DNA of 64,000 bases. Source: Nitrospira sp. CG24D. GTDB lineage: Bacteria > Nitrospirota > Nitrospiria > Nitrospirales > Nitrospiraceae. Positions 1 to 64,000 of this stretch are shown here, in pieces (the stretch's first letter is position 1; each line of letters opens with the position of its first letter). The position numbers and the translations under genes were made by a program. Under the pieces are notes generated by a model. The model did not search any database. It was not told the DNA's origin and saw only the letters and a list, made by a program, of their open reading frames with translations. The DNA lies in NCBI GenBank assembly GCA_002869855.2, contig NEWQ02000015.1:173696-237695 (forward strand), given 5' to 3'.

Positions 1-91
1 CTCACTGGGAAAGTGGTACCTCAAGGAGGCACATGGCCGTGGTTCCGGTCGGATGCTCGAAGAGTGGAGGGGGTGCTGCGTTTCACGAGGT

Positions 92-1087
92 TTACTGCGC
101 AGGCGACGGGGGGCCGGCGACGTCATGGTCCCAGAACGGAGGGAGCGGATAGCTGCGGTAGCCGTACCCGAATTCCTCGAATCGCCTGGTGATGCGTTTC
201 GTATTCTTCGAATCGGAGGGTTCGCGAGCCTCCATCAATCGCCGATAGGGAATGCGGGGATCTTGTTTGGGTAAGACCTTCCGATCCGTCGCACAATGCA
301 TCAGCCACCCGATGAGATAGTCGCGCATGAGTTCCCGATCCTGCCACGTTCCGTAGACGGCCTCGTCGAGATCGAGCGCCTGGTCGGCGGCAATTCCTGC
401 AATATCGAACGGCTGTTGGACTGGCTCGCCTCGTTGTGGTCGCGGCATCCCACCATTGTAACGGGCCCAATCCGGACCTCGGTAATTTGGGACCGATGTG
501 GCGAAGCAATCATCCACCGTCTTTTGTAACACAGTCGGTTGTGACTTGCCTCGTGGAGTAGCAGGCTTTCCCGGCAGACGTTTGATGCCCTTGCCTCCAC
601 CATTGTCCGGAGCGGGAGACGGCTGAGGCGTCGGTTGAGTCTGGATGTCATCGGGGGCTGTTCCGGCGCCGGTGGAGGCGAACTGGTCTGATTGAGGACC
701 GGCCTGCCGAATGGCTTGGTTCACGCAGTCCTTGAAGGCGCGCAGCTTCTCTCCCCGGAGGCGAATCTGTTCATTCGCCTGCTCGACCAGCTCGGTTTGT
801 CGCCGGCTGTTCCCCGGGCGTTTCGCTTCCTCATAGAGGGCCAACGCTTTATCTTGAAATGTCTTGGCCACGTCAAGGATCGAGAGACAGTGACCGGACT
901 TCTGTTTCACTTCCGCCGAATGGTTGTCGTACCAGCGGTGCGCGCCGCCGACGGCGAAATTGTCGTACTGCCCGGACGAGCTAAAAACGTCCGAGCCTTG
1001 CAGTTGCGCATAACCGGGCGACGAAACCAGTAAGGCCCCTGCAAGTGCGAGGTAGGCGAACCAGCCGGTGTGGGATCGAGCACTCAC
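92..1087 (-). CDS. secreted protein of unknown function, partner of upstream TPR protein
   Basis: I do not recognise a family. The 331-residue product begins with a hydrophobic signal peptide ending near SSPGYAQ, so export is likely. The middle (about residues 135-185) is a Pro/Gly/Lys-rich linker that separates an N-terminal helical region from a C-terminal region rich in Tyr, Arg and Trp. The start is a GTG four bases after the TAG stop of the large TPR gene, so the two are almost certainly co-transcribed and translationally coupled. A role beside the TPR protein in the periplasm is inference from this context only. Confidence 0.75.
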   Translation of the reverse strand: MSARSHTGWFAYLALAGALLVSSPGYAQLQGSDVFSSSGQYDNFAVGGAHRWYDNHSAEVKQKSGHCLSILDVAKTFQDKALALYEEAKRPGNSRRQTELVEQANEQIRLRGEKLRAFKDCVNQAIRQAGPQSDQFASTGAGTAPDDIQTQPTPQPSPAPDNGGGKGIKRLPGKPATPRGKSQPTVLQKTVDDCFATSVPNYRGPDWARYNGGMPRPQRGEPVQQPFDIAGIAADQALDLDEAVYGTWQDRELMRDYLIGWLMHCATDRKVLPKQDPRIPYRRLMEAREPSDSKNTKRITRRFEEFGYGYRSYPLPPFWDHDVAGPPSPAQ

Positions 1088-1091
1088 GATG

Positions 1092-4000
1092 CTATCGCTG
1101 CCGCTTGGTGAGGTACTTCGTGCTGTCCATTTCAGTGATCTCCATCACATCTGGCCCCGTGAATTCATACCACATCGTGCCGATCTGTCCCGAGGTCTCG
1201 TCGTAGAGCATCATTTGGCCACGGGAGGGTTCCGATCTGCCCCGAACCGGATCGCGTCCAATTTGGACGTCCATTCTGCCTTGTAAGATCGAGCCGTCGG
1301 TCGACAGGAGCTTATAGTTGGCGTCGGATTCGATCGTCAATGTTTTCTTCGGGAGAAACTGATTGTCGGGTTTCATGTCCCAGCTGCCGACGACTTCCGG
1401 GACAACCCGTGCCCGAGGCGCCATTTGCCGTACGGCCATCTGAGAACGCTGCTGATCCTGTCGCATCTGCTGATCGATATAGGGTCGCTTCTCCTCGCTC
1501 ATGCCGGAGTAGGGATCGCGCGGCTGACGCGAACTCAATCGCCCCATGGCCATGTTCAATTCGTTCAGATCTTTGCGCAGGTGATCCGGCAGATTGCGGC
1601 CGGCTTCGTACAGGACCTGTTGGGCTCCCTGGAGATCGCCCTTCGCCATCAATTCCTTCGCCAGGTAGAACTGCGCTTCAGATGCCGGGCCACCGGCGAT
1701 GTGGCTGAAATTGGTGTCACCTCGGGCATTACCGATCTGCGGCATGCCGGCCATTTTCAACGGGCCGTACGCGGCCGCGACTCTCAAGTGCTCAATCGAT
1801 TCGTCGTGTTTGCCCATGACCGAGAGCAGTTTGCCGGTCTGCAGATGCGCGTCAGCCACAAGGGTCGCTGCATTCTTGGGCGCCATCACGACGGCGCCCT
1901 TGTCCGGTTTCTGGTCGGGCCACATGGCGGTGAACATCTGGCGGGATTCGAAGCCGCGTTGCATCCGTTGCTCGTAGCCGAGCACGGCTTGATAGTGGGC
2001 CAGCGCGTCGGCCCGTTTGCCGGCCTGCTCCGCGAGCGCCGCCAGATGAAAACGCGCCTGGATCGCCAATCCAAAGTCCAGCGCGTCACGGCCCACCGGT
2101 TTGTCGCTCTTCATTGCCGGTTCGTCCAATTGTAATCGCGCCTCTTCCAATGCTAGAGCCGTTCGATAGGCCGCCGCCGCCTCGTCGATCTTGTCGTCTC
2201 CTTCGAGCACCACGCCGAGATAAGCGGGGATACGAGCGTCTTCAGGATCCGCTTGGCTCGCTCTCGCGAGATAGCTTTTGGCTCCTTGCCAGGCGGTTTT
2301 CTCCGTGCGATTCCATGCAAGCCGCAACAGCGGCGCGGCGGTCGTCTGGATCAGATTGGCGGCGATCAATCGCTGCTCCTCTGCCTTTTCCTGCTGTCCG
2401 GATTGCGCATAAAACTGTACCAGCCGGTCCTGGGCTTCCAACGATGTGGGGTCGAGCTTGACGGCTTGCTCAAGAGCGGCCTGTGCCTCAGCAGTTTTGC
2501 CTTCCCACAAGGCGAGGTCGGCGAGAATTAGAAATCCATCCACGGTGCCTTTCGTGACCTTCGCGGCTTTTTCTAACGCGGCTCTGGCCCGGTGCCGCAG
2601 TTCGGCCGCGAGTGCCTCCAACTGCGCGGCCCGTTGCAGATCGGCTTGCGAGGGCGGGTAGCAGGTCGTCGCCGTCACCCGATAGACGCCGTCGCTTCGC
2701 GTTTCATCGTGCGATGAACTTGAACATCGCTCTTGGCGCAGGCCCGCCGCCTCCGCGGACATCTGGTTCGCGCGCATTGCGCGAAACTTCGCATAGAGCC
2801 GCAGGGCATCGGGGTTATTGCCGGAGAGTTCCAGTGCCTGATCCGCCAATTTGTCGGCCTGCTTGTATTGCTTCAGTCCGGTCAACGCCACGGCTTTTTG
2901 CATGATGGCGCCGACGTGTTTGGCGTCCAGACCAAGCGCTTGGTCGGCAAGCTGAATGGCTCGCTGCAATTCCTTCTCGCGGGATTCCTGGAAACGGTAG
3001 GGTTGAAGCTCCCTGCGCGGCTCGACTTTTTCACCGCGATTCTCTGCTCCTTCGACGATGTAGGTCGCCAGGTCGACCAGCTTGTCAGGATTCTTGGGAT
3101 TGTCCCGGACCGCATCTTCAAGGACGCGCAGGCGGTCCTGATAGATTTCGTCGTACCGCAGCCGCTGCGCTCCCGCCACCCGGTGCAGCTTTGAAGCGAT
3201 GCCGGTCAATTGATTCATCGGCTTTCCGGATTGCGCCGCTTCCCGCAACTCGGTCAGCAGTTTCTGGGCCGAGCCCGTCGCTTTGAACTTGGCGAACTCA
3301 TCCTCAACGGCCGAGCGGGCTGACCTTGTCGCAAACCAGCCTGCTTTCTTATAGACCGCTAGGTCCGCGCTCATGCGTGGTTCGTCGCCCAGCCGCGCTG
3401 CGGCCGTCGCCCGTCCCAGGTAGGCATCAGAGAAGTCGGTTTTGAGCGTCGTGGCGATGGTAAAGGCTTTGCGGGCGCTGGCCGGTCGTCCCGCGTCGAG
3501 CCAGGCCTTCCCTGCCTGGTATTGCGCATCAGGATCGCCCGGATTTGCGGCAAGTGCGCGTTCCACGTGGGCCAGGGTTCCGCCGCCGGAAACATTACCG
3601 CCGGAGGTCTGTTTGGCTCGCGCGACGTTCAGCGAGGCCAACTCCGGCCGTCGATAATTCCGTTCGGCAAACATCTGCCCGGCTTTCAGCATCGCCTGTC
3701 GCATCTGGGGGCTTTTCGTGCCGGTGGGATTGCCCGAGCCGCCGAAATCGGCCGGCAAGCGATGCTTCTGATATTCCATCGCGAGTTGATAGACGATGAA
3801 GGAACCGTATTCGGAGGAATAGTCGTTTCCTCCCTGGGCGACATGTCCGGGAATGCTCACGACCGCCGGACGGTCCGACGGAAGTCCTCTCGGCCCGCCT
3901 CCCAGCGCATGGTCGGGGACAAGGATATTTCCGCTCATCGCTTCGGTCGCCCACACCCACAGCTGCGCTTCGCGGCCGCGAGTTCCTAGTCGTTGCGTCC

Positions 4001-4268
4001 GTTCCAGGTCCTTCTGTGCGCGCGGAAAATCTTCTGCGAGCGTTTTCGCCACTCCGCGGGCCAGCACGATGTCGGGATCGTCACCCGATTGCTCTAGTGC
4101 GCGAGAAAATGCCGAGGCGGCATCCGACCAGCGGCCCTCATTCAGGGCATCCAGGCCTTCCATATAAGGAGGTGCGGCCTTCGGCGGGAGGGCGAGTGAA
4201 AGAGCGGGCCAGAGGAGGCATGCAGTCGCCAAAAAACCTGCGAGGGGAGCGCGTCCATACGAGGCCAT
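1092..4268 (-). CDS. large exported TPR-repeat protein
   Basis: This 1058-residue protein has a signal peptide (ending near LSLALPPKAA) followed by tetratricopeptide-like helical repeats over most of its length; the repeats near residues 20-90, 240-330, 440-510 and 570-850 are readable from their A/L/Y/D periodicity. The last 100 or so residues look like a small beta-rich domain (GSWDMKPDN onward). TPR proteins serve as protein-interaction scaffolds; the partner here is unknown. I chose the ATG at 4268 because it follows a strong AAGGAGG; the longer in-frame reading to 4352 has none. The gene immediately downstream starts four bases after its stop, which makes a two-gene operon. Confidence 0.85.
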   Translation of the reverse strand: MASYGRAPLAGFLATACLLWPALSLALPPKAAPPYMEGLDALNEGRWSDAASAFSRALEQSGDDPDIVLARGVAKTLAEDFPRAQKDLERTQRLGTRGREAQLWVWATEAMSGNILVPDHALGGGPRGLPSDRPAVVSIPGHVAQGGNDYSSEYGSFIVYQLAMEYQKHRLPADFGGSGNPTGTKSPQMRQAMLKAGQMFAERNYRRPELASLNVARAKQTSGGNVSGGGTLAHVERALAANPGDPDAQYQAGKAWLDAGRPASARKAFTIATTLKTDFSDAYLGRATAAARLGDEPRMSADLAVYKKAGWFATRSARSAVEDEFAKFKATGSAQKLLTELREAAQSGKPMNQLTGIASKLHRVAGAQRLRYDEIYQDRLRVLEDAVRDNPKNPDKLVDLATYIVEGAENRGEKVEPRRELQPYRFQESREKELQRAIQLADQALGLDAKHVGAIMQKAVALTGLKQYKQADKLADQALELSGNNPDALRLYAKFRAMRANQMSAEAAGLRQERCSSSSHDETRSDGVYRVTATTCYPPSQADLQRAAQLEALAAELRHRARAALEKAAKVTKGTVDGFLILADLALWEGKTAEAQAALEQAVKLDPTSLEAQDRLVQFYAQSGQQEKAEEQRLIAANLIQTTAAPLLRLAWNRTEKTAWQGAKSYLARASQADPEDARIPAYLGVVLEGDDKIDEAAAAYRTALALEEARLQLDEPAMKSDKPVGRDALDFGLAIQARFHLAALAEQAGKRADALAHYQAVLGYEQRMQRGFESRQMFTAMWPDQKPDKGAVVMAPKNAATLVADAHLQTGKLLSVMGKHDESIEHLRVAAAYGPLKMAGMPQIGNARGDTNFSHIAGGPASEAQFYLAKELMAKGDLQGAQQVLYEAGRNLPDHLRKDLNELNMAMGRLSSRQPRDPYSGMSEEKRPYIDQQMRQDQQRSQMAVRQMAPRARVVPEVVGSWDMKPDNQFLPKKTLTIESDANYKLLSTDGSILQGRMDVQIGRDPVRGRSEPSRGQMMLYDETSGQIGTMWYEFTGPDVMEITEMDSTKYLTKRQR

Positions 4269-4375
4269 ACGAACCTCCTTCTTACCCAGGGGAGTGATCC
4301 GATGGTTCACCGCTCGCAAGGTGCAAAGCTTACAAGTTGTGTTCGGTCTCAATCAAGAGGGGCCAATGGGCGGGC

Positions 4376-4404
4376 TTGTGTGAATGCAATTTCGTTTGTA
4401 TGAT
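4376..4404 (+). promoter_or_regulatory. candidate sigma70 promoter for the gene at 4411
   Basis: TTGTGT at 4376-4381 and TATGAT at 4399-4404 are separated by 17 bases. The ATG at 4411 lies six bases after the -10 box, which would place the transcription start on the initiation codon. No Shine-Dalgarno sequence is present, consistent with a leaderless transcript. Confidence 0.45.
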
Positions 4405-4410
4405 CTCAAT

Positions 4411-4830
4411 ATGAATCGCCATCTCTGCATCGTGTCGTTGTGGTTCACGCTGCTGGCTGTTCCTGTGGGGACCCATGCAGCGGAGGACAGCCAAGTAGCC
4501 GACTCTCCTGCGTTGCAGTCGCTGAATGAGCAGTTTTCCCGAGGCGGCATTGGGTCTGAGGTGCCGTTCGACGCGCCGGCCTCGCTACCGCTGTCCTCTC
4601 CGTCATCGTCGATGTTTCGGGATATTCCTTCGATCAGCGGTCGCTATTCAGTGGGCGGACGCACCATCATGCCGTATCTCGGGGCGGGATTCGGCGGCGG
4701 GTATACCTCGGAGTTGAATCGTTCGTTGACCGGTCCTCCTCCCGTGCAATCTGACGTCGGGCTACGCAGTCCGTTAGGACAGGGGCTCTCGCCGAATGAG
4801 TTTCAGATGGGCCTTCGCATTCCCTTCTAA
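4411..4830 (+). CDS. small exported protein, possibly outer-membrane associated
   Basis: The 139-residue product has a signal peptide cleaved near THAAED, a Ser/Pro-rich middle and a Gly/Tyr-rich C-terminal half (YLGAGFGGGY) ending in the aromatic residue Phe, a pattern seen in short outer-membrane strands. No family is recognised. The ATG at 4411 is preferred over the in-frame ATG at 4384 because it begins the signal peptide and sits six bases after a TATGAT box. It is divergent from the TPR operon. Confidence 0.65.
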   Translation: MNRHLCIVSLWFTLLAVPVGTHAAEDSQVADSPALQSLNEQFSRGGIGSEVPFDAPASLPLSSPSSSMFRDIPSISGRYSVGGRTIMPYLGAGFGGGYTSELNRSLTGPPPVQSDVGLRSPLGQGLSPNEFQMGLRIPF

Positions 4831-5048
4831 CAGACGGTGCTCCCCGTTGTGCTCGTTCTCTCAAAATCCGGCTCCTTCTCCCTCCATAGAGCTTGCGGGG
4901 CTGATGGGATATCGTTCGACACACCATATAGAGATCTCCTAAGATTGAGTGTACGGATGCTGTGCTATGTGATCGGTCGGTCCGGCGGTTTCTTGCGGTC
5001 AACGCGGGGATCGATCGTCAGCCGGACCAGAGCTAAGGAGGAGCGACG

Positions 5049-5408
5049 ATGACATCAGGAGGGCGGATCGGGATCTCACTGGCGGTCTGTGTGAGTGGGC
5101 TGCTCTATGGCGGGATTGTCCAGGGAGAATCTGAGTCCAAAGTTCTCCCCGGCGATCCGGCGCGCGGCAAAACACTGTTTGTCAGAAATTGTGCCGGTTG
5201 CCACGGGGCTGCGGGCGGGGGAGACGGCTATCGGCTCCTGGGGCCGGATCCGGCGAATCTCACGTCACCGTCGACCAGCAGGAAGTCCGATGCCGAGCTG
5301 CTGAAGACGATTCACAACGGCAAACCGAACATGCCCGCCTGGAAGGAAAATCTTTCGGAGAGTCAGAGCCGGGATGTGCTGGCCTACGTACGCACCCTCG
5401 GGAAGTGA
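5049..5408 (+). CDS. class I c-type cytochrome, exported
   Basis: The 119-residue protein has an N-terminal hydrophobic export signal and one heme-binding CxxCH motif (CAGCH, residues 48-52). A Met in the NMPAW segment near residue 96 is a likely sixth heme ligand, as in class I monoheme cytochromes. It probably shuttles electrons in the periplasm. A clear AAGGAGG precedes the ATG. The gene faces a di-heme peroxidase across a shared hairpin; electron donation to that peroxidase is plausible for these families but is inferred from proximity. Confidence 0.88.
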   Translation: MTSGGRIGISLAVCVSGLLYGGIVQGESESKVLPGDPARGKTLFVRNCAGCHGAAGGGDGYRLLGPDPANLTSPSTSRKSDAELLKTIHNGKPNMPAWKENLSESQSRDVLAYVRTLGK

Positions 5409-5432
5409 CGCGCGGCTCTCGCCGCGCGTCAC
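5405..5432. terminator. 12-bp GC-rich hairpin between convergent genes
   Basis: GTGACGCGCGGC pairs perfectly with GCCGCGCGTCAC around a TCTC loop. The left arm includes the cytochrome stop codon. There is no T-run on either side, so it may act as a bidirectional or Rho-assisted 3' end or as an mRNA-stabilising structure. Confidence 0.55.
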
Positions 5433-5454
5433 ACCGGAGTAGGGCAGGCCCAGG

Positions 5455-6531
5455 CTACTTCGGCAGCTTGGGCATTTGGAACTTGATGGGTTCTCCCGTG
5501 AGCGCTTTGAGAAAGGCCACGAGGTCAGTCTTTTCCTCTAGTGTCAGGTTGAGCGGTTTCACAAGGGCGCTCAGGTTCTGGTTGGCCCCGCCGCCCTCGT
5601 TCAGAAAATCCACGACTTCTTCGAGCGTCTTGAAGGCGCCGTCGTGCATGTACGGCGCTGTTTCTATAATGCTGCGCAACGTCGGGGTTTTGAAGGCGCC
5701 TTTGTCCTTCTCTGCCCGTGTCACGTTGTACCGTCCCGGATCCTCTTTCGCCGGCCCCACTTGCGGCACGCCCAAGTTGTGGAACTGGTTGTCCGTGAAG
5801 TTCGACCCGCTATGGCAGAGGATGCAGCGCGCTTTGCCCTTGAACAAAGCCATCCCCCTGACCGCAGCCTCATCCATGGCCTTCTGGTCCCCCAGGATGT
5901 ATTTGTCGAAGGCGGAGTTCGTCGAAATGACCGTCCGCTCATAGGCCGCGATGGCGTTGGCCAGATCCTGAAGGTTCACGTCCGATCCAAAGACCGTCCG
6001 GAACTGCTGTTGATACCCTTTGACCTTGCCGAGTTTGCGCACGACGTTCTCGAGTGTTTCGCCCATCTCGATCGGGTTATGTATCGGCCCCATGGCCTGC
6101 TCTTCAAGTGAGCGGGCTCGTCCATCCCAGAACTGGAGGTGATTGAAGGCGGTATTGTAGACCGTCGGCGACTGGCGTCCGCCCACACCGCCGCCGATCC
6201 CGATGGAGGTCTGCCGCGGGTCGGCGAATCCGGTTCCGGGATTGTGGCAGAAGGCACAGGAGATCGCGCCGTTCTGGGAGAGACGGCCATCGAAGTAGAG
6301 CTGCTTGCCCAATTCAATCTTGGCTGCGTAATTCAGATTCGTGGACGGCGTCGGGGTCGAGGTCGGCAGCGGTCCGATGTCCGGCACGGTGATGCCGTCG
6401 ATGGTGACGGTTCCGTGCGGTGCATGGCCTGATGGAGAGGCATGAGCCGATTGGGCAAACAGCGAGAGCGCCGTCGCACTGATCAACCCGAGTACTCCGA
6501 TGAATCCTGCTGACTTCAGTCTGATCCGCAT
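5455..6531 (-). CDS. di-heme cytochrome c peroxidase / MauG family protein
   Basis: This periplasmic protein of 358 residues carries a signal peptide (cleaved near SAHA) and two CxxCH heme motifs, CAFCH at 92-96 and CILCH at 236-240, the layout of bacterial cytochrome c peroxidases and MauG-like enzymes. Peroxidases reduce hydrogen peroxide with electrons from a small c-type cytochrome; MauG members instead oxidise protein side chains. The sequence alone does not separate the two. The ATG at 6531 follows AGGAGG, which rules out the longer reading to 6618. The convergent monoheme cytochrome is a candidate electron partner. Confidence 0.9.
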   Translation of the reverse strand: MRIRLKSAGFIGVLGLISATALSLFAQSAHASPSGHAPHGTVTIDGITVPDIGPLPTSTPTPSTNLNYAAKIELGKQLYFDGRLSQNGAISCAFCHNPGTGFADPRQTSIGIGGGVGGRQSPTVYNTAFNHLQFWDGRARSLEEQAMGPIHNPIEMGETLENVVRKLGKVKGYQQQFRTVFGSDVNLQDLANAIAAYERTVISTNSAFDKYILGDQKAMDEAAVRGMALFKGKARCILCHSGSNFTDNQFHNLGVPQVGPAKEDPGRYNVTRAEKDKGAFKTPTLRSIIETAPYMHDGAFKTLEEVVDFLNEGGGANQNLSALVKPLNLTLEEKTDLVAFLKALTGEPIKFQMPKLPK

Positions 6532-6627
6532 CGTGGTTTCCCTCCTGGATAAAGCCGATTGCGCACAGAATAGCATAGGCACACGATATTCGGGAGTCGC
6601 GCGGAGGAAGAGCCGCATACTCAGTGC

Positions 6628-7245
6628 CTAGCCCGCATGCTTGGCCGCAAAGGCGCGTGGATCGATCGTTTGTCCTGTCATGGCGCCTTCGACGCCGGCG
6701 AGGTAGGCTTGGGCGACGGTGGCTGCGGGCAGGCCGATCGATGGGTCCATCTTCCTCGCGATCAAGGTCTCGGTCACCCAGGGCGGGCTGACGATGTTGA
6801 TGCGTATCCCGCGCGGAAGTTCCAGCGCCGCGGCGCGAGCGAATCCTTCGAGCCCCGCATTGACCATGCTGATCGACGCACTGCCCTTCATGGGTTCCCG
6901 GCTCAGGACGCCGCTGGTGAGGGTGAAGGAGCCGTTGTCGTGGACATACTGCCGGCCGATGCGGACCAGGTTAACCTGCCCCATGAGTTTGTTGGACAGC
7001 CCGATCTGAAAGTCCGCATCCTTCAATTCGTCCAGGCTTCCGAACGCGGCCCGGCCCGCGGCGCACACGAGGGCATCGAAGGCCTCGACCGTGCGAAACA
7101 GTTGGATGATGGACTCTATCGATGCGAGGTCCACGCGAATCGCGCCACTCGTATGCCCGACACTGACCACGTCATGGTGCGCGGACAATGCCGCGACGAC
7201 TGCGGACCCGATCGTTCCTGTGGCCCCGACGACGACAACGCGCAT
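6628..7245 (-). CDS. short-chain dehydrogenase/reductase
   Basis: The 205-residue protein starts with the Rossmann nucleotide-binding motif GATGTIGS (residues 7-14) and follows the short SDR pattern, including a CAAGRAAFG segment after strand 4. The usual YxxxK catalytic pair is not obvious: the matching region reads SISMVNAGLEGF. This resembles SDRs that have lost or changed the catalytic Tyr/Lys. The substrate is unknown. The ATG at 7245 has a GAGGAG ribosome site; the longer frame to 7317 does not. It is followed by the peroxidase only after a gap, and co-transcription is uncertain. Confidence 0.78.
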   Translation of the reverse strand: MRVVVVGATGTIGSAVVAALSAHHDVVSVGHTSGAIRVDLASIESIIQLFRTVEAFDALVCAAGRAAFGSLDELKDADFQIGLSNKLMGQVNLVRIGRQYVHDNGSFTLTSGVLSREPMKGSASISMVNAGLEGFARAAALELPRGIRINIVSPPWVTETLIARKMDPSIGLPAATVAQAYLAGVEGAMTGQTIDPRAFAAKHAG

Positions 7246-7441
7246 GTGTCTTTCTCCTCGATAGCAGCCGATCAGTCCATGTTCTCGATGAATCCGTAAA
7301 GAGATTAACGTCGGCATTGTCCGGACGCAAGAGGGCCTATGATCCGTCAGGGAGCAGCTGACGCGATGGACGCCGGGTTATCAGTCCCTTTATTCTGAGG
7401 GGGCTATCGTGTGATCCCCGCGAGCCGTGCAAGAATAGGGG

Positions 7442-8404
7442 ATGCGAGAAACTGCCATGATGCGTCTACCGTCCAACCGTCTCGGGGCACTCGTGGTGCT
7501 GGCCACGGTTGTCTTTGTTCTGGCCGGCTGCAGTCAGTTCGAGCCGCGCGACAAGCGGTTTTACTACCGTGCGTTGTGGAACTTTGCGTTGCGCGAAGAT
7601 CTGGCCGAGCTTGACAGCGAGTTCAACGGAGTCGATTTCGGCCATTCCAACCTCTATGAGAATTTATTGCTGACCGGCGGGAAGGATGTGCCGGCCATCG
7701 AAGACCGGGCGAGAAAAGAAACGCTCGCGTTCATCGCGACCAGGCCCCGGCTCAATCCCAACGAGGAGGCTATCGCGCCCACCTACATGAAGCTGGCCTG
7801 GCGCGCGCAGAACACCTTCGACGAAGCGCATGCCCTGCATCGTGCGACCTATGACATCGTCGTCTCCGATGAGCCGGACAAAGATCGCGCGCTGCGGAAC
7901 GTGCTGGCCTATTATCGGGAGAGTGTCTACGCCATCACGGCGAAGCGGCTGGACCATCATCGGCTGGATCAATTGCCCTATTCCAAGACGTTCCGTCAAC
8001 GGTTTCCGCTCTTCAACGCCACCATCTGGTCGTACCATTATCTGCAAGTCGCCGTGTACGATCCCTTGCAGGCCGCGCGCGATTTAGCGGCGAAGACGCA
8101 AGCGGTCCGGCCCATTCTCGCGACCTATCGCCGCTATCTCGAGCAGCCGCCGGTGGAGTGGACCTTCATGCCGCTGACGGCGGAACTGAGTCCGTCGTTC
8201 GCCGCGCGCTATCCGGAGATCGCCAATATCTTCGACAATCTCCATATGTTGCACGACAACATCAGCGACATTCTCGCGAGTGAGTTGTTGCCGACCTGGG
8301 ACGCGAAGCGGACGGAGATCTATCGTCTGGTGAATACCTATTATCTGGCGAGTGCCGATGCGACGAATCCAATGATCGTGCAAGACCGGGAGCGTCACCA
8401 TTGA
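7442..8404 (+). CDS. lipoprotein of unknown function
   Basis: The 320-residue product has a lipoprotein signal with lipobox LAGC (Cys near residue 29), so it should be anchored to a membrane by an N-acyl diglyceride Cys. The rest is largely helical, with many Tyr and Arg residues and no family I recognise. Its stop overlaps the TTG start of the following barrel protein by four bases, which indicates translational coupling. The start is uncertain among the ATGs at 7442, 7457 and 7460. Confidence 0.72.
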   Translation: MRETAMMRLPSNRLGALVVLATVVFVLAGCSQFEPRDKRFYYRALWNFALREDLAELDSEFNGVDFGHSNLYENLLLTGGKDVPAIEDRARKETLAFIATRPRLNPNEEAIAPTYMKLAWRAQNTFDEAHALHRATYDIVVSDEPDKDRALRNVLAYYRESVYAITAKRLDHHRLDQLPYSKTFRQRFPLFNATIWSYHYLQVAVYDPLQAARDLAAKTQAVRPILATYRRYLEQPPVEWTFMPLTAELSPSFAARYPEIANIFDNLHMLHDNISDILASELLPTWDAKRTEIYRLVNTYYLASADATNPMIVQDRERHH

Positions 8405-9186
8405 GGCGCCCGGCGTTGTTTACGTTCAGTATTATGGTCGGACTCCTGCTGGGGCTGTGGCCTCTGCGGAGCCTGGCGCTGGATCACGACAATCTAGACC
8501 CGAACCGGCCGATCGGGATGGAAGATGCCTATGCGATCCCGAAAGGCGAAATCGGGATGGAAGGCGGCGTGCGCTTCAACGACCGGCGGGAAGGCCGCAC
8601 CCGCGTGACGTTCCAGCCGCAGATCATCTATGGCGCGTTCGACAATACGCAGATCGAAATTCAAGGCGATCTGATGTCCGACCCCAATACCCTCGTCGGC
8701 GCGGCAAAGTCCGGCGACCTGCATCTGGGCCTGCTCTACAATTTCAATACGGAAACGATCAGTCTGCCGGCCTTTGCGGCGCGTGTCGAAGTAGATTTGC
8801 CCACCGGTGTGAACTCGAAAGGTGTGGATACGCAGATGACCGGGATTCTCACCCGTTCGTTCGGCCGGCTGCGTGCGCACCTCAACGGGGGCTATACGAT
8901 TCTCGGCTCGCCGCAGGGACGGGAACGGCCCGGTACCTATCGGGCCGTCGCAGCCGTGAGCTATCCCTTAGGCTATCCGACGAGCTTCAGTGACACGTTG
9001 ATTGCCAGCCTCTACACGCGCGAATCGGATCTCCGCGGGCAGCGTAATCACACCGGCATTGAACTCGGTCTGCGCCATCAACTCACCTCCCGCATGGTGC
9101 TGGACGGCGGTCTCGGTACTGAGTTCTCCGGGCCGGCGGATCGTGCGGCGTTGTTGGGCACGATCGGGCTGTCGGTCGGATTCTGA
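8401..9186 (+). CDS. probable outer-membrane beta-barrel protein
   Basis: The 261-residue protein has a signal peptide ending near RSLALD. Alternating hydrophobic and polar stretches follow (VTFQPQIIYGAF, LHLGLLYNF, AAVSYPLGY), ending in Phe (GLSVGF), the classic C-terminal signature recognised by the BAM machinery. A barrel of about 10-12 strands is likely. It resembles the loose group of putative transporters of the phenol meta-pathway type, but I cannot assign a substrate. The TTG start overlaps the preceding lipoprotein stop, so the pair probably forms an envelope unit. Confidence 0.72.
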   Translation: MRRPALFTFSIMVGLLLGLWPLRSLALDHDNLDPNRPIGMEDAYAIPKGEIGMEGGVRFNDRREGRTRVTFQPQIIYGAFDNTQIEIQGDLMSDPNTLVGAAKSGDLHLGLLYNFNTETISLPAFAARVEVDLPTGVNSKGVDTQMTGILTRSFGRLRAHLNGGYTILGSPQGRERPGTYRAVAAVSYPLGYPTSFSDTLIASLYTRESDLRGQRNHTGIELGLRHQLTSRMVLDGGLGTEFSGPADRAALLGTIGLSVGF

Positions 9187-9256
9187 CCAGATTCTCCTCG
9201 AACTTGCCGCCAGAGACAGTGTCCACTCCTGTGTCGGCCTGCTAGAATGCCCCGCC

Positions 9257-9307
9257 ATGACCGACAAAGCCGCAACCACTCATCATAGTCGGTGGAAGGG
9301 GGCGTAG
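9257..9307 (+). CDS. possible 16-codon micro-ORF upstream of purH
   Basis: The reading frame MTDKAATTHHSRWKGA starts nine bases after a TAGAAT -10-like box (9243-9248) and has no ribosome site. It may be a leaderless small peptide, the remnant of a lost gene, or chance. Nothing links it to purine control. Confidence 0.2.
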   Translation: MTDKAATTHHSRWKGA

Positions 9308-9386
9308 TCTACCCTACGGATGTAGAGTCTTCGTAACCCTTGGGGTGGTGACGGCTCTTGGTCTCGACCTCTGCTCCGGCTGATTC

Positions 9387-9415
9387 TTGAACTTCTTCGA
9401 CCCATTTGCTATCCT
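9387..9415 (+). promoter_or_regulatory. candidate sigma70 promoter of purH
   Basis: TTGAAC at 9387-9392 and TATCCT at 9410-9415 are 17 bases apart. A start near 9422 would give a leader of about 54 bases ending in the GAAGGAG site ahead of the purH ATG. Confidence 0.4.
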
Positions 9416-9475
9416 TCGCCCGCCTTCCAAGATACAAACCATTACTTTATCGAGCATTTCTGAAGGAGTTTAGAC

Positions 9476-11038
9476 ATGGCCAGCATCAAGCGGGCGCTGA
9501 TTAGTGTTTCAGATAAGACGGGAGTCATTGAGATGGCCAAGGGCTTGGAAGCTCTTGGAGCAGAAATTCTTTCGACGGGCGGAACGGCCAAGGCTTTGCG
9601 TGATGCAGGCGTGAAGGTCACGGATGTCGCGGCGTACACGGGTTCGCCGGAAATTCTCGATGGTCGTGTGAAAACACTCCACCCGAAGATCCATGGCGGG
9701 TTACTGGGGCGTCGTTCGGTGCCGGCCCATGTCGATCAGATGAAGCAGCACAATATCGGCCTGATCGATGTGGTGGTGGTGAATCTCTATCCTTTTGAAG
9801 CCACCATTGCAAAGCCGAATTGCCCGTTTGAAGAGGCGATTGAGAATATCGATATCGGCGGTCCGTCGATGCTGCGCTCTGCGGCGAAGAATCATGAAGA
9901 TGTGCTGGTCGTGGTCGATCCGGCGGACTATACGCGTGTGTTGGATGCGGCAAAGGCGGGGACGGCCTCGCCTGCGTTGCGTCGCGAGCTGGCCATGAAG
10001 GTGTTTCAGCACACGGCGCGCTATGACAGTCTGATTGCGGGCTATCTCGAAAAGCAGGTGCAGGGCGGGCAGGAGGGGACCGTGAAGTTCCCCAAGATCC
10101 TCTCGATGCAATTCGAGTTGGCGGAGACGTTGCGGTACGGAGAGAATCCTCACCAGCAGGGCGCGTTCTATCGCGAATTCAACTCTAATGAGCCGTCCGT
10201 CTCGCGCGGGAAAATCCTGCACGGGAAGGCGATGTCGTACAACAATTTCCTCGACGCGAATTCAGCCCTCGAACTGGCGAAAGAATATGACGAGTGCGCG
10301 GTCGCCATTATCAAGCACAACAATCCCTGCGGTGTGGCGCTGGGCTCGACGCCTGTCGAAGCCTATGTGAAGGCGCGGGCGACGGATCCGGTCTCGGCGT
10401 TCGGTGGCGTCCTGGCGTTCAACCGGCCGGTCGACCTGGCCACCGCCAAGGAAATCACCTCAACGTTCGTCGAGGTTGTCATTGCGCCGGGGTTTGCCGA
10501 GGACGCATTAGCTGAATTGAAGCGCAAGAAGGATTTGCGGTTGCTTGATGTCGGTCCGCTCACGAAAGTGAAACAGGTTGGACTCGACCTCAAAAAACTC
10601 GTCGGCGGGTTGATCGTGCAGGATCGCGATCTGGGTGTGTTGGCGGACCTTCGTACGCTGCAAGTCCCGACGGCACGCAAGCCCACGGACGAGGAATATG
10701 CGGCCTGCGCCTTCGCGTGGAAGGTCTGCAAGCATGTGAAGTCGAATGCGATCATTTACGCGACGCCGGGCCAGACCGTCGGGATCGGCGCCGGGCAAAT
10801 GAGCCGCGTCGATAGCGTGAAGCTGGCGGTGATGAAAGCGCAGATGCCGGTGAAGGGCTGCGTGATGGCCTCGGACGCGTTTTTCCCGTTCCGCGACGGT
10901 CTAGACGCGGCGGCGCAAGCCGGGATCACGGCTGTGATTCAGCCGGGCGGCTCGATTCGCGATGCCGAAATCATTAAGGCGGCGGACGAACAGGGGTTGG
11001 CGATGATTATGACTGCTATGCGCCACTTCCGCCATTGA
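9476..11038 (+). CDS. purH: bifunctional AICAR transformylase / IMP cyclohydrolase
   Basis: PurH performs the last two steps of purine synthesis in the cytoplasm: formylation of AICAR with 10-formyl-THF, then ring closure to IMP. The 520-residue length is typical. The N-terminal MGS-like cyclohydrolase domain ([12 protein letters not shown] at the start, then [14 protein letters not shown]) is followed by the transformylase domain with the conserved KHNNPCG around residues 279-285. A GAAGGAG ribosome site precedes the ATG. It stands alone rather than in a pur operon, with its own candidate promoter at 9387-9415. Confidence 0.97.
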
Positions 11039-11138
11039 TCGGGATCGGCTTCTGAAAATGATCCCCTGCGTCGTTCTCGGCTCGTCAAAATCCTCAACGT
11101 ACCTACATCCGCGCATGGATGTCAGAAAGGAGGACTGT

Positions 11139-11540
11139 ATGGTGAATGTGCTAAGTCAGCGAATGCTTGTCGGTGTAGTGGCGGTGATGGGGGTGGCGGT
11201 GTCGGGCTGTGACTATTGGCCGCCTGCGCTTCAGGCCCAGGTGGAACAGCTTCGTTCCGAAGTGCAAACGGTGAATATGGAGAAGGCCCAGCTCCAGAAC
11301 CAGATCAATGATCTGTCTAAAGCGAAACAAGACCTGCAGACTCAAGTCGATGACCTGGGGCGGATGAATCGTGAAAAGACCGGAATGATCTCCAGCCTAC
11401 AGAATCAAGTGGAAGCGTTGCGCGTCAAGGCGGTCAAGGCAATGGCTCCGAAGGCCCCTGCGAAGGCGGTTGTCAAGCCCACGCCGAAACCTGCCGCCAA
11501 GGCTCCCGTGAAGAAGAAGGTTCCGGCCAAACGAACCTAG
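11139..11540 (+). CDS. coiled-coil lipoprotein with Lys/Ala/Pro-rich tail
   Basis: The 133-residue product has a lipobox VSGC (Cys24). About 65 residues of heptad-like coiled coil follow (LRSEVQTVNMEKAQLQNQ and onward). The last 40 or so residues are a strongly basic Lys/Ala/Pro tail resembling histone H1 tails or peptidoglycan-associated linkers. The overall design resembles Lpp-type lipoproteins, but no family is certain. The ATG at 11139 has a strong AAGGAGG, which excludes the longer frame to 11058. Confidence 0.8.
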   Translation: MVNVLSQRMLVGVVAVMGVAVSGCDYWPPALQAQVEQLRSEVQTVNMEKAQLQNQINDLSKAKQDLQTQVDDLGRMNREKTGMISSLQNQVEALRVKAVKAMAPKAPAKAVVKPTPKPAAKAPVKKKVPAKRT

Positions 11541-11555
11541 TTTAAAAACGTCAGC

Positions 11556-11936
11556 CTACTTCTGGCCTGAGGTGGTGCTGGATGCAGGTGCGCTGCTGGC
11601 AGATGGAGTCGACGAGCTGGTCGTTCCTCCGGAAGCCGGTGGCGCAGGTGACGCGGCGGGAGTCGGTGACGCAGACGCTGCCGGAGCCGCTGACGAATCA
11701 GCCGTTGTCGTTGCCGTGGGTGTCGGTTTGGAAGTTTCCCCGGTCGGCGGTTTCATCTTGTCTGAATAGTCCGTAATGTACCAGCCGGATCCCTTAAACA
11801 TGATTGCGGGTGCCGAAATGATCCGGCTGACGGATTTGCCGCATTTCGCGCATGTGGCGACAGCTTCGTCTTTCATGCTCTGTTTCAGCTCAAACGTATA
11901 TGAACAGTCGTGGCAGAGATACTCGTAAATAGGCAC
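11556..11936 (-). CDS. FmdB-family zinc-ribbon protein with Ser/Thr/Ala/Pro-rich tail
   Basis: The product opens with PIYEYLCHDC and carries four Cys as two CxxC pairs (C8/C11 and C29/C32), followed by the family sequence SRIISAPAIMFKGSGWY. This is the regulatory zinc-ribbon (FmdB/CxxC_CxxC_SSSS) family, whose molecular role is still unclear. The start is a GTG at 11936 with GGAGGG upstream; the residues before it in the longer frame are not conserved. The last 60 or so residues are low-complexity Thr/Ser/Ala/Pro. It lies 70 bases after the aminotransferase and may belong to that operon. Confidence 0.85.
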   Translation of the reverse strand: MPIYEYLCHDCSYTFELKQSMKDEAVATCAKCGKSVSRIISAPAIMFKGSGWYITDYSDKMKPPTGETSKPTPTATTTADSSAAPAASASPTPAASPAPPASGGTTSSSTPSASSAPASSTTSGQK

Positions 11937-12006
11937 GTGTGACCCTCCGGAATGCGTAGTCGATAATCTATTCAATAACCCTTGTTGGGCATGAGTCAAG
12001 TGGCAG

Positions 12007-13203
12007 TCATGCCGTCAGTTTTCCAAACGCGGCAGCAATACGATCCAATCCCTTCGTGATCGTGTCCATGCTGGTCGCATAGGACAATCGAATGTGATGC
12101 TGACTGCCGAATGGCTCACCGGGCACCACGGCCACATGGGCTTCCTTCAAGAGATAGTTTGCCAATGCTTGCGGTGAAGCCACCGGTCCGTTCGGTCCCG
12201 TGCCCCCCAGCACGCCGCTGATGTTGGGAAATGCGTAGAAGGCTCCTCCGGGCATCCGGCAGGACACGCCGGGAATTGTATTGAGCCTATCCACCATCAC
12301 TTTTCTTCGCCGATCGAATTCCACCACCATCATCTCCGTAAACGGTCCACCAAGCTTCAGGGCGGCGACGGCGGCTTTCTGTGAGATCGAGCAGGGATTC
12401 GACGTGCTTTGGCTCTGGATATTGGCCATGGCGGTCAGGAGCGGTTTGGGTCCGGCTGCATAGCCGATGCGCCATCCTGTCATGGCGTAGGCCTTCGAGA
12501 CTCCATTGATGACGACGGTGCGCTCGGCTACTTCAGGTCCCAGGGTGGCGATGCTGATATGCGTGGCTCCGTCATAGAGCACTTTTTCATAAATTTCATC
12601 GGAGATGATCAGAAGGTTGTGCTTCACCGCGATGGTTGCAATGGCTTCCAGTGTGCGCTTGTCGTAGGTGGCTCCCGTCGGATTGCAGGGACTATTGACG
12701 ATGATGGCCTTGGTGCGCGGGGTGACTAACTTCTGCAGTTCGTCAGGATTAATGGCATAGCCTTCGTCTTCCTTGGTTGGGAGCAGAACGGGGGTGGCAT
12801 CGTTGAGGAGCGCCTGATCGGCGTAGGAGACCCAGTAGGGTGTTGGAATAATGATCTCATCGCCGGCCTCTAAGAGGGCTTCGGCCACGTTATAGAGCGA
12901 GTGCTTGGCTCCGCACGAGACCAAAATCTGGGCTTTCTCATAGCGCAAACCTTGCTCAGCGAGAAGTTTATCGGCAATGGCTTGACGAAGCTCGTCGATG
13001 CCCGACGAAGGGGTATATTTCGTAAATCCTGCGCGAATGGCTGCTTCGGCCGCGGCCTTGACGGGTTCGGGTGTATCGAAATCAGGTTCCCCGGATGAGA
13101 AATCGACGACATCGATTCCTTGCGCAGCCATGGCTTTGGCGGTCGCGGTCATAGCCAATGTCGGAGACGGAGTAATGCGACTGACGCGTGCGGCGAGTTT
13201 CAT
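12007..13203 (-). CDS. class I/II pyridoxal-phosphate aminotransferase, probable aspartate aminotransferase
   Basis: The 398-residue protein matches the bacterial Ib-type aspartate aminotransferases: SSGEPDFDTP near the N-terminus, NSPCNPTGATY, SDEIYEKVLYDG, and the PLP-binding Lys in NGVSKAYAMTGWRIGY (about residue 236). It should interconvert aspartate and oxaloacetate with glutamate and 2-oxoglutarate, linking the TCA intermediates to amino-acid synthesis; a prephenate aminotransferase activity is known for some relatives. The ATG overlaps the coaD stop (ATGA), so it is the third gene of rsmD-coaD-aminotransferase. Confidence 0.93.
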   Translation of the reverse strand: MKLAARVSRITPSPTLAMTATAKAMAAQGIDVVDFSSGEPDFDTPEPVKAAAEAAIRAGFTKYTPSSGIDELRQAIADKLLAEQGLRYEKAQILVSCGAKHSLYNVAEALLEAGDEIIIPTPYWVSYADQALLNDATPVLLPTKEDEGYAINPDELQKLVTPRTKAIIVNSPCNPTGATYDKRTLEAIATIAVKHNLLIISDEIYEKVLYDGATHISIATLGPEVAERTVVINGVSKAYAMTGWRIGYAAGPKPLLTAMANIQSQSTSNPCSISQKAAVAALKLGGPFTEMMVVEFDRRRKVMVDRLNTIPGVSCRMPGGAFYAFPNISGVLGGTGPNGPVASPQALANYLLKEAHVAVVPGEPFGSQHHIRLSYATSMDTITKGLDRIAAAFGKLTA

Positions 13204-13688
13204 TGTTTGAGGCTCCGGATTCGTTCTTCAAGACGTCGAGCCACGTCGGGATGCAGGAATTCCGTTAACGGACCTCCGTGCTGGGCCACATCTTTGATGA
13301 TGGTGGAAGAGAGATAGGAGTATTCTTCGCTGGGCATGAGAAACACGGTCTCCACGTTCTTGGCCAGTTTCCGGTTGATGAGCGCCATCTGAAATTCATG
13401 CTCAAAGTCTGAAATGGCTCGCAGCCCTCGAATAATGGCATGGGCTCCCGATCGCGCGACATAATTAACCAGGAGGCCTTCGAAGACGGTCACGTCGACC
13501 TGGGTCAGATCCTTCATGACCAGCTTCACCATCTCCAGCCGCTCGGTCAGATTAAAGAGCGGATGCTTGGCTGGATTCGGTGCGACGGCCACGACCACTT
13601 TGTCGAAGACGCGCAAGCTGCGTGTAATGATATCGGTATGTCCGTGCGTAATCGGGTCAAAGGTACCGGGATATATACCGATTTTCAT
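13200..13688 (-). CDS. coaD: phosphopantetheine adenylyltransferase
   Basis: CoaD transfers AMP from ATP to 4'-phosphopantetheine, the penultimate step of coenzyme A synthesis. The 162-residue length fits. The nucleotidyltransferase motif YPGTFDPITHGH (with the THGH ATP-binding box at residues 14-17) and the later YLSSTIIKD are both present. Start and stop overlap rsmD and the aminotransferase by four bases each. The rsmD-coaD pairing is common across bacteria. The next CoA enzyme, CoaBC, is encoded separately in this window at about 37-38 kb. Confidence 0.97.
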   Translation of the reverse strand: MKIGIYPGTFDPITHGHTDIITRSLRVFDKVVVAVAPNPAKHPLFNLTERLEMVKLVMKDLTQVDVTVFEGLLVNYVARSGAHAIIRGLRAISDFEHEFQMALINRKLAKNVETVFLMPSEEYSYLSSTIIKDVAQHGGPLTEFLHPDVARRLEERIRSLKQ

Positions 13689-14251
13689 ACTGTGGCCTCT
13701 GCGGGAAACGAATAGATCGACAGTGCCGTGTCTCCGTATTGATAGTGCTTCTTAAATGTTGCCAAGCCGAGCCGCTCGGGAAGGGTGGATTTCGAAGCGT
13801 GTTCGACGACAAGCCAGGCATCGGGTGGCGTGAGTGTAGCATGGACGGTTTGGAAGATGTCTTCCAGTTTGTAGGCGAGGTCATAAGGAGGATCGGCGAA
13901 CACAATGTCATAGGGGCCGCTCCACAGCTCCGGCCTGGTTAGAAATTGTTTGACCGTTCTTGCTTGAACCGTGACGAGGGTGTTCATCTCACACTCCGCG
14001 ACATTGTGCCGCAAGAGTTTCAATGATTCCGCCTGCGACTCAACGGCGGTCACGTGCGCTGCTCCACGGCTGAGTGCCTCAATGCCAATCGCTCCGGTTC
14101 CCGCAAAGAGATCCAACACGCGACTGTCTGGAAGCCGGTTACCCAGGATAGAAAACAATGCTTCCCTGACTCGGTCAGAGGTGGGACGGAGTGCGGTGCC
14201 GTGCGGTCCCTGAAGGCGTCGACCCCGGTGGGATCCAGCTATAACTCGCAT
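13685..14251 (-). CDS. rsmD: 16S rRNA (guanine-966-N2)-methyltransferase
   Basis: RsmD methylates G966 of 16S rRNA using S-adenosylmethionine. The 188-residue protein has the opening MRVIAGSHRGRRLQGP, the SAM-binding DLFAGTGAIGIEALSRG (about residues 46-62) and the catalytic DPPY motif (FADPPYDL, about residue 120). It is the first gene of a three-gene operon with coaD and an aminotransferase, joined by ATGA overlaps. Confidence 0.96.
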   Translation of the reverse strand: MRVIAGSHRGRRLQGPHGTALRPTSDRVREALFSILGNRLPDSRVLDLFAGTGAIGIEALSRGAAHVTAVESQAESLKLLRHNVAECEMNTLVTVQARTVKQFLTRPELWSGPYDIVFADPPYDLAYKLEDIFQTVHATLTPPDAWLVVEHASKSTLPERLGLATFKKHYQYGDTALSIYSFPAEATV

Positions 14252-14438
14252 GTCAGTAAATACGGGACATCGTTAAGAGAGGGCGACTGTAACACAGCGT
14301 TTTTGCAGGGGTCAAGGGACGGCAGGGTGGTGAAGTGCCGGATGGAACTCAGGGGCGCGTGACGACGTGAGTTTGCCTAGAAGGAGTTTGAGGGATGGTT
14401 GGCTTTGACGGTCAATTAGGAACCCGTTATACTTCCAG

Positions 14439-14464
14439 CCGCATCCACTCCTGAGCGGATGCGG
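14439..14464. other. 8-bp hairpin in the gap between rsmD and the zinc-ribbon gene
   Basis: CCGCATCC pairs with GGATGCGG around a 10-base loop. It lies downstream of the minus-strand zinc-ribbon gene and may be its 3' structure. No T-run follows. Confidence 0.3.
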
Positions 14465-14515
14465 GAGCTATCCGATTGGGGTGATTCGATAGCCGAGTCT
14501 GATCTGGCAAAAGTG

Positions 14516-14529
14516 AGTAACCGGTTACT
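14516..14529. other. 14-bp perfect palindrome AGTAACCGGTTACT
   Basis: A perfect inverted repeat without spacer lies three bases from the stop of the small zinc-ribbon gene. It could be a dimeric regulator site or part of a 3' hairpin. No regulator is encoded nearby. Confidence 0.3.
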
Positions 14530-14531
14530 GG

Positions 14532-14705
14532 TTAGCTTGCTGACACCGGTTGGCTATCCCGGGCGGCCAGACTCTTTCTTCGATTGTTGGAAATCGTGCG
14601 ATCGATGATCGCACCGCAGTTGATGCATTTCCAGGCGTAGAAAATGAGGAAGAAGTCTGAGAACCGCTCCAACATCATCAACCCTTTACATTTCGGACAT
14701 TCCAT
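14532..14705 (-). CDS. small zinc-ribbon protein
   Basis: This 57-residue protein has two CxxC pairs, CPKC (C3/C6) and CINC (C27/C30), spaced as in a single zinc ribbon, with an aromatic stretch (FSDFFLIFYAWK) between them and a short basic tail. The ATG at 14705 has GGAGG upstream, so it is preferred to the longer frame to 14774. The function is unknown; such mini-ribbons often bind nucleic acid or protein. Confidence 0.7.
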   Translation of the reverse strand: MECPKCKGLMMLERFSDFFLIFYAWKCINCGAIIDRTISNNRRKSLAARDSQPVSAS

Positions 14706-14891
14706 CGAATCCTCCCAGGTGTCTGCGTTAATAGCTGTATGCCGAACAAAGCAAAAGCTGCACCAAATTGTCACATGTCAATATTTCAATGGTTTATCGG
14801 TTACGTATTTGTCTCCATGGGGTAAAACCTACCCCGGTGGTTCGTGCAAAATGGTGCGTGGCGTCAGATTTTTGTTCAAAGAGGGTGAATC

Positions 14892-15590
14892 ATGACGACT
14901 GACACTCACAAAGGGATCGGACAATGGCCTGCGACTGAACGTCCGAGAGAACGTCTTCTGGCCAAGGGGCCTGAGATCCTCTCGGATGCTCAATTGTTGG
15001 CGATTTTGCTGAGGACTGGACGCCGGGATTCATCTGCGGTGCAGGTCGCGATAGAGCTGCTCCATCGCGTCGGCGGGCTGGCATCGTTAGCCCGGAGTGG
15101 AATTGAAGAACTCTGTGCGATTCCGGGAATAGGCCCGGCAAAAGTTGCCCAGCTGAAGGCGGCGCTTGAATTGGGAAAGCGAGCCATGGCGATTCCCATC
15201 TCGACGGGGACAAAGATTTCATCCAGCTCGGATTTGTTTCGGCATTTCCACCCCCTGGTCCGCGATCTCAAGCACGAAATTTTTAAGGTCATCCTGCTCG
15301 ATGCGAAGAATACGGTCATGAAAGAGGTCACGGTGTCGGAGGGGAGTCTCACCTTGAGCATCGTTCATCCTCGCGAAGTGTTTGCCCTTGCGGTCCGTGA
15401 GTCCGCCGCGGGTGTGATCTTTCTGCACAATCATCCCAGCGGTGATCCGACACCGAGTATCGAAGATCGTCGATTGACGGATCGACTGGTAACGGCCGGC
15501 GAAGTGCTGGGAATTCGTGTATTGGACCACATGGTCATCGGAGACGGGCGATACGTGAGCTTTGCCGATGAAGGATGGATTAAGGTATAA
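14892..15590 (+). CDS. radC: RadC/YeeS family JAMM-domain protein
   Basis: The 232-residue protein has an N-terminal helix-hairpin-helix-like region (LCAIPGIGPAKVAQLKAALELGKR, about residues 72-96). The C-terminal JAB/MPN metal-binding domain has the motif HNHPSGDPTPSIED around residues 178-191. RadC was named for DNA repair, but its actual activity remains unsettled. The metalloprotease-type ligands (two His and an Asp) are intact. It is monocistronic in appearance, with a GAGGGTG ribosome site. Confidence 0.93.
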   Translation: MTTDTHKGIGQWPATERPRERLLAKGPEILSDAQLLAILLRTGRRDSSAVQVAIELLHRVGGLASLARSGIEELCAIPGIGPAKVAQLKAALELGKRAMAIPISTGTKISSSSDLFRHFHPLVRDLKHEIFKVILLDAKNTVMKEVTVSEGSLTLSIVHPREVFALAVRESAAGVIFLHNHPSGDPTPSIEDRRLTDRLVTAGEVLGIRVLDHMVIGDGRYVSFADEGWIKV

Positions 15591-15694
15591 GGGTGTACTC
15601 GATCAATCAGGGCGAGACGACAAACGGGCAGGGACGACAATGAGGAGGCAGATGGTCTAACAATATATGTGTCTAGCTAGAAGGAGGGTCTGCC

Positions 15695-17797
15695 ATGGGC
15701 GAGATTCGCGTAGAGTCCGTCAGGAATATCGCGTTGGTGTCCAACGTCGGCGCAGGCAAGACATCCCTCACTGAGGCTCTGCTTTACGCAAGCGGTGCCA
15801 TTCCAACCCTCGGTTCCGTACTCCAGGGCACGACGGTTTCCGATTTCGAACCGGAAGAACTCCACCATCACTGTTCCGCCAGCACCAGTCTTCTTCAGTT
15901 CACATGGAATCAGACGGCGATCACGCTCGTCGATTCTCCCGGTGCGTTGAGCCTATCGGGTGAATCGCTGTCAGCTTTGCGGGCCGTTGATGCCGTCATC
16001 ATCGTACTCAATCCAGGCGCCGGAGTCCGGACTGAGCTGGCCCGCCTCTGGCACAGAGTGAGGGAGCTGGATCTGCCCTGTCTCGTGTTCGTCAACGGGC
16101 TGGATAAGGAAGGCGCCTCGTTTGACGCCGCCTTGGATCTCTGCAAGACGCAGCAGGAGTGTGTGCCGATTCCGATGGTGCTGCCTGCTCGCTCCGGTTC
16201 CGGCTGCGAATCCGTCATCGATCTGCTGGATGAAACATTGATCCGCTCAGGGTGCTCCTCTCCAAAGGTTGAACGAGCCGCAGTTCCTCCTGAGATGGAA
16301 CAGGCGGTCAAGCATGCGCGGAAACAATTAATCGAAGCGGTTGCTGAGCGTGATGAGGGGCTGTTGAATCGTTATCTGGAACAGGGAGACTTAAGCCGGG
16401 ATCAATTAGTTGAAGGGCTCCGGAGCGATATCCTGACCCGGCAGTTTCTTCCGGTCTATGCCGGTTCTGCGCTGCGTAACGTCGGCGTCTGGTCGTTGCT
16501 CAATGCGTGTGTCTCCCTTCTGCCGTCACCTGCGGAGCGGACGGCCATTCATCCTGTGCCGGGGATTCATCCGGAAACCGGGCAGCCCTGTGAACGGAAG
16601 GGGAGCATGCAGGAGCCATTCTCCGGTCTGATCTTCAAGACGATCATTGACCCGTTCGTCGGGAGGCTCTCCTATTGCCGGGTTTTGTCAGGGACGATCC
16701 AATCGGACTCGACGGTCCTCAATGGGACGAGGCATGTCCGTGAGAAACTCGGCCATTTCTATACGATACTGGGTAAACAACACGTCGCCGTCAGTTCGGC
16801 GAAGTCGGGAGACATCGTCGCGATCGGGAAACTCAAGGATACGCAGACCGGTGACACGCTTTGTCATGAGAGTGCACCCATCTGTTATCCGGGCCTCGGG
16901 CTGCCTCGTCCGGTGTTATCGTTTGCCATCGAGGCAAAGTCCAAGTCGGAGATCGACAAAGTGAGCCTCGGTTTGCACAAGTTGATCGAGGAGGATCCGA
17001 CGCTGGAATTTGTCCGCAACCCGGAGACGAAGGATATGGTGCTCAGTGGAATGGGGCAGCTCCATATCGATCTGGCGCTGGAAAAGCTTCGCCGGAAATT
17101 CGGAGCGGAGGTCACGCTTCACACACCCAAAGTACCGTATCGGGAGACGATCAAAGCCACGTCGCAGGCGCAGGGAAAGTATAAGAAGCAAACCGGCGGC
17201 CACGGCCAGTTTGGCGATTGCTGGCTGGAAATCGCCCCTCTGGCGAGGGGCGACGGATTTGTCTTCGAGAGTCGTGTGGTCGGGGGCGCGATCCCGCGCA
17301 ACTTTATTCCGGCGATTGAGAAGGGAGTCGTGGAGGCCATGCACGAAGGCGGGCTGAGCGGGTTTCCCGTTGTGGATGTGCGCGTGACGGTCTATGACGG
17401 CTCCTTCCACTCAGTCGATTCCTCCGAGATGTCCTTCAAGATAGCCGGTTCGATGGCGTTCAAAAAGGCGATGGAGGCGGGACATCCCGTTCTTCTTGAG
17501 CCGTTGATGCTGGCCGAGATCGAGGCTCCTACGGACACCGTCGGCGCTGTCATGGGCGACATCAATGCGCGTCGGGGACGAATTGTTTTGGTGCAAGCGG
17601 ATGACCATGCCGAACAGATCAAAGCCCTCGTGCCTCTCGCGGAGTTGCTGAAGTATGCGCCGGCGCTGAACGCAATGACCGGTGGGCGGGGCAGCTATGC
17701 GATGGAGTTTGCCCGTTACGAGGAAATGCCGCGAGAACTGGCGGGAAAGATCATTGAGGAACACAAGGTTGAGCGGCATGCGGTCGCGGCACACTGA
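15695..17797 (+). CDS. EF-G-like translational GTPase paralogue with degenerate G motifs
   Basis: At 700 residues the protein has the full five-domain architecture of elongation factor G, including the domain IV/V features GGHGQFGDCW and GSMAFKKAMEAGHPVLLEP. It belongs with the EF-G-like (FusA2) group rather than the canonical factor. The P-loop reads SNVGAGKTS (residues 16-24). The G3 motif is DSPGA (80-84), where canonical EF-G has DTPGH, and the G4 motif is NGLD (134-137) instead of NKxD. The switch I Thr is also not evident. GTP hydrolysis is therefore doubtful. A strong GAAGGAGG precedes the ATG. It is not beside rpsL, rpsG or tuf. Confidence 0.88.
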   Translation: MGEIRVESVRNIALVSNVGAGKTSLTEALLYASGAIPTLGSVLQGTTVSDFEPEELHHHCSASTSLLQFTWNQTAITLVDSPGALSLSGESLSALRAVDAVIIVLNPGAGVRTELARLWHRVRELDLPCLVFVNGLDKEGASFDAALDLCKTQQECVPIPMVLPARSGSGCESVIDLLDETLIRSGCSSPKVERAAVPPEMEQAVKHARKQLIEAVAERDEGLLNRYLEQGDLSRDQLVEGLRSDILTRQFLPVYAGSALRNVGVWSLLNACVSLLPSPAERTAIHPVPGIHPETGQPCERKGSMQEPFSGLIFKTIIDPFVGRLSYCRVLSGTIQSDSTVLNGTRHVREKLGHFYTILGKQHVAVSSAKSGDIVAIGKLKDTQTGDTLCHESAPICYPGLGLPRPVLSFAIEAKSKSEIDKVSLGLHKLIEEDPTLEFVRNPETKDMVLSGMGQLHIDLALEKLRRKFGAEVTLHTPKVPYRETIKATSQAQGKYKKQTGGHGQFGDCWLEIAPLARGDGFVFESRVVGGAIPRNFIPAIEKGVVEAMHEGGLSGFPVVDVRVTVYDGSFHSVDSSEMSFKIAGSMAFKKAMEAGHPVLLEPLMLAEIEAPTDTVGAVMGDINARRGRIVLVQADDHAEQIKALVPLAELLKYAPALNAMTGGRGSYAMEFARYEEMPRELAGKIIEEHKVERHAVAAH

Positions 17798-17803
17798 AGC
17801 CGC

Positions 17804-19186
17804 TTAGTCGGTGGATTTGAGGACGACGTAGAACGCACGATTTTCTCGCAGCACGCGGAGCAGCACCGTGTCGCCGCGCCGGACTTTTGCGATGGCCGAG
17901 GTGAATTCGCCGACCGTGGCGACGTCGGCGCGGTTGACTTCCTTGATCAAATCGCCTTCACGCAGACCTTCCGCGTGCGCCAGGCTGCCCGGATCGACTT
18001 TGGTAATCAGTACGCCGCGCGTTTCACGGAGTTTGAATTTCTCTGCCAGTCCGGCCGAGAGATCCTGAAGGTCCAGCCCCAGCTTCACCTCGGTTCGGGA
18101 CTGCGGGAGGGAGGCAACAACCGCTGTGTCCCGCCGCTCACTCAAGGGAACGGTGAGTATGTGGCGCGTGAAATCGCGGACGACTTCGATCTTCGGGGCA
18201 GCGCCGGGCGGGAGCGCTCCGATCAAACGGGAAAGCTTATTTGGGGAGTCCACCACGCTTTCGTCGATTGTGAGAATAATGTCGCCGGGCTTGATACCGG
18301 CTTCGGCGGCCGGGTCTTTCTCAAAGACTTCGTTGACCAGCACGCCTTCGCCTTCAGCCACTCCGAACTTTTTCGCCAACTCGGGCGTCAGCGGCTGGAT
18401 GCCGACCCCCAGCCATCCACGCACGACTTTGCCGCGCGCGACGAGCTGCTGGATGACCTGCTTCGTCATATTCGAGGGAATGGCAAATCCGATCCCTTGG
18501 GCAAAGTTGATGATCGCAGTATTGATGCCGATGACTTCCCCGCGCAGATTGAAGAGTGGTCCGCCTGAATTTCCGGGGTTGATCGAGGCGTCGGTCTGAA
18601 TAAAGTTTTCGTAGCGGGACAGGTTAATGTTTTCCCGTCCGATCCCGCTCACCACGCCAAGGGTGACGGTACGGTCGAGGCCGAACGGGTTCCCCACTGC
18701 GAGCACCCACTGGCCGACGCGCACTGCGCTGGAATCACCAAAGCGGGCAAACGGCAACGCGCGATCAACGGTGACTTTCAGGAGCGCCAGGTCGGTGTCC
18801 GGGTCTTTGCCGACGACCTGGGCAATCAGCTTCGTTTTATCGGACAAGCGCACCTCGACCTCAAGGGCATCGCCGACGACATGGTTGTTCGTGACGATGT
18901 GTCCCTCGTTGTCCACAATGAGGCCGGATCCGGACCCCGATGCACTGGGCGTGCGGTCTGCGCCCGACTCGCGCGGTCGTCCTGCGCCGGAAATTGGAAA
19001 GATGTTCACGACGGAGGGCTTGGCCTGTTCCGCCAAATCAGTAATGACGGTTTGAATTTCTTCAAGCATCCGAATTCCTGGTGAATCCGTGATCGCTGCC
19101 GTCGCGAGTGCGAGTGGATGTGCCCAAGGGAATAGGAGCGATAAGAAGATTGCCGCGGCTCTGAGATATCGATACCCAGACATCAT
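17804..19186 (-). CDS. periplasmic HtrA/Do-family serine protease
   Basis: DegP/DegQ-type proteases degrade or refold misfolded periplasmic proteins. The 460-residue protein has a signal peptide, a trypsin-like domain with His102 (NNHVV), Asp130 (DTDLALLKV) and Ser205 (NPGNSGGPLF), and two PDZ domains (about residues 255-345 and 370-455). All catalytic residues are intact. The ATG at 19186 sits six bases after a TAGAAT box and has no ribosome site, so a leaderless mRNA is likely. It converges on the EF-G paralogue with six bases between the stops. Confidence 0.94.
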   Translation of the reverse strand: MMSGYRYLRAAAIFLSLLFPWAHPLALATAAITDSPGIRMLEEIQTVITDLAEQAKPSVVNIFPISGAGRPRESGADRTPSASGSGSGLIVDNEGHIVTNNHVVGDALEVEVRLSDKTKLIAQVVGKDPDTDLALLKVTVDRALPFARFGDSSAVRVGQWVLAVGNPFGLDRTVTLGVVSGIGRENINLSRYENFIQTDASINPGNSGGPLFNLRGEVIGINTAIINFAQGIGFAIPSNMTKQVIQQLVARGKVVRGWLGVGIQPLTPELAKKFGVAEGEGVLVNEVFEKDPAAEAGIKPGDIILTIDESVVDSPNKLSRLIGALPPGAAPKIEVVRDFTRHILTVPLSERRDTAVVASLPQSRTEVKLGLDLQDLSAGLAEKFKLRETRGVLITKVDPGSLAHAEGLREGDLIKEVNRADVATVGEFTSAIAKVRRGDTVLLRVLRENRAFYVVLKSTD

Positions 19187-19192
19187 ATGTTT

Positions 19193-19198
19193 ATTCTA
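19193..19198 (-). promoter_or_regulatory. -10 box abutting the htrA start codon
   Basis: TAGAAT on the minus strand ends six bases before the ATG at 19186. A transcription start on the A of that ATG would be normal spacing for sigma70. No good -35 is visible 16-18 bases upstream. Confidence 0.4.
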
Positions 19199-19227
19199 CC
19201 GGAAGGCCTAGGCCTCTGCCTATGGGG

Positions 19228-19875
19228 CTAAGCTGACTGTGTTGCGGAGGATGTGGAGTGACGACGGCGGGTAAACCAGAGGGAGAGATGATCCAGCTCA
19301 GTCTGTCCGCCCATCAGGACGACAATGTCGCCTGTGCGGAAGGTCAGGTCTTCAGCAGGCGCCAAAAGGAATGGTCCGCGCATGACGGTGGCGATGTGAA
19401 TGGAGGATGAACGCGGAACGTCGCCAATGCGTTGTCCGACAGCGGCTGAACTTTGCGGAATCTTAACTCGCTCAATACCGGCCGAACGTTGGCTGAGATC
19501 CTGCTGCAGGCGTAAGAGGTCTTCGTGAATGGTTTCCAGTTTCAGTTGTCTGATCTGAACATCGAGTTCAACCAGTGACTGTTTGAGTGTCTGGATGCGC
19601 GTGGTGGCACGGTTGATGGTGCCGTCCACTTCGGAGAGGTCAGGGTCGAGAGGGTGGCGCTCGGAGGGGCGGCGGGCGATCTGGTCTACGATCTGGTGTC
19701 CCAGATCGTGGCTGACTGCATCGATTCGCTCAAGTACGCTCGACGCCTGCCAATGGAGGCGGAGGATCTGGACCTTGCGATTGACGCGCTCCGCAATCGA
19801 GACGACCGCTTCATGGAGGGCGGTTCCCGTAACGGAGAGTTCTTTTTGGAGGCGATTGAGGAAGTCTAAGCGCAT
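19228..19875 (-). CDS. stand-alone helical protein with C-terminal RCK_C (TrkA-C) domain
   Basis: The first 135 or so residues are helical with heptad-like repeats (LHEAVVSIAERVNRKV, LKQSLVELDVQIRQLK) and recall PhoU-like helices. Residues of about 140-200 match the TrkA-C/RCK_C fold: SSSIHIATVMRGPFLLAPA, then DLTFRTGDIVVLMGGQTELDHL. RCK_C domains usually sense ligands for K+ channels or transporters, but no channel or TrkA-N Rossmann domain is encoded here. The protein may regulate a transporter in trans. The assignment of the N-terminal half is weak. Confidence 0.75.
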   Translation of the reverse strand: MRLDFLNRLQKELSVTGTALHEAVVSIAERVNRKVQILRLHWQASSVLERIDAVSHDLGHQIVDQIARRPSERHPLDPDLSEVDGTINRATTRIQTLKQSLVELDVQIRQLKLETIHEDLLRLQQDLSQRSAGIERVKIPQSSAAVGQRIGDVPRSSSIHIATVMRGPFLLAPAEDLTFRTGDIVVLMGGQTELDHLSLWFTRRRHSTSSATQSA

Positions 19876-20093
19876 AAGTCTTCTGAATAGTAGCGTCCGA
19901 TAAGAGGTATTATGTAAACTGCATAATCCAATGCGATTTACTGCTCATATCTTTACTCTTCTCTTCTGCCGTTGATCAAGAGAGCCTTGCTCTTGGCCAT
20001 CCGGTGATTTCTCACAGATTGACAGACTCGCATCCAAAGCGTACATGCAACAGTCTGTAGTAACTCAGACAATGACTCCACGCGAGGCTATCT

Positions 20094-21743
20094 ATGCCGA
20101 TTCATCCCTTGGCCGGTCAGCCGGCTCCACAGTCCATTCTCGTCGATGTCCATCGGCTGCTATCGGCCTACACGGCAGATACGCCGGATGTCATGGTTCG
20201 TGACCAGCGTGTGACATTTGGGACATCCGGCCATCGAGGCTCATCCTTCAAGCGAAGCTTTAATGAGCCGCATATTCTCGCCGTCACGCAGGCAGTCAGC
20301 GAATACCGCGCCGCACAGCATACAAACGGGCCGTTGTACCTTGGCAAAGATACCCACGGGCTGTCAGAGCCTGCATTTATCACGGCGCTTGAAGTGCTTG
20401 CGGCCAACGGTGTCACCGTCATGATCGATCAGGATGGTGGTTTTACACCGACCCCGGTTATCTCTCATGCGATCCTGACCTATAACCGCGGCCGCACTTC
20501 CGGTTTAGCCGATGGCATTGTCATCACACCATCACACAATCCTCCGGAAGACGGCGGCATCAAGTACAACCCGCCCCATGGCGGACCGGCCGATACGCAG
20601 GTTACCAAATGGATCGAAGACCGTGCCAATGCCCTTCTCTCAGCCAAACTTCAAGGGGTGAAGCGACTTCCCTATGAGCAGGCTCGAAAAGCCATCACGA
20701 CGCATCCGCATGACTATATCAACGCGTATGTGAGTGACCTCGGCAATGTCATCGATATGGATGTGATCAAGTCGGCTTCCCTCAGGCTCGGTATCGACCC
20801 GCTGGGTGGCTCCGGTGTCGCCTATTGGCAGCCGATTGCCGAGCGCTACGGGTTGGACATAGAAAATGTGAATCCCACCGTCGATCCAACTTTCCGGTTC
20901 ATGCCCTTGGACTGGGACGGAAAAATCAGGATGGATTGTTCCTCACCCTATGCCATGGCAAATCTGATCGCGCTGAAAGATCGCTTCGACGTGGCCTTCG
21001 GCAACGATGCCGACAATGATCGCCATGGGATCGTGACCAAGACAGCCGGCTTGATGAATCCGAATCATTATCTCGCGGTATCGATCGCCTACTTGTTTGC
21101 CAATCGTCCCGGTTGGAAATCCGATGCGGGTATCGGCAAGACGTTGGTCAGTAGCAGTCTCATCGATCGAGTCGCCGCCAGGCTCAAACGGAAGTTGATC
21201 GAGGTGCCCGTCGGCTTCAAGTGGTTTGTGAGTGGATTGCAGGATGGCTCTCTCGGCTTCGGCGGAGAAGAAAGCGCGGGGGCGTCTTTCTTACGGCGGG
21301 ATGGGACCGTCTGGTCCACCGACAAGGACGGCATCATCATGAATTTACTGGCGGCTGAGATGATGGCCAAAACCGGAAAGGATCCGGCGCAGCTGTACCA
21401 GGATTTGACGAAGGAGATGGGTGAACCGGTGTATGAACGAATCGATGCCGTGGCGACGCCCGAACAGAAGGCGATTCTCTCGAAGCTCTCCCCTGCCCAG
21501 GTTCAAGCGACGGAACTGGCCGGTGACAAGATCGTCGCCATGATGACGACCGCTCCTGGCAACGGGGCGGCAATCGGCGGATTGAAAGTCGTGACCGATC
21601 AAGGCTGGTTTGCCGCCCGTCCGTCCGGTACGGAAGATGTGTACAAGCTCTATGCGGAGAGTTTTCGCGGCAAGGAACATTTGAAGCGGATTCAGGGTGA
21701 AGCTCAGGAGCTGATTGCCAAGGCATTTGCCTCAGCGAAGTGA
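20094..21743 (+). CDS. pgm: alpha-D-glucose phosphate-specific phosphoglucomutase
   Basis: Pgm interconverts glucose-1-phosphate and glucose-6-phosphate, feeding glycogen, trehalose and nucleotide-sugar synthesis. The 549 residues match the E. coli-type enzyme. The catalytic phosphoserine is in [11 protein letters not shown] (about residues 144-154). The metal loop is [10 protein letters not shown], the sugar loop [10 protein letters not shown], and the phosphate-binding loop [16 protein letters not shown]. The start has a GAGG site. A small membrane protein follows after 11 bases. Confidence 0.96.
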
Positions 21744-21754
21744 GATCCTGAGCC

Positions 21755-21970
21755 ATGTTTGAATTGGGCAGTACGGCTGTGCTGATGTGGGGCCTGCTCT
21801 TCGGATCGATCGGTGTTGGTTTCTTTATCTATGGCAGGAAGCAAAAGGCCGTGGTCCCGCTCTGTGTGGGAGTTGCCCTCTGTGTCTTCCCCTACTTTAT
21901 TGCCAATGTCTATGTGCTGGTTTTAGTCGGCATGGTGTTGATGGCGATTCCGTATTTTGTGCGGGGGTGA
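21755..21970 (+). CDS. small two-helix membrane protein
   Basis: The 71-residue product is mostly two hydrophobic segments (about residues 8-27 and 33-66) separated by a short basic turn (GRKQKA) and ends in FVRG. It is probably an inner-membrane protein, similar in look to short conserved proteins that follow unrelated genes in many Proteobacteria. No function is assignable. It sits 11 bases after pgm and is probably co-transcribed with it. Confidence 0.65.
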   Translation: MFELGSTAVLMWGLLFGSIGVGFFIYGRKQKAVVPLCVGVALCVFPYFIANVYVLVLVGMVLMAIPYFVRG

Positions 21971-21978
21971 AGCACGCA

Positions 21979-22007
21979 GGGCAGCCATCAAGTGGCGATG
22001 GCTGCCC
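21979..22007. terminator. 11-bp hairpin between convergent genes
   Basis: GGGCAGCCATC pairs perfectly with GATGGCTGCCC around the loop AAGTGGC, between the pgm unit and the convergent globin gene. It lacks a T-run, so it may be a weak bidirectional terminator. Confidence 0.5.
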
Positions 22008-22036
22008 AAGTTCTAGATCTGTTTAAGAGGAAGTGC

Positions 22037-22438
22037 TTATTTATTGTAGAACGACACAATGCGATCCACTCCACTTCGGAGCGTTTTTCGCCATTCAGTC
22101 TCAAGCGTAGGGGTTAACTTCTCATCACATTCTTTCACGCTCTTGACGAGAGAATTGATCCAAAAGTCATACAGATTCGGATCGATATTCATCTTCTTCT
22201 TGCTGTGACTCTCCCCGATTCGATCGATGCCGGTTGTGCCCACGCCATTGCCGCCTAAATGCATAAACATCATCGAGAGTCCCTGCCTGAGCAGCGTTTT
22301 CTGCTTGGTCATTTCGGTCTTGGCAAACATCGGAGCAATCGTGGGATGGCTGGCCAGGAAGTTGCCGTAGAACACATCGAAGAACTTCGGATTGACGCAG
22401 CATCGGCTGTAGCTGTCTTTGACTTCTGCTAAGGACAT
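22037..22438 (-). CDS. single-domain bacterial globin
   Basis: The 133-residue protein follows the globin helical pattern. FFDVFYGNFLASHPTIAPMF matches the B-C-D region, and the segment GESHSKKKMNIDPNLYDFW matches the F-helix region of flavohaemoglobins, where the proximal His is followed by about eight residues and Tyr. The His in this segment is the likely heme ligand. There is no reductase domain. Possible roles are oxygen or NO handling, relevant if the organism lives on nitrogen oxides, but that is inference. The ATG at 22438 follows GAGGAG, preferred to the longer frame to 22483. Confidence 0.78.
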   Translation of the reverse strand: MSLAEVKDSYSRCCVNPKFFDVFYGNFLASHPTIAPMFAKTEMTKQKTLLRQGLSMMFMHLGGNGVGTTGIDRIGESHSKKKMNIDPNLYDFWINSLVKSVKECDEKLTPTLETEWRKTLRSGVDRIVSFYNK

Positions 22439-22710
22439 GGATGCTCCTCGCAAGAGACGCTGTCTGTCTCCGGCAGTGCTCAATATGAGATGGGCTTAGG
22501 CATGGGTGAGCACGTTCCCATTGCTCAAGCCGGACCGGCCATCCGTTTCAAGCATGTATCGGTGTGTTCATTCGAAACTTAAGTAATTGATTTGTCTAAA
22601 CTGTTAGACATCGGTGGCGCGAATTTGTCCGGCGATTCGACTCGATGCTCTTCAACGGAGGGAGGCGTTCGGCATTGGAGAATGGGAGATGTGTAGAGGG
22701 AGAAGCGCGA

Positions 22711-23604
22711 CTATAATTTCGTCGTGTGAGCAGTCTGTTGTTCCGCATGATAGGAACTTCTCACCAGCGGCCCTGACTCGATGTGGGTAAATCCCATTGC
22801 CATCCCCTCCTCTTTCAGCACCACGAATTCTGAAGGGTCGTAAAATCTGGTGACTGGCAGATGGTCTCTCGTCGGTTGGAGATATTGTCCGATCGTCAAG
22901 ATGTCGCAGTTGACGCCTCGCAGGTCGCGCATGACGTCGCGGGCTTCGTCGAGCGTTTCTCCCATGCCCAAGATCAAGCCGGACTTGGTTGTCATTCCCT
23001 GCTGTTTGGCCTTCCCGAGTAATTCCATCGACCGCTGATACTTACCTTGGGGTCTGAGCGAGGGAAACAACCGTCGGACGGTTTCAATATTGTGGTTCAG
23101 GATCTCAGGTTGCTCTGCGCAGACCGTTGCGAGTGCGCGCTCATTCCCCTCGAAATCAGGAATCAAGACTTCGATGGTGCAGCCGGGACTGAGCGCTCTC
23201 GTCCGCCGGATCGTTTCGGCGAAGATCGAGGCGCCACCATCCGGCAACTCGTCACGATTCACCGAGGTGATGACGGCATGACGGAGGCCGAGCGCCTGAA
23301 CTGCCTCCGCGACCCGCATCGGTTCTCCATGGTCGACTGCGAGCGGTCTCCCCGTTTCTACGGAGCAGTAGTGGCAGCGCCTGGTGCAGATGTCGCCCAG
23401 GATCAGAAAGGTAGCAGTGCGCGCGTTCCAACATTCCCATCGATTGGGACAGCGGGCTTCTTCGCAGATGGTGTGGAGCTTGAGGCGGTCCATCGTCTGC
23501 TTGATGTCGAGATAATCCGGACCGGTCTGTGCCTCGACCTTAAACCAGGCAGGCAAGCGCGGGCGTTCGGGCGATCTAAGTGGGTCGATGGAAATCAAGC
23601 TCAT
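22711..23604 (-). CDS. lipA: lipoyl synthase
   Basis: LipA is a radical-SAM enzyme that inserts two sulfur atoms into the octanoyl group on lipoyl domains. The 297-residue protein has the auxiliary cluster Cys47, Cys52 and Cys58 (CEEARCPNRWEC), the radical-SAM cluster CTRRCHYC (Cys73, 77 and 80) and the C-terminal RSSYHAEQ that ligates the auxiliary cluster through Ser. The ATG at 23604 overlaps the preceding stop (ATGA), so this start is preferred to the longer frame to 23706. It is the last gene of an Fe-S-rich operon; no lipB is in the window. Confidence 0.96.
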   Translation of the reverse strand: MSLISIDPLRSPERPRLPAWFKVEAQTGPDYLDIKQTMDRLKLHTICEEARCPNRWECWNARTATFLILGDICTRRCHYCSVETGRPLAVDHGEPMRVAEAVQALGLRHAVITSVNRDELPDGGASIFAETIRRTRALSPGCTIEVLIPDFEGNERALATVCAEQPEILNHNIETVRRLFPSLRPQGKYQRSMELLGKAKQQGMTTKSGLILGMGETLDEARDVMRDLRGVNCDILTIGQYLQPTRDHLPVTRFYDPSEFVVLKEEGMAMGFTHIESGPLVRSSYHAEQQTAHTTKL

Positions 23605-23972
23605 GAGGGAGTATCGCTCTGTGTACGGGGCCGAAACCATCCGACGATCTTGGACAGCAGTCCCTCCGGTTTCACCGGTGGCGCCGGGTCCGGATATTCG
23701 ACCCACATTTCTTGTGAGCCGAGATAGATGCCGTTCCGAAAACTGACCTGGGTTCTGAGTTGTCGATATCCCTGCATCTGTAGATTTTGAATCAACGCCA
23801 GGAGCGCCGCATCTTGCGCAGGCTGCGGCTCGGTGCTGATGCGAACGGTTTCATACCGCAAGACGGCGCAAAAGCATTCCCCTGCTTGCTCGAATTCGAC
23901 GGGACGGCTGAATCCCCGCTCTCGATGATCCAGCCCTGCGAGCTGGTGCTTATCGAGGCCGCTTTCTCTCAT
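23601..23972 (-). CDS. conserved-looking protein of unknown function upstream of lipA
   Basis: The 123-residue protein is of mixed alpha/beta type with no signal peptide. It has a central segment ALLALIQNLQMQGYRQLRTQ followed by VSFRNGIYLGSQEMWVEYPD, and a basic, Trp-containing C-terminus. I recognise no family and no metal motif apart from a lone CFC. Its stop overlaps the lipA ATG by four bases, so it is translationally coupled to lipoyl synthase. A role in lipoate or Fe-S metabolism is a guess from position. Confidence 0.7.
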   Translation of the reverse strand: MRESGLDKHQLAGLDHRERGFSRPVEFEQAGECFCAVLRYETVRISTEPQPAQDAALLALIQNLQMQGYRQLRTQVSFRNGIYLGSQEMWVEYPDPAPPVKPEGLLSKIVGWFRPRTQSDTPS

Positions 23973-23985
23973 ATCCTGCTGGGCC

Positions 23986-24351
23986 TTACTCCAATGCGCG
24001 AAACACGGCCACGAGGTCGCTCAGCGCGAGTGTTTTGCTTTTCAGGACGGTTCGTTCAGCCTGAATGGTCTCACGGGACTTCGGGTCTGCCGCGCCGGAC
24101 TTCAAACAGCTCGCGCCGAGCGCCAGGATGCGGTCGCACTCTTCTCCAAGCTTTTTCTTCACCACGGGATTCACCGAGAGAATGTCCATGAGCTGGCGGC
24201 GTGTTTCCGCCAGATGGGCCTGGAGTTCTGAATCCGGATAGCTCTTACGGGCGGCTTCATCAAAGCAGCGATCAAGATATTGGGCCAGGAACACGTAGAG
24301 CCGCACCAGGGCGGCAGTGATCTCGGTCTGATCTTTTGTGGTGGTCGTCAT
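23986..24351 (-). CDS. helical protein of unknown function in the apbC-lipA operon
   Basis: The 121-residue protein is predicted almost wholly helical (TEITAALVRLYVFLAQYLDR; ETIQAERTVLKSKTLALSDL), with two Cys (GEECDRILALGASC) about ten residues apart and a few elsewhere. No family is recognised. The ATG at 24351 is chosen because it begins the well-formed protein and follows the Rieske gene by 25 bases; the longer frame to 24471 runs through the Rieske gene. Confidence 0.68.
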   Translation of the reverse strand: MTTTTKDQTEITAALVRLYVFLAQYLDRCFDEAARKSYPDSELQAHLAETRRQLMDILSVNPVVKKKLGEECDRILALGASCLKSGAADPKSRETIQAERTVLKSKTLALSDLVAVFRALE

Positions 24352-24376
24352 CGTGCGCTCTTTCTGTGTAAGAGAA

Positions 24377-24682
24377 TTATGCGAGGACCTTGATGTCGTC
24401 GCCTTCGACTTTGACTGGATACACTTCGACTTTTGCCGCAGGGTTCTTGACGCATTCTCCCGTCGTGACATTGAATTGCCAGCCGTGCCAGGGGCAGGTC
24501 ACGACGCTGCCTTCGACGTCCCCTTCACCTAACGGCCCGCCACGATGCACGCAGGTATTGTCGATCGCGTGAAAGGTGCCATCGACATTGAAGACCGCCA
24601 GGGTCTTGCCGTTGACTTCCGCGACGATGGCATGCCCGGGCTTCACATCTGCCGTGCCCGCGACCCGTACGAAATCTCCCAT
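24377..24682 (-). CDS. Rieske [2Fe-2S] ferredoxin
   Basis: The 101-residue soluble protein has both Rieske ligand pairs, CVHRGG (about residues 44-49) and CPWHGW (about 63-68), the form found in dioxygenase-type ferredoxins and in the NirD-like group. It should carry one electron at moderate potential. The ATG at 24682 is seven bases after GGAGG; the ATG at 24688 is only one base from it, so the inner start is preferred. It lies between apbC and two unknown genes leading to lipA. Confidence 0.93.
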   Translation of the reverse strand: MGDFVRVAGTADVKPGHAIVAEVNGKTLAVFNVDGTFHAIDNTCVHRGGPLGEGDVEGSVVTCPWHGWQFNVTTGECVKNPAAKVEVYPVKVEGDDIKVLA

Positions 24683-24710
24683 TGCCATTCCTCCGCTGTG
24701 AGTAGTTCTG

Positions 24711-25586
24711 TTAGCTATTGGTAAATGGTTGCTTGATCTTTTTCAGCAGGCTGTCGATGGACGAACCGCTCTGTTCCGTCCCACCCAGCGCGACGATGAT
24801 CTTTTGGGCAATGTCCCGGAAGGCGGCCGCCTGGGGAGAGGCAGGATTGCCCACCACGATGGGATGGCCTGAGTCGCCTCCATCCCGAATCGCCGGATCG
24901 ATGGGGATGCGTCCGAGGAAGGGGATGCCCAGTTTCTCCGCGGCCCGCTCCCCGCCGCCATGCGAGAAAATGTCGGTGCGTTCGCCGCAGTGGCCGCAGA
25001 CGAATGAACTCATGTTTTCGACGATGCCGAGCAGCGGGACGTTCACTTTCTGAAACATGGCCATGCCCTTCCGGACATCGTAGAGCGCCACCTCCTGCGG
25101 AGTGGTCACCGTAATGGCGCCCGCCAACGGCACCATCTGCGAGATGGAGAGTTGGACATCACCGGTGCCTGGAGGCAAGTCGAGCAGCAGGTAATCCAGC
25201 TCGCCCCACAACACGTCGCGGAAAAACGCCTGTAGATATTGATGGACCATCGGGCCGCGCCACACGAGCGGCGCTTCTTCCGGCACCAGGTAGGCCATCG
25301 AGATCAGCTTCACGCCGTAGTTTTCAACGGGGACGATTTTCCCGTCTTTTTGCTCAGGCCCCTTTGAACTGCCCATCATCATGGGGATGTTGGGACCGTA
25401 CAGGTCTGCATCCATCAGGCCGACTTTTGCTCCGGTCAGAGCCAGTGCGCAGGCCAGATTTGAGGCGACTGTCGATTTGCCGACACCGCCTTTGCCGCTG
25501 CTGACGGCAATGACGTGCTTCACGCCGGGAATGAAGTTTTCTTTCGCCGGGGCTGGCGGTGCTTCGTGGGAATGATCGTCTGCCAT
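24711..25586 (-). CDS. apbC: Mrp/NBP35-family Fe-S cluster carrier ATPase
   Basis: Mrp/ApbC proteins bind and transfer Fe-S clusters to apo-targets. The 291-residue product has the deviant Walker A GKGGVGKST (residues 31-39), the Mrp sequence DADLYGPNIPMMMG, DLPPGTGDVQLSISQ, and the cluster-binding CxxC in SSFVCGHCGE. It lacks the N-terminal MIP18/DUF59 domain found in longer homologues and has instead a short His/Ala/Pro-rich N-terminus. The ATG at 25586 follows GGAGG by eight bases. It heads the operon apbC-Rieske-X-Y-lipA, so LipA or the Rieske protein may be its clients. Confidence 0.94.
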   Translation of the reverse strand: MADDHSHEAPPAPAKENFIPGVKHVIAVSSGKGGVGKSTVASNLACALALTGAKVGLMDADLYGPNIPMMMGSSKGPEQKDGKIVPVENYGVKLISMAYLVPEEAPLVWRGPMVHQYLQAFFRDVLWGELDYLLLDLPPGTGDVQLSISQMVPLAGAITVTTPQEVALYDVRKGMAMFQKVNVPLLGIVENMSSFVCGHCGERTDIFSHGGGERAAEKLGIPFLGRIPIDPAIRDGGDSGHPIVVGNPASPQAAAFRDIAQKIIVALGGTEQSGSSIDSLLKKIKQPFTNS

Positions 25587-25703
25587 GGGTCGGTCCTCCG
25601 CTGTATCGATGGTTCGGCTCGCAAGACTACCCTTGCGGCCGAGAGACACGTATCCAAAGTACTACGGCCATCATAAGCGATGCGCTGGGGGAAAGGAAAT
25701 GGG

Positions 25704-25737
25704 CCAGTCGGACCATAGACGGCTATGGCCCGACTGG
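25704..25737 (-). terminator. hairpin downstream of the desaturase gene
   Basis: CCAGTCGG-A-CCATAG pairs with CTATGG-C-CCGACTGG around ACGG: 14 pairs with one mismatch. It lies 18 bases after the desaturase stop and before apbC. The following minus-strand sequence has only short T-runs, so termination strength is uncertain. Confidence 0.55.
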
Positions 25738-25754
25738 GGAAACTGAAGAGGAGT

Positions 25755-26618
25755 CTAGAATACCGAGGGATCGAGCCGACGCAGATTAGTGGCTAACCCG
25801 AACAGCGACAAGGTGTAAATAATCCACTTCGAGGGATCGAAGTTATACCACTTGGGTCCATTGCGGTAGTCGCGCGCGTAGGTGTGATGGTAGTTGTGAT
25901 AGCCCTCACCGAAACTCACGAAGGAGATCAGCCAGCTGTCGCGGCTGCTGTCTTGCGTTCCATGCGGCTGACTGCCGATCATGTGGCAGAGGGAATTGAT
26001 CGTGAACGTGGAGTTCAGCACCATGAACATGCGGAAGAGCCCGCCGAGCAGCAGTGCACTGACGCCGCCCATCCAGCCTTGATGCCACCACACGCCGAGG
26101 GCAAAGGGGATGGCCAATCCGGATACCACGATCACCCAATAGTAGCGGTGTTGCCAGAGGATCACGGGGTCGCGGCGCAGCCGGATTTCGTACTTGTCGG
26201 TGCGATGCGGGGTTTCGTAAAAAAGCCAGCCACAGTGGCTGTGCCAGAAGCCCCTGCTGGCATTGTAGGGATCTTCATCCGTATCCGTACGGGCGTGATG
26301 ACGAATGTGGTCCGCGCACCAGATGAGCGCGGAGTTTTGCAGCGCCCATCCCCCGGCAACCAGTGCGCAACGCTTGACCCAGTCGGGACATTCGAAACTT
26401 TGATGGGAGATCAGGCGATGGTATCCGACGGTGATCCCCATGCCGGTCACGACATACATGACGAAGGAGAGAATCCAGTCGAAGGTGGTGAAGCCGACAA
26501 AATATCCGTACAGAGGAATTCCCACGACTGTCGCGGCTACGACGGCGCAAAACAGCAGAAAATTTATATAGGAAAATGCGGAGTGATCGGTCGAAACGGT
26601 TTGATCAGGTGCGGTCAT
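25755..26618 (-). CDS. membrane fatty-acid (acyl-CoA delta-9 type) desaturase
   Basis: The 287-residue protein has four or so membrane helices and the three His boxes of diiron desaturases: HRLISH (67-72), HIRHH (104-108) and HNYHH (about 240). These enzymes introduce a cis double bond into saturated acyl chains with O2 and an electron donor, tuning membrane fluidity. The ATG follows AGGAGG. A promoter candidate is at 26687-26715. The downstream Rieske ferredoxin is not an established donor for this class, and a hairpin separates the two. Confidence 0.92.
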   Translation of the reverse strand: MTAPDQTVSTDHSAFSYINFLLFCAVVAATVVGIPLYGYFVGFTTFDWILSFVMYVVTGMGITVGYHRLISHQSFECPDWVKRCALVAGGWALQNSALIWCADHIRHHARTDTDEDPYNASRGFWHSHCGWLFYETPHRTDKYEIRLRRDPVILWQHRYYWVIVVSGLAIPFALGVWWHQGWMGGVSALLLGGLFRMFMVLNSTFTINSLCHMIGSQPHGTQDSSRDSWLISFVSFGEGYHNYHHTYARDYRNGPKWYNFDPSKWIIYTLSLFGLATNLRRLDPSVF

Positions 26619-26686
26619 TCATCCTCCTGAATCTGGGAATCATACGGTCCACCGTCACGGTCTCGGTGAACATCCCTTATTCTTTT

Positions 26687-26715
26687 ATGTTAGCGAAATG
26701 ACTCATTCTTTACAA
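26687..26715 (-). promoter_or_regulatory. candidate sigma70 promoter of the desaturase gene
   Basis: On the minus strand TTGTAA (26710-26715) is followed after 17 bases by TAACAT (26687-26692). Each matches four of six consensus bases. The leader would be about 60 bases. Confidence 0.35.
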
Positions 26716-26834
26716 CTGCTTCTTCATTCCGCCCGCGCCGGTCAGAGAGGTGGAATTGCATCCCAGATGACGCAGCAGGTGAGCGATCAGCGTATACTGA
26801 TTGAGTCAAGAGTGGTCATCGTTCAGGAGTCCGC

Positions 26835-29786
26835 ATGACGCCGCTTGCCGCATCGCTCGAACCCGCCATCACCCGTATTGGAACCCGCCTCTCGCAGCTG
26901 TCCGCCGGACGCGCACCGACCGTCTTCGAAGCGCGCTGGTGGTCGCAGGGCGTGATCAATCTGGCGATGAAAGATCTAGCCTTCAAGGTGCAGTTATTCC
27001 GGTTCATCGATGTGCTCCCTGCCCTGGCGTCGGACCAGGCGGTCGTGAAGCTGGCGGAAGAATATTTCGGCGCGAGGCATGGCCATGTCTTTGGACTGCA
27101 CTGGGGGATGAAGGCTCTTGCCGCGACGAGTCTGGGGGCCGCGATCACGGGCAAATCGATTCGTCATCAAGTCGAGCAGATGGCACGGACGTTCATTGCC
27201 GGAAGATCGGTGGCCGACGCCCTCCCCGTCCTTGCGGGATTGTGGAAGGAGGAGCGGGCCTGGTCCGTTGATCTGTTGGGCGAGGCGACGATCAGCGAGT
27301 TGGAAGCCGACCAGTATCGCGATCGCTGCCTCGCGGCGTTATCAGAACTCGCGCAAGGGGCCGCCCGTTGGCCGTCAGTTCCTCGATTGGAACAGGATCA
27401 TCTCGGATCTCTTCCACGCGTCCAACTCTCGCTGAAGATCTCCGCGCTCACCTCGCGGTTGGACCCCATCGATCCCGACGGGACCTATCGCGCGGTGGCG
27501 GCGCGCTTACGGCCGATCGTGGATCTGGCGGCGGCGACGGCGTGCGGACTGATTTTCGACATGGAGCAGGCCGACAGCAAAGACCTGCTGTTGGACATCT
27601 TTCGACGGCTGTTTACGGAAGAGACCTACCGGTCCTTCGCGCACGCCGGTGTCGCGATGCAGGCCTACCATCGGGAGGCGGAACGCGATATCCATGACTT
27701 GCTCGCATGGGTGGAACGGCGTGGCACGCCGATCACAATCCGCTTGGTGAAGGGAGCCTATTGGGATTCCGACACCGTTCGCTATCATCAGGCGGGATGG
27801 CCGGTGCCGTTGTTCGAACAGAAAGCCGAGACGGATGCGAACTATGAAACGCTGGTTCCTCTGGTCCTCCGGCACCGTGACCTGATTCGTCCGGCCTTCG
27901 GCACTCACAATCTTCGAACCTTAGCCGTGATTGAAGCCGTGGCAGAATCACTCGCTGTTCCGCCGGAGGCACTTGAATACCAGATGATCTTTGGCATGGC
28001 CGAACCCTTCCAGCAAGCGATGGCTGCCCATGGCCGGCGGGTGCGGCTCTATACGCCGGTCGGGCGTCTTCTGCCTGGCATGGCCTATCTCGTCAGGCGC
28101 TTGCTGGAGAACACGTCGAACGAATCTTTCCTGCGCAAAGAATATGTCGAGTCGCAATCATTGAGCACGCTCTTGGCCCCTCCGGTACCGTCGTCTTCGT
28201 CTTCGATGGCTTCTCCTCGTACCTCTGATGATTTTGTGAATGAACCGCATCGCGATTTTTCGAAGGGCGCCAGTCGGGCGGCGATGCAAGAGGCCATCGG
28301 CAAGGTTCGCTCGCAGAAAGGGCACCGCTGGGGATCGCCGCATCGGGAGCTTCGGTTGACCGGACCACTTATGGAGTCACGCAATCCTGCGCACCCCGAT
28401 GAGGTTGTGGCGCTGGTGCCATCCGCCGCCTTTCCAGATGTGGCAGCGGCGGTGGATCTGGCGGTGTCTTCCGCGGCGACCTGGAGCGGTCGGTCTGGAG
28501 CGGAGCGTGTTGCAGTCATGAGGCGTGCGGCGGTCCTCATGCGTGAGCGCCGGAACGAGCTGGCCGCCTGGGAAATCCTCGAAGTCGGCAAGCCCTGGCG
28601 GGAGGCGGATGCGGATGTGGCAGAGGCCATCGACTTTCTCGAATTCTACGCCGGGCACATGGACCGGTTGGCCTCCCCGCTTCAGCTGGGCCATTACCCG
28701 GGGGAGCGCAATCATCGGGTCTATGCGCCGCGGGGTGTGGCGGCGGTGATTGCACCGTGGAACTTCCCTCTCGCGATTCCGGCCGGCATGGTCAGCGCAG
28801 CTCTCGTCACCGGCAACACCGTCCTATTCAAGCCATCGGAACGTTCCCCGCTCATGGGTCGATTGTTCACCGACATCCTTCTTGATGCCGGTGTCCCGTC
28901 CGGTGCATTGATCTGTGTGCCAGGAGGGCCGGAAATCGGTCGGGCGCTGGCCGCGCGTCCGGAGGTATCGACCATTGCGTTCACCGGCTCAAAGGATGTC
29001 GGTCTGCAGTTGATCGCCGGCGCGGCGGCCATGCAGTCCGGCCAGTCTGTGGTGAAGCGGGTGATCGCCGAGATGGGTGGCAAGAATGCGATCATTGTCG
29101 ATGACACGGCGGATCTCGATGAGGCCATAGCGGGCGTTGTGACGTCCTTTACGGGATATGCCGGGCAGAAATGTTCCGCTTGTTCGAGAGCGATCGTGCT
29201 GGAGAGTGTGTATGACCAATTTCTCTCGCGATTGCATGCCGCGGTGATGAGCCTCGTCATCGGCGATCCGCTCGATTCAGGGACGCAAGTAGGTCCGGTG
29301 ATCGATGCCCGAGCGAAGGAACGAATCGAGGCGTTCATCGCGATGGGTCAGCAGGAAGGCCGGCTACTCGTTCGTCGATCGACTGAAGGCCCGGGGCATT
29401 TCGTGGGACCGACCGTGTTTGCCGATGTGCCATCGCGCCATCGTTTGGCGCAGGAGGAAATCTTCGGACCGGTGCTGGCGGTGATGAAGGCGGCGACGGT
29501 GACGGACGCGCTGGAGATGGCCAACTCGACGAATTATGCCCTGACCGGCGGCATCTACTCACGCAGTCCGGTGAATCTGGCGCTGGCGCGCGAACGGTTC
29601 GATGTAGGGAATCTCTATGTGAACCGACCGATCACCGGGGCGTTGGTCAGTCGTCAACCGTTCGGCGGCCACCGGCTTTCCGGAGTCGGCGCAAAGGCGG
29701 GCGGCGACGAGTATCTAGCGCAGTTTATGATTGCCCGGGTTATCAGCGAGAATACATTGCGCCGGGGATTTGAGGCGACGGACTGA
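26835..29786 (+). CDS. putA: bifunctional proline dehydrogenase / pyrroline-5-carboxylate dehydrogenase
   Basis: PutA oxidises proline to glutamate in two steps. The 983-residue protein has the FAD proline-dehydrogenase domain (about residues 70-430; LKISALTSRLDPID, IRLVKGAYWD) and the NAD-dependent aldehyde-dehydrogenase domain (about 470-983), with the catalytic Cys in GQKCSACSRA (about residue 780) and EMGGKNAIIVDD. The N-terminal ribbon-helix-helix DNA-binding domain of E. coli PutA is absent, so it is the enzyme-only, non-autoregulating class. An AGGAG site precedes the ATG. It is divergent from the desaturase gene. Confidence 0.96.
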   Translation: MTPLAASLEPAITRIGTRLSQLSAGRAPTVFEARWWSQGVINLAMKDLAFKVQLFRFIDVLPALASDQAVVKLAEEYFGARHGHVFGLHWGMKALAATSLGAAITGKSIRHQVEQMARTFIAGRSVADALPVLAGLWKEERAWSVDLLGEATISELEADQYRDRCLAALSELAQGAARWPSVPRLEQDHLGSLPRVQLSLKISALTSRLDPIDPDGTYRAVAARLRPIVDLAAATACGLIFDMEQADSKDLLLDIFRRLFTEETYRSFAHAGVAMQAYHREAERDIHDLLAWVERRGTPITIRLVKGAYWDSDTVRYHQAGWPVPLFEQKAETDANYETLVPLVLRHRDLIRPAFGTHNLRTLAVIEAVAESLAVPPEALEYQMIFGMAEPFQQAMAAHGRRVRLYTPVGRLLPGMAYLVRRLLENTSNESFLRKEYVESQSLSTLLAPPVPSSSSSMASPRTSDDFVNEPHRDFSKGASRAAMQEAIGKVRSQKGHRWGSPHRELRLTGPLMESRNPAHPDEVVALVPSAAFPDVAAAVDLAVSSAATWSGRSGAERVAVMRRAAVLMRERRNELAAWEILEVGKPWREADADVAEAIDFLEFYAGHMDRLASPLQLGHYPGERNHRVYAPRGVAAVIAPWNFPLAIPAGMVSAALVTGNTVLFKPSERSPLMGRLFTDILLDAGVPSGALICVPGGPEIGRALAARPEVSTIAFTGSKDVGLQLIAGAAAMQSGQSVVKRVIAEMGGKNAIIVDDTADLDEAIAGVVTSFTGYAGQKCSACSRAIVLESVYDQFLSRLHAAVMSLVIGDPLDSGTQVGPVIDARAKERIEAFIAMGQQEGRLLVRRSTEGPGHFVGPTVFADVPSRHRLAQEEIFGPVLAVMKAATVTDALEMANSTNYALTGGIYSRSPVNLALARERFDVGNLYVNRPITGALVSRQPFGGHRLSGVGAKAGGDEYLAQFMIARVISENTLRRGFEATD

Positions 29787-30578
29787 TCAGCGAGCCGGTG
29801 TAAATTCTTCTAACTCTTCGGTAATCTCAGTCACCATGCCACGATCTTCCTTCGAAGCGGATAATTCCTGCCGCTCCACGTATTTGACCAGCCCGACCCC
29901 TTTGGCAAACCAGGCGGTCATCACATCGGTGCCACGGGCCGGTTTATCTTCACCTGACAGATGGATCTGCATGGTCATGCGGGCTTCCACCTTCACCGCA
30001 TTTGAATAGGTGCCGGCCGGGACGGTGATCGTTTCGCGGCCGACCACACTGGTTGTGCCGACCATATCGACTTTCTCATTCACGCCGTCGCGATCCATAT
30101 CGCTGCCGAAGTCGAGACCGTTCCGATTGAATTGCTGGAACGACGACGGAATGGTTATAGGAAAGCGGACGATTTGATAGGGCACGATCTGTTTTTCCAG
30201 CGGCGTGCCGGGATCGGACCCGTAGTACACCATGCCGACGCTATCGCGGCGGTAGTAGCTGTCGGATTCCCCGTGGTTGCCCGGATTCGTATCATGGAAC
30301 ACGGTGACGGTCACCCCGTTGAGCTTCTTGGTTCCCGTGACTGACGACGTGTTGGCGAAGAACTTATTGTCGATCACCTGTACAGGGCCCTCGGAGATCT
30401 GCCCGCGGTATTGCCAGCGGGTACCGATCTGGTCAGGAAAATAGTCGGCGGATTGGTCGATTTGGGAAGGCTCTTCCGCCGCCAGCGGTGTGATCGCGAA
30501 TGATCCAACGGCGAGCAGCGCGGCGGTCAGCGCGAGTGACGACAAAACGCGGGGCAAGGCTTGGGGAACGTGCGGCAT
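29787..30578 (-). CDS. exported protein with a DxDxDG calcium-loop-like motif
   Basis: The 263-residue product has a signal peptide (ending near PLAAEE) and a mostly beta-rich body beginning with YFPDQIGTRWQYRG, a start seen in several uncharacterised periplasmic proteins. Residues 160-168 read DMDRDGVNE, which fits the EF-hand-like DxDxDG loop and might bind Ca2+. No enzymatic motif is seen. The ATG at 30578 follows AGGAGG, so the 53 residues before it in the longer frame are excluded. It converges directly on putA, the stops being adjacent. Confidence 0.75.
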   Translation of the reverse strand: MPHVPQALPRVLSSLALTAALLAVGSFAITPLAAEEPSQIDQSADYFPDQIGTRWQYRGQISEGPVQVIDNKFFANTSSVTGTKKLNGVTVTVFHDTNPGNHGESDSYYRRDSVGMVYYGSDPGTPLEKQIVPYQIVRFPITIPSSFQQFNRNGLDFGSDMDRDGVNEKVDMVGTTSVVGRETITVPAGTYSNAVKVEARMTMQIHLSGEDKPARGTDVMTAWFAKGVGLVKYVERQELSASKEDRGMVTEITEELEEFTPAR

Positions 30579-30659
30579 CAGAATCCTCCTCTGTTGGAAT
30601 GACCGTACCATAGGCGTTGAGGAGGCAGCAAGGCATGGGCTGATGCGGATTCCGCAGGC

Positions 30660-30688
30660 TTGCGTTGTCGAATGGCTGTCGACATAAT
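30660..30688 (+). promoter_or_regulatory. candidate promoter of the SDR-bioD unit
   Basis: TTGCGT (30660-30665), 17 bases, then CATAAT (30683-30688). The first SDR ATG is nine bases further on, which leaves a leader of zero to three bases and no ribosome site. Confidence 0.4.
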
Positions 30689-30697
30689 CCCCCCGCA

Positions 30698-31471
30698 ATG
30701 GCTTCTCCAAGGCGAACCGGATCATCGAAACAGTCATTGACGCGAAAACCTGGCCGGCGTTCGGTCTTGGTGACCGGAGCGTCAGGCGGCATCGGGCGTG
30801 CGATCTGCCGTGCCTTTGCGGCAGCCGGCTGGTACGTCGGCGTGCACTATTATCGACACAAGGTGGAAGCTGCGAAGACCTTGCGCGCAGTCCGTGTCAC
30901 CGGTGGAACCGGCGGTCTTTATCAAGCTGATGTGCGTGAGTCTGAGTCTGTCGGGAGAATGATCGATGCATTTATCAAGAAGGCGTCGAAGCCGACTGCG
31001 TTCATCTGCAATGCCGGGATTGCGGCAAGTAGTCTGGTGCTACGGCAACGGGACGATGAATGGACGAGTATCATTCAAACGAATCTGACCGGCACCTTTC
31101 ATTGTCTCCAGGCGATGGTCCCTCCCCTTATCACCCAAGGGGGTGGATCGATTGTCGTGGTTGGCTCGCATGCGGGATGTCATGGATCAACCGGACAAGC
31201 TGCGTACGCTTCGTCGAAGGCCGGCTTGATGGGATTAGTGAAGACAGCCGCACAGGAATGGGGGCCGGAGAATGTGCGAGTGAATCTGGTTTTGCCAGGG
31301 TGGCATCAGACCGGCCTCTCCGAGGCTGCGATGCCCGATGATCATCGCTGGCCTGACCATGCACTCCGCCGTCCCCCGGCCATTGAGGAAGTTGCGAGGA
31401 CGATCGTGCATATGGCGCAGCTCAATGATATGTCGGGCCAGGTCTGGAACTGCGACAGCCGCGACTTGTGA
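30698..31471 (+). CDS. FabG-like short-chain dehydrogenase/reductase
   Basis: The 257-residue protein is a classical SDR: TGASGGIGRA near residue 26, CNAGIAAS, and the catalytic YASSK (GQAAYASSKAG). This is the 3-oxoacyl-ACP reductase (FabG) type, though the substrate cannot be read from sequence. bioD follows after 25 bases, suggesting a part in building the biotin pimeloyl chain or simply shared transcription. The ATG at 30698 is chosen because a CATAAT box lies nine bases upstream; the TTG at 30665 falls within the presumed promoter. Confidence 0.85.
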   Translation: MASPRRTGSSKQSLTRKPGRRSVLVTGASGGIGRAICRAFAAAGWYVGVHYYRHKVEAAKTLRAVRVTGGTGGLYQADVRESESVGRMIDAFIKKASKPTAFICNAGIAASSLVLRQRDDEWTSIIQTNLTGTFHCLQAMVPPLITQGGGSIVVVGSHAGCHGSTGQAAYASSKAGLMGLVKTAAQEWGPENVRVNLVLPGWHQTGLSEAAMPDDHRWPDHALRRPPAIEEVARTIVHMAQLNDMSGQVWNCDSRDL

Positions 31472-31496
31472 GAAAAAAGTAGATAGCAAATGGCTT

Positions 31497-32240
31497 ATGG
31501 CGAATAGCGTGAAGCTCGGGATGTTCATCACTGGGACTGATACAGCAGTCGGTAAGACGCTGGTGACTGCGGTTCTTGCTCGGAGCTTGAAAGGACTAGG
31601 TCTCGATGTCGGCGTGATGAAGCCGGTCGAAACCGGCGTGGTGAAGGGCCGATCCTCCGATGCAGTTCGACTCACACATGCGGCGCAGGTGTCGGATTCA
31701 CCCGATCTTGTCTGTCCCTATGCCTTCCGCCTTCCTGTCGCACCGTTGGATGCAGCGAGGACTGAACGACAAACCATCAAGATATCGACCATCATGAAGG
31801 CCTATCGTGCGCTACAAGCACAGCACGATCTACTGTTGGTTGAGGGCGCGGGCGGTGTGCATGTGCCGATCACTCCAATGATCGATGTGCTGGATCTGAT
31901 CGAGAAGCTGAAGGCTCCTGTGTTGGTTGTCGGGCGAGCCGGACTTGGCGGAGTGAATCACGCAATGCTTACGCTCAATGTGTTACGCGAGCGCAAGATT
32001 CCGATCCTTGCGCTGGTGCTCAACCAGACAGTTCCGGCGAAGACCGCTGTGGCACGACGGCAGGAACGTTCAACGGTGGAATTGCTGCGGGAGTCTGCCG
32101 GGGTGCCGGTGATCGGACCACTCCCCTACATGGCTGGCGTTGATGCGCGAGTTGAACGGGCTGTCGAAACAATGGCCGCGAACAGCGAGATGAAGAAGCT
32201 TACGAAGCTGGTGCTGGCATCTGCGCGAGGAAGTCACTGA
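31497..32240 (+). CDS. bioD: dethiobiotin synthetase
   Basis: BioD closes the ureido ring of dethiobiotin from diaminopelargonic acid, CO2 and ATP. The 247-residue protein has the P-loop GTDTAVGKT near residue 12, MKPVETG, and VEGAGGVHVPI, all diagnostic. The start is uncertain (ATG at 31497 without a clear ribosome site, or a GTG at 31509). It follows an SDR gene by 25 bases. Its 3' end overlaps convergent thiE by 41 bases. Biotin is needed by accB in this window. Confidence 0.94.
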   Translation: MANSVKLGMFITGTDTAVGKTLVTAVLARSLKGLGLDVGVMKPVETGVVKGRSSDAVRLTHAAQVSDSPDLVCPYAFRLPVAPLDAARTERQTIKISTIMKAYRALQAQHDLLLVEGAGGVHVPITPMIDVLDLIEKLKAPVLVVGRAGLGGVNHAMLTLNVLRERKIPILALVLNQTVPAKTAVARRQERSTVELLRESAGVPVIGPLPYMAGVDARVERAVETMAANSEMKKLTKLVLASARGSH

Positions 32241-32850
32241 CCGTCTGTGTGATATCCGGGGCTTTGAGAATGGCCGAGATAACGGCGACTCCGTTGGCTC
32301 CCGCCTTCATCACCTCCCCGACGTTCTCCACTGTAATCCCACCGATGGCAAAGACCGGCAACCATGTGAGTGCGCGAATCGCCCGAAGGCCTTCAATGCC
32401 GACCACGGGATCGTGATCCTGTTTTGAACCAGGCTTAAAGATCGGACCAAATCCAAGGTAATCCGGCTTACCCGCACTTGCTTCCCGTACCTGATCGGGA
32501 TTGTGGGTCGAGATGCCGATCAGCTTGGCCGGTCCCATCACCTTCCGTGCGAGATCCAGCGGTAGATCCCCCTGCCCCAGATGCACTCCGTCCGCATCAA
32601 CAGCCAATGCCAGATCGCAGCGATCATTCACAATGAACAAGAGGCCCAATTCTGCTGCAAGCTTTCTGAGTGGTAGTGCCTCTGTATAGGCATCCTTCAT
32701 CGAGGCGGTTTTGTTGCGGTACTGAACGATCCGTACCCCGGCTCTAGCAGATTGAGTCAGAGCGTCACCCAACGACCTATCCGGTGAGACTGATGGATCG
32801 AGGATGAGGTAAAGATCTGATAGCGGATGACGGCTATGTGAGGTTGTCAT
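32200..32850 (-). CDS. thiE: thiamine-phosphate synthase
   Basis: ThiE joins the pyrimidine and thiazole phosphates to give thiamine phosphate. The 216-residue TIM-barrel protein has VQYRNKTASMKDAY, FIVNDRCDLALAVDADGVHLGQGDLP, GISTHN and FAIGGI, all characteristic. The ATG at 32850 is preceded at eight bases by TAAAAT and lacks a ribosome site, so it may be leaderless. No TPP riboswitch is visible in the 80-base gap upstream. It converges on bioD with a 41-base overlap. Confidence 0.93.
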   Translation of the reverse strand: MTTSHSRHPLSDLYLILDPSVSPDRSLGDALTQSARAGVRIVQYRNKTASMKDAYTEALPLRKLAAELGLLFIVNDRCDLALAVDADGVHLGQGDLPLDLARKVMGPAKLIGISTHNPDQVREASAGKPDYLGFGPIFKPGSKQDHDPVVGIEGLRAIRALTWLPVFAIGGITVENVGEVMKAGANGVAVISAILKAPDITQTVSDFLAQMPAPAS

Positions 32851-32930
32851 TGGATTGTATTTTAGGCGGAACCGTATGAAGGATTCCAGGAGCCTCATCC
32901 ACGTAGATGGCCTGATGAATGGATTAAGTC

Positions 32931-34271
32931 TTAACTGGCAAGGAACCGTTCAAGGAACGTCGTGGAGACGTGGCCTTTTTGGAAGTCGGGGTCGTCGAGG
33001 ATGCGGCGGTGGAGTGGGATGGTAGTCTTGATGCCTTCGATGACGAATTCATCGAGGGCGCGGCGCATGCGGGCCATGCATTCCTGCCGGTCGCGGCCGT
33101 GGGTAATCAGTTTGGCGATCATCGAGTCGTAGTGGGGAGACACCACCGCGCCTGATTCCATCACGGAATCGACGCGCACGCCGAATCCGCCTGGCGGGCT
33201 GTACTTGGTGATGGTGCCAGGCGATGGCGTGAATTTCTCCGGATCTTCGGCGTTGATCCGGCATTCCATACTGTGGCCGTTCATGACGACATCTTGTTGC
33301 CGGAGCGTCAAGGGAAGCCCGGCGGCCAGGCGGATCTGCTCCTTGATCAAATCGACACCGGTCACCATTTCGGTGATCGGATGCTCGACCTGAATGCGGG
33401 TGTTCACTTCCATGAAGAAGAAATTGCGATCTTTGTCGAGGAGAAATTCCACGGTGCCGACATTCCGGTAATGCGCAGCCTTGACGGCTTCAACTGCCAC
33501 ACGACCGATTTCTTTCCGCAACTTTTCATCGATCGCCGGTGACGGGGTTTCTTCCAGCAACTTCTGGTGCCGTCTTTGGATGGAGCAATCCCGTTCGCCC
33601 AGGTGGATGACATGGCCCCGGTGATCGGCCATGACCTGCACCTCGATATGGCGGGGTTCGAGGAAGTACCGTTCCAGATAAACGCTTTCGTTGCCGAACG
33701 TCGATTTGGCTTCCGCCTGGGCGGCTTGAAACGCGCGGGCCAGGTCTTCGGCTTTGTTGACGACGCGCATGCCGCGCCCGCCGCCGCCGGCCGTGGCCTT
33801 GATGATGACGGGGAAGCCGATTTTCTGTGCGGCCTGTAACGCCTCTTCCTCGCTCCGGAGTTCTCCCGGGCTTCCGGGTGTGACCGGAAGGCCGCGCTTC
33901 ATCACAATTTCGCGAGCCTTGGCTTTGTCGCCGAGCATGGCGATGTTCTCGGAGGACGGGCCGATAAATTTGATGCCGATGGATTCGCAGACTTCGGCGA
34001 AGTGGGCGTTCTCGGAGAGGAAGCCGTAGCCGGGATGAATGGCGTCGGCGCCGGAAATTTCCGCCGCGCTCAGGACGTTGGGAATATTGCGATAGCTCAG
34101 GGCTGCTTCGGCCGGGCCCACGCAGACCTTTTCATCGGCGGCGCGGACATGCAGACTGGCGGCGTCGGCCTCCGAATGGATGGCGACGGTCTTGATGCCG
34201 AGCTCTTTACAGGCGCGGATGACCCGGAGGGCGATCTCTCCACGATTCGCAATCAGGACTTTCTTGAACAC
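32931..34271 (-). CDS. accC: acetyl-CoA carboxylase biotin carboxylase subunit
   Basis: AccC carboxylates the biotin on BCCP with ATP and bicarbonate, the first half of malonyl-CoA formation. The 446-residue ATP-grasp protein has [18 protein letters not shown], the Gly-rich GGGGRGMR lid, [19 protein letters not shown] and [13 protein letters not shown]. The start is GTG at 34271 with CGGAG upstream. It follows accB by 32 bases in the operon efp-accB-accC. accA and accD are not in the window. Confidence 0.97.
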
Positions 34272-34303
34272 GCAGTCACTCCGAGGTGTATCGATGGGGC
34301 GGA

Positions 34304-34876
34304 CTATTGGGTCGCTTTGGGATCGATCAGGAACAGCGCCTGTCCGTATTCGACGGACTTCGTGCTCTCCGCCAGGATCTTCACGATACGCCCGTCGGTT
34401 TCAGATTCGATTTCGTTCATGAGCTTCATGGCTTCGACGATGCAGAGCACCTGGCCCTTTTTCACATAGTCCCCGTCTTCCACGTAGGGATCGGCGTCGG
34501 GCGATGGCGACCGATAGAAGGTGCCGACGATCGGCGAAGTGATGGTGACAAGCCCCGCCATTTCCTCCGCCGAGGGACCGGCGGACGATGCGGGCTGGTT
34601 GCCGGATTGTGTCGACGCCGGCGCCGCTTCCTGCACCGAGGTGGTGACGGTCTTCATGCCGACTTCATGCCGCACGCGAATACGGACGCCCTGCCGTTCG
34701 AGTTCCAACTCGGTCAGATTATTCCGGCGGAGCAGATCGATCAGGTCCTGGATCTGCTTGGTCTGCGTGCCGGTCAAGATGGTGTCGGCCTGCCCCTGGG
34801 CTCCGGGAAAGGCGTGAGGCAGCACGATCGGGCGAGGCTGTTTGGTCTTCGGACGAGCCGGTTTCCGCTTACTCAC
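34304..34876 (-). CDS. accB: biotin carboxyl carrier protein of acetyl-CoA carboxylase
   Basis: The 190-residue protein ends in a biotinyl domain with the biotin-accepting Lys151 in [10 protein letters not shown]. It has an Ala/Gly/Ser/Pro-rich linker (about residues 76-105) and, unusually, a Lys/Arg-rich N-terminal stretch ([14 protein letters not shown]) before the conserved [17 protein letters not shown]. The start is GTG at 34876, which overlaps the efp stop (GTGA), so EF-P and AccB are translationally coupled. This efp-accB-accC order recurs in many bacteria. Confidence 0.96.
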
Positions 34877-35433
34877 CTGACGCGCTCCACGTAAGATCTG
34901 GTGCGGGTGTCGATCTTAATCACGGTGCCTACCTCCAGATAGAGGGGAACTTTGATGATCGCGCCGGTTTCGACCGTGGCGGGTTTGGTGCCGCCTGAGG
35001 CGGTGTCCCCGCGCACGCCCGGATCGGCGTCCACGACTTTGAGCTCGATAAAATTAGGGAGTTCGACATCGATCGGTCGATGCTCGTAGACGAGAATCTT
35101 CACGATCATGTTCTCCTTGATCAGATCCGCATTCTCCCCCAACGTCTTCTTGGCAAACGTCAGCTGTTCGTAGCTTTCGTTGTCCATGAAGGTGTAGTCG
35201 TCGTCGGTGGCGTAGAGGAATTGCATTTCCCGTTCATCGAGTTTCGGCTCTTCAAAGCGCTCGCCGGATCGGAACGTACGGTCGAGTAAGTTGCCGGTGA
35301 GATAGCTCTTCAATTTGGTCCGGACGAAGGCGCCGCCTTTGCCTGGTTTCACATGCTGAAACTCGACGATGTAAAAGGGGTCGCCTTCGACCATGAGGCG
35401 AACGCCATTGCGAAAATCAACTGTCGAAATCAC
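34873..35433 (-). CDS. efp: translation elongation factor P
   Basis: EF-P relieves ribosome stalling at consecutive prolines. The 186-residue length and three-barrel layout fit. The tip loop reads KPGKGGAF, with the modifiable Lys near residue 32. Lys at this position is compatible with EpmA-type lysylation, but no epm gene is visible here. Poly-Pro-containing proteins in this window (for example the 331-residue secreted protein) are the kind of clients EF-P serves. It is coupled to accB downstream. Confidence 0.97.
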   Translation of the reverse strand: MISTVDFRNGVRLMVEGDPFYIVEFQHVKPGKGGAFVRTKLKSYLTGNLLDRTFRSGERFEEPKLDEREMQFLYATDDDYTFMDNESYEQLTFAKKTLGENADLIKENMIVKILVYEHRPIDVELPNFIELKVVDADPGVRGDTASGGTKPATVETGAIIKVPLYLEVGTVIKIDTRTRSYVERVR

Positions 35434-35477
35434 TGCAGACTCCCTTCATCCTCACACGGTGATTCAATGCGTGGTGC

Positions 35478-35978
35478 TCATGCTTTTCGTCGGCGGGTTC
35501 GGCGGACGGGTGTTGATGCGGCCCCGCCTGTTTTGGCGCCCTGCTCCAGGAGATGTTCAAGGAGCCCTTGGAGGGCGAGGAGATAGCCGGCTGGTCCGAA
35601 GCCGGAGAGTTGCGCCATCGCCACTCCTGCAATGTAGGAATGATGCCGGAATGCTTCACGCTGGTAGATATTGGAGAGATGCACCTCCACGGTCGGCAGG
35701 GCGACGGCGGCCAGGGCATCACGAATGGCCACGCTGGTATGGGTGTAGGCCGCCGGATTGATGATGATTCCGTGATAACCCGTCCGCGCTTCCTGGATCC
35801 AGGTGACCAACTCCCCTTCCATGTTCGATTGGCGGGTATCGACTGCAATGTTCAAGCTCTCCGCTGTCTGGGCAATGGCGGCATCAATTTCGTCGAGCGT
35901 GGTCGTGCCGTAAATGGATTGTTCCCTGGTCCCGAGCAGGTTGAGATTAGGCCCATGTAGCACAAGGATTCGAACCAT
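35478..35978 (-). CDS. aroQ: type II 3-dehydroquinate dehydratase
   Basis: AroQ dehydrates 3-dehydroquinate to 3-dehydroshikimate in the shikimate pathway. The 166-residue protein shows HGPNLNLLGTRE, the catalytic Tyr in SIYG, NPAAYTHTS and EVHLSNIYQREAFRHHSYI. It is about 20 residues longer than usual because of a C-terminal extension ending RRTRRRKA. It lies 44 bases upstream of efp and is probably in the same transcript. Confidence 0.96.
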   Translation of the reverse strand: MVRILVLHGPNLNLLGTREQSIYGTTTLDEIDAAIAQTAESLNIAVDTRQSNMEGELVTWIQEARTGYHGIIINPAAYTHTSVAIRDALAAVALPTVEVHLSNIYQREAFRHHSYIAGVAMAQLSGFGPAGYLLALQGLLEHLLEQGAKTGGAASTPVRRTRRRKA

Positions 35979-36083
35979 CTCAGGTACGCACGGCCTCCGA
36001 AGTCACGAAAAAGATTGAGCGCACGAACAAGGTGCACAGCGGCGGCATTCTAGCAGCCCTGTCGGAGAGGGTCAAACCTTTGG

Positions 36084-36914
36084 TCAGGATTGAGTTGAGG
36101 CTGCGGTGGCTTCTTGAGAAGGTCGATCACGGCGGCGAGCGTGGATGGACTGCAGCATCTGCTCCAGTCGACTGGTGGCTGTCTGGTTTCGTGACGGCGA
36201 AGGCCCTGGAGTCTGTTCGGTGGCGAGGTCAGTCGTCATTGCAGCGTCAACGGGCGACAGCTCTTGTGCCTGGGGCTGGTCTCTTTCAAGAGCGGAGGCC
36301 ATGGTGGCGGTGGCATCAGCCACGACGTCCGGTATGGCTGATGCCACCATTACCGCAGTGGCTGCTACTTCCTGGACCGGGGTAGCTAGCTCTACAGCTG
36401 CCGGAGTGTGTGGCGGAGGTACGACAACAGCAGCTTGGGGCGGGGCTACGGTTGTTTTTGCAGATGGTGTCTTAGATGTTTCGGATACATTCGGGCTTCC
36501 TGCACCCAGGGAGGCGCGCAGCGAAAGCGATTCTTGATCTAATGGGTTAAGGGCCAGGATCACGTCGCATGAGCGGAGCGCCTCAGCCGTGGACCCTTCG
36601 GCTGTGTAGATCTTTGCCAAGGTTCGATGCGCCCGGAGGTTTTCCGGACTGATCTTGATGGCTTCTTCCAGAATGGCTTTGGCCTTCGTCGGCTGGCTCA
36701 GCTGATCATACGCGCGGCCGAGCGCGACCATCGCCGTGATAAATCCAGGGTAGTATTTCAGCCCGTCTTCGAGGACGCCTGCCGCTTCGGACCACATGCC
36801 GGCTTTGCCATATTCCTCAGCCAGCGGAATAAAGGCTTTGGAAGCAGGGTCTTTCGCCAGGGTGGTGGCCAGGCGATCGATTTCAGCGGCGTTGGCCCGG
36901 GATCCTGATGCCAT
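36084..36914 (-). CDS. TPR-repeat protein with low-complexity C-terminus
   Basis: Residues of about 15-135 carry three tetratricopeptide-like repeats (AKDPASKAFIPLAEEYGKAG, GFITAMVALGRAYDQL, NLRAHRTLAKIYTAEG). The C-terminal 140 residues are Ala/Val/Thr/Pro-rich and probably disordered. No signal peptide is present. It may be a cytoplasmic scaffold. It sits between coaBC (nine bases upstream) and aroQ; GGAG precedes its ATG. The function is unknown. Confidence 0.78.
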   Translation of the reverse strand: MASGSRANAAEIDRLATTLAKDPASKAFIPLAEEYGKAGMWSEAAGVLEDGLKYYPGFITAMVALGRAYDQLSQPTKAKAILEEAIKISPENLRAHRTLAKIYTAEGSTAEALRSCDVILALNPLDQESLSLRASLGAGSPNVSETSKTPSAKTTVAPPQAAVVVPPPHTPAAVELATPVQEVAATAVMVASAIPDVVADATATMASALERDQPQAQELSPVDAAMTTDLATEQTPGPSPSRNQTATSRLEQMLQSIHARRRDRPSQEATAASTQS

Positions 36915-36922
36915 TGAGGCTC

Positions 36923-38173
36923 CTATCGCACGGAAGCCGGAGTCTGTTTGCGAGGTTCGTTCTTCGCAAATTCTACAATGGTTGAGAGGATATCGTGAGC
37001 CAATTGTGATTTTGGGCGGAGGTCGAAGGCCTGTTGCGTTCCGGTACGGGAGAGGATGATGGCCGCATTGTGTTCACTGCCGAATCCCGCCCCTGCTTGC
37101 GTCACATCATTTGCAACGATCAGGTCGAGGCCTTTTGCCGCGAGTTTGTCGGTCGCATGTTCGACGAGGTGCTGCGTTTCGGCGGCGAAGCCGACCAGGA
37201 TTTGGGAGGTCCGTTTAGCCGAGAGCATGGCCAGGATATCGGGAGCTCGTTCCAACTCAAGCGGAGGAATGGTAGTGGTTCCCTTTTTCAGTTTCTGTGA
37301 TGCGGGGTCCTTGGGGAGAAAGTCCGCCACGGCCGCAGCCATGATCACGATGGAGGACCAGCCGAACTGAGCCGACATGGCTTCCGCCATTTCTTTGGCG
37401 GTGGTAATCGGAACGACACGAATGCCGGCCGGTGGTGTGAGCGCGGTGGGGCCGCTGACGAGGATGACCTCGGCGCCTCGGTTTCTAGCCGCTTCCGCGA
37501 TGGCGTAGCCCATCTTTCCCGACGAGCGATTGGAAATGTAGCGAACCGGATCGATGGCTTCCTGGGTGGGGCCGGCTGAGATGAGGATCCGCTGCCCTTT
37601 CAAGTCGGCGAGCGGGAGGAGGACGTGTTCAATGGCTTCGAGGATTCGAGTCTCGGCGGCAAGTCGCCCTTGGGCCACTTGCCCTGAGGCGAGCGGACCT
37701 TCTTCCGGGTCCAGGACTATCGTGCCCCGAGAGCGGAGCGTCCTGACATGGTCTTGGACGGTGGGATGGGTCCACATGTCGCCGTCCATGGCCGGTGCCA
37801 CAATCAAAGGACAGCGGCTCGTGAGTAGCATGGTCGACAGCACGTCATCGGCCAACCCGACAGCGGCCTTAGCCAGGAAGTTGGCCGTCGCCGGCGCGAC
37901 TACGATGGCATCGGCCCCTTCCGGGATGGACAGATGCTTCATTTCTTGATGAGCTTCGAAGAGGTTGGTCGTTACTGTCTGGCCGGACAGCACTTCAAAG
38001 GTCATCGGCGTGACGAACTGAGTCGCAGCCTTGGTCATCACGACGGAGACGCTGGCTCCTTGCCGTGTAAGGGCACGCAGAAGGCTCACGGCCTTATAGG
38101 CCGCGATGCTTCCTGTGACGCCGAGCGCCACCCGTTTACCGGTCAACGTCCCTGGCGTCGTCTCTGAATCCAA
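36923..38173 (-). CDS. coaBC: bifunctional phosphopantothenoylcysteine decarboxylase / phosphopantothenate-cysteine ligase
   Basis: CoaBC makes 4'-phosphopantetheine from phosphopantothenate in CoA synthesis. The 416-residue fusion has the FMN-binding decarboxylase half (GVTGSIAAYKAVSLLR, then PAMDGDMWTHP) and the ligase half (ISAGPTQEAIDPVRYISNRSSGKMGYAIA). The start is TTG with GGAGGAG upstream, two bases after the rpoZ stop. Together with coaD at 13.2 kb it covers the middle of the pathway. The order gmk-rpoZ-coaBC is widely conserved. Confidence 0.96.
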   Translation of the reverse strand: MDSETTPGTLTGKRVALGVTGSIAAYKAVSLLRALTRQGASVSVVMTKAATQFVTPMTFEVLSGQTVTTNLFEAHQEMKHLSIPEGADAIVVAPATANFLAKAAVGLADDVLSTMLLTSRCPLIVAPAMDGDMWTHPTVQDHVRTLRSRGTIVLDPEEGPLASGQVAQGRLAAETRILEAIEHVLLPLADLKGQRILISAGPTQEAIDPVRYISNRSSGKMGYAIAEAARNRGAEVILVSGPTALTPPAGIRVVPITTAKEMAEAMSAQFGWSSIVIMAAAVADFLPKDPASQKLKKGTTTIPPLELERAPDILAMLSAKRTSQILVGFAAETQHLVEHATDKLAAKGLDLIVANDVTQAGAGFGSEHNAAIILSRTGTQQAFDLRPKSQLAHDILSTIVEFAKNEPRKQTPASVR

Positions 38174-38175
38174 CG

Positions 38176-38529
38176 TTACTCCTCCGCGGGGGCTGGCTTG
38201 GCGGCGTCATCGACATAGACGCTGAGTTCTTTCTTAATTTCCTTGGCGTCCTCACCGGTCATCATCGCCAACCGCTCGGTTTCGCCTTCTTTTCCACGCT
38301 TGGCTTCTTTCATGGCATCACGGGCTTCCTCGCCCACGAGATACTTGACCTCTCCGCGCAGCACTTCATCGAGTGCGCAGGTGGTTTCCTTGGTGAACCG
38401 GACGAGGCCGGAGCGCTTCGCTCCCTGGATCAGGTGCTTGGCCCGCTGAGCGGCGACGATCACGAGCCGGTGGCGTGAGTCGAATTGGCCGAGTTTGTAC
38501 TGGGGCAAGAGGTTGAGCATGTCAATCAT
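38176..38529 (-). CDS. rpoZ: RNA polymerase omega subunit
   Basis: Omega helps fold and stabilise the beta' subunit. The 117-residue product has the family pattern YKLGQFDSRHRLVIVAAQRAKHLIQG and KETTCALDEVLRGEVKYLV, followed by a charged C-terminal extension (EAKRGKEGETERL and an acidic end) longer than in E. coli. The start is probably the ATG at 38529, which overlaps gmk by eight bases; an ATG at 38568 is possible. It lies between gmk and coaBC, its usual place. Confidence 0.9.
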   Translation of the reverse strand: MIDMLNLLPQYKLGQFDSRHRLVIVAAQRAKHLIQGAKRSGLVRFTKETTCALDEVLRGEVKYLVGEEARDAMKEAKRGKEGETERLAMMTGEDAKEIKKELSVYVDDAAKPAPAEE

Positions 38530-39262
38530 GGTGCGCGGTACTCCCTTTAGCAATGGAAGATTGGTCACGATCTCCCGGTTTGGATTCTTTCTCGAGAATA
38601 AAGTTCTGTTCGAGCCAATGCATATCGAGTCGCTTCGTCTTGAGGCGTTCCGCCAGGAACACGCTCTGGAGTTCTTTGAGGGACTGTTCCAGGTTATCGT
38701 TACGCACGATGTAGTAGTACTCGCGGTAACTCCACACCTCTTCTTTTACTTTCTGCAGCCGGCGCTGAATTTCCTCCGGAGTATCGGAGGCCCGGCTCTG
38801 GAGCCTGGTGCGCAACGTTTCCATTGAGGGCGGCAGGATAAAAATGTAGACCGCGTCCTGCACCTTTTTCTTGATCTGCAAGGCGCCCTGGACGTCGATT
38901 TCGAGAAGGACGTCGATCCCCTGCTCCATCTTATCCATCAGGGCTTTGCGTGGGGTGCCGTACCAGTTACCGTAGACATGGGCATATTCCATGAACTCGT
39001 TTTTTGCCACCATGTCCTGAAAGATCTTCTCTTCGATGAAGAAATATTCCCGTCCGTGCTCTTCACCGGGGCGCGGCTGCCTGGTGGTGTAGGAGACGGA
39101 ATGCCAGATTCCTGTCACGGTGGAGGTAATTTGTTTACAGAGAGTCGTCTTGCCCGTTCCGGACGGTGCCGAAATAATAAACAAAATTCCTCGTCTCTCG
39201 GGGACATAGGGGCGCGGATCTGATGCGGTTGGCGCAGGACTGGTGCTCATGATGCTGGTCAT
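38522..39262 (-). CDS. gmk: guanylate kinase
   Basis: Gmk phosphorylates GMP to GDP. The 246-residue protein has the P-loop SAPSGTGKTTL, SYTTRQPRPGEEHGREYFFI and LEIDVQGALQIKK, diagnostic for the family. It has about 20 extra N-terminal residues (Thr/Ser/Pro-rich) and a longer C-terminus than E. coli Gmk (207 residues). The ATG at 39262 overlaps the yicC stop (ATGA), although an ATG at 39250 is possible. Confidence 0.96.
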   Translation of the reverse strand: MTSIMSTSPAPTASDPRPYVPERRGILFIISAPSGTGKTTLCKQITSTVTGIWHSVSYTTRQPRPGEEHGREYFFIEEKIFQDMVAKNEFMEYAHVYGNWYGTPRKALMDKMEQGIDVLLEIDVQGALQIKKKVQDAVYIFILPPSMETLRTRLQSRASDTPEEIQRRLQKVKEEVWSYREYYYIVRNDNLEQSLKELQSVFLAERLKTKRLDMHWLEQNFILEKESKPGDRDQSSIAKGSTAHHD

Positions 39263-40137
39263 TCCACGTTCTGAATTTGTTCTCTGATTCGCTCTAACTC
39301 TGCTTTCATTTGTACGACCGACGCCGTGATCGCGGCATCATTGGCTTTAGAGCCGATGGTATTGACCTCTCGTCCCATTTCTTGCAGGAGAAAGTCCAAT
39401 GTTTTGCCCACGGACTCTGAACTCTGAAGCGTATGTTCGAACTGTATCATATGTGCATCGAGTCTGACCAATTCTTCTGTGATGTCGCTGCGATCGGCAA
39501 AGAGGGCCAGCTCTTGATGCAATTTCGGCACATCCGGGATCTCAGACGATAACAGCTTCTCAAGCCGGCTTTTCATGCGATCAAAACCGTCTTGGGCTAC
39601 TGATGGGGCCTTCATCGCCACTTGAACTTTTAGTCCTTTCAAGGTCTCGATGCGAGCCCGAATATCTGTCGCGAGGAGGGCTCCCTCCTTCTTTCTCATC
39701 TTCACCAGGTCTTGAATCGCCTGGCCTACCAGTTTTTCAATGAGTGCAGCGAGTTTCGGGTCATCGGCCGGCTGGTCTGAAATCGTAATGACATCACGGA
39801 ACCCCGCCAGGAGTCCGACATCGATCGATCCTTTGAGTTTTAACGTCTTTTGGAGATTTCGGAGGGCCTGATGGTACTGTTTCGCCAGATCAGCGTCAAG
39901 TTGCAGCGAACGCGTCCCTCCCCGCCCGCCCTGCACGAGGACGGTCAAATCTACGCGACCGCGGCGGCAATGTTCTTGGATGGCTTTCTTGATGTGCTCT
40001 TCACGCACACTCATGGTCTTCGGCAGGCGGAGGCCGGTTTCCAGAAACCGGTGATTGACCGATCGAATTTCCACCGTTACCTGCCCGTCCTGCCAGGCCC
40101 CTTGTCGTCGTCCGAATCCGGTCATGCTGGTGATCAT
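39259..40137 (-). CDS. yicC: YicC-family endoribonuclease
   Basis: YicC-type proteins are stress-linked endoribonucleases that have been linked to small-RNA turnover. The 292-residue product has the N-terminal signature MITSMTGFGR, SVNHRFLETGLRLPK, and the C-terminal DUF1732 part LDFLLQEMGREVNTIGSKANDA. The ATG at 40137 overlaps the nth stop (ATGA); the 120 residues before it in the longer frame are antisense-like and are excluded. yicC followed by gmk is a conserved pair. Confidence 0.94.
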   Translation of the reverse strand: MITSMTGFGRRQGAWQDGQVTVEIRSVNHRFLETGLRLPKTMSVREEHIKKAIQEHCRRGRVDLTVLVQGGRGGTRSLQLDADLAKQYHQALRNLQKTLKLKGSIDVGLLAGFRDVITISDQPADDPKLAALIEKLVGQAIQDLVKMRKKEGALLATDIRARIETLKGLKVQVAMKAPSVAQDGFDRMKSRLEKLLSSEIPDVPKLHQELALFADRSDITEELVRLDAHMIQFEHTLQSSESVGKTLDFLLQEMGREVNTIGSKANDAAITASVVQMKAELERIREQIQNVE

Positions 40138-40796
40138 TGCGGGAGCTTTCCTTTCCAGTGACATTCCGCGTAGAGCGGGCATGAATTGCAGAGAGGTTTG
40201 CGCGCCAGGCAGATATAGCGCCCGTGCAGGAGGATGCGTTGGGAAATGGCGGTCCATTGGACTTCGGGGAATTGTCGTTGCAAATCCTGTTCGATTCGCT
40301 CGGGATTGTCCGAGGTGGTCAGGCCCAATCGATTGGCGACTCGTTTGACATGGGTGTCGACGACGATTGCCGGTTGCCCGAAGGCGGTCCCCAGGATCAC
40401 GTTCGCGGTCTTGCGGCCGACTCCAGGGATGGTCGTCAATTCTTCCATGCGCTGCGGAACTGCCCCGCCGAATCGTTCCGTGACGGCTTTGCCGCATCCG
40501 ATCAAGTGCTTGGCTTTATTCTTATAGAATCCGGTCGATCTGATCAGTGCTTCAAGTTCGAGCGGAGCGGCTGATGCAAAGTCCTGCGGACGACGAAATC
40601 GTTTGAACAGCGCTGGCGTGACTTGATTGACCCGCTGGTCGGTGCATTGTGCGGAGAGGATCGTGGCGACGAGCAGTTCCCACGGGGACTGGTGGGTCAA
40701 TTCCATCTCGGCCTTCGGCTGGTGCTTGAACAGCAGCCGTGCCAGCGTGGCTGGATGTGGTGCAACTGATGGATGGTGGCGCGAATGAGCGTTCAT
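40134..40796 (-). CDS. nth: endonuclease III (DNA glycosylase/AP lyase)
   Basis: Nth removes oxidised pyrimidines and nicks abasic sites. The 220-residue protein has the helix-hairpin-helix TTIPGVGRKTANVIL with the catalytic Lys, the catalytic Asp in VVDTHVKRVANRLG, and the [4Fe-4S] pattern C-x6-C-x2-C-x5-C (CLARKPLCNSCPLYAEC). The ATG at 40796 is 25 bases after hflX; the longer frame to 40922 overlaps hflX coding sequence and is rejected. Confidence 0.95.
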   Translation of the reverse strand: MNAHSRHHPSVAPHPATLARLLFKHQPKAEMELTHQSPWELLVATILSAQCTDQRVNQVTPALFKRFRRPQDFASAAPLELEALIRSTGFYKNKAKHLIGCGKAVTERFGGAVPQRMEELTTIPGVGRKTANVILGTAFGQPAIVVDTHVKRVANRLGLTTSDNPERIEQDLQRQFPEVQWTAISQRILLHGRYICLARKPLCNSCPLYAECHWKGKLPQ

Positions 40797-40821
40797 TGAA
40801 AGTGGCGCAATACTGCCGCGG

Positions 40822-42513
40822 TTACATTGGAGATGCAAGTGCGGTATCTGAGGCCGGCTGCGGAGGAATGTCCGGTTCCTGCGTGCTGGCCATTGTGTGG
40901 ACACGCGTCGCCAAGTGGTCAATCAGGGGGCGTAGTGTGGATGGGGCCAAGGCGCAGATGCCGATCGCGTCATAGCGGCGGCACAAGGCTTCGGCTTGAG
41001 CCGCAGGGAGCCGGTCGCACTTATTGAAGATAAGAACTTGCGGAATCTTGTCGAGGGTCAATTCCTCGAGGATACCTAGGACGGCCTTCATTTGAAGATC
41101 AATGTCGGGTGCGCTCGCATCGACGACATGCAGGAGTAAATCGGCTTCGCGTAACTCTTCCAGCGTCGTCCTGAAGGCCCCGACCAATTCTTTGGGGAGA
41201 TCGCGGATAAACCCGACGGTGTCGGTCACAATGACTTCCCGATCCTGGGGGAAACGCAGCCGGCGGCTGGTGGTGTCCAACGTCTCAAAGAGGCGATTTT
41301 CCGCGGAGACGTGACTATCGGTGAGGATGTTCAGCAATGTGGATTTTCCGGCGTTGGTATAGCCGACGAAGGAGAGGACCGGAAGTTCCTGCCGTTCCCG
41401 GCGCGCGCGGCGTTGGTCCTGATGCTTGGAGAATTGTTCGATCTCGCGCTCCAGGTGGGTAATCCGATCGCGAATCTTCCGGCGATCGGTTTCCAGTTTC
41501 GTTTCTCCCGGGCCTCTGGTTCCGATCCCTCCGCCGAGGCGTGACAGCTGTGTGCCCTGTCCGGAGAGGCGTGGGAGCAGATAGCGTAATTGCGCCAGTT
41601 CCACCTGGACCTTGCCTTCGCGGCTATGGGCACGGCGCGCAAAAATGTCGAGGATCAACTGGGTCCGGTCGATGATTTTGATGTCGGTCATCTCGGCGAT
41701 CGCCCGTGCCTGGGCGGGGGTGAGCGTTTGATCAAAGATGACCATATCCGCGCCCTTATGCAGGGTTTGTATCAGTACTTCTTTCAGTTTTCCGCTTCCC
41801 AGCAGGTATCGCTGGTGGCCCTCTCCAATGCGCTGTGCAATCTTATCAATCACGGTAACGCCGACAGAGGCGGCAAGGTCGGCGAGCTCGGCAAGCCGTT
41901 CTTCCTGCTCGGCACGGCCATGAGACGATGCGCTGACCAGCATGGCGGACTCACTCCCGCTGGTGACGGCGTGATGCTTGAGCGCTTCCTGCAGGTCCGT
42001 TTCGAGGTCTTTGATGAATTGGTCGAAGACGATGGGGCAGTCCTCTAGCGTTGTCGATTTGAGGATTTCGCAGAGCCGCCCGGTTCCACTCGGTGGCAGG
42101 AGATGCGCCAGATAGAGCGCGCCGGGGGTGCCATTTTGTGACACCGAGAGGAGGCCGATAAGGTCGAGGCGCAGGTAGCCTAGGTCGGTCAGATCTTCCT
42201 GGCTCAAGGGCCGGTCTTGTAGTTGCGTTCGAATCAGGCGCAGTCCTCGCAGTGAACGGGGGCCTGCACGAAATTTTGACAGTGTGGTGGGCGACAAGAC
42301 CATGTCGGTTCCCACGATGATTTCCTGCACGACCCCGCGTCTGGTGAGTAGCAGCGAGATTGGACGCCGGTACTCAGCCGAGAGCTTTGAGAGCTCTGTT
42401 GCCAGCTCAAGTGAAAGGACCTCATCGACCGCATTCCGTCGTCGATAGAGATGCTCGATCGCGGCGAGCTGGCTGGCACGAAGTCCGAGGGTTTTGCCCT
42501 GTATGTCAGGAAT
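40822..42513 (-). CDS. hflX: HflX ribosome-associated GTPase, long form, non-canonical start
   Basis: HflX splits or rescues stalled ribosomes. The GTPase domain has GYTNAGKST, DTVGFIRDLP and NKCD; the HflX-specific Gly-rich loop GGIGTRGPGETKLETDRR is present. The first conventional start is a GTG at 42330, but the open frame continues upstream with clear family homology (GKTLGLRASQ, IEHLYRRRN, VDEVLSLELATELSKLS), as in long HflX proteins. This region has no ATG, GTG or TTG before the in-frame stop at 42589-42591. I place the start at an ATT (42511-42513), six bases after GAGAGG; a CTG at 42517-42519 is the alternative. tsaD ends 14 bases upstream. Confidence 0.9.
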   Translation of the reverse strand: MPDIQGKTLGLRASQLAAIEHLYRRRNAVDEVLSLELATELSKLSAEYRRPISLLLTRRGVVQEIIVGTDMVLSPTTLSKFRAGPRSLRGLRLIRTQLQDRPLSQEDLTDLGYLRLDLIGLLSVSQNGTPGALYLAHLLPPSGTGRLCEILKSTTLEDCPIVFDQFIKDLETDLQEALKHHAVTSGSESAMLVSASSHGRAEQEERLAELADLAASVGVTVIDKIAQRIGEGHQRYLLGSGKLKEVLIQTLHKGADMVIFDQTLTPAQARAIAEMTDIKIIDRTQLILDIFARRAHSREGKVQVELAQLRYLLPRLSGQGTQLSRLGGGIGTRGPGETKLETDRRKIRDRITHLEREIEQFSKHQDQRRARRERQELPVLSFVGYTNAGKSTLLNILTDSHVSAENRLFETLDTTSRRLRFPQDREVIVTDTVGFIRDLPKELVGAFRTTLEELREADLLLHVVDASAPDIDLQMKAVLGILEELTLDKIPQVLIFNKCDRLPAAQAEALCRRYDAIGICALAPSTLRPLIDHLATRVHTMASTQEPDIPPQPASDTALASPM

Positions 42514-42527
42514 AAGCAGCCTCTCGG

Positions 42528-43616
42528 TTAACGGGCGCGGACGGTTGTACGACCGGCGTAGGTACCCGGTCGTAGTGATGGAAGAATCTCAAGATCAGTG
42601 ACGGGCCGTTGCCCGCGTAGCAGCGAATGTCTCCCGGCAGATGCAATCATGGCGGCGTTGTCGGTACAGTATGCCATCGGAGGCAATGCGAGCCTGACTC
42701 CCTCTTCCTGGGCTCTCGCGGTGAGCAGCGCGCGGAGCCGCGAGTTGGCGGAGACCCCTCCGACTACCGCCAGCGCCCTCACCCCGCTAGACCGAACCGC
42801 CACAAAGACCCGATCGACAAGAACGCGCACGATCGCTTCTTGGTAGCCTGCTGCCAGGTCGGCGGCCTGGGCGGTACGTGCCGCGGCATCCATCCCGCGA
42901 AGCCGATAGAGCAACGATGTTTTCAGCCCGCTGAAGCTGAACTCCAAACTGCTCTTCTGTAACCGAGACAAGGGAAAACGAATGGTCTTGGGGTTGCCTT
43001 GGCGCGCCAGTCGATCGATCGCAGGCCCGCCAGGATAGTCGAGGCCAAGCATCTGCGCGCCTTTATCAAACGCTTCACCGGCGGCATCGTCCCTTGTACA
43101 GCCCAACAGTATGGTGTGACCGTCGGCTTCTCTTCTGAACAGATGGGTATGCCCCCCGGATACGACAAGGACAATGCATGGGAATGGAAATGTGGGATCT
43201 GCCAACCAGGCAGAGGCGATATGACCTTCAAGATGATTGACGCCGATTAGCGGGAGCGATAAGCCGTAGGCCAGCCCTTTCGCGTAATTGAGTCCGACCA
43301 GGAGGGCACCTGCTAGACCTGGTCCTTGGGTGACCGCGATAGCGCCAAGATCATGCCTGGAGAGACGTGCTTCAACCAGCGAGGTCTGGACAACCCGGTC
43401 AATCGTACTCAGGTGGGCGCGTGCGGCCAGTTCAGGAACTACGCCGCCGAATGGGCGATGAACCGAGTCCTGTGAAGACACGATGTTCGAGAGGACTGTT
43501 CCGTCGTGATTCAGAATCGCGGCCGACGTTTCATCGCAGGAGGATTCAATCCCCAGTATCGGGCATGGGGTCCAAGCGGTGGTGTGTTCGGTTTCAGCGG
43601 ATAGGCTCGTCGTCAT
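42528..43616 (-). CDS. tsaD: tRNA N6-threonylcarbamoyladenosine biosynthesis protein TsaD
   Basis: TsaD transfers the threonylcarbamoyl group to A37 of ANN-decoding tRNAs, with TsaB and TsaE. The 362-residue protein has GIESSCDETSAAIL, the metal-binding NHLEGHIASA, VVSGGHTHL and GVSANSRLR, as in the Kae1/TsaD family. The N-terminus has about 18 extra residues. It starts at 43616 without a strong ribosome site, and hflX follows after 14 bases. Confidence 0.96.
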   Translation of the reverse strand: MTTSLSAETEHTTAWTPCPILGIESSCDETSAAILNHDGTVLSNIVSSQDSVHRPFGGVVPELAARAHLSTIDRVVQTSLVEARLSRHDLGAIAVTQGPGLAGALLVGLNYAKGLAYGLSLPLIGVNHLEGHIASAWLADPTFPFPCIVLVVSGGHTHLFRREADGHTILLGCTRDDAAGEAFDKGAQMLGLDYPGGPAIDRLARQGNPKTIRFPLSRLQKSSLEFSFSGLKTSLLYRLRGMDAAARTAQAADLAAGYQEAIVRVLVDRVFVAVRSSGVRALAVVGGVSANSRLRALLTARAQEEGVRLALPPMAYCTDNAAMIASAGRHSLLRGQRPVTDLEILPSLRPGTYAGRTTVRAR

Positions 43617-43653
43617 GACTCTGTAGAGTTACCACAATCTGCCTCTGAAAAGC

Positions 43654-43690
43654 TTGCACCCCCTGCAGTCAATGACCACAGGGGGTGCAA
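43654..43690 (-). terminator. intrinsic-like terminator after clpC
   Basis: TTGCACCCCCTG and CAGGGGGTGCAA form a 12-bp perfect stem with a 13-base loop, 47 bases beyond the clpC stop. On the minus strand it is followed by GCTTTTCAG, a short T-run. Confidence 0.65.
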
Positions 43691-43736
43691 ATGAATCGCG
43701 CGCACTCTGTCCTACGAGCGTCTTCCGATGGACGGA

Positions 43737-46163
<2,427 letters not shown>

Positions 46164-46354
46164 CCTGCCTCCTTCTGGTCTGGTATAGACTCGTCGTAGT
46201 TGCGGTCTGCGAACCTATGGAAAATCTTGGCCTAATTCTAACTACCGTCTTTTCGAGTGTCAAGGTTGCATGCGAATTCGACAGGGATGTGAAACGACTG
46301 TGAGGGTGCTGTCATTGTCATCGCATCAATCTGCGATCACGTGTCGATGTTGCG

Positions 46355-46384
46355 TTGACAGTCCGCGAAGCGTCCCGATACAAT
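46355..46384 (+). promoter_or_regulatory. strong sigma70 promoter of nadK
   Basis: TTGACA (46355-46360, perfect) and TACAAT (46379-46384) are separated by 18 bases. The leader to the nadK ATG would be about 39 bases. Confidence 0.65.
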
Positions 46385-46429
46385 CCCGCACCTTTCACCG
46401 ATCCACGATCGAAGGCACCCGGACCTCCT

Positions 46430-47290
46430 ATGCAACGCAAGAGTATCGGCATTCTGACCAAGCCCAAGTTTCCAGAGGTTAAGGAAACGCTGCAGAGCGT
46501 TGTATCCTGGCTGCGGGCCAAGAACATCGTTGCGCTCTTAGATACAACGTCCGCTGCTTTGCTTGGCGAGACCGGCGGGATTCAGAAAACACAATTGGCC
46601 AGTCAGGCCGATGTGCTGCTGGTATTAGGTGGTGACGGGACGATGTTGAATGCGGCGCGTCTCGCCGGAGAACGAGGCATTCCCATTCTCGGCGTGAATA
46701 TGGGCGGGCTGGGGTTTCTCACCGAAGTCCGTTTAGACAATCTCTATCCTTCGCTCGATAGGGTCTTTGCCAACGATTTTGTGTTAGATGAGCGGATCAT
46801 GATCAAGACGCATGTGCACCGGCACGGAGAAACCGTTGCGCAAGGGGGCGTCCTCAATGATGTCGTGATCAGCAAGGGTACGCTGGCTCGCATGATTGAA
46901 TTGAAAATCGCGATCCAGGGCGAGTTCGTCACGAATCTGCGCGGCGACGGATTGATCGTCAGCACCCCGACGGGATCCACGGCCTACTCTCTTTCTGCCG
47001 GCGGCCCGATCCTGGCTCCGGCAGTGCAGTCGCTTGTGCTGACACCGATCTGTCCCCACACTCTCACCCATCGTCCGCTGATTGTCCCGGCTGAAGCGGA
47101 AATCGAAGTGACGTTGACCAGCAAGGATGACGGAGCGATGGCTACCATGGATGGTCAGGTGGGAGTCGCCATTTCGCAGGGGGATACGATCGAGATCAAG
47201 GTCTCGGAACATCGCACCAGACTGATCCGGTTTCCTGAGACTCGATATTATGAAGTATTGCGGGAGAAACTGAAGTGGGGAGACGGCTGA
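46430..47290 (+). CDS. nadK: NAD kinase
   Basis: NadK phosphorylates NAD to NADP with ATP or polyphosphate. The 286-residue protein has the diagnostic LVLGGDGTMLNAARL, GVNMGGLGFLTEV and the Gly-rich STPTGSTAYSLSAGGPIL. The ATG at 46430 begins the conserved QRKSIGILTKPK; the longer frame to 46355 lies in the promoter. No strong ribosome site is visible. It is divergent from clpC. Confidence 0.96.
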   Translation: MQRKSIGILTKPKFPEVKETLQSVVSWLRAKNIVALLDTTSAALLGETGGIQKTQLASQADVLLVLGGDGTMLNAARLAGERGIPILGVNMGGLGFLTEVRLDNLYPSLDRVFANDFVLDERIMIKTHVHRHGETVAQGGVLNDVVISKGTLARMIELKIAIQGEFVTNLRGDGLIVSTPTGSTAYSLSAGGPILAPAVQSLVLTPICPHTLTHRPLIVPAEAEIEVTLTSKDDGAMATMDGQVGVAISQGDTIEIKVSEHRTRLIRFPETRYYEVLREKLKWGDG

Positions 47291-47301
47291 ACCGTCTCCC
47301 C
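47277..47301. terminator. hairpin between nadK and the convergent oxidoreductase gene
   Basis: GGGGAGACGG pairs with CCGTCTCCCC around CTGAA; the loop contains most of the nadK stop codon. The plus-strand T content after it is modest, so this may be bidirectional or only stabilising. Confidence 0.55.
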
Positions 47302-47311
47302 GTGGGTTTGT

Positions 47312-48670
47312 CTAGTGCGAGTGGCGCTCGATTAAGTTGAGCATTTCCTGGTTGGTGGCGTATTTGAACTCCCCGATACAGTCTGTCGCGGTGCTGTGGG
47401 CTTTCTCCGCGGTATCGAGTGCTTTCAGTCCTGCCAGAGTAACCGGGTGGCTCTTCCGGTCCTTCAATAACGCGGTAAGCTTTTCCTTCACAGCTTGAGC
47501 TGAAGCCGATGGGCCTGAGGTCGTGGTCTCAAGATAGCGGGTCACCACTTCCGCGCACCACTCCCCGTCCCGCTTGGCGACACCGACCAGACCTTCGCTG
47601 GCTTTTCGCGCCCACCCGGTGAGGAATACTCCATCCACTGCTTTGCCGGTGGTCTCGTCGTAGGCTTGGAAGAGTGCATCATCCGGATCGTTATTCGTCT
47701 TGGTGGGATTGGTGACAAAAAGTCCGTTTTTATAGGGGAGTCCCACCGTCTCATCCACCTTGTCGCCGACAGCAAAGACGACGGCGTCACAGGGAAATTC
47801 ATAATATTGCTTGAGTCCGACGGCAGCCGTGTCGGTGCCTTTGGGCTCCAGCTTATTGTCTTCCATTTCCAGGCCGCGCACCCGATTGTTGCCGTCGACC
47901 AGGATGCGCTTCGGTGACGCCAGGAACTTGAACCCCATTTTCGTGGGGCTGACTGCCGGTTCACACTTGGTAAATTCGTCCGTCAGACCTTTCAGGACTT
48001 CGTCGGCATTTTGACCGACGGCGGCAAGGCGATCCTTGATGCGCGCCACTTCCGTGGTAATGCCCTCGACATCCATATTCGCGCAGACCGAGCGGATTTC
48101 TTTCGGATTGTACTTTCGTTCCAGGGGGCCGCGGCGCACGATGGCGGTGACGCGCTCCACTTTCTTATAGCGGATCAGCCAGTGTGCGATGTCGACCATG
48201 ACGTCGCCCGCCCCGATCACGGCCACATGCTTTCCGACTTCAAACGGCCGATCACCGAATCCGGGCAAGCGGTTGAAGTGGTAGACCACGTCTTTCGCAT
48301 GGAACACGCCCTGCGCCGAATCCCCTTCTACGCCGATCGCTTTCGTGCCTTGCGCGCCGATCGCGAAAACGACCGCACTGGCGCCGAGGGCACGAACGTC
48401 TTCCACGGTCAGGTCTTTGCCCTTGCCGATGGACACGTTGCCGAAGTAGTGCACATTCGGCTGCTCCAGCATTTCCCAATATTGCTTCTTGAGACCGCCG
48501 CGCAATTTCAGCTTGGCTGGGAAAATCCCGTACTCAGCCAGCCCGCCGAACTTGATGTCACGGTTGAGTATGATGACATCATGACCGGCCTTCGCCAGCA
48601 TATTTGCAGCGGCCATTCCGGCTGGTCCGGCTCCGGCCACAATGATCACATGCTTACCCTGTGCGCTCAT
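47312..48670 (-). CDS. FAD/NAD(P)-dependent oxidoreductase, glutamate-synthase small-subunit-like
   Basis: The 452-residue protein begins with an FAD-binding Rossmann motif (VAGAGPAGMAAANMLAKAGHDV) and has a second nucleotide-binding motif in KHVAVIGAGDVMVDIAHWL. This is the fold of GltD and of ferredoxin-NADP reductase-like subunits. It lacks the N-terminal 4Fe-4S domain of GltD. It could pass electrons between NAD(P)H and ferredoxin, perhaps for reductive carbon fixation, but no partner subunit is adjacent. The C-terminal 70 residues look family-specific. Confidence 0.85.
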   Translation of the reverse strand: MSAQGKHVIIVAGAGPAGMAAANMLAKAGHDVIILNRDIKFGGLAEYGIFPAKLKLRGGLKKQYWEMLEQPNVHYFGNVSIGKGKDLTVEDVRALGASAVVFAIGAQGTKAIGVEGDSAQGVFHAKDVVYHFNRLPGFGDRPFEVGKHVAVIGAGDVMVDIAHWLIRYKKVERVTAIVRRGPLERKYNPKEIRSVCANMDVEGITTEVARIKDRLAAVGQNADEVLKGLTDEFTKCEPAVSPTKMGFKFLASPKRILVDGNNRVRGLEMEDNKLEPKGTDTAAVGLKQYYEFPCDAVVFAVGDKVDETVGLPYKNGLFVTNPTKTNNDPDDALFQAYDETTGKAVDGVFLTGWARKASEGLVGVAKRDGEWCAEVVTRYLETTTSGPSASAQAVKEKLTALLKDRKSHPVTLAGLKALDTAEKAHSTATDCIGEFKYATNQEMLNLIERHSH

Positions 48671-49022
48671 GCGATGTTCCCTGGAAAAGTGAATAGAAAG
48701 TGACTAGAACCCCAACAGTTTCGCGGACATTAGCATAGAGACTTTTGGGGTGTCAAAGTTTTGGAGTATTTTACGCTTCAAGACTTCTCGTGGGATCTAA
48801 CGTCACGGTCTAGTTTGATTGGGCGTGGAAAGGGAGGATAAAGCCATCACAGATAGAAGCGAACGAGGTGATGACGCTGCGCAGGCGAATATCCGGGGGT
48901 GTTAGTCATGGACGGCCACACCGTCAGATGCAGGCCTGAGAAATCCACGTTGAGTGGTTCGTCCATACAAACGGGGGATGAGGAAATATCGCAAGGTACT
49001 GCTGTAACCCAATCCATGCGGT
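48671..49022. other. intergenic gap without a supported gene
   Basis: Between the oxidoreductase and the spermidine-synthase-like gene, both on the minus strand. A 62-codon minus frame (48847-49035) is open but has no ribosome site and no recognisable similarity. I see no hairpin or RNA gene here. The upstream promoter of the oxidoreductase presumably lies near 48700-48800. Confidence 0.4.
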
Positions 49023-51278
49023 TTACTTGCTCCATTTAATGGCACTCACGACGTTAGAGAAATCGTCGGACCAGAGGCCGACCGTTGAGGATTGCAGCAG
49101 TGGTGTCCACCGTGGATCCTTGTCCAGCGCGCCGAGGGCTTCTTTCTGTTTTGCCATGACCACAATGTCCGCCGCGTATTGCAGGATCGTGTCATTCGAC
49201 GTTCCGAATTGTTTCAGCCCAAATAGATGAAGGACGTTTCCAAGATTCCCCAATACCGGCTCGAGCGCCAGATACCGATTCGAGATGTGAATAACCAACA
49301 GGCCATCGGGAGCCAATTTTCGCAGATACATCTCCATCGCTTCGCGGGTTAGGAGATGAACCGGGATTGCATCCGAGGTAAACGCGTCCAGGATGACCAT
49401 GTCATATGCGCCGTCCGGAGCCTCCAGCATTTTCAGCCGGGCGTCACCCACAACCACCCGCAGATCGACTCCGCGGCGTATGGCATCGTCGTAATACGTA
49501 AACAGCTTTGGATTTTGCGCAATCTCCACCACCGCCGGATCGATTTCGTAGAATGTCAGCGACTGCCCCTGCTCGGCATAATTGGCCAATGCCGCGATAC
49601 CGAGTCCTGTCACGGCAATACGCTTCTTGGATTCGGGCCCGCGGAATGCGGCAAACACTTGTCCGTATGGTCCGGCGGGGTGAAAGTAGCTCACCGATTC
49701 TCGTCGCAACTCCGGCTGCATACGCTGCATGCCGTGGTTGATGGTGCCGTGCTTCAGCCGATGGACATCTCCATCCGCTTTGACCGTGAGCACCCCAAAG
49801 AATGAGCGAGTCTGGTACAGGACTGGGTCATCGAACACGTTGCTGATGACGTTGGTAGTGATGAGCACGGCGCCGAGCGCCAGTCCTAAATGAAGCGGCC
49901 GCCGGATACAGGCATAGCACAACAGCAACGGAATACCAGCGAGAACGGCATCCAGGATGCGTGGCGGTTGAGCCAACGAATAGCTGAGGGCACTACAGAG
50001 AGCGGCGGTCAGTACCACTCCTGCAATCCACGGTAGGTCTCCTGCATCCCGCAAACGTGACCCCCATTGAGAAGCGATCCATCGCGAGAGCCAGAGCGGA
50101 TCGGCACCTTCTAAACGTGGCAGCACACATGCGGCGAGCACCAGGATGAGGTCGTACTCATAAATGTCGTTGAATGCAATCGGTGCAATCAGCGCATTAA
50201 ATAGGCCTCCGAGCGCCCCGCCAATGGACATGAGTAAATAGAATATCGTCAGCCGGTCTGTCGTTGGTCTCGTTCTGGCCAGTTCGCCATGACAGACCAT
50301 AGCCACCAGACTCAACCCTACTAGAGGGAGCAGGAGTTGAACGAGATATGGAAGCGATGGGGCAAATGGTATGGCATTGAACATCAGGAGCAGCAGCACC
50401 ACCGGCAAGGTTATGATCATCGCTCGGTGATTGGCATGGGACCATTTTGCGAACACCAGAATAAAACTCAACAGATACAGCGCGAGTGGGACGACCCACA
50501 GCAGTGGAATGGCAGCCACATTGAGCGTGAGGTGGGTCGTGGCTCCCAACAGAAGGCTCGAGGGAATGAAAGCCAGGAGGATCCAGCGCAGGCGGGTGAG
50601 CATGGGAAGGGGCGAAAGAGGCACACCTGCCTGAGCCTTCGACCTGGAGGTCGATGCCGCGGCTCCGTGCACGTGTTCGCGCCTGAGGAGCCACGCACAT
50701 GTTCCAAGAAGCGCGACGAGGGTTCCATACCCGATGCTCCAGAGCATCGTCTGCGACAGTCCTTGTGTGCCTCTGAGGGGGACCCAGGGTTCGATGGCGA
50801 ACGGATAACCCAATAATGCCACCATGCTGCCCGCATTACTCGCGGCGTACAAAAAATAGGGATCTCGAGCAGACGGATGAGAGGTCCAAGAAAACCATTT
50901 CTGTAAAAGCGGGGCCGTCGTGGAGAGCATGAAGAAGGGAAAGCCGATCGCCACGGTCAAGAGAAGGAGCACCCAGAGGACAGGGTTGGTCTGGTCGGGA
51001 AACGTCCAGGCTGTAGGGATGCCGATAGGCAGTAAGAGCAACGGAACGGCCAGCAAGAGCAGATGTACGAATACCTGGCGCCGAGGATCTACCCATGAAG
51101 TCAGAAGATGGACATATCCATACCCGGCCAGGAGCGTGGTTTGAAAGAACAACATGCACGCATTCCAGACCGCCGGGGTCCCCCCCAACATTGGGAGGAT
51201 CATCTTTGCCATCATGGGCTGGACGAGAAACAGTAAGAAGGCGCTCAGGAAGATCGTCGCCGACCAGACTATGGCCAA
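49023..51278 (-). CDS. membrane protein with fused spermidine-synthase-like domain
   Basis: The 751-residue protein has ten or more membrane helices in the first 460 residues (for example TIFLSAFLLFLVQPMMAKMIL). A C-terminal spermidine/spermine-synthase-like methyltransferase fold follows (IAVTGLGIAALANY, FYEIDPAVVEIAQNPKLFTY, DLRVVVGDARLKM, YDMVILDAFTSDAIPVHLLT). Such fused proteins are widespread and their product is unproven; polyamine synthesis is possible but not shown. The start is TTG with GGAG seven bases upstream. It is flanked by fumC and appears to be its own unit. Confidence 0.88.
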   Translation of the reverse strand: MAIVWSATIFLSAFLLFLVQPMMAKMILPMLGGTPAVWNACMLFFQTTLLAGYGYVHLLTSWVDPRRQVFVHLLLLAVPLLLLPIGIPTAWTFPDQTNPVLWVLLLLTVAIGFPFFMLSTTAPLLQKWFSWTSHPSARDPYFLYAASNAGSMVALLGYPFAIEPWVPLRGTQGLSQTMLWSIGYGTLVALLGTCAWLLRREHVHGAAASTSRSKAQAGVPLSPLPMLTRLRWILLAFIPSSLLLGATTHLTLNVAAIPLLWVVPLALYLLSFILVFAKWSHANHRAMIITLPVVLLLLMFNAIPFAPSLPYLVQLLLPLVGLSLVAMVCHGELARTRPTTDRLTIFYLLMSIGGALGGLFNALIAPIAFNDIYEYDLILVLAACVLPRLEGADPLWLSRWIASQWGSRLRDAGDLPWIAGVVLTAALCSALSYSLAQPPRILDAVLAGIPLLLCYACIRRPLHLGLALGAVLITTNVISNVFDDPVLYQTRSFFGVLTVKADGDVHRLKHGTINHGMQRMQPELRRESVSYFHPAGPYGQVFAAFRGPESKKRIAVTGLGIAALANYAEQGQSLTFYEIDPAVVEIAQNPKLFTYYDDAIRRGVDLRVVVGDARLKMLEAPDGAYDMVILDAFTSDAIPVHLLTREAMEMYLRKLAPDGLLVIHISNRYLALEPVLGNLGNVLHLFGLKQFGTSNDTILQYAADIVVMAKQKEALGALDKDPRWTPLLQSSTVGLWSDDFSNVVSAIKWSK

Positions 51279-51380
51279 GTCATGCTCCGTTGCGTCATCA
51301 GAATAGTTTCCTGATTTTCAGATGGCGATTCCCTTGTGGATGCCCATGCACCGGCAGGATGGTAGACAGTCCGGCCCCCT

Positions 51381-52817
51381 TTATCCTCCCGCACTTCCGA
51401 CCGGGCCGCCCGGCATCGTCATGCGCCAGGGGTCAAGGAGTTGGGTGAGGCGCTTGTCTGAGAGGACCTTCTGTTCTTTCGCCACTTCACGGACGGTCTT
51501 GCCAGACTTATAGGCATCCTTTGCCAGCTTTGCGGCCGCTTCGTAGCCGATCTCCGGCGCGAGCGCGGTACACATCGCCAGGCTTTCCTCGATGAGGCTT
51601 TTGCAGCGTTCTTCATTGGCCTTGATGCCGTCGATACATTTTATGGCAAAGTTATTGGAAACCGACGCGAGCAACTCAATCGATTGCAGAAGGTTGTAGG
51701 CCATGACCGGCAGCATGACGATCAATTCAAAGTTGGCTGCCTGCCCGCCGATCGTCACGGTGACATCGTTGCCGATGACCTGGGCGCAGACCATCGTCAC
51801 GGATTCGGCGATCACAGGATTCACTTTTCCCGGCATAATCGACGAGCCCGGTTGCGTCTCCGGCAGATTAATTTCTCCCAACCCGCAGCGCGGGCCTGAG
51901 CCGAGCCAGCGCACATCATTGGCGATCTTCATGAGGCTCACGGCAATGGTCCGCAACTCCCCGCTGGCTTCAACCAACGAATCCTGAGCCGACTGGGCCT
52001 CGAAATGATTCTTGGCTTCTTTGAAGGTGCAGCCGGTCTCTTTGGAAATGATTGCCATCACTTTGGGTGAAAACTTGGGATGGCAGTTTAGGCCGGTGCC
52101 GACCGCGGTGCCGCCGAGAGCCACTTCGCTCAGAGCCTCCTGTGCGCGCTTCACGCGCTGAATGCCGAGTTCAATCTGCCTCGCGTACCCGCCGAACTCC
52201 TGCCCTAACCGCACCGGTGTGGCATCCTGCAAATGAGTGCGGCCGATTTTGACGATCTTGTCGAATTCTTTGGCTTTGCGGTCGAGCGCCTTGTGCAATC
52301 GAGTCAATGCCGGGATGAGCTCCTGCTGCATTAATTCGCCGGCGGCAATATGGATGGCGGTAGGAATGACATCGTTGCTCGACTGCCCGAGGTTCACATG
52401 ATCATTGGGGTGAACCAACTTGCTGCCGCGTAAGCCGCCCAGGAGTTCGGTGGCCCGATTCGAAATGACTTCGTTGGTGTTCATGTTGGTGGACGTGCCG
52501 GATCCGGTCTGGAAAATGTCGACCGGAAATTCGGCGTCGAGCTTACCCTCGATCACTTCCGTGGCAGCCACCTTAATCGCGTCAGCGGGTTTCTTGTCCA
52601 AGAGACCCAACGATTGATTCACGCTGGCAGCGGCGCGTTTGATCAGGCCCATCGCCCGAATAACGGATCGTGGCATGCGGAGAGAGCTGATCGGGAAATT
52701 CTCGATGGCGCGTGCGGTTTGCACGCCGTAGTAGGCGTCCGAGGGGACAGCCAACTCGCCCATGGTGTCGCGTTCAATGCGGGTGTGTGCGGGCTGTGTT
52801 CCTGAAGACTTTTTCAT
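51381..52817 (-). CDS. fumC: class II fumarate hydratase
   Basis: FumC interconverts fumarate and malate. The 478-residue protein has QTGSGTSTNMNTNEV, SSNDVIPTAIH, KIGRTHLQDATPV, GTGLNCHP and the superfamily signature GSSIMPGKVNP. Overall similarity is to FumC rather than aspartase. The oxygen-stable class II enzyme can serve either TCA direction; a reductive TCA role fits a Nitrospira-like autotroph but is inferred. The ATG has a GAGGAG site. Confidence 0.93.
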   Translation of the reverse strand: MKKSSGTQPAHTRIERDTMGELAVPSDAYYGVQTARAIENFPISSLRMPRSVIRAMGLIKRAAASVNQSLGLLDKKPADAIKVAATEVIEGKLDAEFPVDIFQTGSGTSTNMNTNEVISNRATELLGGLRGSKLVHPNDHVNLGQSSNDVIPTAIHIAAGELMQQELIPALTRLHKALDRKAKEFDKIVKIGRTHLQDATPVRLGQEFGGYARQIELGIQRVKRAQEALSEVALGGTAVGTGLNCHPKFSPKVMAIISKETGCTFKEAKNHFEAQSAQDSLVEASGELRTIAVSLMKIANDVRWLGSGPRCGLGEINLPETQPGSSIMPGKVNPVIAESVTMVCAQVIGNDVTVTIGGQAANFELIVMLPVMAYNLLQSIELLASVSNNFAIKCIDGIKANEERCKSLIEESLAMCTALAPEIGYEAAAKLAKDAYKSGKTVREVAKEQKVLSDKRLTQLLDPWRMTMPGGPVGSAGG

Positions 52818-52926
52818 GCGCGTATCTCCTCGCTAGGCTATCGTGTGGGGAACGGAGCGCGCATCTTAAACGGTTACTGCGTGGAAGCTCAAGAGTATGA
52901 GAGAAAGAGAATGGTGCTGGCTCGTG

Positions 52927-52953
52927 AAAAAAGGCCCGCCTGGGCGGGCCTTT
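52927..52953 (-). terminator. intrinsic terminator of hsp20
   Basis: On the minus strand AAAGGCCCGCC and GGCGGGCCTTT form a GC-rich stem with a very short loop, followed by TTTTTT. It begins 27 bases after the hsp20 stop. A textbook Rho-independent terminator. Confidence 0.85.
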
Positions 52954-52979
52954 CATCTCGGTACGGGTGCCAGGAAGTG

Positions 52980-53429
52980 TTATGCGACTTTTACTTCGAT
53001 GGCGCGCGGTTTAGCCTTTTCCGATTTCGGGATGTGCAGGTTCAACACCCCGTCTTTGAATTCGGCTTTCACCCCGCTCTCGTTCACTTGGTCCGGCAGG
53101 GAGAAGCTCCGGACGAATGTCCCATAGGATCGTTCAATCCGGTGATATTTCGTTGTCTTCTCATCCTTTTCCTGACGGCGTTGTCCTTGAATCGTCAGGA
53201 CACCCTCTTCCAGTGTCACCTTCACATCGTCTTTCTTCACCTCAGGCAACTCTGCCTGTATCACGTATTCACCGGCGGTTTCACTGATATCGACGGTCGG
53301 CATCCAGTCAGCCACGGTTAAGGCTTCCTTACCATTGGTTCTGGTTGCAGGACGAGTCGCCATCCGATTCAGTCGATCTGACATCTCTTCAAGTTCGCGA
53401 AACGGATCCCAACGCATCAGAGCGGTCAT
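52980..53429 (-). CDS. Hsp20/alpha-crystallin family small heat-shock protein
   Basis: Small heat-shock proteins hold unfolded proteins for refolding. The 149-residue protein has an N-terminal arm (WDPFRELEEMSDRLNR), the alpha-crystallin domain (MPTVDISETAGEYVIQAELP to GVLNLHIPK), and a C-terminal tail with KAKPRAIEV, close to the IxI-type anchor region. The ATG has a GGAGG site. A promoter candidate lies at 53508-53535 and a strong terminator follows, so it is a single-gene unit. No CIRCE element is seen. Confidence 0.94.
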   Translation of the reverse strand: MTALMRWDPFRELEEMSDRLNRMATRPATRTNGKEALTVADWMPTVDISETAGEYVIQAELPEVKKDDVKVTLEEGVLTIQGQRRQEKDEKTTKYHRIERSYGTFVRSFSLPDQVNESGVKAEFKDGVLNLHIPKSEKAKPRAIEVKVA

Positions 53430-53507
53430 GGCTTACCTCCATACGAATTATGTGTTGTATTCGTCGTACTTGACGCCGGCGCCGCGTCTGTTGTGCTTAC
53501 ACCAACA

Positions 53508-53535
53508 GAGATAATTGCGATGTATAGAGAGTCAA
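53508..53535 (-). promoter_or_regulatory. candidate promoter of hsp20
   Basis: TTGACT (53530-53535) and TATCTC (53508-53513) on the minus strand are 16 bases apart. A leader of about 70-75 bases would follow. The -35 matches sigma70 and is also compatible with a sigma32-type CTTGAC. Confidence 0.4.
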
Positions 53536-53559
53536 GGGGGGAAGCGCGAAGATGTCCGG

Positions 53560-54714
53560 TTAGCGTTGCGCCAAGGGGATGTAGGGGCGATTGTGTTCCC
53601 CTGAGTAGATCTGGTCCGGGCGGAAGAGCTTGTTCTCCCGCAGCTGTTCCAGCCAGTGGGCCAGCCATCCTGACACGCGGGCCATGGCGAAGAGCGGCGT
53701 GAAGAGGTCCGTGTCGATGCTCATCTGGTCGTAGATGATCCCGGAATAGAAATCGACATTGGGGTAAATACCTTTCCCTTGCAGGATATCCCCTGCCGTT
53801 CGTTCGACCTCCATCGCTACGGCATAGAGGGGCGACGGCCCGCATTCCTTGAAGAGCCGCTCGCAGAGTCCTTGAAGAATCGTCGCGCGAGGATCTTTTA
53901 CTTTATAGATACGATGGCCGAATCCCATGAGCTTCTGCTTGCCGGCCAGTTTCTGCTCCACATAGGCCCGAGCTCGTTCGGGGCTGCCGATCTCGCGAAG
54001 CATGTGGATCACTTCTTCGTTCGCTCCCCCATGGAGCGGCCCCTTCAAGGCGCCGATCGAGGAGGCGACGACGGTATAAGGATCGGCGAGCGTCGAGGCT
54101 GTCACGAGTCCCGTAAAGGTCGAGGCGTTCATCGTATGTTCAGCGTGGAGGATGAGGCAATCGTCAAAGATGTCTTTCCAGAGCGGATGCGGCGCGTGTT
54201 CTGTCAGCATGTACAGAAAGTTTTCGGAGAATTCGAGTTCGTCTTGCGGCGGGATGGGATCGTTTCCGTGCCGGAGTCTGGCCCAGGCTGCGACGATCGT
54301 CGGGAGTTTCGCGATGAGCCGTACCGCCGACCAGTAGTTGTTCTCCGCGTCTTTGACCTGGCGGCCTGGATAGAACATGCCAAGCGCGGCGACCGCGGCT
54401 TGCAGCGCATCCATCGGGTGTCCGGTTTCAGGCAGGCACTTCAAGAGGTCGTTGATGCGAAATTTGATGCGGCGATGATGGGTGATGTCACCGGTCCAGC
54501 GATCAAGCTCTGATTGTGCCGGCAGGCGACCGAAGAGAAGCAAATACGAAGTTTCAAGGAATGAGGATTGAGCGCAGAGTGTCTCAACTCTAATTCCGCG
54601 GTATTCGAGTACGCCACGTTGGCCGTCTACGTCGCTGATTGAAGAGGTGGCGGCCGGTACGCCGTCCAGGCCTGGCATGAAGTCGTGCGGCATCTCCATC
54701 TCCATTATGGACAC
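53560..54714 (-). CDS. gltA: citrate synthase
   Basis: Citrate synthase condenses acetyl-CoA and oxaloacetate. The 384-residue short form has EHTMNASTF, SIGALKGPLHGGANEEV and GFGHRIYKVKDPRA, carrying the catalytic His and the substrate-binding residues. The start is a GTG at 54714 or the ATG at 54705, without a clear ribosome site. With fumC and the malic enzyme nearby it suggests an oxidative TCA branch beside any reductive cycle. A methylcitrate synthase activity cannot be excluded. Confidence 0.93.
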   Translation of the reverse strand: MSIMEMEMPHDFMPGLDGVPAATSSISDVDGQRGVLEYRGIRVETLCAQSSFLETSYLLLFGRLPAQSELDRWTGDITHHRRIKFRINDLLKCLPETGHPMDALQAAVAALGMFYPGRQVKDAENNYWSAVRLIAKLPTIVAAWARLRHGNDPIPPQDELEFSENFLYMLTEHAPHPLWKDIFDDCLILHAEHTMNASTFTGLVTASTLADPYTVVASSIGALKGPLHGGANEEVIHMLREIGSPERARAYVEQKLAGKQKLMGFGHRIYKVKDPRATILQGLCERLFKECGPSPLYAVAMEVERTAGDILQGKGIYPNVDFYSGIIYDQMSIDTDLFTPLFAMARVSGWLAHWLEQLRENKLFRPDQIYSGEHNRPYIPLAQR

Positions 54715-54840
54715 GATTGCGATTCTATAAATATCGTATCATGAGCGGACTATCCGAGGTTGGTCATTCTTGAATTGAGAAATGCCGATTGGCATACTGT
54801 CTTTGAGCTGCGCGAGGCGTAGCGGGAATGAGGTGCTGTT

Positions 54841-55047
54841 GTGTTTCGCGTGATGCTGATTCTGGGTTTGTTGGTCCTGGTGCCTGCGGCGATTATGTTT
54901 TGGCGCCTGCGGGATCGTGCGGTCGCGGTTCCCCCGCCGCCGTTGATCCCACGGAAGGTAGTTGGCGCCAGCACTCTGAACCATGGGGATCCTCGTCCGG
55001 GAAAAGAGGTGGATCTGCTTCCCGACCGGTCGGATAGGAGGCCCTGA
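54841..55047 (+). CDS. small single-helix membrane or exported protein
   Basis: The 68-residue protein starts with GTG (GAGG upstream) and has one hydrophobic segment (residues 3-22, VMLILGLLVLVPAAIMFW) followed by a basic and Pro-rich tail (PPPPLIPRK). It looks like a bitopic inner-membrane protein. No family is recognised. The next gene's ATG directly follows its stop, so the two are co-transcribed. Confidence 0.6.
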   Translation: MFRVMLILGLLVLVPAAIMFWRLRDRAVAVPPPPLIPRKVVGASTLNHGDPRPGKEVDLLPDRSDRRP

Positions 55048-55437
55048 ATGATACACAAGGAGATCATCGCGGGGATCGTTCTCATGGGAGCAATCTTGAT
55101 GGGCTTCGGGAGCGTGCAGGCTCAGGAGGACCAGCTGGCCTTTGCGGTAGTGAGCGAAGTGCCCAAAGATAAGACGAGAATCTCGGCCAAGATTGTGATC
55201 GATGGGACTGTCACGGACACCAAGCTGCTGGCCTCAGAGGCCATTGTCGGTAATCTGATTTGGAAGAAGCTTGAAATCTGTCATGCGATGCGACTTGAAG
55301 GCCAGCGCTCCGGCGAAGGCTTCCGAGTGACCTCGGTCCGTGTGGTCGACGGGAGTATGTTGCCGATGGCGTTGCAGGGGTTTGCCGGTGATTGCTTGCT
55401 CAAGAAGGCGTTGGAGATCGCGCCGTTGGTCGATTAG
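55048..55437 (+). CDS. exported protein of unknown function
   Basis: The 129-residue product has a signal peptide (cleaved near GSVQAQE) and a small, mainly beta domain with two Cys (EICHAM and GDCLLK), which could form a disulfide in the periplasm. The family is unknown. The ATG begins on the base after the upstream stop, with AGGAGG inside that gene. A 13-codon micro-ORF with its own GGAGG follows immediately. Confidence 0.65.
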   Translation: MIHKEIIAGIVLMGAILMGFGSVQAQEDQLAFAVVSEVPKDKTRISAKIVIDGTVTDTKLLASEAIVGNLIWKKLEICHAMRLEGQRSGEGFRVTSVRVVDGSMLPMALQGFAGDCLLKKALEIAPLVD

Positions 55438-55443
55438 GAGGCG

Positions 55444-55485
55444 ATGGCTTTTCTGGATAGCCTGCGGGGGCAACTGTTAGCCTGA
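55444..55485 (+). pseudogene. 13-codon micro-ORF, possible remnant N-terminus
   Basis: MAFLDSLRGQLLA starts four bases after GGAGG, which overlaps the previous stop. The sequence resembles the beginning of SPFH/YdjI-type proteins (a start such as MxLFDKLRGQLID), so it might be the relic of a deleted gene. It is too short to prove. Confidence 0.25.
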
Positions 55486-55486
55486 C

Positions 55487-55855
55487 TTAGGTCCGGCAGC
55501 CCAGACACTCGGTGGGTTCGGTGTCAGCATCCCGCTCGGCAATGGTCAGCGGGAAGAGAATGCCGCATTGGGCACAGGGGCGAATTTCAAAGTAGGCCAC
55601 ACCCTTGTCGTCGATTTCCGTCGGCAGGAGAAGTTCCTGTGGATCGTAGCCGATGACGGCGCCGTCCGGGAATTTGACCAGAGCAATCCGGTCGTTGAAG
55701 ACCTCGAAGGTGGCTTCCTGGCCTTTTCGCTCCAGCAGGTGGCCTAAGACGAAGACCGGCTGGCCCTTGCGCTTGGTGCGGAGTTCACGGAGTGTGTGCA
55801 GCGTAGTCGCGGTGCAGGAAAACTGACCAGAAGTACTTGTTCCGACGAGTGGCAT
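55487..55855 (-). CDS. protein of unknown function with C-terminal zinc-ribbon Cys pairs
   Basis: The 122-residue protein has a beta-rich middle (PVFVLGHLLERKGQEATFEVF) and ends with two Cys pairs, CAQC and CLGC, about 27 residues apart, suggesting a zinc ribbon or a metal site. There is no signal peptide. No family is recognised. It converges on the exported-protein gene pair at 54.8-55.4 kb. Confidence 0.65.
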   Translation of the reverse strand: MPLVGTSTSGQFSCTATTLHTLRELRTKRKGQPVFVLGHLLERKGQEATFEVFNDRIALVKFPDGAVIGYDPQELLLPTEIDDKGVAYFEIRPCAQCGILFPLTIAERDADTEPTECLGCRT

Positions 55856-55951
55856 AAGTATCGTGTGGCGCGGTGATCGTGAAACAACTCGGAATGGTCT
55901 ACCATAGCAGAAAAAATGGCGTCAAGGCAGGTTTCTTCATAAGGAGTAAAA

Positions 55952-56302
55952 ATGGCCGATATCACGATTTATCATAAGCCGACATGTACCACGTGCCGAC
56001 AGGCGGTCCAGCTGTTGAAGGACAGCGGCACTCCGTTCATGGCGGTGAATTACTACGAGCAGACGTTTACGAAAGATCAGTTGAAGAAGATTTTGAAAAA
56101 GGCCGGGCTGTCTCCGAAGGACGTGCTCAGGACCAAGGAGGATATCTACAAGGAACTGGGGCTGGCCAAGAAGGAGCTGTCAGATGACACGTTGCTGGAT
56201 TTGATGGTGAAGCATCCGGATCTGATTCAGCGTCCGCTTGTGGTCAAGGATGACAAGGCGGTGTTGGCCAGACCGGCGGAGACGGTGAAGACGCTGCTGT
56301 GA
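55952..56302 (+). CDS. ArsC/Spx-family thioredoxin-fold protein
   Basis: The 116-residue protein has ITIYHKPTCTTCRQAVQLL, in which CTTC (Cys12/Cys15) matches the redox site of ArsC-like reductases and Spx. The RPLVV motif of the glutaredoxin-coupled ArsC family is present (IQRPLVVKDDKAVLARP). Family members include arsenate reductases and proteins of unknown role; the absence of an ars operon nearby argues against arsenate resistance. AAGGAG precedes the ATG. Confidence 0.85.
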   Translation: MADITIYHKPTCTTCRQAVQLLKDSGTPFMAVNYYEQTFTKDQLKKILKKAGLSPKDVLRTKEDIYKELGLAKKELSDDTLLDLMVKHPDLIQRPLVVKDDKAVLARPAETVKTLL

Positions 56303-56305
56303 GGG

Positions 56306-57622
56306 TCAGGCCTCGAACTCACTGTAGGCGACGATGCGGCCGGTGGTGCTTGGAGCTGTGTTAGCCGAAGCGATCTGAATGGTCCCGCGTTTGACCATGT
56401 TGCCGCCCTCCCCTTTCGCTTCGTAGAGCGCGCGGTAGGCGGCTTTTGTCACGAGGGTGAGCGAGAGGTGTGGCGCGGTCGGTTCTGCGACTCCGATGCT
56501 GAGGGTGATGGAAAGGTCGATGTCTTTCGATCCGGGTGTAGACGAGCGGCTCCCTTCCCAGACACGAGTCTGTTTGCGAAGTCGCAGTGTGGTCTTTCCA
56601 ACGGCCTTGCGAATCTGTTCGAGCGTGGCGAGGGTGTCTATCGCCGCTCTGGAATAAAACACCACGGTAAACTCGTCGCCGGTAAGCCGGAAGACTTTCC
56701 CGCTTCCTGCCGTCGCCATGATTTTCGGCGCCACGAGGCGCAGCACTTGTTCCGCGACAGTCTTCCCGTACTGGTTCTGATACTGTTTGAGTTGATCCAC
56801 CCCGACGATTGCCATCACGTATTTCTCTCCCAGCCTCGCAATCGTTTCGTTGTAGGCCAGGCGGCCAAGCGCGCCGGTCAGTTCATCACGATAGGTGCGT
56901 TGATGAGACGCATGCACGAGAGAGAGGAAGAGCGTGAGGCCTGCGGCGGACAGGAAATTTGTGGGGTTCCACCCGTATTGGATGCCGTGGACGGCGAGGA
57001 AGGTTGTCAGAATCGCCCAGGCCGCCCCGCCGTCGAGCGGGTCGTGATAGAGCAGGGATCTAGCGGTCAATAACAACAGGGCACTGACGAATGCTAGCAC
57101 GGCCGGCTGTGGCAGCGGTGTCCATTCGGAGATTGAGAGAGGTATGAGCGGGAGTTGGAACGCGGCGGTCAGCGGGCTGGTCAGATCAGTCTGCACGGAC
57201 AGACTGAGCCACAGGACAAGCAGGGGCTGACTCAAGACGAGAAGCAAGCTCAGGAGTCCTCTCCAGCTCGAGACATTGCCTTCTTTGACCAACGAGAGCG
57301 CGAGCAGATTCACTGGCGCCAGGAATGTGGCGATCGCAAATAGGACCGGGCCTGGCGCTTCGGGACTTGAATCGGATGGAGGAAACCAGAAGATTCCACG
57401 GTCGAGACAGACGAGGACCAAGAGCGAAAGAATCAGACGGCTGCTGGAGAGATACCAGCCGAAGACGATGCCGAATCCCAGCACGATAACCGGGAGCGCT
57501 GAAACCGGCCCCTGCACCCACGCCGGGAGGCCGTGCGGCCGAAGGAAGCCGATCGCCAAGAGCAGAACAATTCCGCCGGGAGCGAAAAATTCCCAGGTAC
57601 GTTTGAACGTTGAGCCAGCCAT
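56306..57622 (-). CDS. membrane protein with degenerate GGDEF domain
   Basis: The 438-residue protein has about eight membrane helices (residues 15-235) and a C-terminal GGDEF-like domain (DELTGALGRLAYNE onward). The signature is TGDEF (314-318), and three other active-site positions differ from diguanylate cyclases: the first metal Asp is Gly274 (VGVDQLK), the Asn of the IND motif is Gln282, and the later Asp is Glu291. It may be an inactive receptor or regulator rather than a c-di-GMP synthase. The start is an ATG without a strong ribosome site. Confidence 0.82.
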   Translation of the reverse strand: MAGSTFKRTWEFFAPGGIVLLLAIGFLRPHGLPAWVQGPVSALPVIVLGFGIVFGWYLSSSRLILSLLVLVCLDRGIFWFPPSDSSPEAPGPVLFAIATFLAPVNLLALSLVKEGNVSSWRGLLSLLLVLSQPLLVLWLSLSVQTDLTSPLTAAFQLPLIPLSISEWTPLPQPAVLAFVSALLLLTARSLLYHDPLDGGAAWAILTTFLAVHGIQYGWNPTNFLSAAGLTLFLSLVHASHQRTYRDELTGALGRLAYNETIARLGEKYVMAIVGVDQLKQYQNQYGKTVAEQVLRLVAPKIMATAGSGKVFRLTGDEFTVVFYSRAAIDTLATLEQIRKAVGKTTLRLRKQTRVWEGSRSSTPGSKDIDLSITLSIGVAEPTAPHLSLTLVTKAAYRALYEAKGEGGNMVKRGTIQIASANTAPSTTGRIVAYSEFEA

Positions 57623-57930
57623 TCGGGTGTTCTCACAGCATGAACCCGAACAGGAGTGAGCGAGAATCGTACCAGCGGAGGCCGATATATGGCCGAGGTA
57701 CCCTGAAAAATGTACGTACTTCTGAGGTTTTACAAGCGCGAGGATTGGCGGGACGCCGTTATCCTCCTTCTCTGCTGGGGAGAGCCGTCAGGCTGTTCTG
57801 AATTGGACGCCCTGGCAGGTTCCTGGGTGAGAAGCACGCAGGCCGCATAGGAGCCGTATCGCGGCGTTCGAGCCGGCACGTGCAGGGCGAGCGGATTGGA
57901 TAGCGCAACGATATTCGTGAGTAGTTCAGT
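57623..57930. other. intergenic gap without a supported gene
   Basis: Between rnd and the GGDEF gene (both minus). A 67-codon minus frame is open at 57759-57962 but overlaps rnd and has no ribosome site. I see no clear hairpin or promoter. Confidence 0.4.
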
Positions 57931-59109
57931 CTAAGACCAGGTGAGCCTTCCCGAGGTAGCATCGATTTTCACCGCGACCTCCCCGTTCAACACTTGAAGC
58001 AGCAGGTTCCCGAGGAGGGTTCTCCGCCAGCCTCGCAAGAGAGGAAGGTCGGGCGTAGTGCCCTGAGCCCGCGCATCGACCAGCGCCTGGATATCGGCAG
58101 TCGTCGCGAGCAAAGTGGGCGCGATTTCTTGATCGGCGGATTGGGCCTTCATTACGGACTGAAGTAATTCCACCAAACCGGTCGATTCCGGCTCAGGCTT
58201 ACGGTCCTTGGGGACCTCCGGCCAGGCGGAAGCGGGAAGCGCGTTGGCGGCGTGAATCGTTTTCAGGATCGTCTCGCCGTGCCGGTCTGCTTCCGATCCA
58301 TGGAGTCCGCGTACGGCGCGCAATTCATCGACCGAGCGTGGTGGATGGCGGGCGACCTGCAGGAGGACTTCGTCTCGCATCACGCGGCCGCGGGGCACAT
58401 TGCGGCGTTTGGCTTCGCTCTCGCGCCAGGCAGCAAGCTCTCGCAGGACGGCGGCAGACTTCGGTTTCAAGCTGTCCCATCCGCGAATACGCTGGTAGCG
58501 CTCCTGCGGTTCGCGGCGCGTGTCGCCGACGATCGTTTCCAGTCTGGAGAATTCTTCGTGGGCCCATTCACTCCTCCCGAGCTTGGTAAGGCGCGTGCGC
58601 AGATGGTCATGAATGCCCAGCAGGAATTCGACATCTTCCAGGGCATAGGCGAGTTGATCGGTCGACAGTGGTCGCGCGCTCCAATTGGTGAAGGTGTGGG
58701 CTTTCGCGAGCTTTTTCCCGTGGACGCGTAAGACCAGATTGGCATAGGCGACTTGCGCGCCATACCCCACCATGGCGGCGGCTATCTGCGTATCGAAAAA
58801 CGGCTTGGGAATCGTCCCCGCGTGGGTGGCAAAGAGATCAAGGTCTTGCCGGCCCGCATGAACAATCTTTTCCACGTCCGGATTGCGGACAATGTCCCAG
58901 AACGGTTGCAGGGCGGATGACTGCTGAACCGCCGGAAAGTCGATGATGGCGGACTGAGTTTCGGTGGCGACCTGAATGAGTTCAAGCCGTGGGACAAAAC
59001 TCTCTTCTCCGACAAACTCGGTGTCGAGGGCCAGGCGTGACGCGGTGGCCAGGTGATCGCACAAACGCTCAAGCCCGTCTGCAGTGGTGATGTATTGTGT
59101 GGAGTCCAC
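57931..59109 (-). CDS. rnd: ribonuclease D
   Basis: RNase D trims the 3' ends of tRNA precursors. The 392-residue protein has the DEDD exonuclease pattern: LDTEFVGEE (Asp29, Glu31), HAGRQDLDLF (Asp near residue 88) and YALEDVEFLLGIHDHL (the third Asp). A C-terminal HRDC-like domain follows (WRESEAKRRNVPRGRVMRDE). The start is GTG at 59109 with GGAG upstream. The J-domain protein gene lies just upstream, 14 bases away. Confidence 0.94.
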   Translation of the reverse strand: MDSTQYITTADGLERLCDHLATASRLALDTEFVGEESFVPRLELIQVATETQSAIIDFPAVQQSSALQPFWDIVRNPDVEKIVHAGRQDLDLFATHAGTIPKPFFDTQIAAAMVGYGAQVAYANLVLRVHGKKLAKAHTFTNWSARPLSTDQLAYALEDVEFLLGIHDHLRTRLTKLGRSEWAHEEFSRLETIVGDTRREPQERYQRIRGWDSLKPKSAAVLRELAAWRESEAKRRNVPRGRVMRDEVLLQVARHPPRSVDELRAVRGLHGSEADRHGETILKTIHAANALPASAWPEVPKDRKPEPESTGLVELLQSVMKAQSADQEIAPTLLATTADIQALVDARAQGTTPDLPLLRGWRRTLLGNLLLQVLNGEVAVKIDATSGRLTWS

Positions 59110-59123
59110 GGACGTTCTGTCTC

Positions 59124-59753
59124 CTACTCGGTTGGACGATAGGGGTGGTCGGCCTGGGGCATCGGTTCGACGTTGCTCAGGCTCAAATATTCTTTCAAAA
59201 ACTGATAGGCCTCCAGCATCCGCCGTAACGCCGGCTCGGAACTCCGGTCGCCATGGTTCGAATCGGGATGGAGCTGCTTCGCTTTCTGTCTGAACGCCGC
59301 GGTCACATCCGCGAGCGAACTGCCGAACTCGACGCCCATGATCGCATAAGCGTCCACCGCGTTGTTAATGCCGGCGCCGCCCTGGGAAAGATCCCCGCCT
59401 CCGCTGGCGGCTTTGAGCATGTCGGCGAGGCTGATCTTCTTGCGTCGCCGCCTCGGCCGTTCTCGAATTTCACTGTCGAACTCGTCCCAGCGGTCTTCGA
59501 CAAACTCCAGGCGCGATTCCAGGCGCATCGCGCCGGAGAGATCGCGGACGACCCCCAGCTCATCGTCGATCTCAATCAGCGACCGAATCACTTCTTCCAA
59601 CCCTTGTTCGACCCGGAAGAAGCTATCGACGCGGGACTCCATCATCGTATCGACGGCGAGTTCGAGACTGGTCTCGGTCTTGAGGCGCAGCGAATCGATC
59701 CGCTGCCGCATCCCTCGCTGAAACTTGATAAATTTGCTTTGTGTAAAAGGCAT
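59124..59753 (-). CDS. protein with C-terminal J-domain
   Basis: The 209-residue protein has a charged helical N-terminus and middle (ERPRRRRKKISLADML) and a J-domain at about residues 135-195 containing the essential HPD (QLHPDSNHGD). J-domains stimulate DnaK ATPase; here the domain is at the C-terminus rather than the N-terminus, which is less common. DnaK itself is not in the window. The ATG at 59753 is preferred to one at 59780, but neither has a clear ribosome site. Confidence 0.85.
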   Translation of the reverse strand: MPFTQSKFIKFQRGMRQRIDSLRLKTETSLELAVDTMMESRVDSFFRVEQGLEEVIRSLIEIDDELGVVRDLSGAMRLESRLEFVEDRWDEFDSEIRERPRRRRKKISLADMLKAASGGGDLSQGGAGINNAVDAYAIMGVEFGSSLADVTAAFRQKAKQLHPDSNHGDRSSEPALRRMLEAYQFLKEYLSLSNVEPMPQADHPYRPTE

Positions 59754-59870
59754 GGTCGGCCGGTCCACCGGCCGCGGCATTGTAGCACAGTGTGGTTCCC
59801 GGCCAGTAGAGGGCCACTGTCTAGATTAGGATGCTGCCGGCGTTCAAAGAATGGCCGGAACGCGGGTGAA

Positions 59871-61313
59871 TCATTCTGAGGTTGGCGGGCTGTTCGCCGA
59901 GGTCCGTCTGCGCGCCACGCCGCTCTCGCGCGCGGCTGCTGCCACGGCCCGGGCGACCTGCGGGACGACGGTTTTATCGAAGAGGCTGGGAATGATGTAG
60001 TCCTCGCTTAAGGCATTTGCCGGAATTGCTCGGGCGATGGCGTTCGCCGCGGCCAGCTTCATGGCCTCATTGATCTGGCTGGCTTGAACGTCGAGCGCGC
60101 CGCGGAAGATGCCGGGGAAGGCAAGTGCGTTATTGATCTGATTGGGGAAATCGGATCGCCCGGTGGCAAAGATGCGACAGTGCGAGGCGGCGAGTTCCGG
60201 CGATACTTCCGGATCCGGGTTCGCCATGGCAAAGACAATGCGCTCGGGAGACATCAGCTCAAGGTCTTCGGCAGTCAGAATATTTCCGACCGAGAGCCCG
60301 ATAAAGACGTCGGCGCCCTTCAGCGCATCGCGCAAGGTTCCGGCGGGGGTCTCACGGGTTAAGCAGGCCGTCAGATCGGTTCGACAGGCGTGTAGTTGCT
60401 CCGGGCTGCCGGACAGGATGATGCCTTCTTTATCGCATCCCAACAGATGCGAGACGCCCGCCGCCAGTAACATCCGGCAGCAGGCTGTACCGGCGGCGCC
60501 CAGGCCGTTGACGACCACGCGGATGTCCCCGATCCGTCTGTCTGTGACGAGCAGCGCGTTGGTCAGAGCGGCGAGAATCACCACCGCCGTGCCGTGCTGA
60601 TCGTCGTGCATCACCGGAATATCGAGTGACGCCTTCAGCCGTCGTTCGATGTCAAAACAGCGGGGCGCACTGATGTCTTCCAGATTGATCGCGCCGAATC
60701 CCGGCGCGATGCCTTGGATGATGCGGACGATATCATCCGGGTCCTGCGTGTTCAGGCACAGCGGCCAGGCATCGATCCCGGCCAGTTCCTTGAACAACAT
60801 CACCTTGCCTTCCATCACCGGCAGAGCCGCTTCGGGACCGAGGTTGCCGAGTCCCAACACGGCAGATCCGTCCGTCACCACCGCGACGCTATTACTCTTG
60901 CTGGTGAACGCATAGACTTTGGATTTATCCCGTGCGATAGCCTGGGAGACTCGTCCCACCCCCGGGGTGTAGACCATTGAGAGGATGTTTCTGGTATTGA
61001 TCGGGATCTTGCCTTCGACGCGAATCTTGCCGCCGAGGTGTAACAGAAATATCCGGTCGGAAGCTGATAGCACGGTCACATCAGGAAGGGCGCTCAGCCG
61101 GGCCAAGACCTTCTCGCCATGGGATTCATTGTGCACATCGAAGGTGACGTCCCGAACCATTTGGGTTTTGGTCGCCGAGACAATATCCACCGCGCCGAGA
61201 TTGGCTCCCTCATCGGCCAGCAAGGCCGCCACGCGGGCGAAGATGCCGGGCGTGTTGGCGAGTTCCAGTCTGACGGTGAGGCGATAGTTGGAATAGGGGC
61301 CGATTTCAGCCAT
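59871..61313 (-). CDS. malic enzyme with N-terminal ACT domain
   Basis: NAD(P)-malic enzyme decarboxylates malate to pyruvate. The 480-residue protein has an N-terminal ACT-like domain (residues 9-85, VRLELANTPGIFARVAALLADEGANL) fused to the malic domain (VYTPGVGRVSQAIA, GLGNLGPEAALPVMEGK, MHDDQHGTAVV) and the NAD(P)-binding domain (NGLGAAGTACCRML). ACT domains often bind amino acids, so the enzyme may be allosterically controlled by one. A GAGGT site precedes the ATG. Confidence 0.93.
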   Translation of the reverse strand: MAEIGPYSNYRLTVRLELANTPGIFARVAALLADEGANLGAVDIVSATKTQMVRDVTFDVHNESHGEKVLARLSALPDVTVLSASDRIFLLHLGGKIRVEGKIPINTRNILSMVYTPGVGRVSQAIARDKSKVYAFTSKSNSVAVVTDGSAVLGLGNLGPEAALPVMEGKVMLFKELAGIDAWPLCLNTQDPDDIVRIIQGIAPGFGAINLEDISAPRCFDIERRLKASLDIPVMHDDQHGTAVVILAALTNALLVTDRRIGDIRVVVNGLGAAGTACCRMLLAAGVSHLLGCDKEGIILSGSPEQLHACRTDLTACLTRETPAGTLRDALKGADVFIGLSVGNILTAEDLELMSPERIVFAMANPDPEVSPELAASHCRIFATGRSDFPNQINNALAFPGIFRGALDVQASQINEAMKLAAANAIARAIPANALSEDYIIPSLFDKTVVPQVARAVAAAARESGVARRRTSANSPPTSE

Positions 61314-61426
61314 AGAGGGACCTCAGTGAAATCTCACTGAATAGCCTATCACATCTATCGTCCAACCTCGGGGACCAAGGTTGATGTGGCCGGGGGATGA
61401 CTCTCTCATTTTTGCGAGCAACGGAG

Positions 61427-61455
61427 TTGACTTTGTACATATCTTTGGCATACCG
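61427..61455 (+). promoter_or_regulatory. candidate promoter of the repeat-protein gene
   Basis: TTGACT (61427-61432) and a weak ATACCG (61450-61455) lie 17 bases apart. The leader would be about 66 bases. Confidence 0.3.
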
Positions 61456-61527
61456 TGCGAAGAAATTTGCCTGATCGTGACAGGCACTCATTCCAAACTT
61501 TCAAAACCTTTCAGGGGGAGAACAGTT

Positions 61528-61737
61528 ATGAAGAGCATGTTGATGGCAATCATGGCAGTCGCAATTGCAGTGACGTTCAGCGCGCCGTCCTTCGCCGGCG
61601 AAGAGAAGAAGAAGGAAGAGAAGAAGGGCGGCCACGTCGTCGTGTTCGGCGAAGAGAAGAAGAAGGAAGAAAAGAAGGGCGGCCACGTGGTGTTCGGCGA
61701 AGAGAAGAAGAAGGAAGAGAAGAAGGGCGGTCACTGA
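61528..61737 (+). CDS. small exported Lys/Glu/His tandem-repeat protein
   Basis: The 69-residue protein has a signal peptide (cleaved after SFA, residue 23). The mature part is made of three near-identical copies of EEKKKEEKKGGHVVVFG, the last cut after GGH. No family is recognised. One His per repeat and a high charge suggest metal or polyanion binding, but that is speculation. GGGGGAG precedes the ATG and a strong terminator follows, so it is a single-gene unit likely to be well expressed. Confidence 0.8.
   Translation: MKSMLMAIMAVAIAVTFSAPSFAGEEKKKEEKKGGHVVVFGEEKKKEEKKGGHVVFGEEKKKEEKKGGH
61597..61734 (+). repeat. three tandem in-frame repeats (51, 48 and 39 bp)
   Basis: Units at 61597-61647, 61648-61695 and 61696-61734 begin with GGCGAAGAGAAGAAGAAGGA and differ at only a few positions. 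The second lacks one codon (VVF instead of VVVF) and the third ends at the stop codon. Near-identity at DNA level implies recent duplication or gene conversion. Confidence 0.95.
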
Positions 61738-61789
61738 TCGACCGACACCGCTGAGGTGTCGTCCATCTGTGCCTCTGACTGAATATGTC

Positions 61790-61827
61790 AAAAGGCCTAC
61801 GGTCCTCATGATCGTAGGCCTTTTTTC
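61790..61827 (+). terminator. intrinsic terminator after the repeat-protein gene
   Basis: AAAAGGCCTACG pairs with CGTAGGCCTTTT around a 10-base loop and continues into TTTTTTCTTT. A strong Rho-independent terminator on the plus strand. Confidence 0.88.
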
Positions 61828-61838
61828 TTTCTGCGACG

Positions 61839-61868
61839 TTGACCCTCCTCACGCGGCGATGCTACGGT
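61839..61868 (+). promoter_or_regulatory. candidate promoter of truncated yyaL
   Basis: TTGACC (61839-61844), 18 bases, then TACGGT (61863-61868). The ATG at 61875 follows the -10 by six bases, so the transcript could be leaderless. Confidence 0.35.
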
Positions 61869-62459
61869 GCAATCATGTCATCGACATCTGATCGCAAGCC
61901 GAATCGCCTGCATACTGAGACCAGTCCCTATCTCCTTCAGCACGCCTACAACCCGGTTGATTGGTATCCCTGGGGCCCGGAGGCGTTGACTGCCGCCAGG
62001 TCATCGAACACACCGATCCTGTTGTCGATCGGCTACTCGGCCTGTCACTGGTGCCATGTGATGGAGCGGGAGTCGTTTGAGAACGAGGCGATTGCCGCCA
62101 TCATGAATCGCCATTTTATCTGCATCAAAGTGGATCGGGAGGAACGGCCGGATCTCGATGAGATTTACATGGCGGCGACGGTGGCGATGAACAACGGTCA
62201 GGGCGGCTGGCCCATGACAGTGTTTCTCACGCCGGATCAGGAGCCGTTTTTCGCAGGGACCTATTTCCCTCCGGAAGACCGTTGGGGCCGGCCCGGGTTC
62301 GGCACGTTGCTCAAAAAGATCGCTGACTACTGGGAGAAAGATGCGGCGGGTGTCCGGACTCAAGCGAAAGAAATGACGGAGCGGTTAAAAGGCGAAGGCC
62401 GGATTCCCTCCCCTATCTCTGTCAGTGAATCGGTCCTGGACGATGCCGTTACACAATTC

Positions 62460-62737
<278 letters not shown>

Positions 62738-62747
<10 letters not shown>

Positions 62748-63355
62748 ACGGTGCTCTCAGACTGCCGTGCGCGAAGGAGTTCCTTGGCTTGCAGAAACGC
62801 CTTTGCGCGATGACTGATACGATTTTTCTGCTCAGCAGAAATCTCTGCTAACGTCGCCTTCAACTCCGGCACATAGAAGAGCGGATCATATCCGAATCCT
62901 TTTGATCCACTGGCCTTCTCCGCAATATACCCGGTCAAAACCCCTTGCGTCACCTGAACGGGTTCGCCTGGTATAGCGATGGCCGCTACCGTGATAAATC
63001 GAGCGGTCCGTCGTTTCTGCGGAACGCCCTCGAGTTCCTGAACCAGCTTGCGACAATTGTCTTCGTAGGTTGCGTGCTCCCCCGCATAACGGGCTGCATA
63101 GGCGCCAGGCCTGCCATCCAATGCGTCCACTTCCAACCCGGTATCGTCGGCCACGGCCGTCAGCCCCGTTACCCTCGCAATCTCGCAGGCCTTCTTGATG
63201 GCATTGGCTTCACAAGTCGTACCGTCTTCTTCAACCTCAAGTGCGTCAGGAAAATCAGCTAACGTGCGGATCCGAATGCCCAGATCGCCAAGCAAAGCCG
63301 CTAATTCTTCGACTTTGTGCCTATTTCTCGTCGCGAGGACGACTTCTGAAATCAC
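62738..63355 (-). CDS. rdgB: XTP/dITP diphosphatase
   Basis: RdgB/Ham1 hydrolyses non-canonical purine triphosphates to keep them out of DNA and RNA. The 205-residue protein has [15 protein letters not shown], the metal-binding [17 protein letters not shown] and [11 protein letters not shown], as in the family. Its TAG stop lies within the 5' acceptor stem of tRNA-Pro, so tRNA processing must cut close to the coding end. It follows rph by nine bases, forming an rph-rdgB pair common in bacteria. Confidence 0.96.
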
Positions 63356-63364
63356 AGTAGCCTG

Positions 63365-64000
63365 TTAGTCCAATGATCCGATCAGTTCTTTTTGAATAGC
63401 GGTGAGACGCTGGATCGCCTGCCAACCGAGATTTAAAAACTCATCCATATCCTGCTTGGCAAAGGGAGTCTTTTCCGCAGTTCCTTGAACTTCGACATAC
63501 CGACCTCGGCCGGTCATTACGAGATTCATATCTACTTCAGCCATGGAGTCTTCGGTATAGGCCAAATCCACCATGACTTCTCCGCCGACTTTACCGACAC
63601 TGATAGCCGCCAGATAGTCAGTCAGCGGAAGGCGCTTAATCAAATCCTTCTTTTTCAACACGGTGAACGCGTCTGCCAGCGCAATGAACGCCCCGGTAAT
63701 CGAAGCAGTTCTCGTTCCTCCGTCGGCTTGAATCACGTCACAGTCGATCCAAATACTCCGCTCCCCCATTTGCGTCATGTCAGTCACCGACCGCAATGCT
63801 CGGCCAACCAAGCGCTGAATCTCCAACGTTCTTCCGCCCTGCTTTCCCTTGACGGCTTCACGAGAAGTGCGCTCATGGGTCGCACGGGGAAGCATGGAAT
63901 ACTCGGCAGTCACCCACCCGCTTCCCTTGCCTTTGAGAAACGGGGGAACTTTCTCTTCGATCGACGCCGTGCAAATGACCTTGGTATCCCCCATTTCAAT
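63365..64000 (-). CDS. rph: ribonuclease PH, 5' end beyond the window
   Basis: RNase PH is a phosphorolytic 3' exonuclease that trims tRNA ends. The visible part covers [39 protein letters not shown], the phosphate-site segment GRALRSVTD, the metal-site segment [22 protein letters not shown], and the C-terminus. The N-terminal 30 or so residues that precede IEMGDTK lie outside the window, so the ATG at 63994 is internal. rdgB lies nine bases downstream. Confidence 0.95.

Follow-up and report, generated by a model that had tools for sequence, protein, structure and literature searches.

A family of small exported charged-repeat proteins in Nitrospira with two predicted promoter classes and an apparently dedicated enhancer

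The locus and its protein family

Near the end of the window, i.e., the whole 64-kb stretch of DNA from Nitrospira sp. CG24D that we analyzed, lies a gene encoding a small exported protein, in which a Sec-type signal peptide ending in SFA is followed by the mature units GEEKKKEEKKGGHVVVF, GEEKKKEEKKGGHVVF and GEEKKKEEKKGGH (Table 1). The first-pass annotation, made from the sequence alone, had proposed an exported Lys/Glu repeat protein here, and this reading holds; the gene itself was correctly placed within the interval 61528-61827, although the end of that interval takes in the terminator. It had also described three copies nearly identical at the DNA level. Tandem Repeats Finder reports an array at 61596-61734 with a period of 48, 2.8 copies, 93% matches and a score of 241, which bears out the near-identity and not the full third copy, since by our reading the third unit is truncated (13 aa vs. 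17 and 16 aa), giving 2.75 near-identical K/E repeats. The sole other tandem array in the window has a score of 64; it is a short 24-bp repeat of 1.9 copies at 11650-11695.

Table 1. Positions in the window of the exported repeat protein gene, its predicted signals and its neighbors
Feature	Position	Strand	Basis or detail
Malic enzyme with ACT domain, divergent neighbor	59871..61313	-	Pfam PF00390, PF03949, PF13291
Predicted sigma-70-type promoter, TTGACT-N18-TACCGT	61427..61456	+	Pattern TTGAC-N17..20-TANNNT at fitting spacing
Predicted leader hairpin, TGCCTG-N7-CAGGCA	61468..61486	+	Begins about 11 nt past the -10 element
Shine-Dalgarno stretch, AGGGGGAGA	61513..61521	+	Sequence reading
Exported charged-repeat protein gene, 69 aa	61528..61737	+	ORF reading, translation, relatives
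Sec-type signal peptide, 23 aa, ends SFA	61528..61596	+	Sequence reading
Mature part	61597..61734	+	Units 61597-61647 (17 aa), 61648-61695 (16 aa), 61696-61734 (13 aa)
Predicted intrinsic terminator, then T tract	61790..61824	+	15 pairs
YyaL/DUF255 N-terminal part, downstream neighbor	61875..62525	+	PF03190, E 7.9e-78

The gene forms an isolated unit, with the malic enzyme gene running away from it on the upstream side and the YyaL N-terminal part starting past the terminator. The earlier claims of a separate transcription unit and of a very strong terminator are therefore borne out, the latter by its 15 pairs, a folding energy of -23.3 kcal/mol and a z of -7.5 against 200 shuffles. Such a structure is typical of the family: among the 83 members with at least 150 nt of downstream sequence, 77 have a downstream hairpin of at least 8 pairs, compared with 19.6 of 83 in mononucleotide shuffles. 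The downstream YyaL gene is cut short in the window, at about 216 aa, whereas the frame in the four relatives with an in-contig stop, measured from the same motif, extends for about 1207-1216 aa. A tRNA-Pro gene is located at 62671-62747, just past the shortened YyaL, and the shortening may reflect a deletion, an insertion or an assembly error.

A contig-level genome search identified 38 relatives of the window protein, from records titled Nitrospira, Nitrospiraceae, Nitrospirae or Nitrospirota, with one titled Nitrosospira. A comparison of five syntenic orthologues gives a pN/pS of 0.12 for the signal (10 pairs) and of 0.16 for the mature part (only 3 pairs of equal length). Given these relatives and the low pN/pS, the ORF is more than a chance reading frame. 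In our survey of the genus, 76 of 79 genomes gave a family match (48 of 49 when restricted to the better ones). Each of them has 1 to 4 match rows, a few of which represent one gene split in two; the homologues in close relatives that the earlier reading called for are thus present. In an even draw across the phylum, 100 of 395 genomes and 9 of 169 genera contain a match, and 99 of these 100 genomes belong to the window's taxonomic family, the remaining one being from the same order, with a weak match (E 8.3e-7). Our scripted set of 84 distinct loci yields 78 distinct proteins, of which 5, 54, 16 and 3 contain 2, 3, 4 and 5 charged blocks, respectively, in line with an earlier guess that repeat number would vary. 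The Shine-Dalgarno position in the family leaders displayed reads AGGGGG or AGGAGG. Neither the window protein nor any of 32 members matches a Pfam or NCBIfam model above its cut-off, a search of solved structures returned a single match (E 0.49), to a signal peptide, and we found no description of this family in open-licence full texts. The family is apparently undescribed.

Promoter classes, enhancer and leader hairpin

The first-pass annotation saw the gene as its own unit and missed the promoter architecture of the family, which is our main point. Among the 82 members with 220 nt of upstream sequence, 63 carry GGCA-N6-TTGC, a predicted sigma-54 (-24/-12) promoter, at 55-110 nt before the ATG (0.12 in shuffles), and 14 carry the sigma-70-type pattern TTGAC-N17..20-TANNNT (0.5 expected in shuffles). 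One member with both patterns was counted as sigma-54, leaving 13 sigma-70 copies, and 6 of the 82 contain neither pattern. The window copy is of the sigma-70 type; a general promoter scan missed its site because the second hexamer is weak.

Promoter class follows gene order. All 13 copies at the YyaL locus are sigma-70-type: every one of the 13 sigma-70 copies precedes YyaL and no sigma-54 copy does, with malic enzyme the nearest neighbor in 9 of these 13 and a DnaJ-like gene in the other 4. Of the 63 sigma-54 copies, 42 face a NUDIX gene, one has a UDG gene alone before the contig end, and 20 are without reference neighbors. Orthologues within one locus are 87-99% identical (10 pairs) or 94-100% identical (6 pairs), and two copies within one genome are 77-90% identical (3 genomes). 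For example, the genome of the window contains a paralogue (L002) with a predicted -24/-12 site, CGGCATGCGGCTTGCT, located 79 nt before the ATG, a predicted enhancer at G000:C5:222908-222945, and stems in the leader 6-15 nt from the promoter. The combination of -24/-12 site and enhancer is what a sigma-54 enhancer-dependent gene would be expected to carry, and the window copy, with its sigma-70-type promoter and no enhancer, falls outside that class. The same genome contains rpoN (PF04552, 194.6 bits), and 18 matches to TIGR02915 at E <=1e-80, all under the cut-off, which we read as other AAA+ activators.

Two further arrangements were seen. A divergent branch (L093, L103, L104, L105) lacks the enhancer, the -24/-12 site and the sigma-70 pattern, and its genes adjoin an ORF of roughly 415 aa and, in N. 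moscoviensis, also a gene that we take for otsB. In genome G006, the second copy of a tandem pair (L046, G006:C56:131636-132178) is without a detected promoter pattern.

Upstream of the sigma-54 copies we identified a palindromic candidate enhancer, TGWGGCRGWWTRG-N12-YAWTYYGCYACAG. A score of at least 20 of 26 is reached by 55 of 63 sigma-54 copies, a count that is partly built in because the consensus was drawn from the same sequences that it scored, by 0 of 13 sigma-70 copies and 0 of 6 other copies, and by none of the upstreams when each was shuffled once. A scan of the genus is a fairer test than scoring these source upstreams, and it located the strict enhancer in 40 of 76 genomes (42 match rows), with 0 matches to a reversed control in all genomes. 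We inspected 31 matches in 30 loci, the further match rows being known by coordinates alone. A family ATG lies 30-185 nt downstream of 27 of these; two precede family gene starts cut by N or a contig end; one (L168) precedes a sigma-54 leader and a stretch of N, beyond which stands another complete enhancer-promoter-leader unit; and one arises because a perfect palindrome also matches in reverse. L171, among the 27, has its enhancer 30 nt from the ATG, with no sigma-54 site seen between them. The enhancer matches inspected in the genus all belong to the charged-repeat family.

Of 41 non-redundant sigma-54 upstreams, 18 have an IHF-like site separating the enhancer from the promoter (0.7 in shuffles), and 10 have it in its strict form, compared with 0 of 12 sigma-70 upstreams. 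PrsR, the PEP-CTERM regulator, was considered as the activator and rejected, being above cut-off in only 3 of 12 genomes and not in the window's own genome. A response-regulator activator starting MNAKILIVDDDPDIV is encoded some 8 kb upstream of the third-locus copies in 3 of 4 genomes (L210, L211, L213, L215), the nearby activator in the fourth being a different one. The own-genome orthologue (79-82% identity) is located on another contig. We rate this activator as a weak lead, because conserved gene order accounts for the proximity. Our literature search for the enhancer half-site returned nothing usable.

Copies of both promoter classes have the same type of predicted 5′ hairpin. A perfect stem of at least 5 pairs, 6-20 nt past the promoter, is present in 43 of 63 non-redundant leaders (shuffles: mean 5.5, maximum 11) and missing from the other 20; neither the group of L030, L034, L058, L060 and L061 nor the group L037-L040 shows a clear one. 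In 52 sigma-54 leaders, 84.9% of cells are paired, with double changes in 6 of 6 pairs, and in 11 non-redundant sigma-70 leaders 87.1% are paired, with double changes in 4 of 6. Covariation of the stem is 0.299 vs. 0.211 for sigma-54 and 0.382 vs. 0.218 in shuffles for sigma-70, values that 0 of 500 shuffles reach in either class, although kinship can exceed such shuffles. When the partners are slid by 1-3 columns, covariation falls to at most 0.14 (sigma-54) and 0.21 (sigma-70). The covarying stem speaks for an RNA hairpin rather than a DNA palindrome, which would covary too, because the loops are of 5 to 9 nt. The window leader as a whole has a stability like that of its shuffles (z 0.43).

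This hairpin, together with the very strong terminator, would also suit a stable regulatory RNA formed by leader, repeat-rich body and terminator, in which the ORF is incidental. We consider such an RNA extremely improbable, as the reading frame, the signal peptide and a low pN/pS are all maintained, and one tRNA is the only match to Rfam families in the window.

Transcription in N. moscoviensis and nitrite oxidoreductase

In N. moscoviensis, NITMOv2_2496 is reported to rank with nxrABC among the genes transcribed most strongly (PMC6606698). This gene is probably the divergent 73-aa family member at 2324069-2324290 (NZ_CP011801.1, genome G003, to which all N. moscoviensis coordinates refer), an identification made by gene counting: with the bacterioferritin gene at 2379653 taken as NITMOv2_2541, a crude gene count places the member 44 genes before it, near tag 2497, and an alternative small exported ORF of 135 aa at 2319942-2320349 counts to about tag 2493. 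The member is neither the orthologue of the window gene nor a sigma-54 copy; N. moscoviensis has further members at 231.7 kb and 1963.0 kb. The earlier expectation of an abundant protein thus gains support from one published transcriptome if NITMOv2_2496 is this member, an identity that we infer by gene count.

A probable rank equal to that of nxrA, nxrB and nxrC raises the question of whether the peptide is made in step with nitrite oxidoreductase (NXR) and bound to it in the periplasm. Of the genomes searched with an NxrA of N. moscoviensis, 10 of 11 family-positive ones match, as do 10 of 13 that lack the repeat protein but belong to the same taxonomic family (one at only 42% identity) and 3 of 3 from other families of the order. 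The family is therefore no mark of NXR, since NxrA is common in family-negative genomes too, and NXR can evidently do without the family. Of the 11 family-positive genomes tested, 6 have a family copy 11-22 kb from an NxrA gene, the places in two others being incompletely listed; in the window's own genome the coordinates are G000:C5:206134-209565 and 222526-222741. This proximity favors an NXR-bound peptide, whereas the strict enhancer occurs only once in N. moscoviensis, at a family gene and not at nxr. On balance we regard an accessory of NXR as very unlikely.

Composition, comparison with known systems and possible role

The mature part of the window protein is about 46 residues long, with K/E blocks joined by Gly-Gly-His/Lys linkers. 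In the family alignment the signal is well conserved, with AFA, SFA or TFA as residues -3 to -1 in 72 of 78 distinct members (the cleavage site being set by pattern, without a signal-peptide predictor), and E and D swap in the mature part. The linker GGH-VV-F/Y-G varies to GGH-ADTFG or GGK, and divergence consists of E/D, H/K and repeat-number changes, with composition retained. AlphaFold2 (32 sequences) gives a mean pLDDT of 55 with the signal as the sole helix; the mature part, at a pLDDT of about 50, is without secondary structure, a low-confidence model that leaves room for short helices. The single stable helix proposed earlier finds no support in this model, and we infer a chain that is probably disordered in vivo.

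The first-pass annotation had further proposed a metal-binding module built on GGH. In a broader form, His and Glu would hold Cu, Ni or Zn, or would buffer periplasmic protons from nitrite oxidation. His is found in 76 of 78 mature chains and is the most frequent residue after Gly-Gly (215 junctions: His 156, Lys 48, Gln 5, Tyr 3, Asn 2, Pro 1), and the window protein weakly resembles CopK (NF033793; E 0.011), although at 15.8 bits it is far below the cut-off of 123. Lys replaces His in the 48 junctions above, two chains are His-less, Cys is in none, and the one to four His per chain have no fixed spacing to other ligands. These counts weaken the GGH module, and we judge a role in metal or proton binding distinctly unlikely.

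What the family does retain is a composition like that of hydrophilins, whose published limits, as quoted in PMC7448490, are Gly above 6% and a hydrophilicity index above 1. All 78 distinct mature chains have at least 11.4% Gly and a Kyte-Doolittle value of at most -1.46, and all 78 lie within the hydrophilin composition limits, in a class that is also defined by stress induction and to which we compare the family by composition. As a control, 0 of 66 non-overlapping ORFs in the window are within these limits over their whole length, a comparison that is not quite like for like as members were scored without the signal. The nearest likeness is to hydrophilins or LEA-like proteins and especially to the secreted Zmo0994 of Zymomonas mobilis, which also combines a signal, a Gly-rich hydrophilic mature part and no predicted fold (PMC7448490); the family protein differs in being much shorter and built of tandem units, and we liken the two by composition, claiming no sequence kinship.

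Three other known systems can be compared with the family. ExtJ (NCBIfam NF040942), from selenite/tellurite reduction operons, is likewise a small exported protein; 10 of 32 members match its model at E <=0.01 (best 6e-05), the window protein is below the cut-off (19.9 vs. 52.5 bits), and the neighbors of family genes seen here, unlike those of ExtJ, form no selenite/tellurite reduction operon. KGG-repeat stress proteins of the YciG/GsiB type (PF10685) are small, charged, cytoplasmic proteins with repeated Lys-Gly-Gly motifs. They resemble the family in size, charge and repeated Lys-Gly-Gly, whereas the family is exported, and the Pfam searches gave no PF10685 match for the window protein (E up to 1) or for 32 members (E up to 0.01). 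The PEP-CTERM protein PepA is exported and has a -24/-12 promoter and its own terminator, as do the sigma-54 family copies, and a predicted enhancer is mentioned there (PMC9850573). Compared with PepA, the family lacks a PEP-CTERM sorting domain and has another enhancer context, and PrsR is not above cut-off in the own genome.

Alternatively, the peptide may be exported beyond the periplasm or cover the cell exterior, where its mixed charges would link cells to exopolysaccharide and to one another in microcolonies or flocs. Two papers are consistent with such a matrix or surface component, in that comparative work links sigma-54 to genes for the cell exterior (PMC3162934) and an RpoN-dependent exported PEP-CTERM protein is required for flocs in another bacterium (PMC9850573). 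The family is moreover exported, repetitive, charge-mixed and genus-wide. It has, however, no C-terminal sorting signal, lipobox or Cys, and the PrsR result given above also argues against this role, which we consider rather unlikely.

The explanation that we tentatively prefer is a small, secreted, disordered polyampholyte that may act as a hydrophilin-like protective envelope protein, supplied at a basal level by one copy and conditionally by others; the protective role is suggested by composition. Sec export and cleavage would deliver a K/E chain of about 46 residues to the envelope, where a hydrated, charge-balanced, folding-resistant peptide could hold proteins of the periplasm or surface in solution as levels of water, ions or protons change. 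Basal supply would come from the window copy through its sigma-70-type promoter. The sigma-54 paralogues would provide the conditional supply, with an activator on the palindromic enhancer and, in some copies, DNA bending at the IHF-like site, such that the sigma-54 polymerase at -24/-12 is opened. The 5′ hairpin may cap the mRNA against decay and the strong terminator would close it, giving mRNA in quantity.

In the literature searched we did not find described this family, its dedicated enhancer or its split between two predicted sigma factors, the nearest kinds of protein being already known. A bolder and unlikely reading is that a lineage-specific disordered peptide is so important that the genus keeps an activator-enhancer pair for approximately one target, holds other copies on sigma-70, and, in N. 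moscoviensis, transcribes a member like NXR; the family would then represent a new kind of exported polyampholyte, protective or proton-buffering, linked to nitrite oxidation in the periplasm.

The family is a clear natural example of a single small protein kept under two predicted sigma factors with the same type of 5′ hairpin. The enhancer provides a handle, since its activator would define the signal answered by, according to the strict pattern, one gene. Nitrospira are central nitrifiers and hard genetic subjects, and this family, which is near-universal in the genus (76 of 79 genomes), absent from most other genomes sampled in the phylum, and probably among the top transcripts of N. moscoviensis, is for these reasons a good candidate for an overlooked trait.
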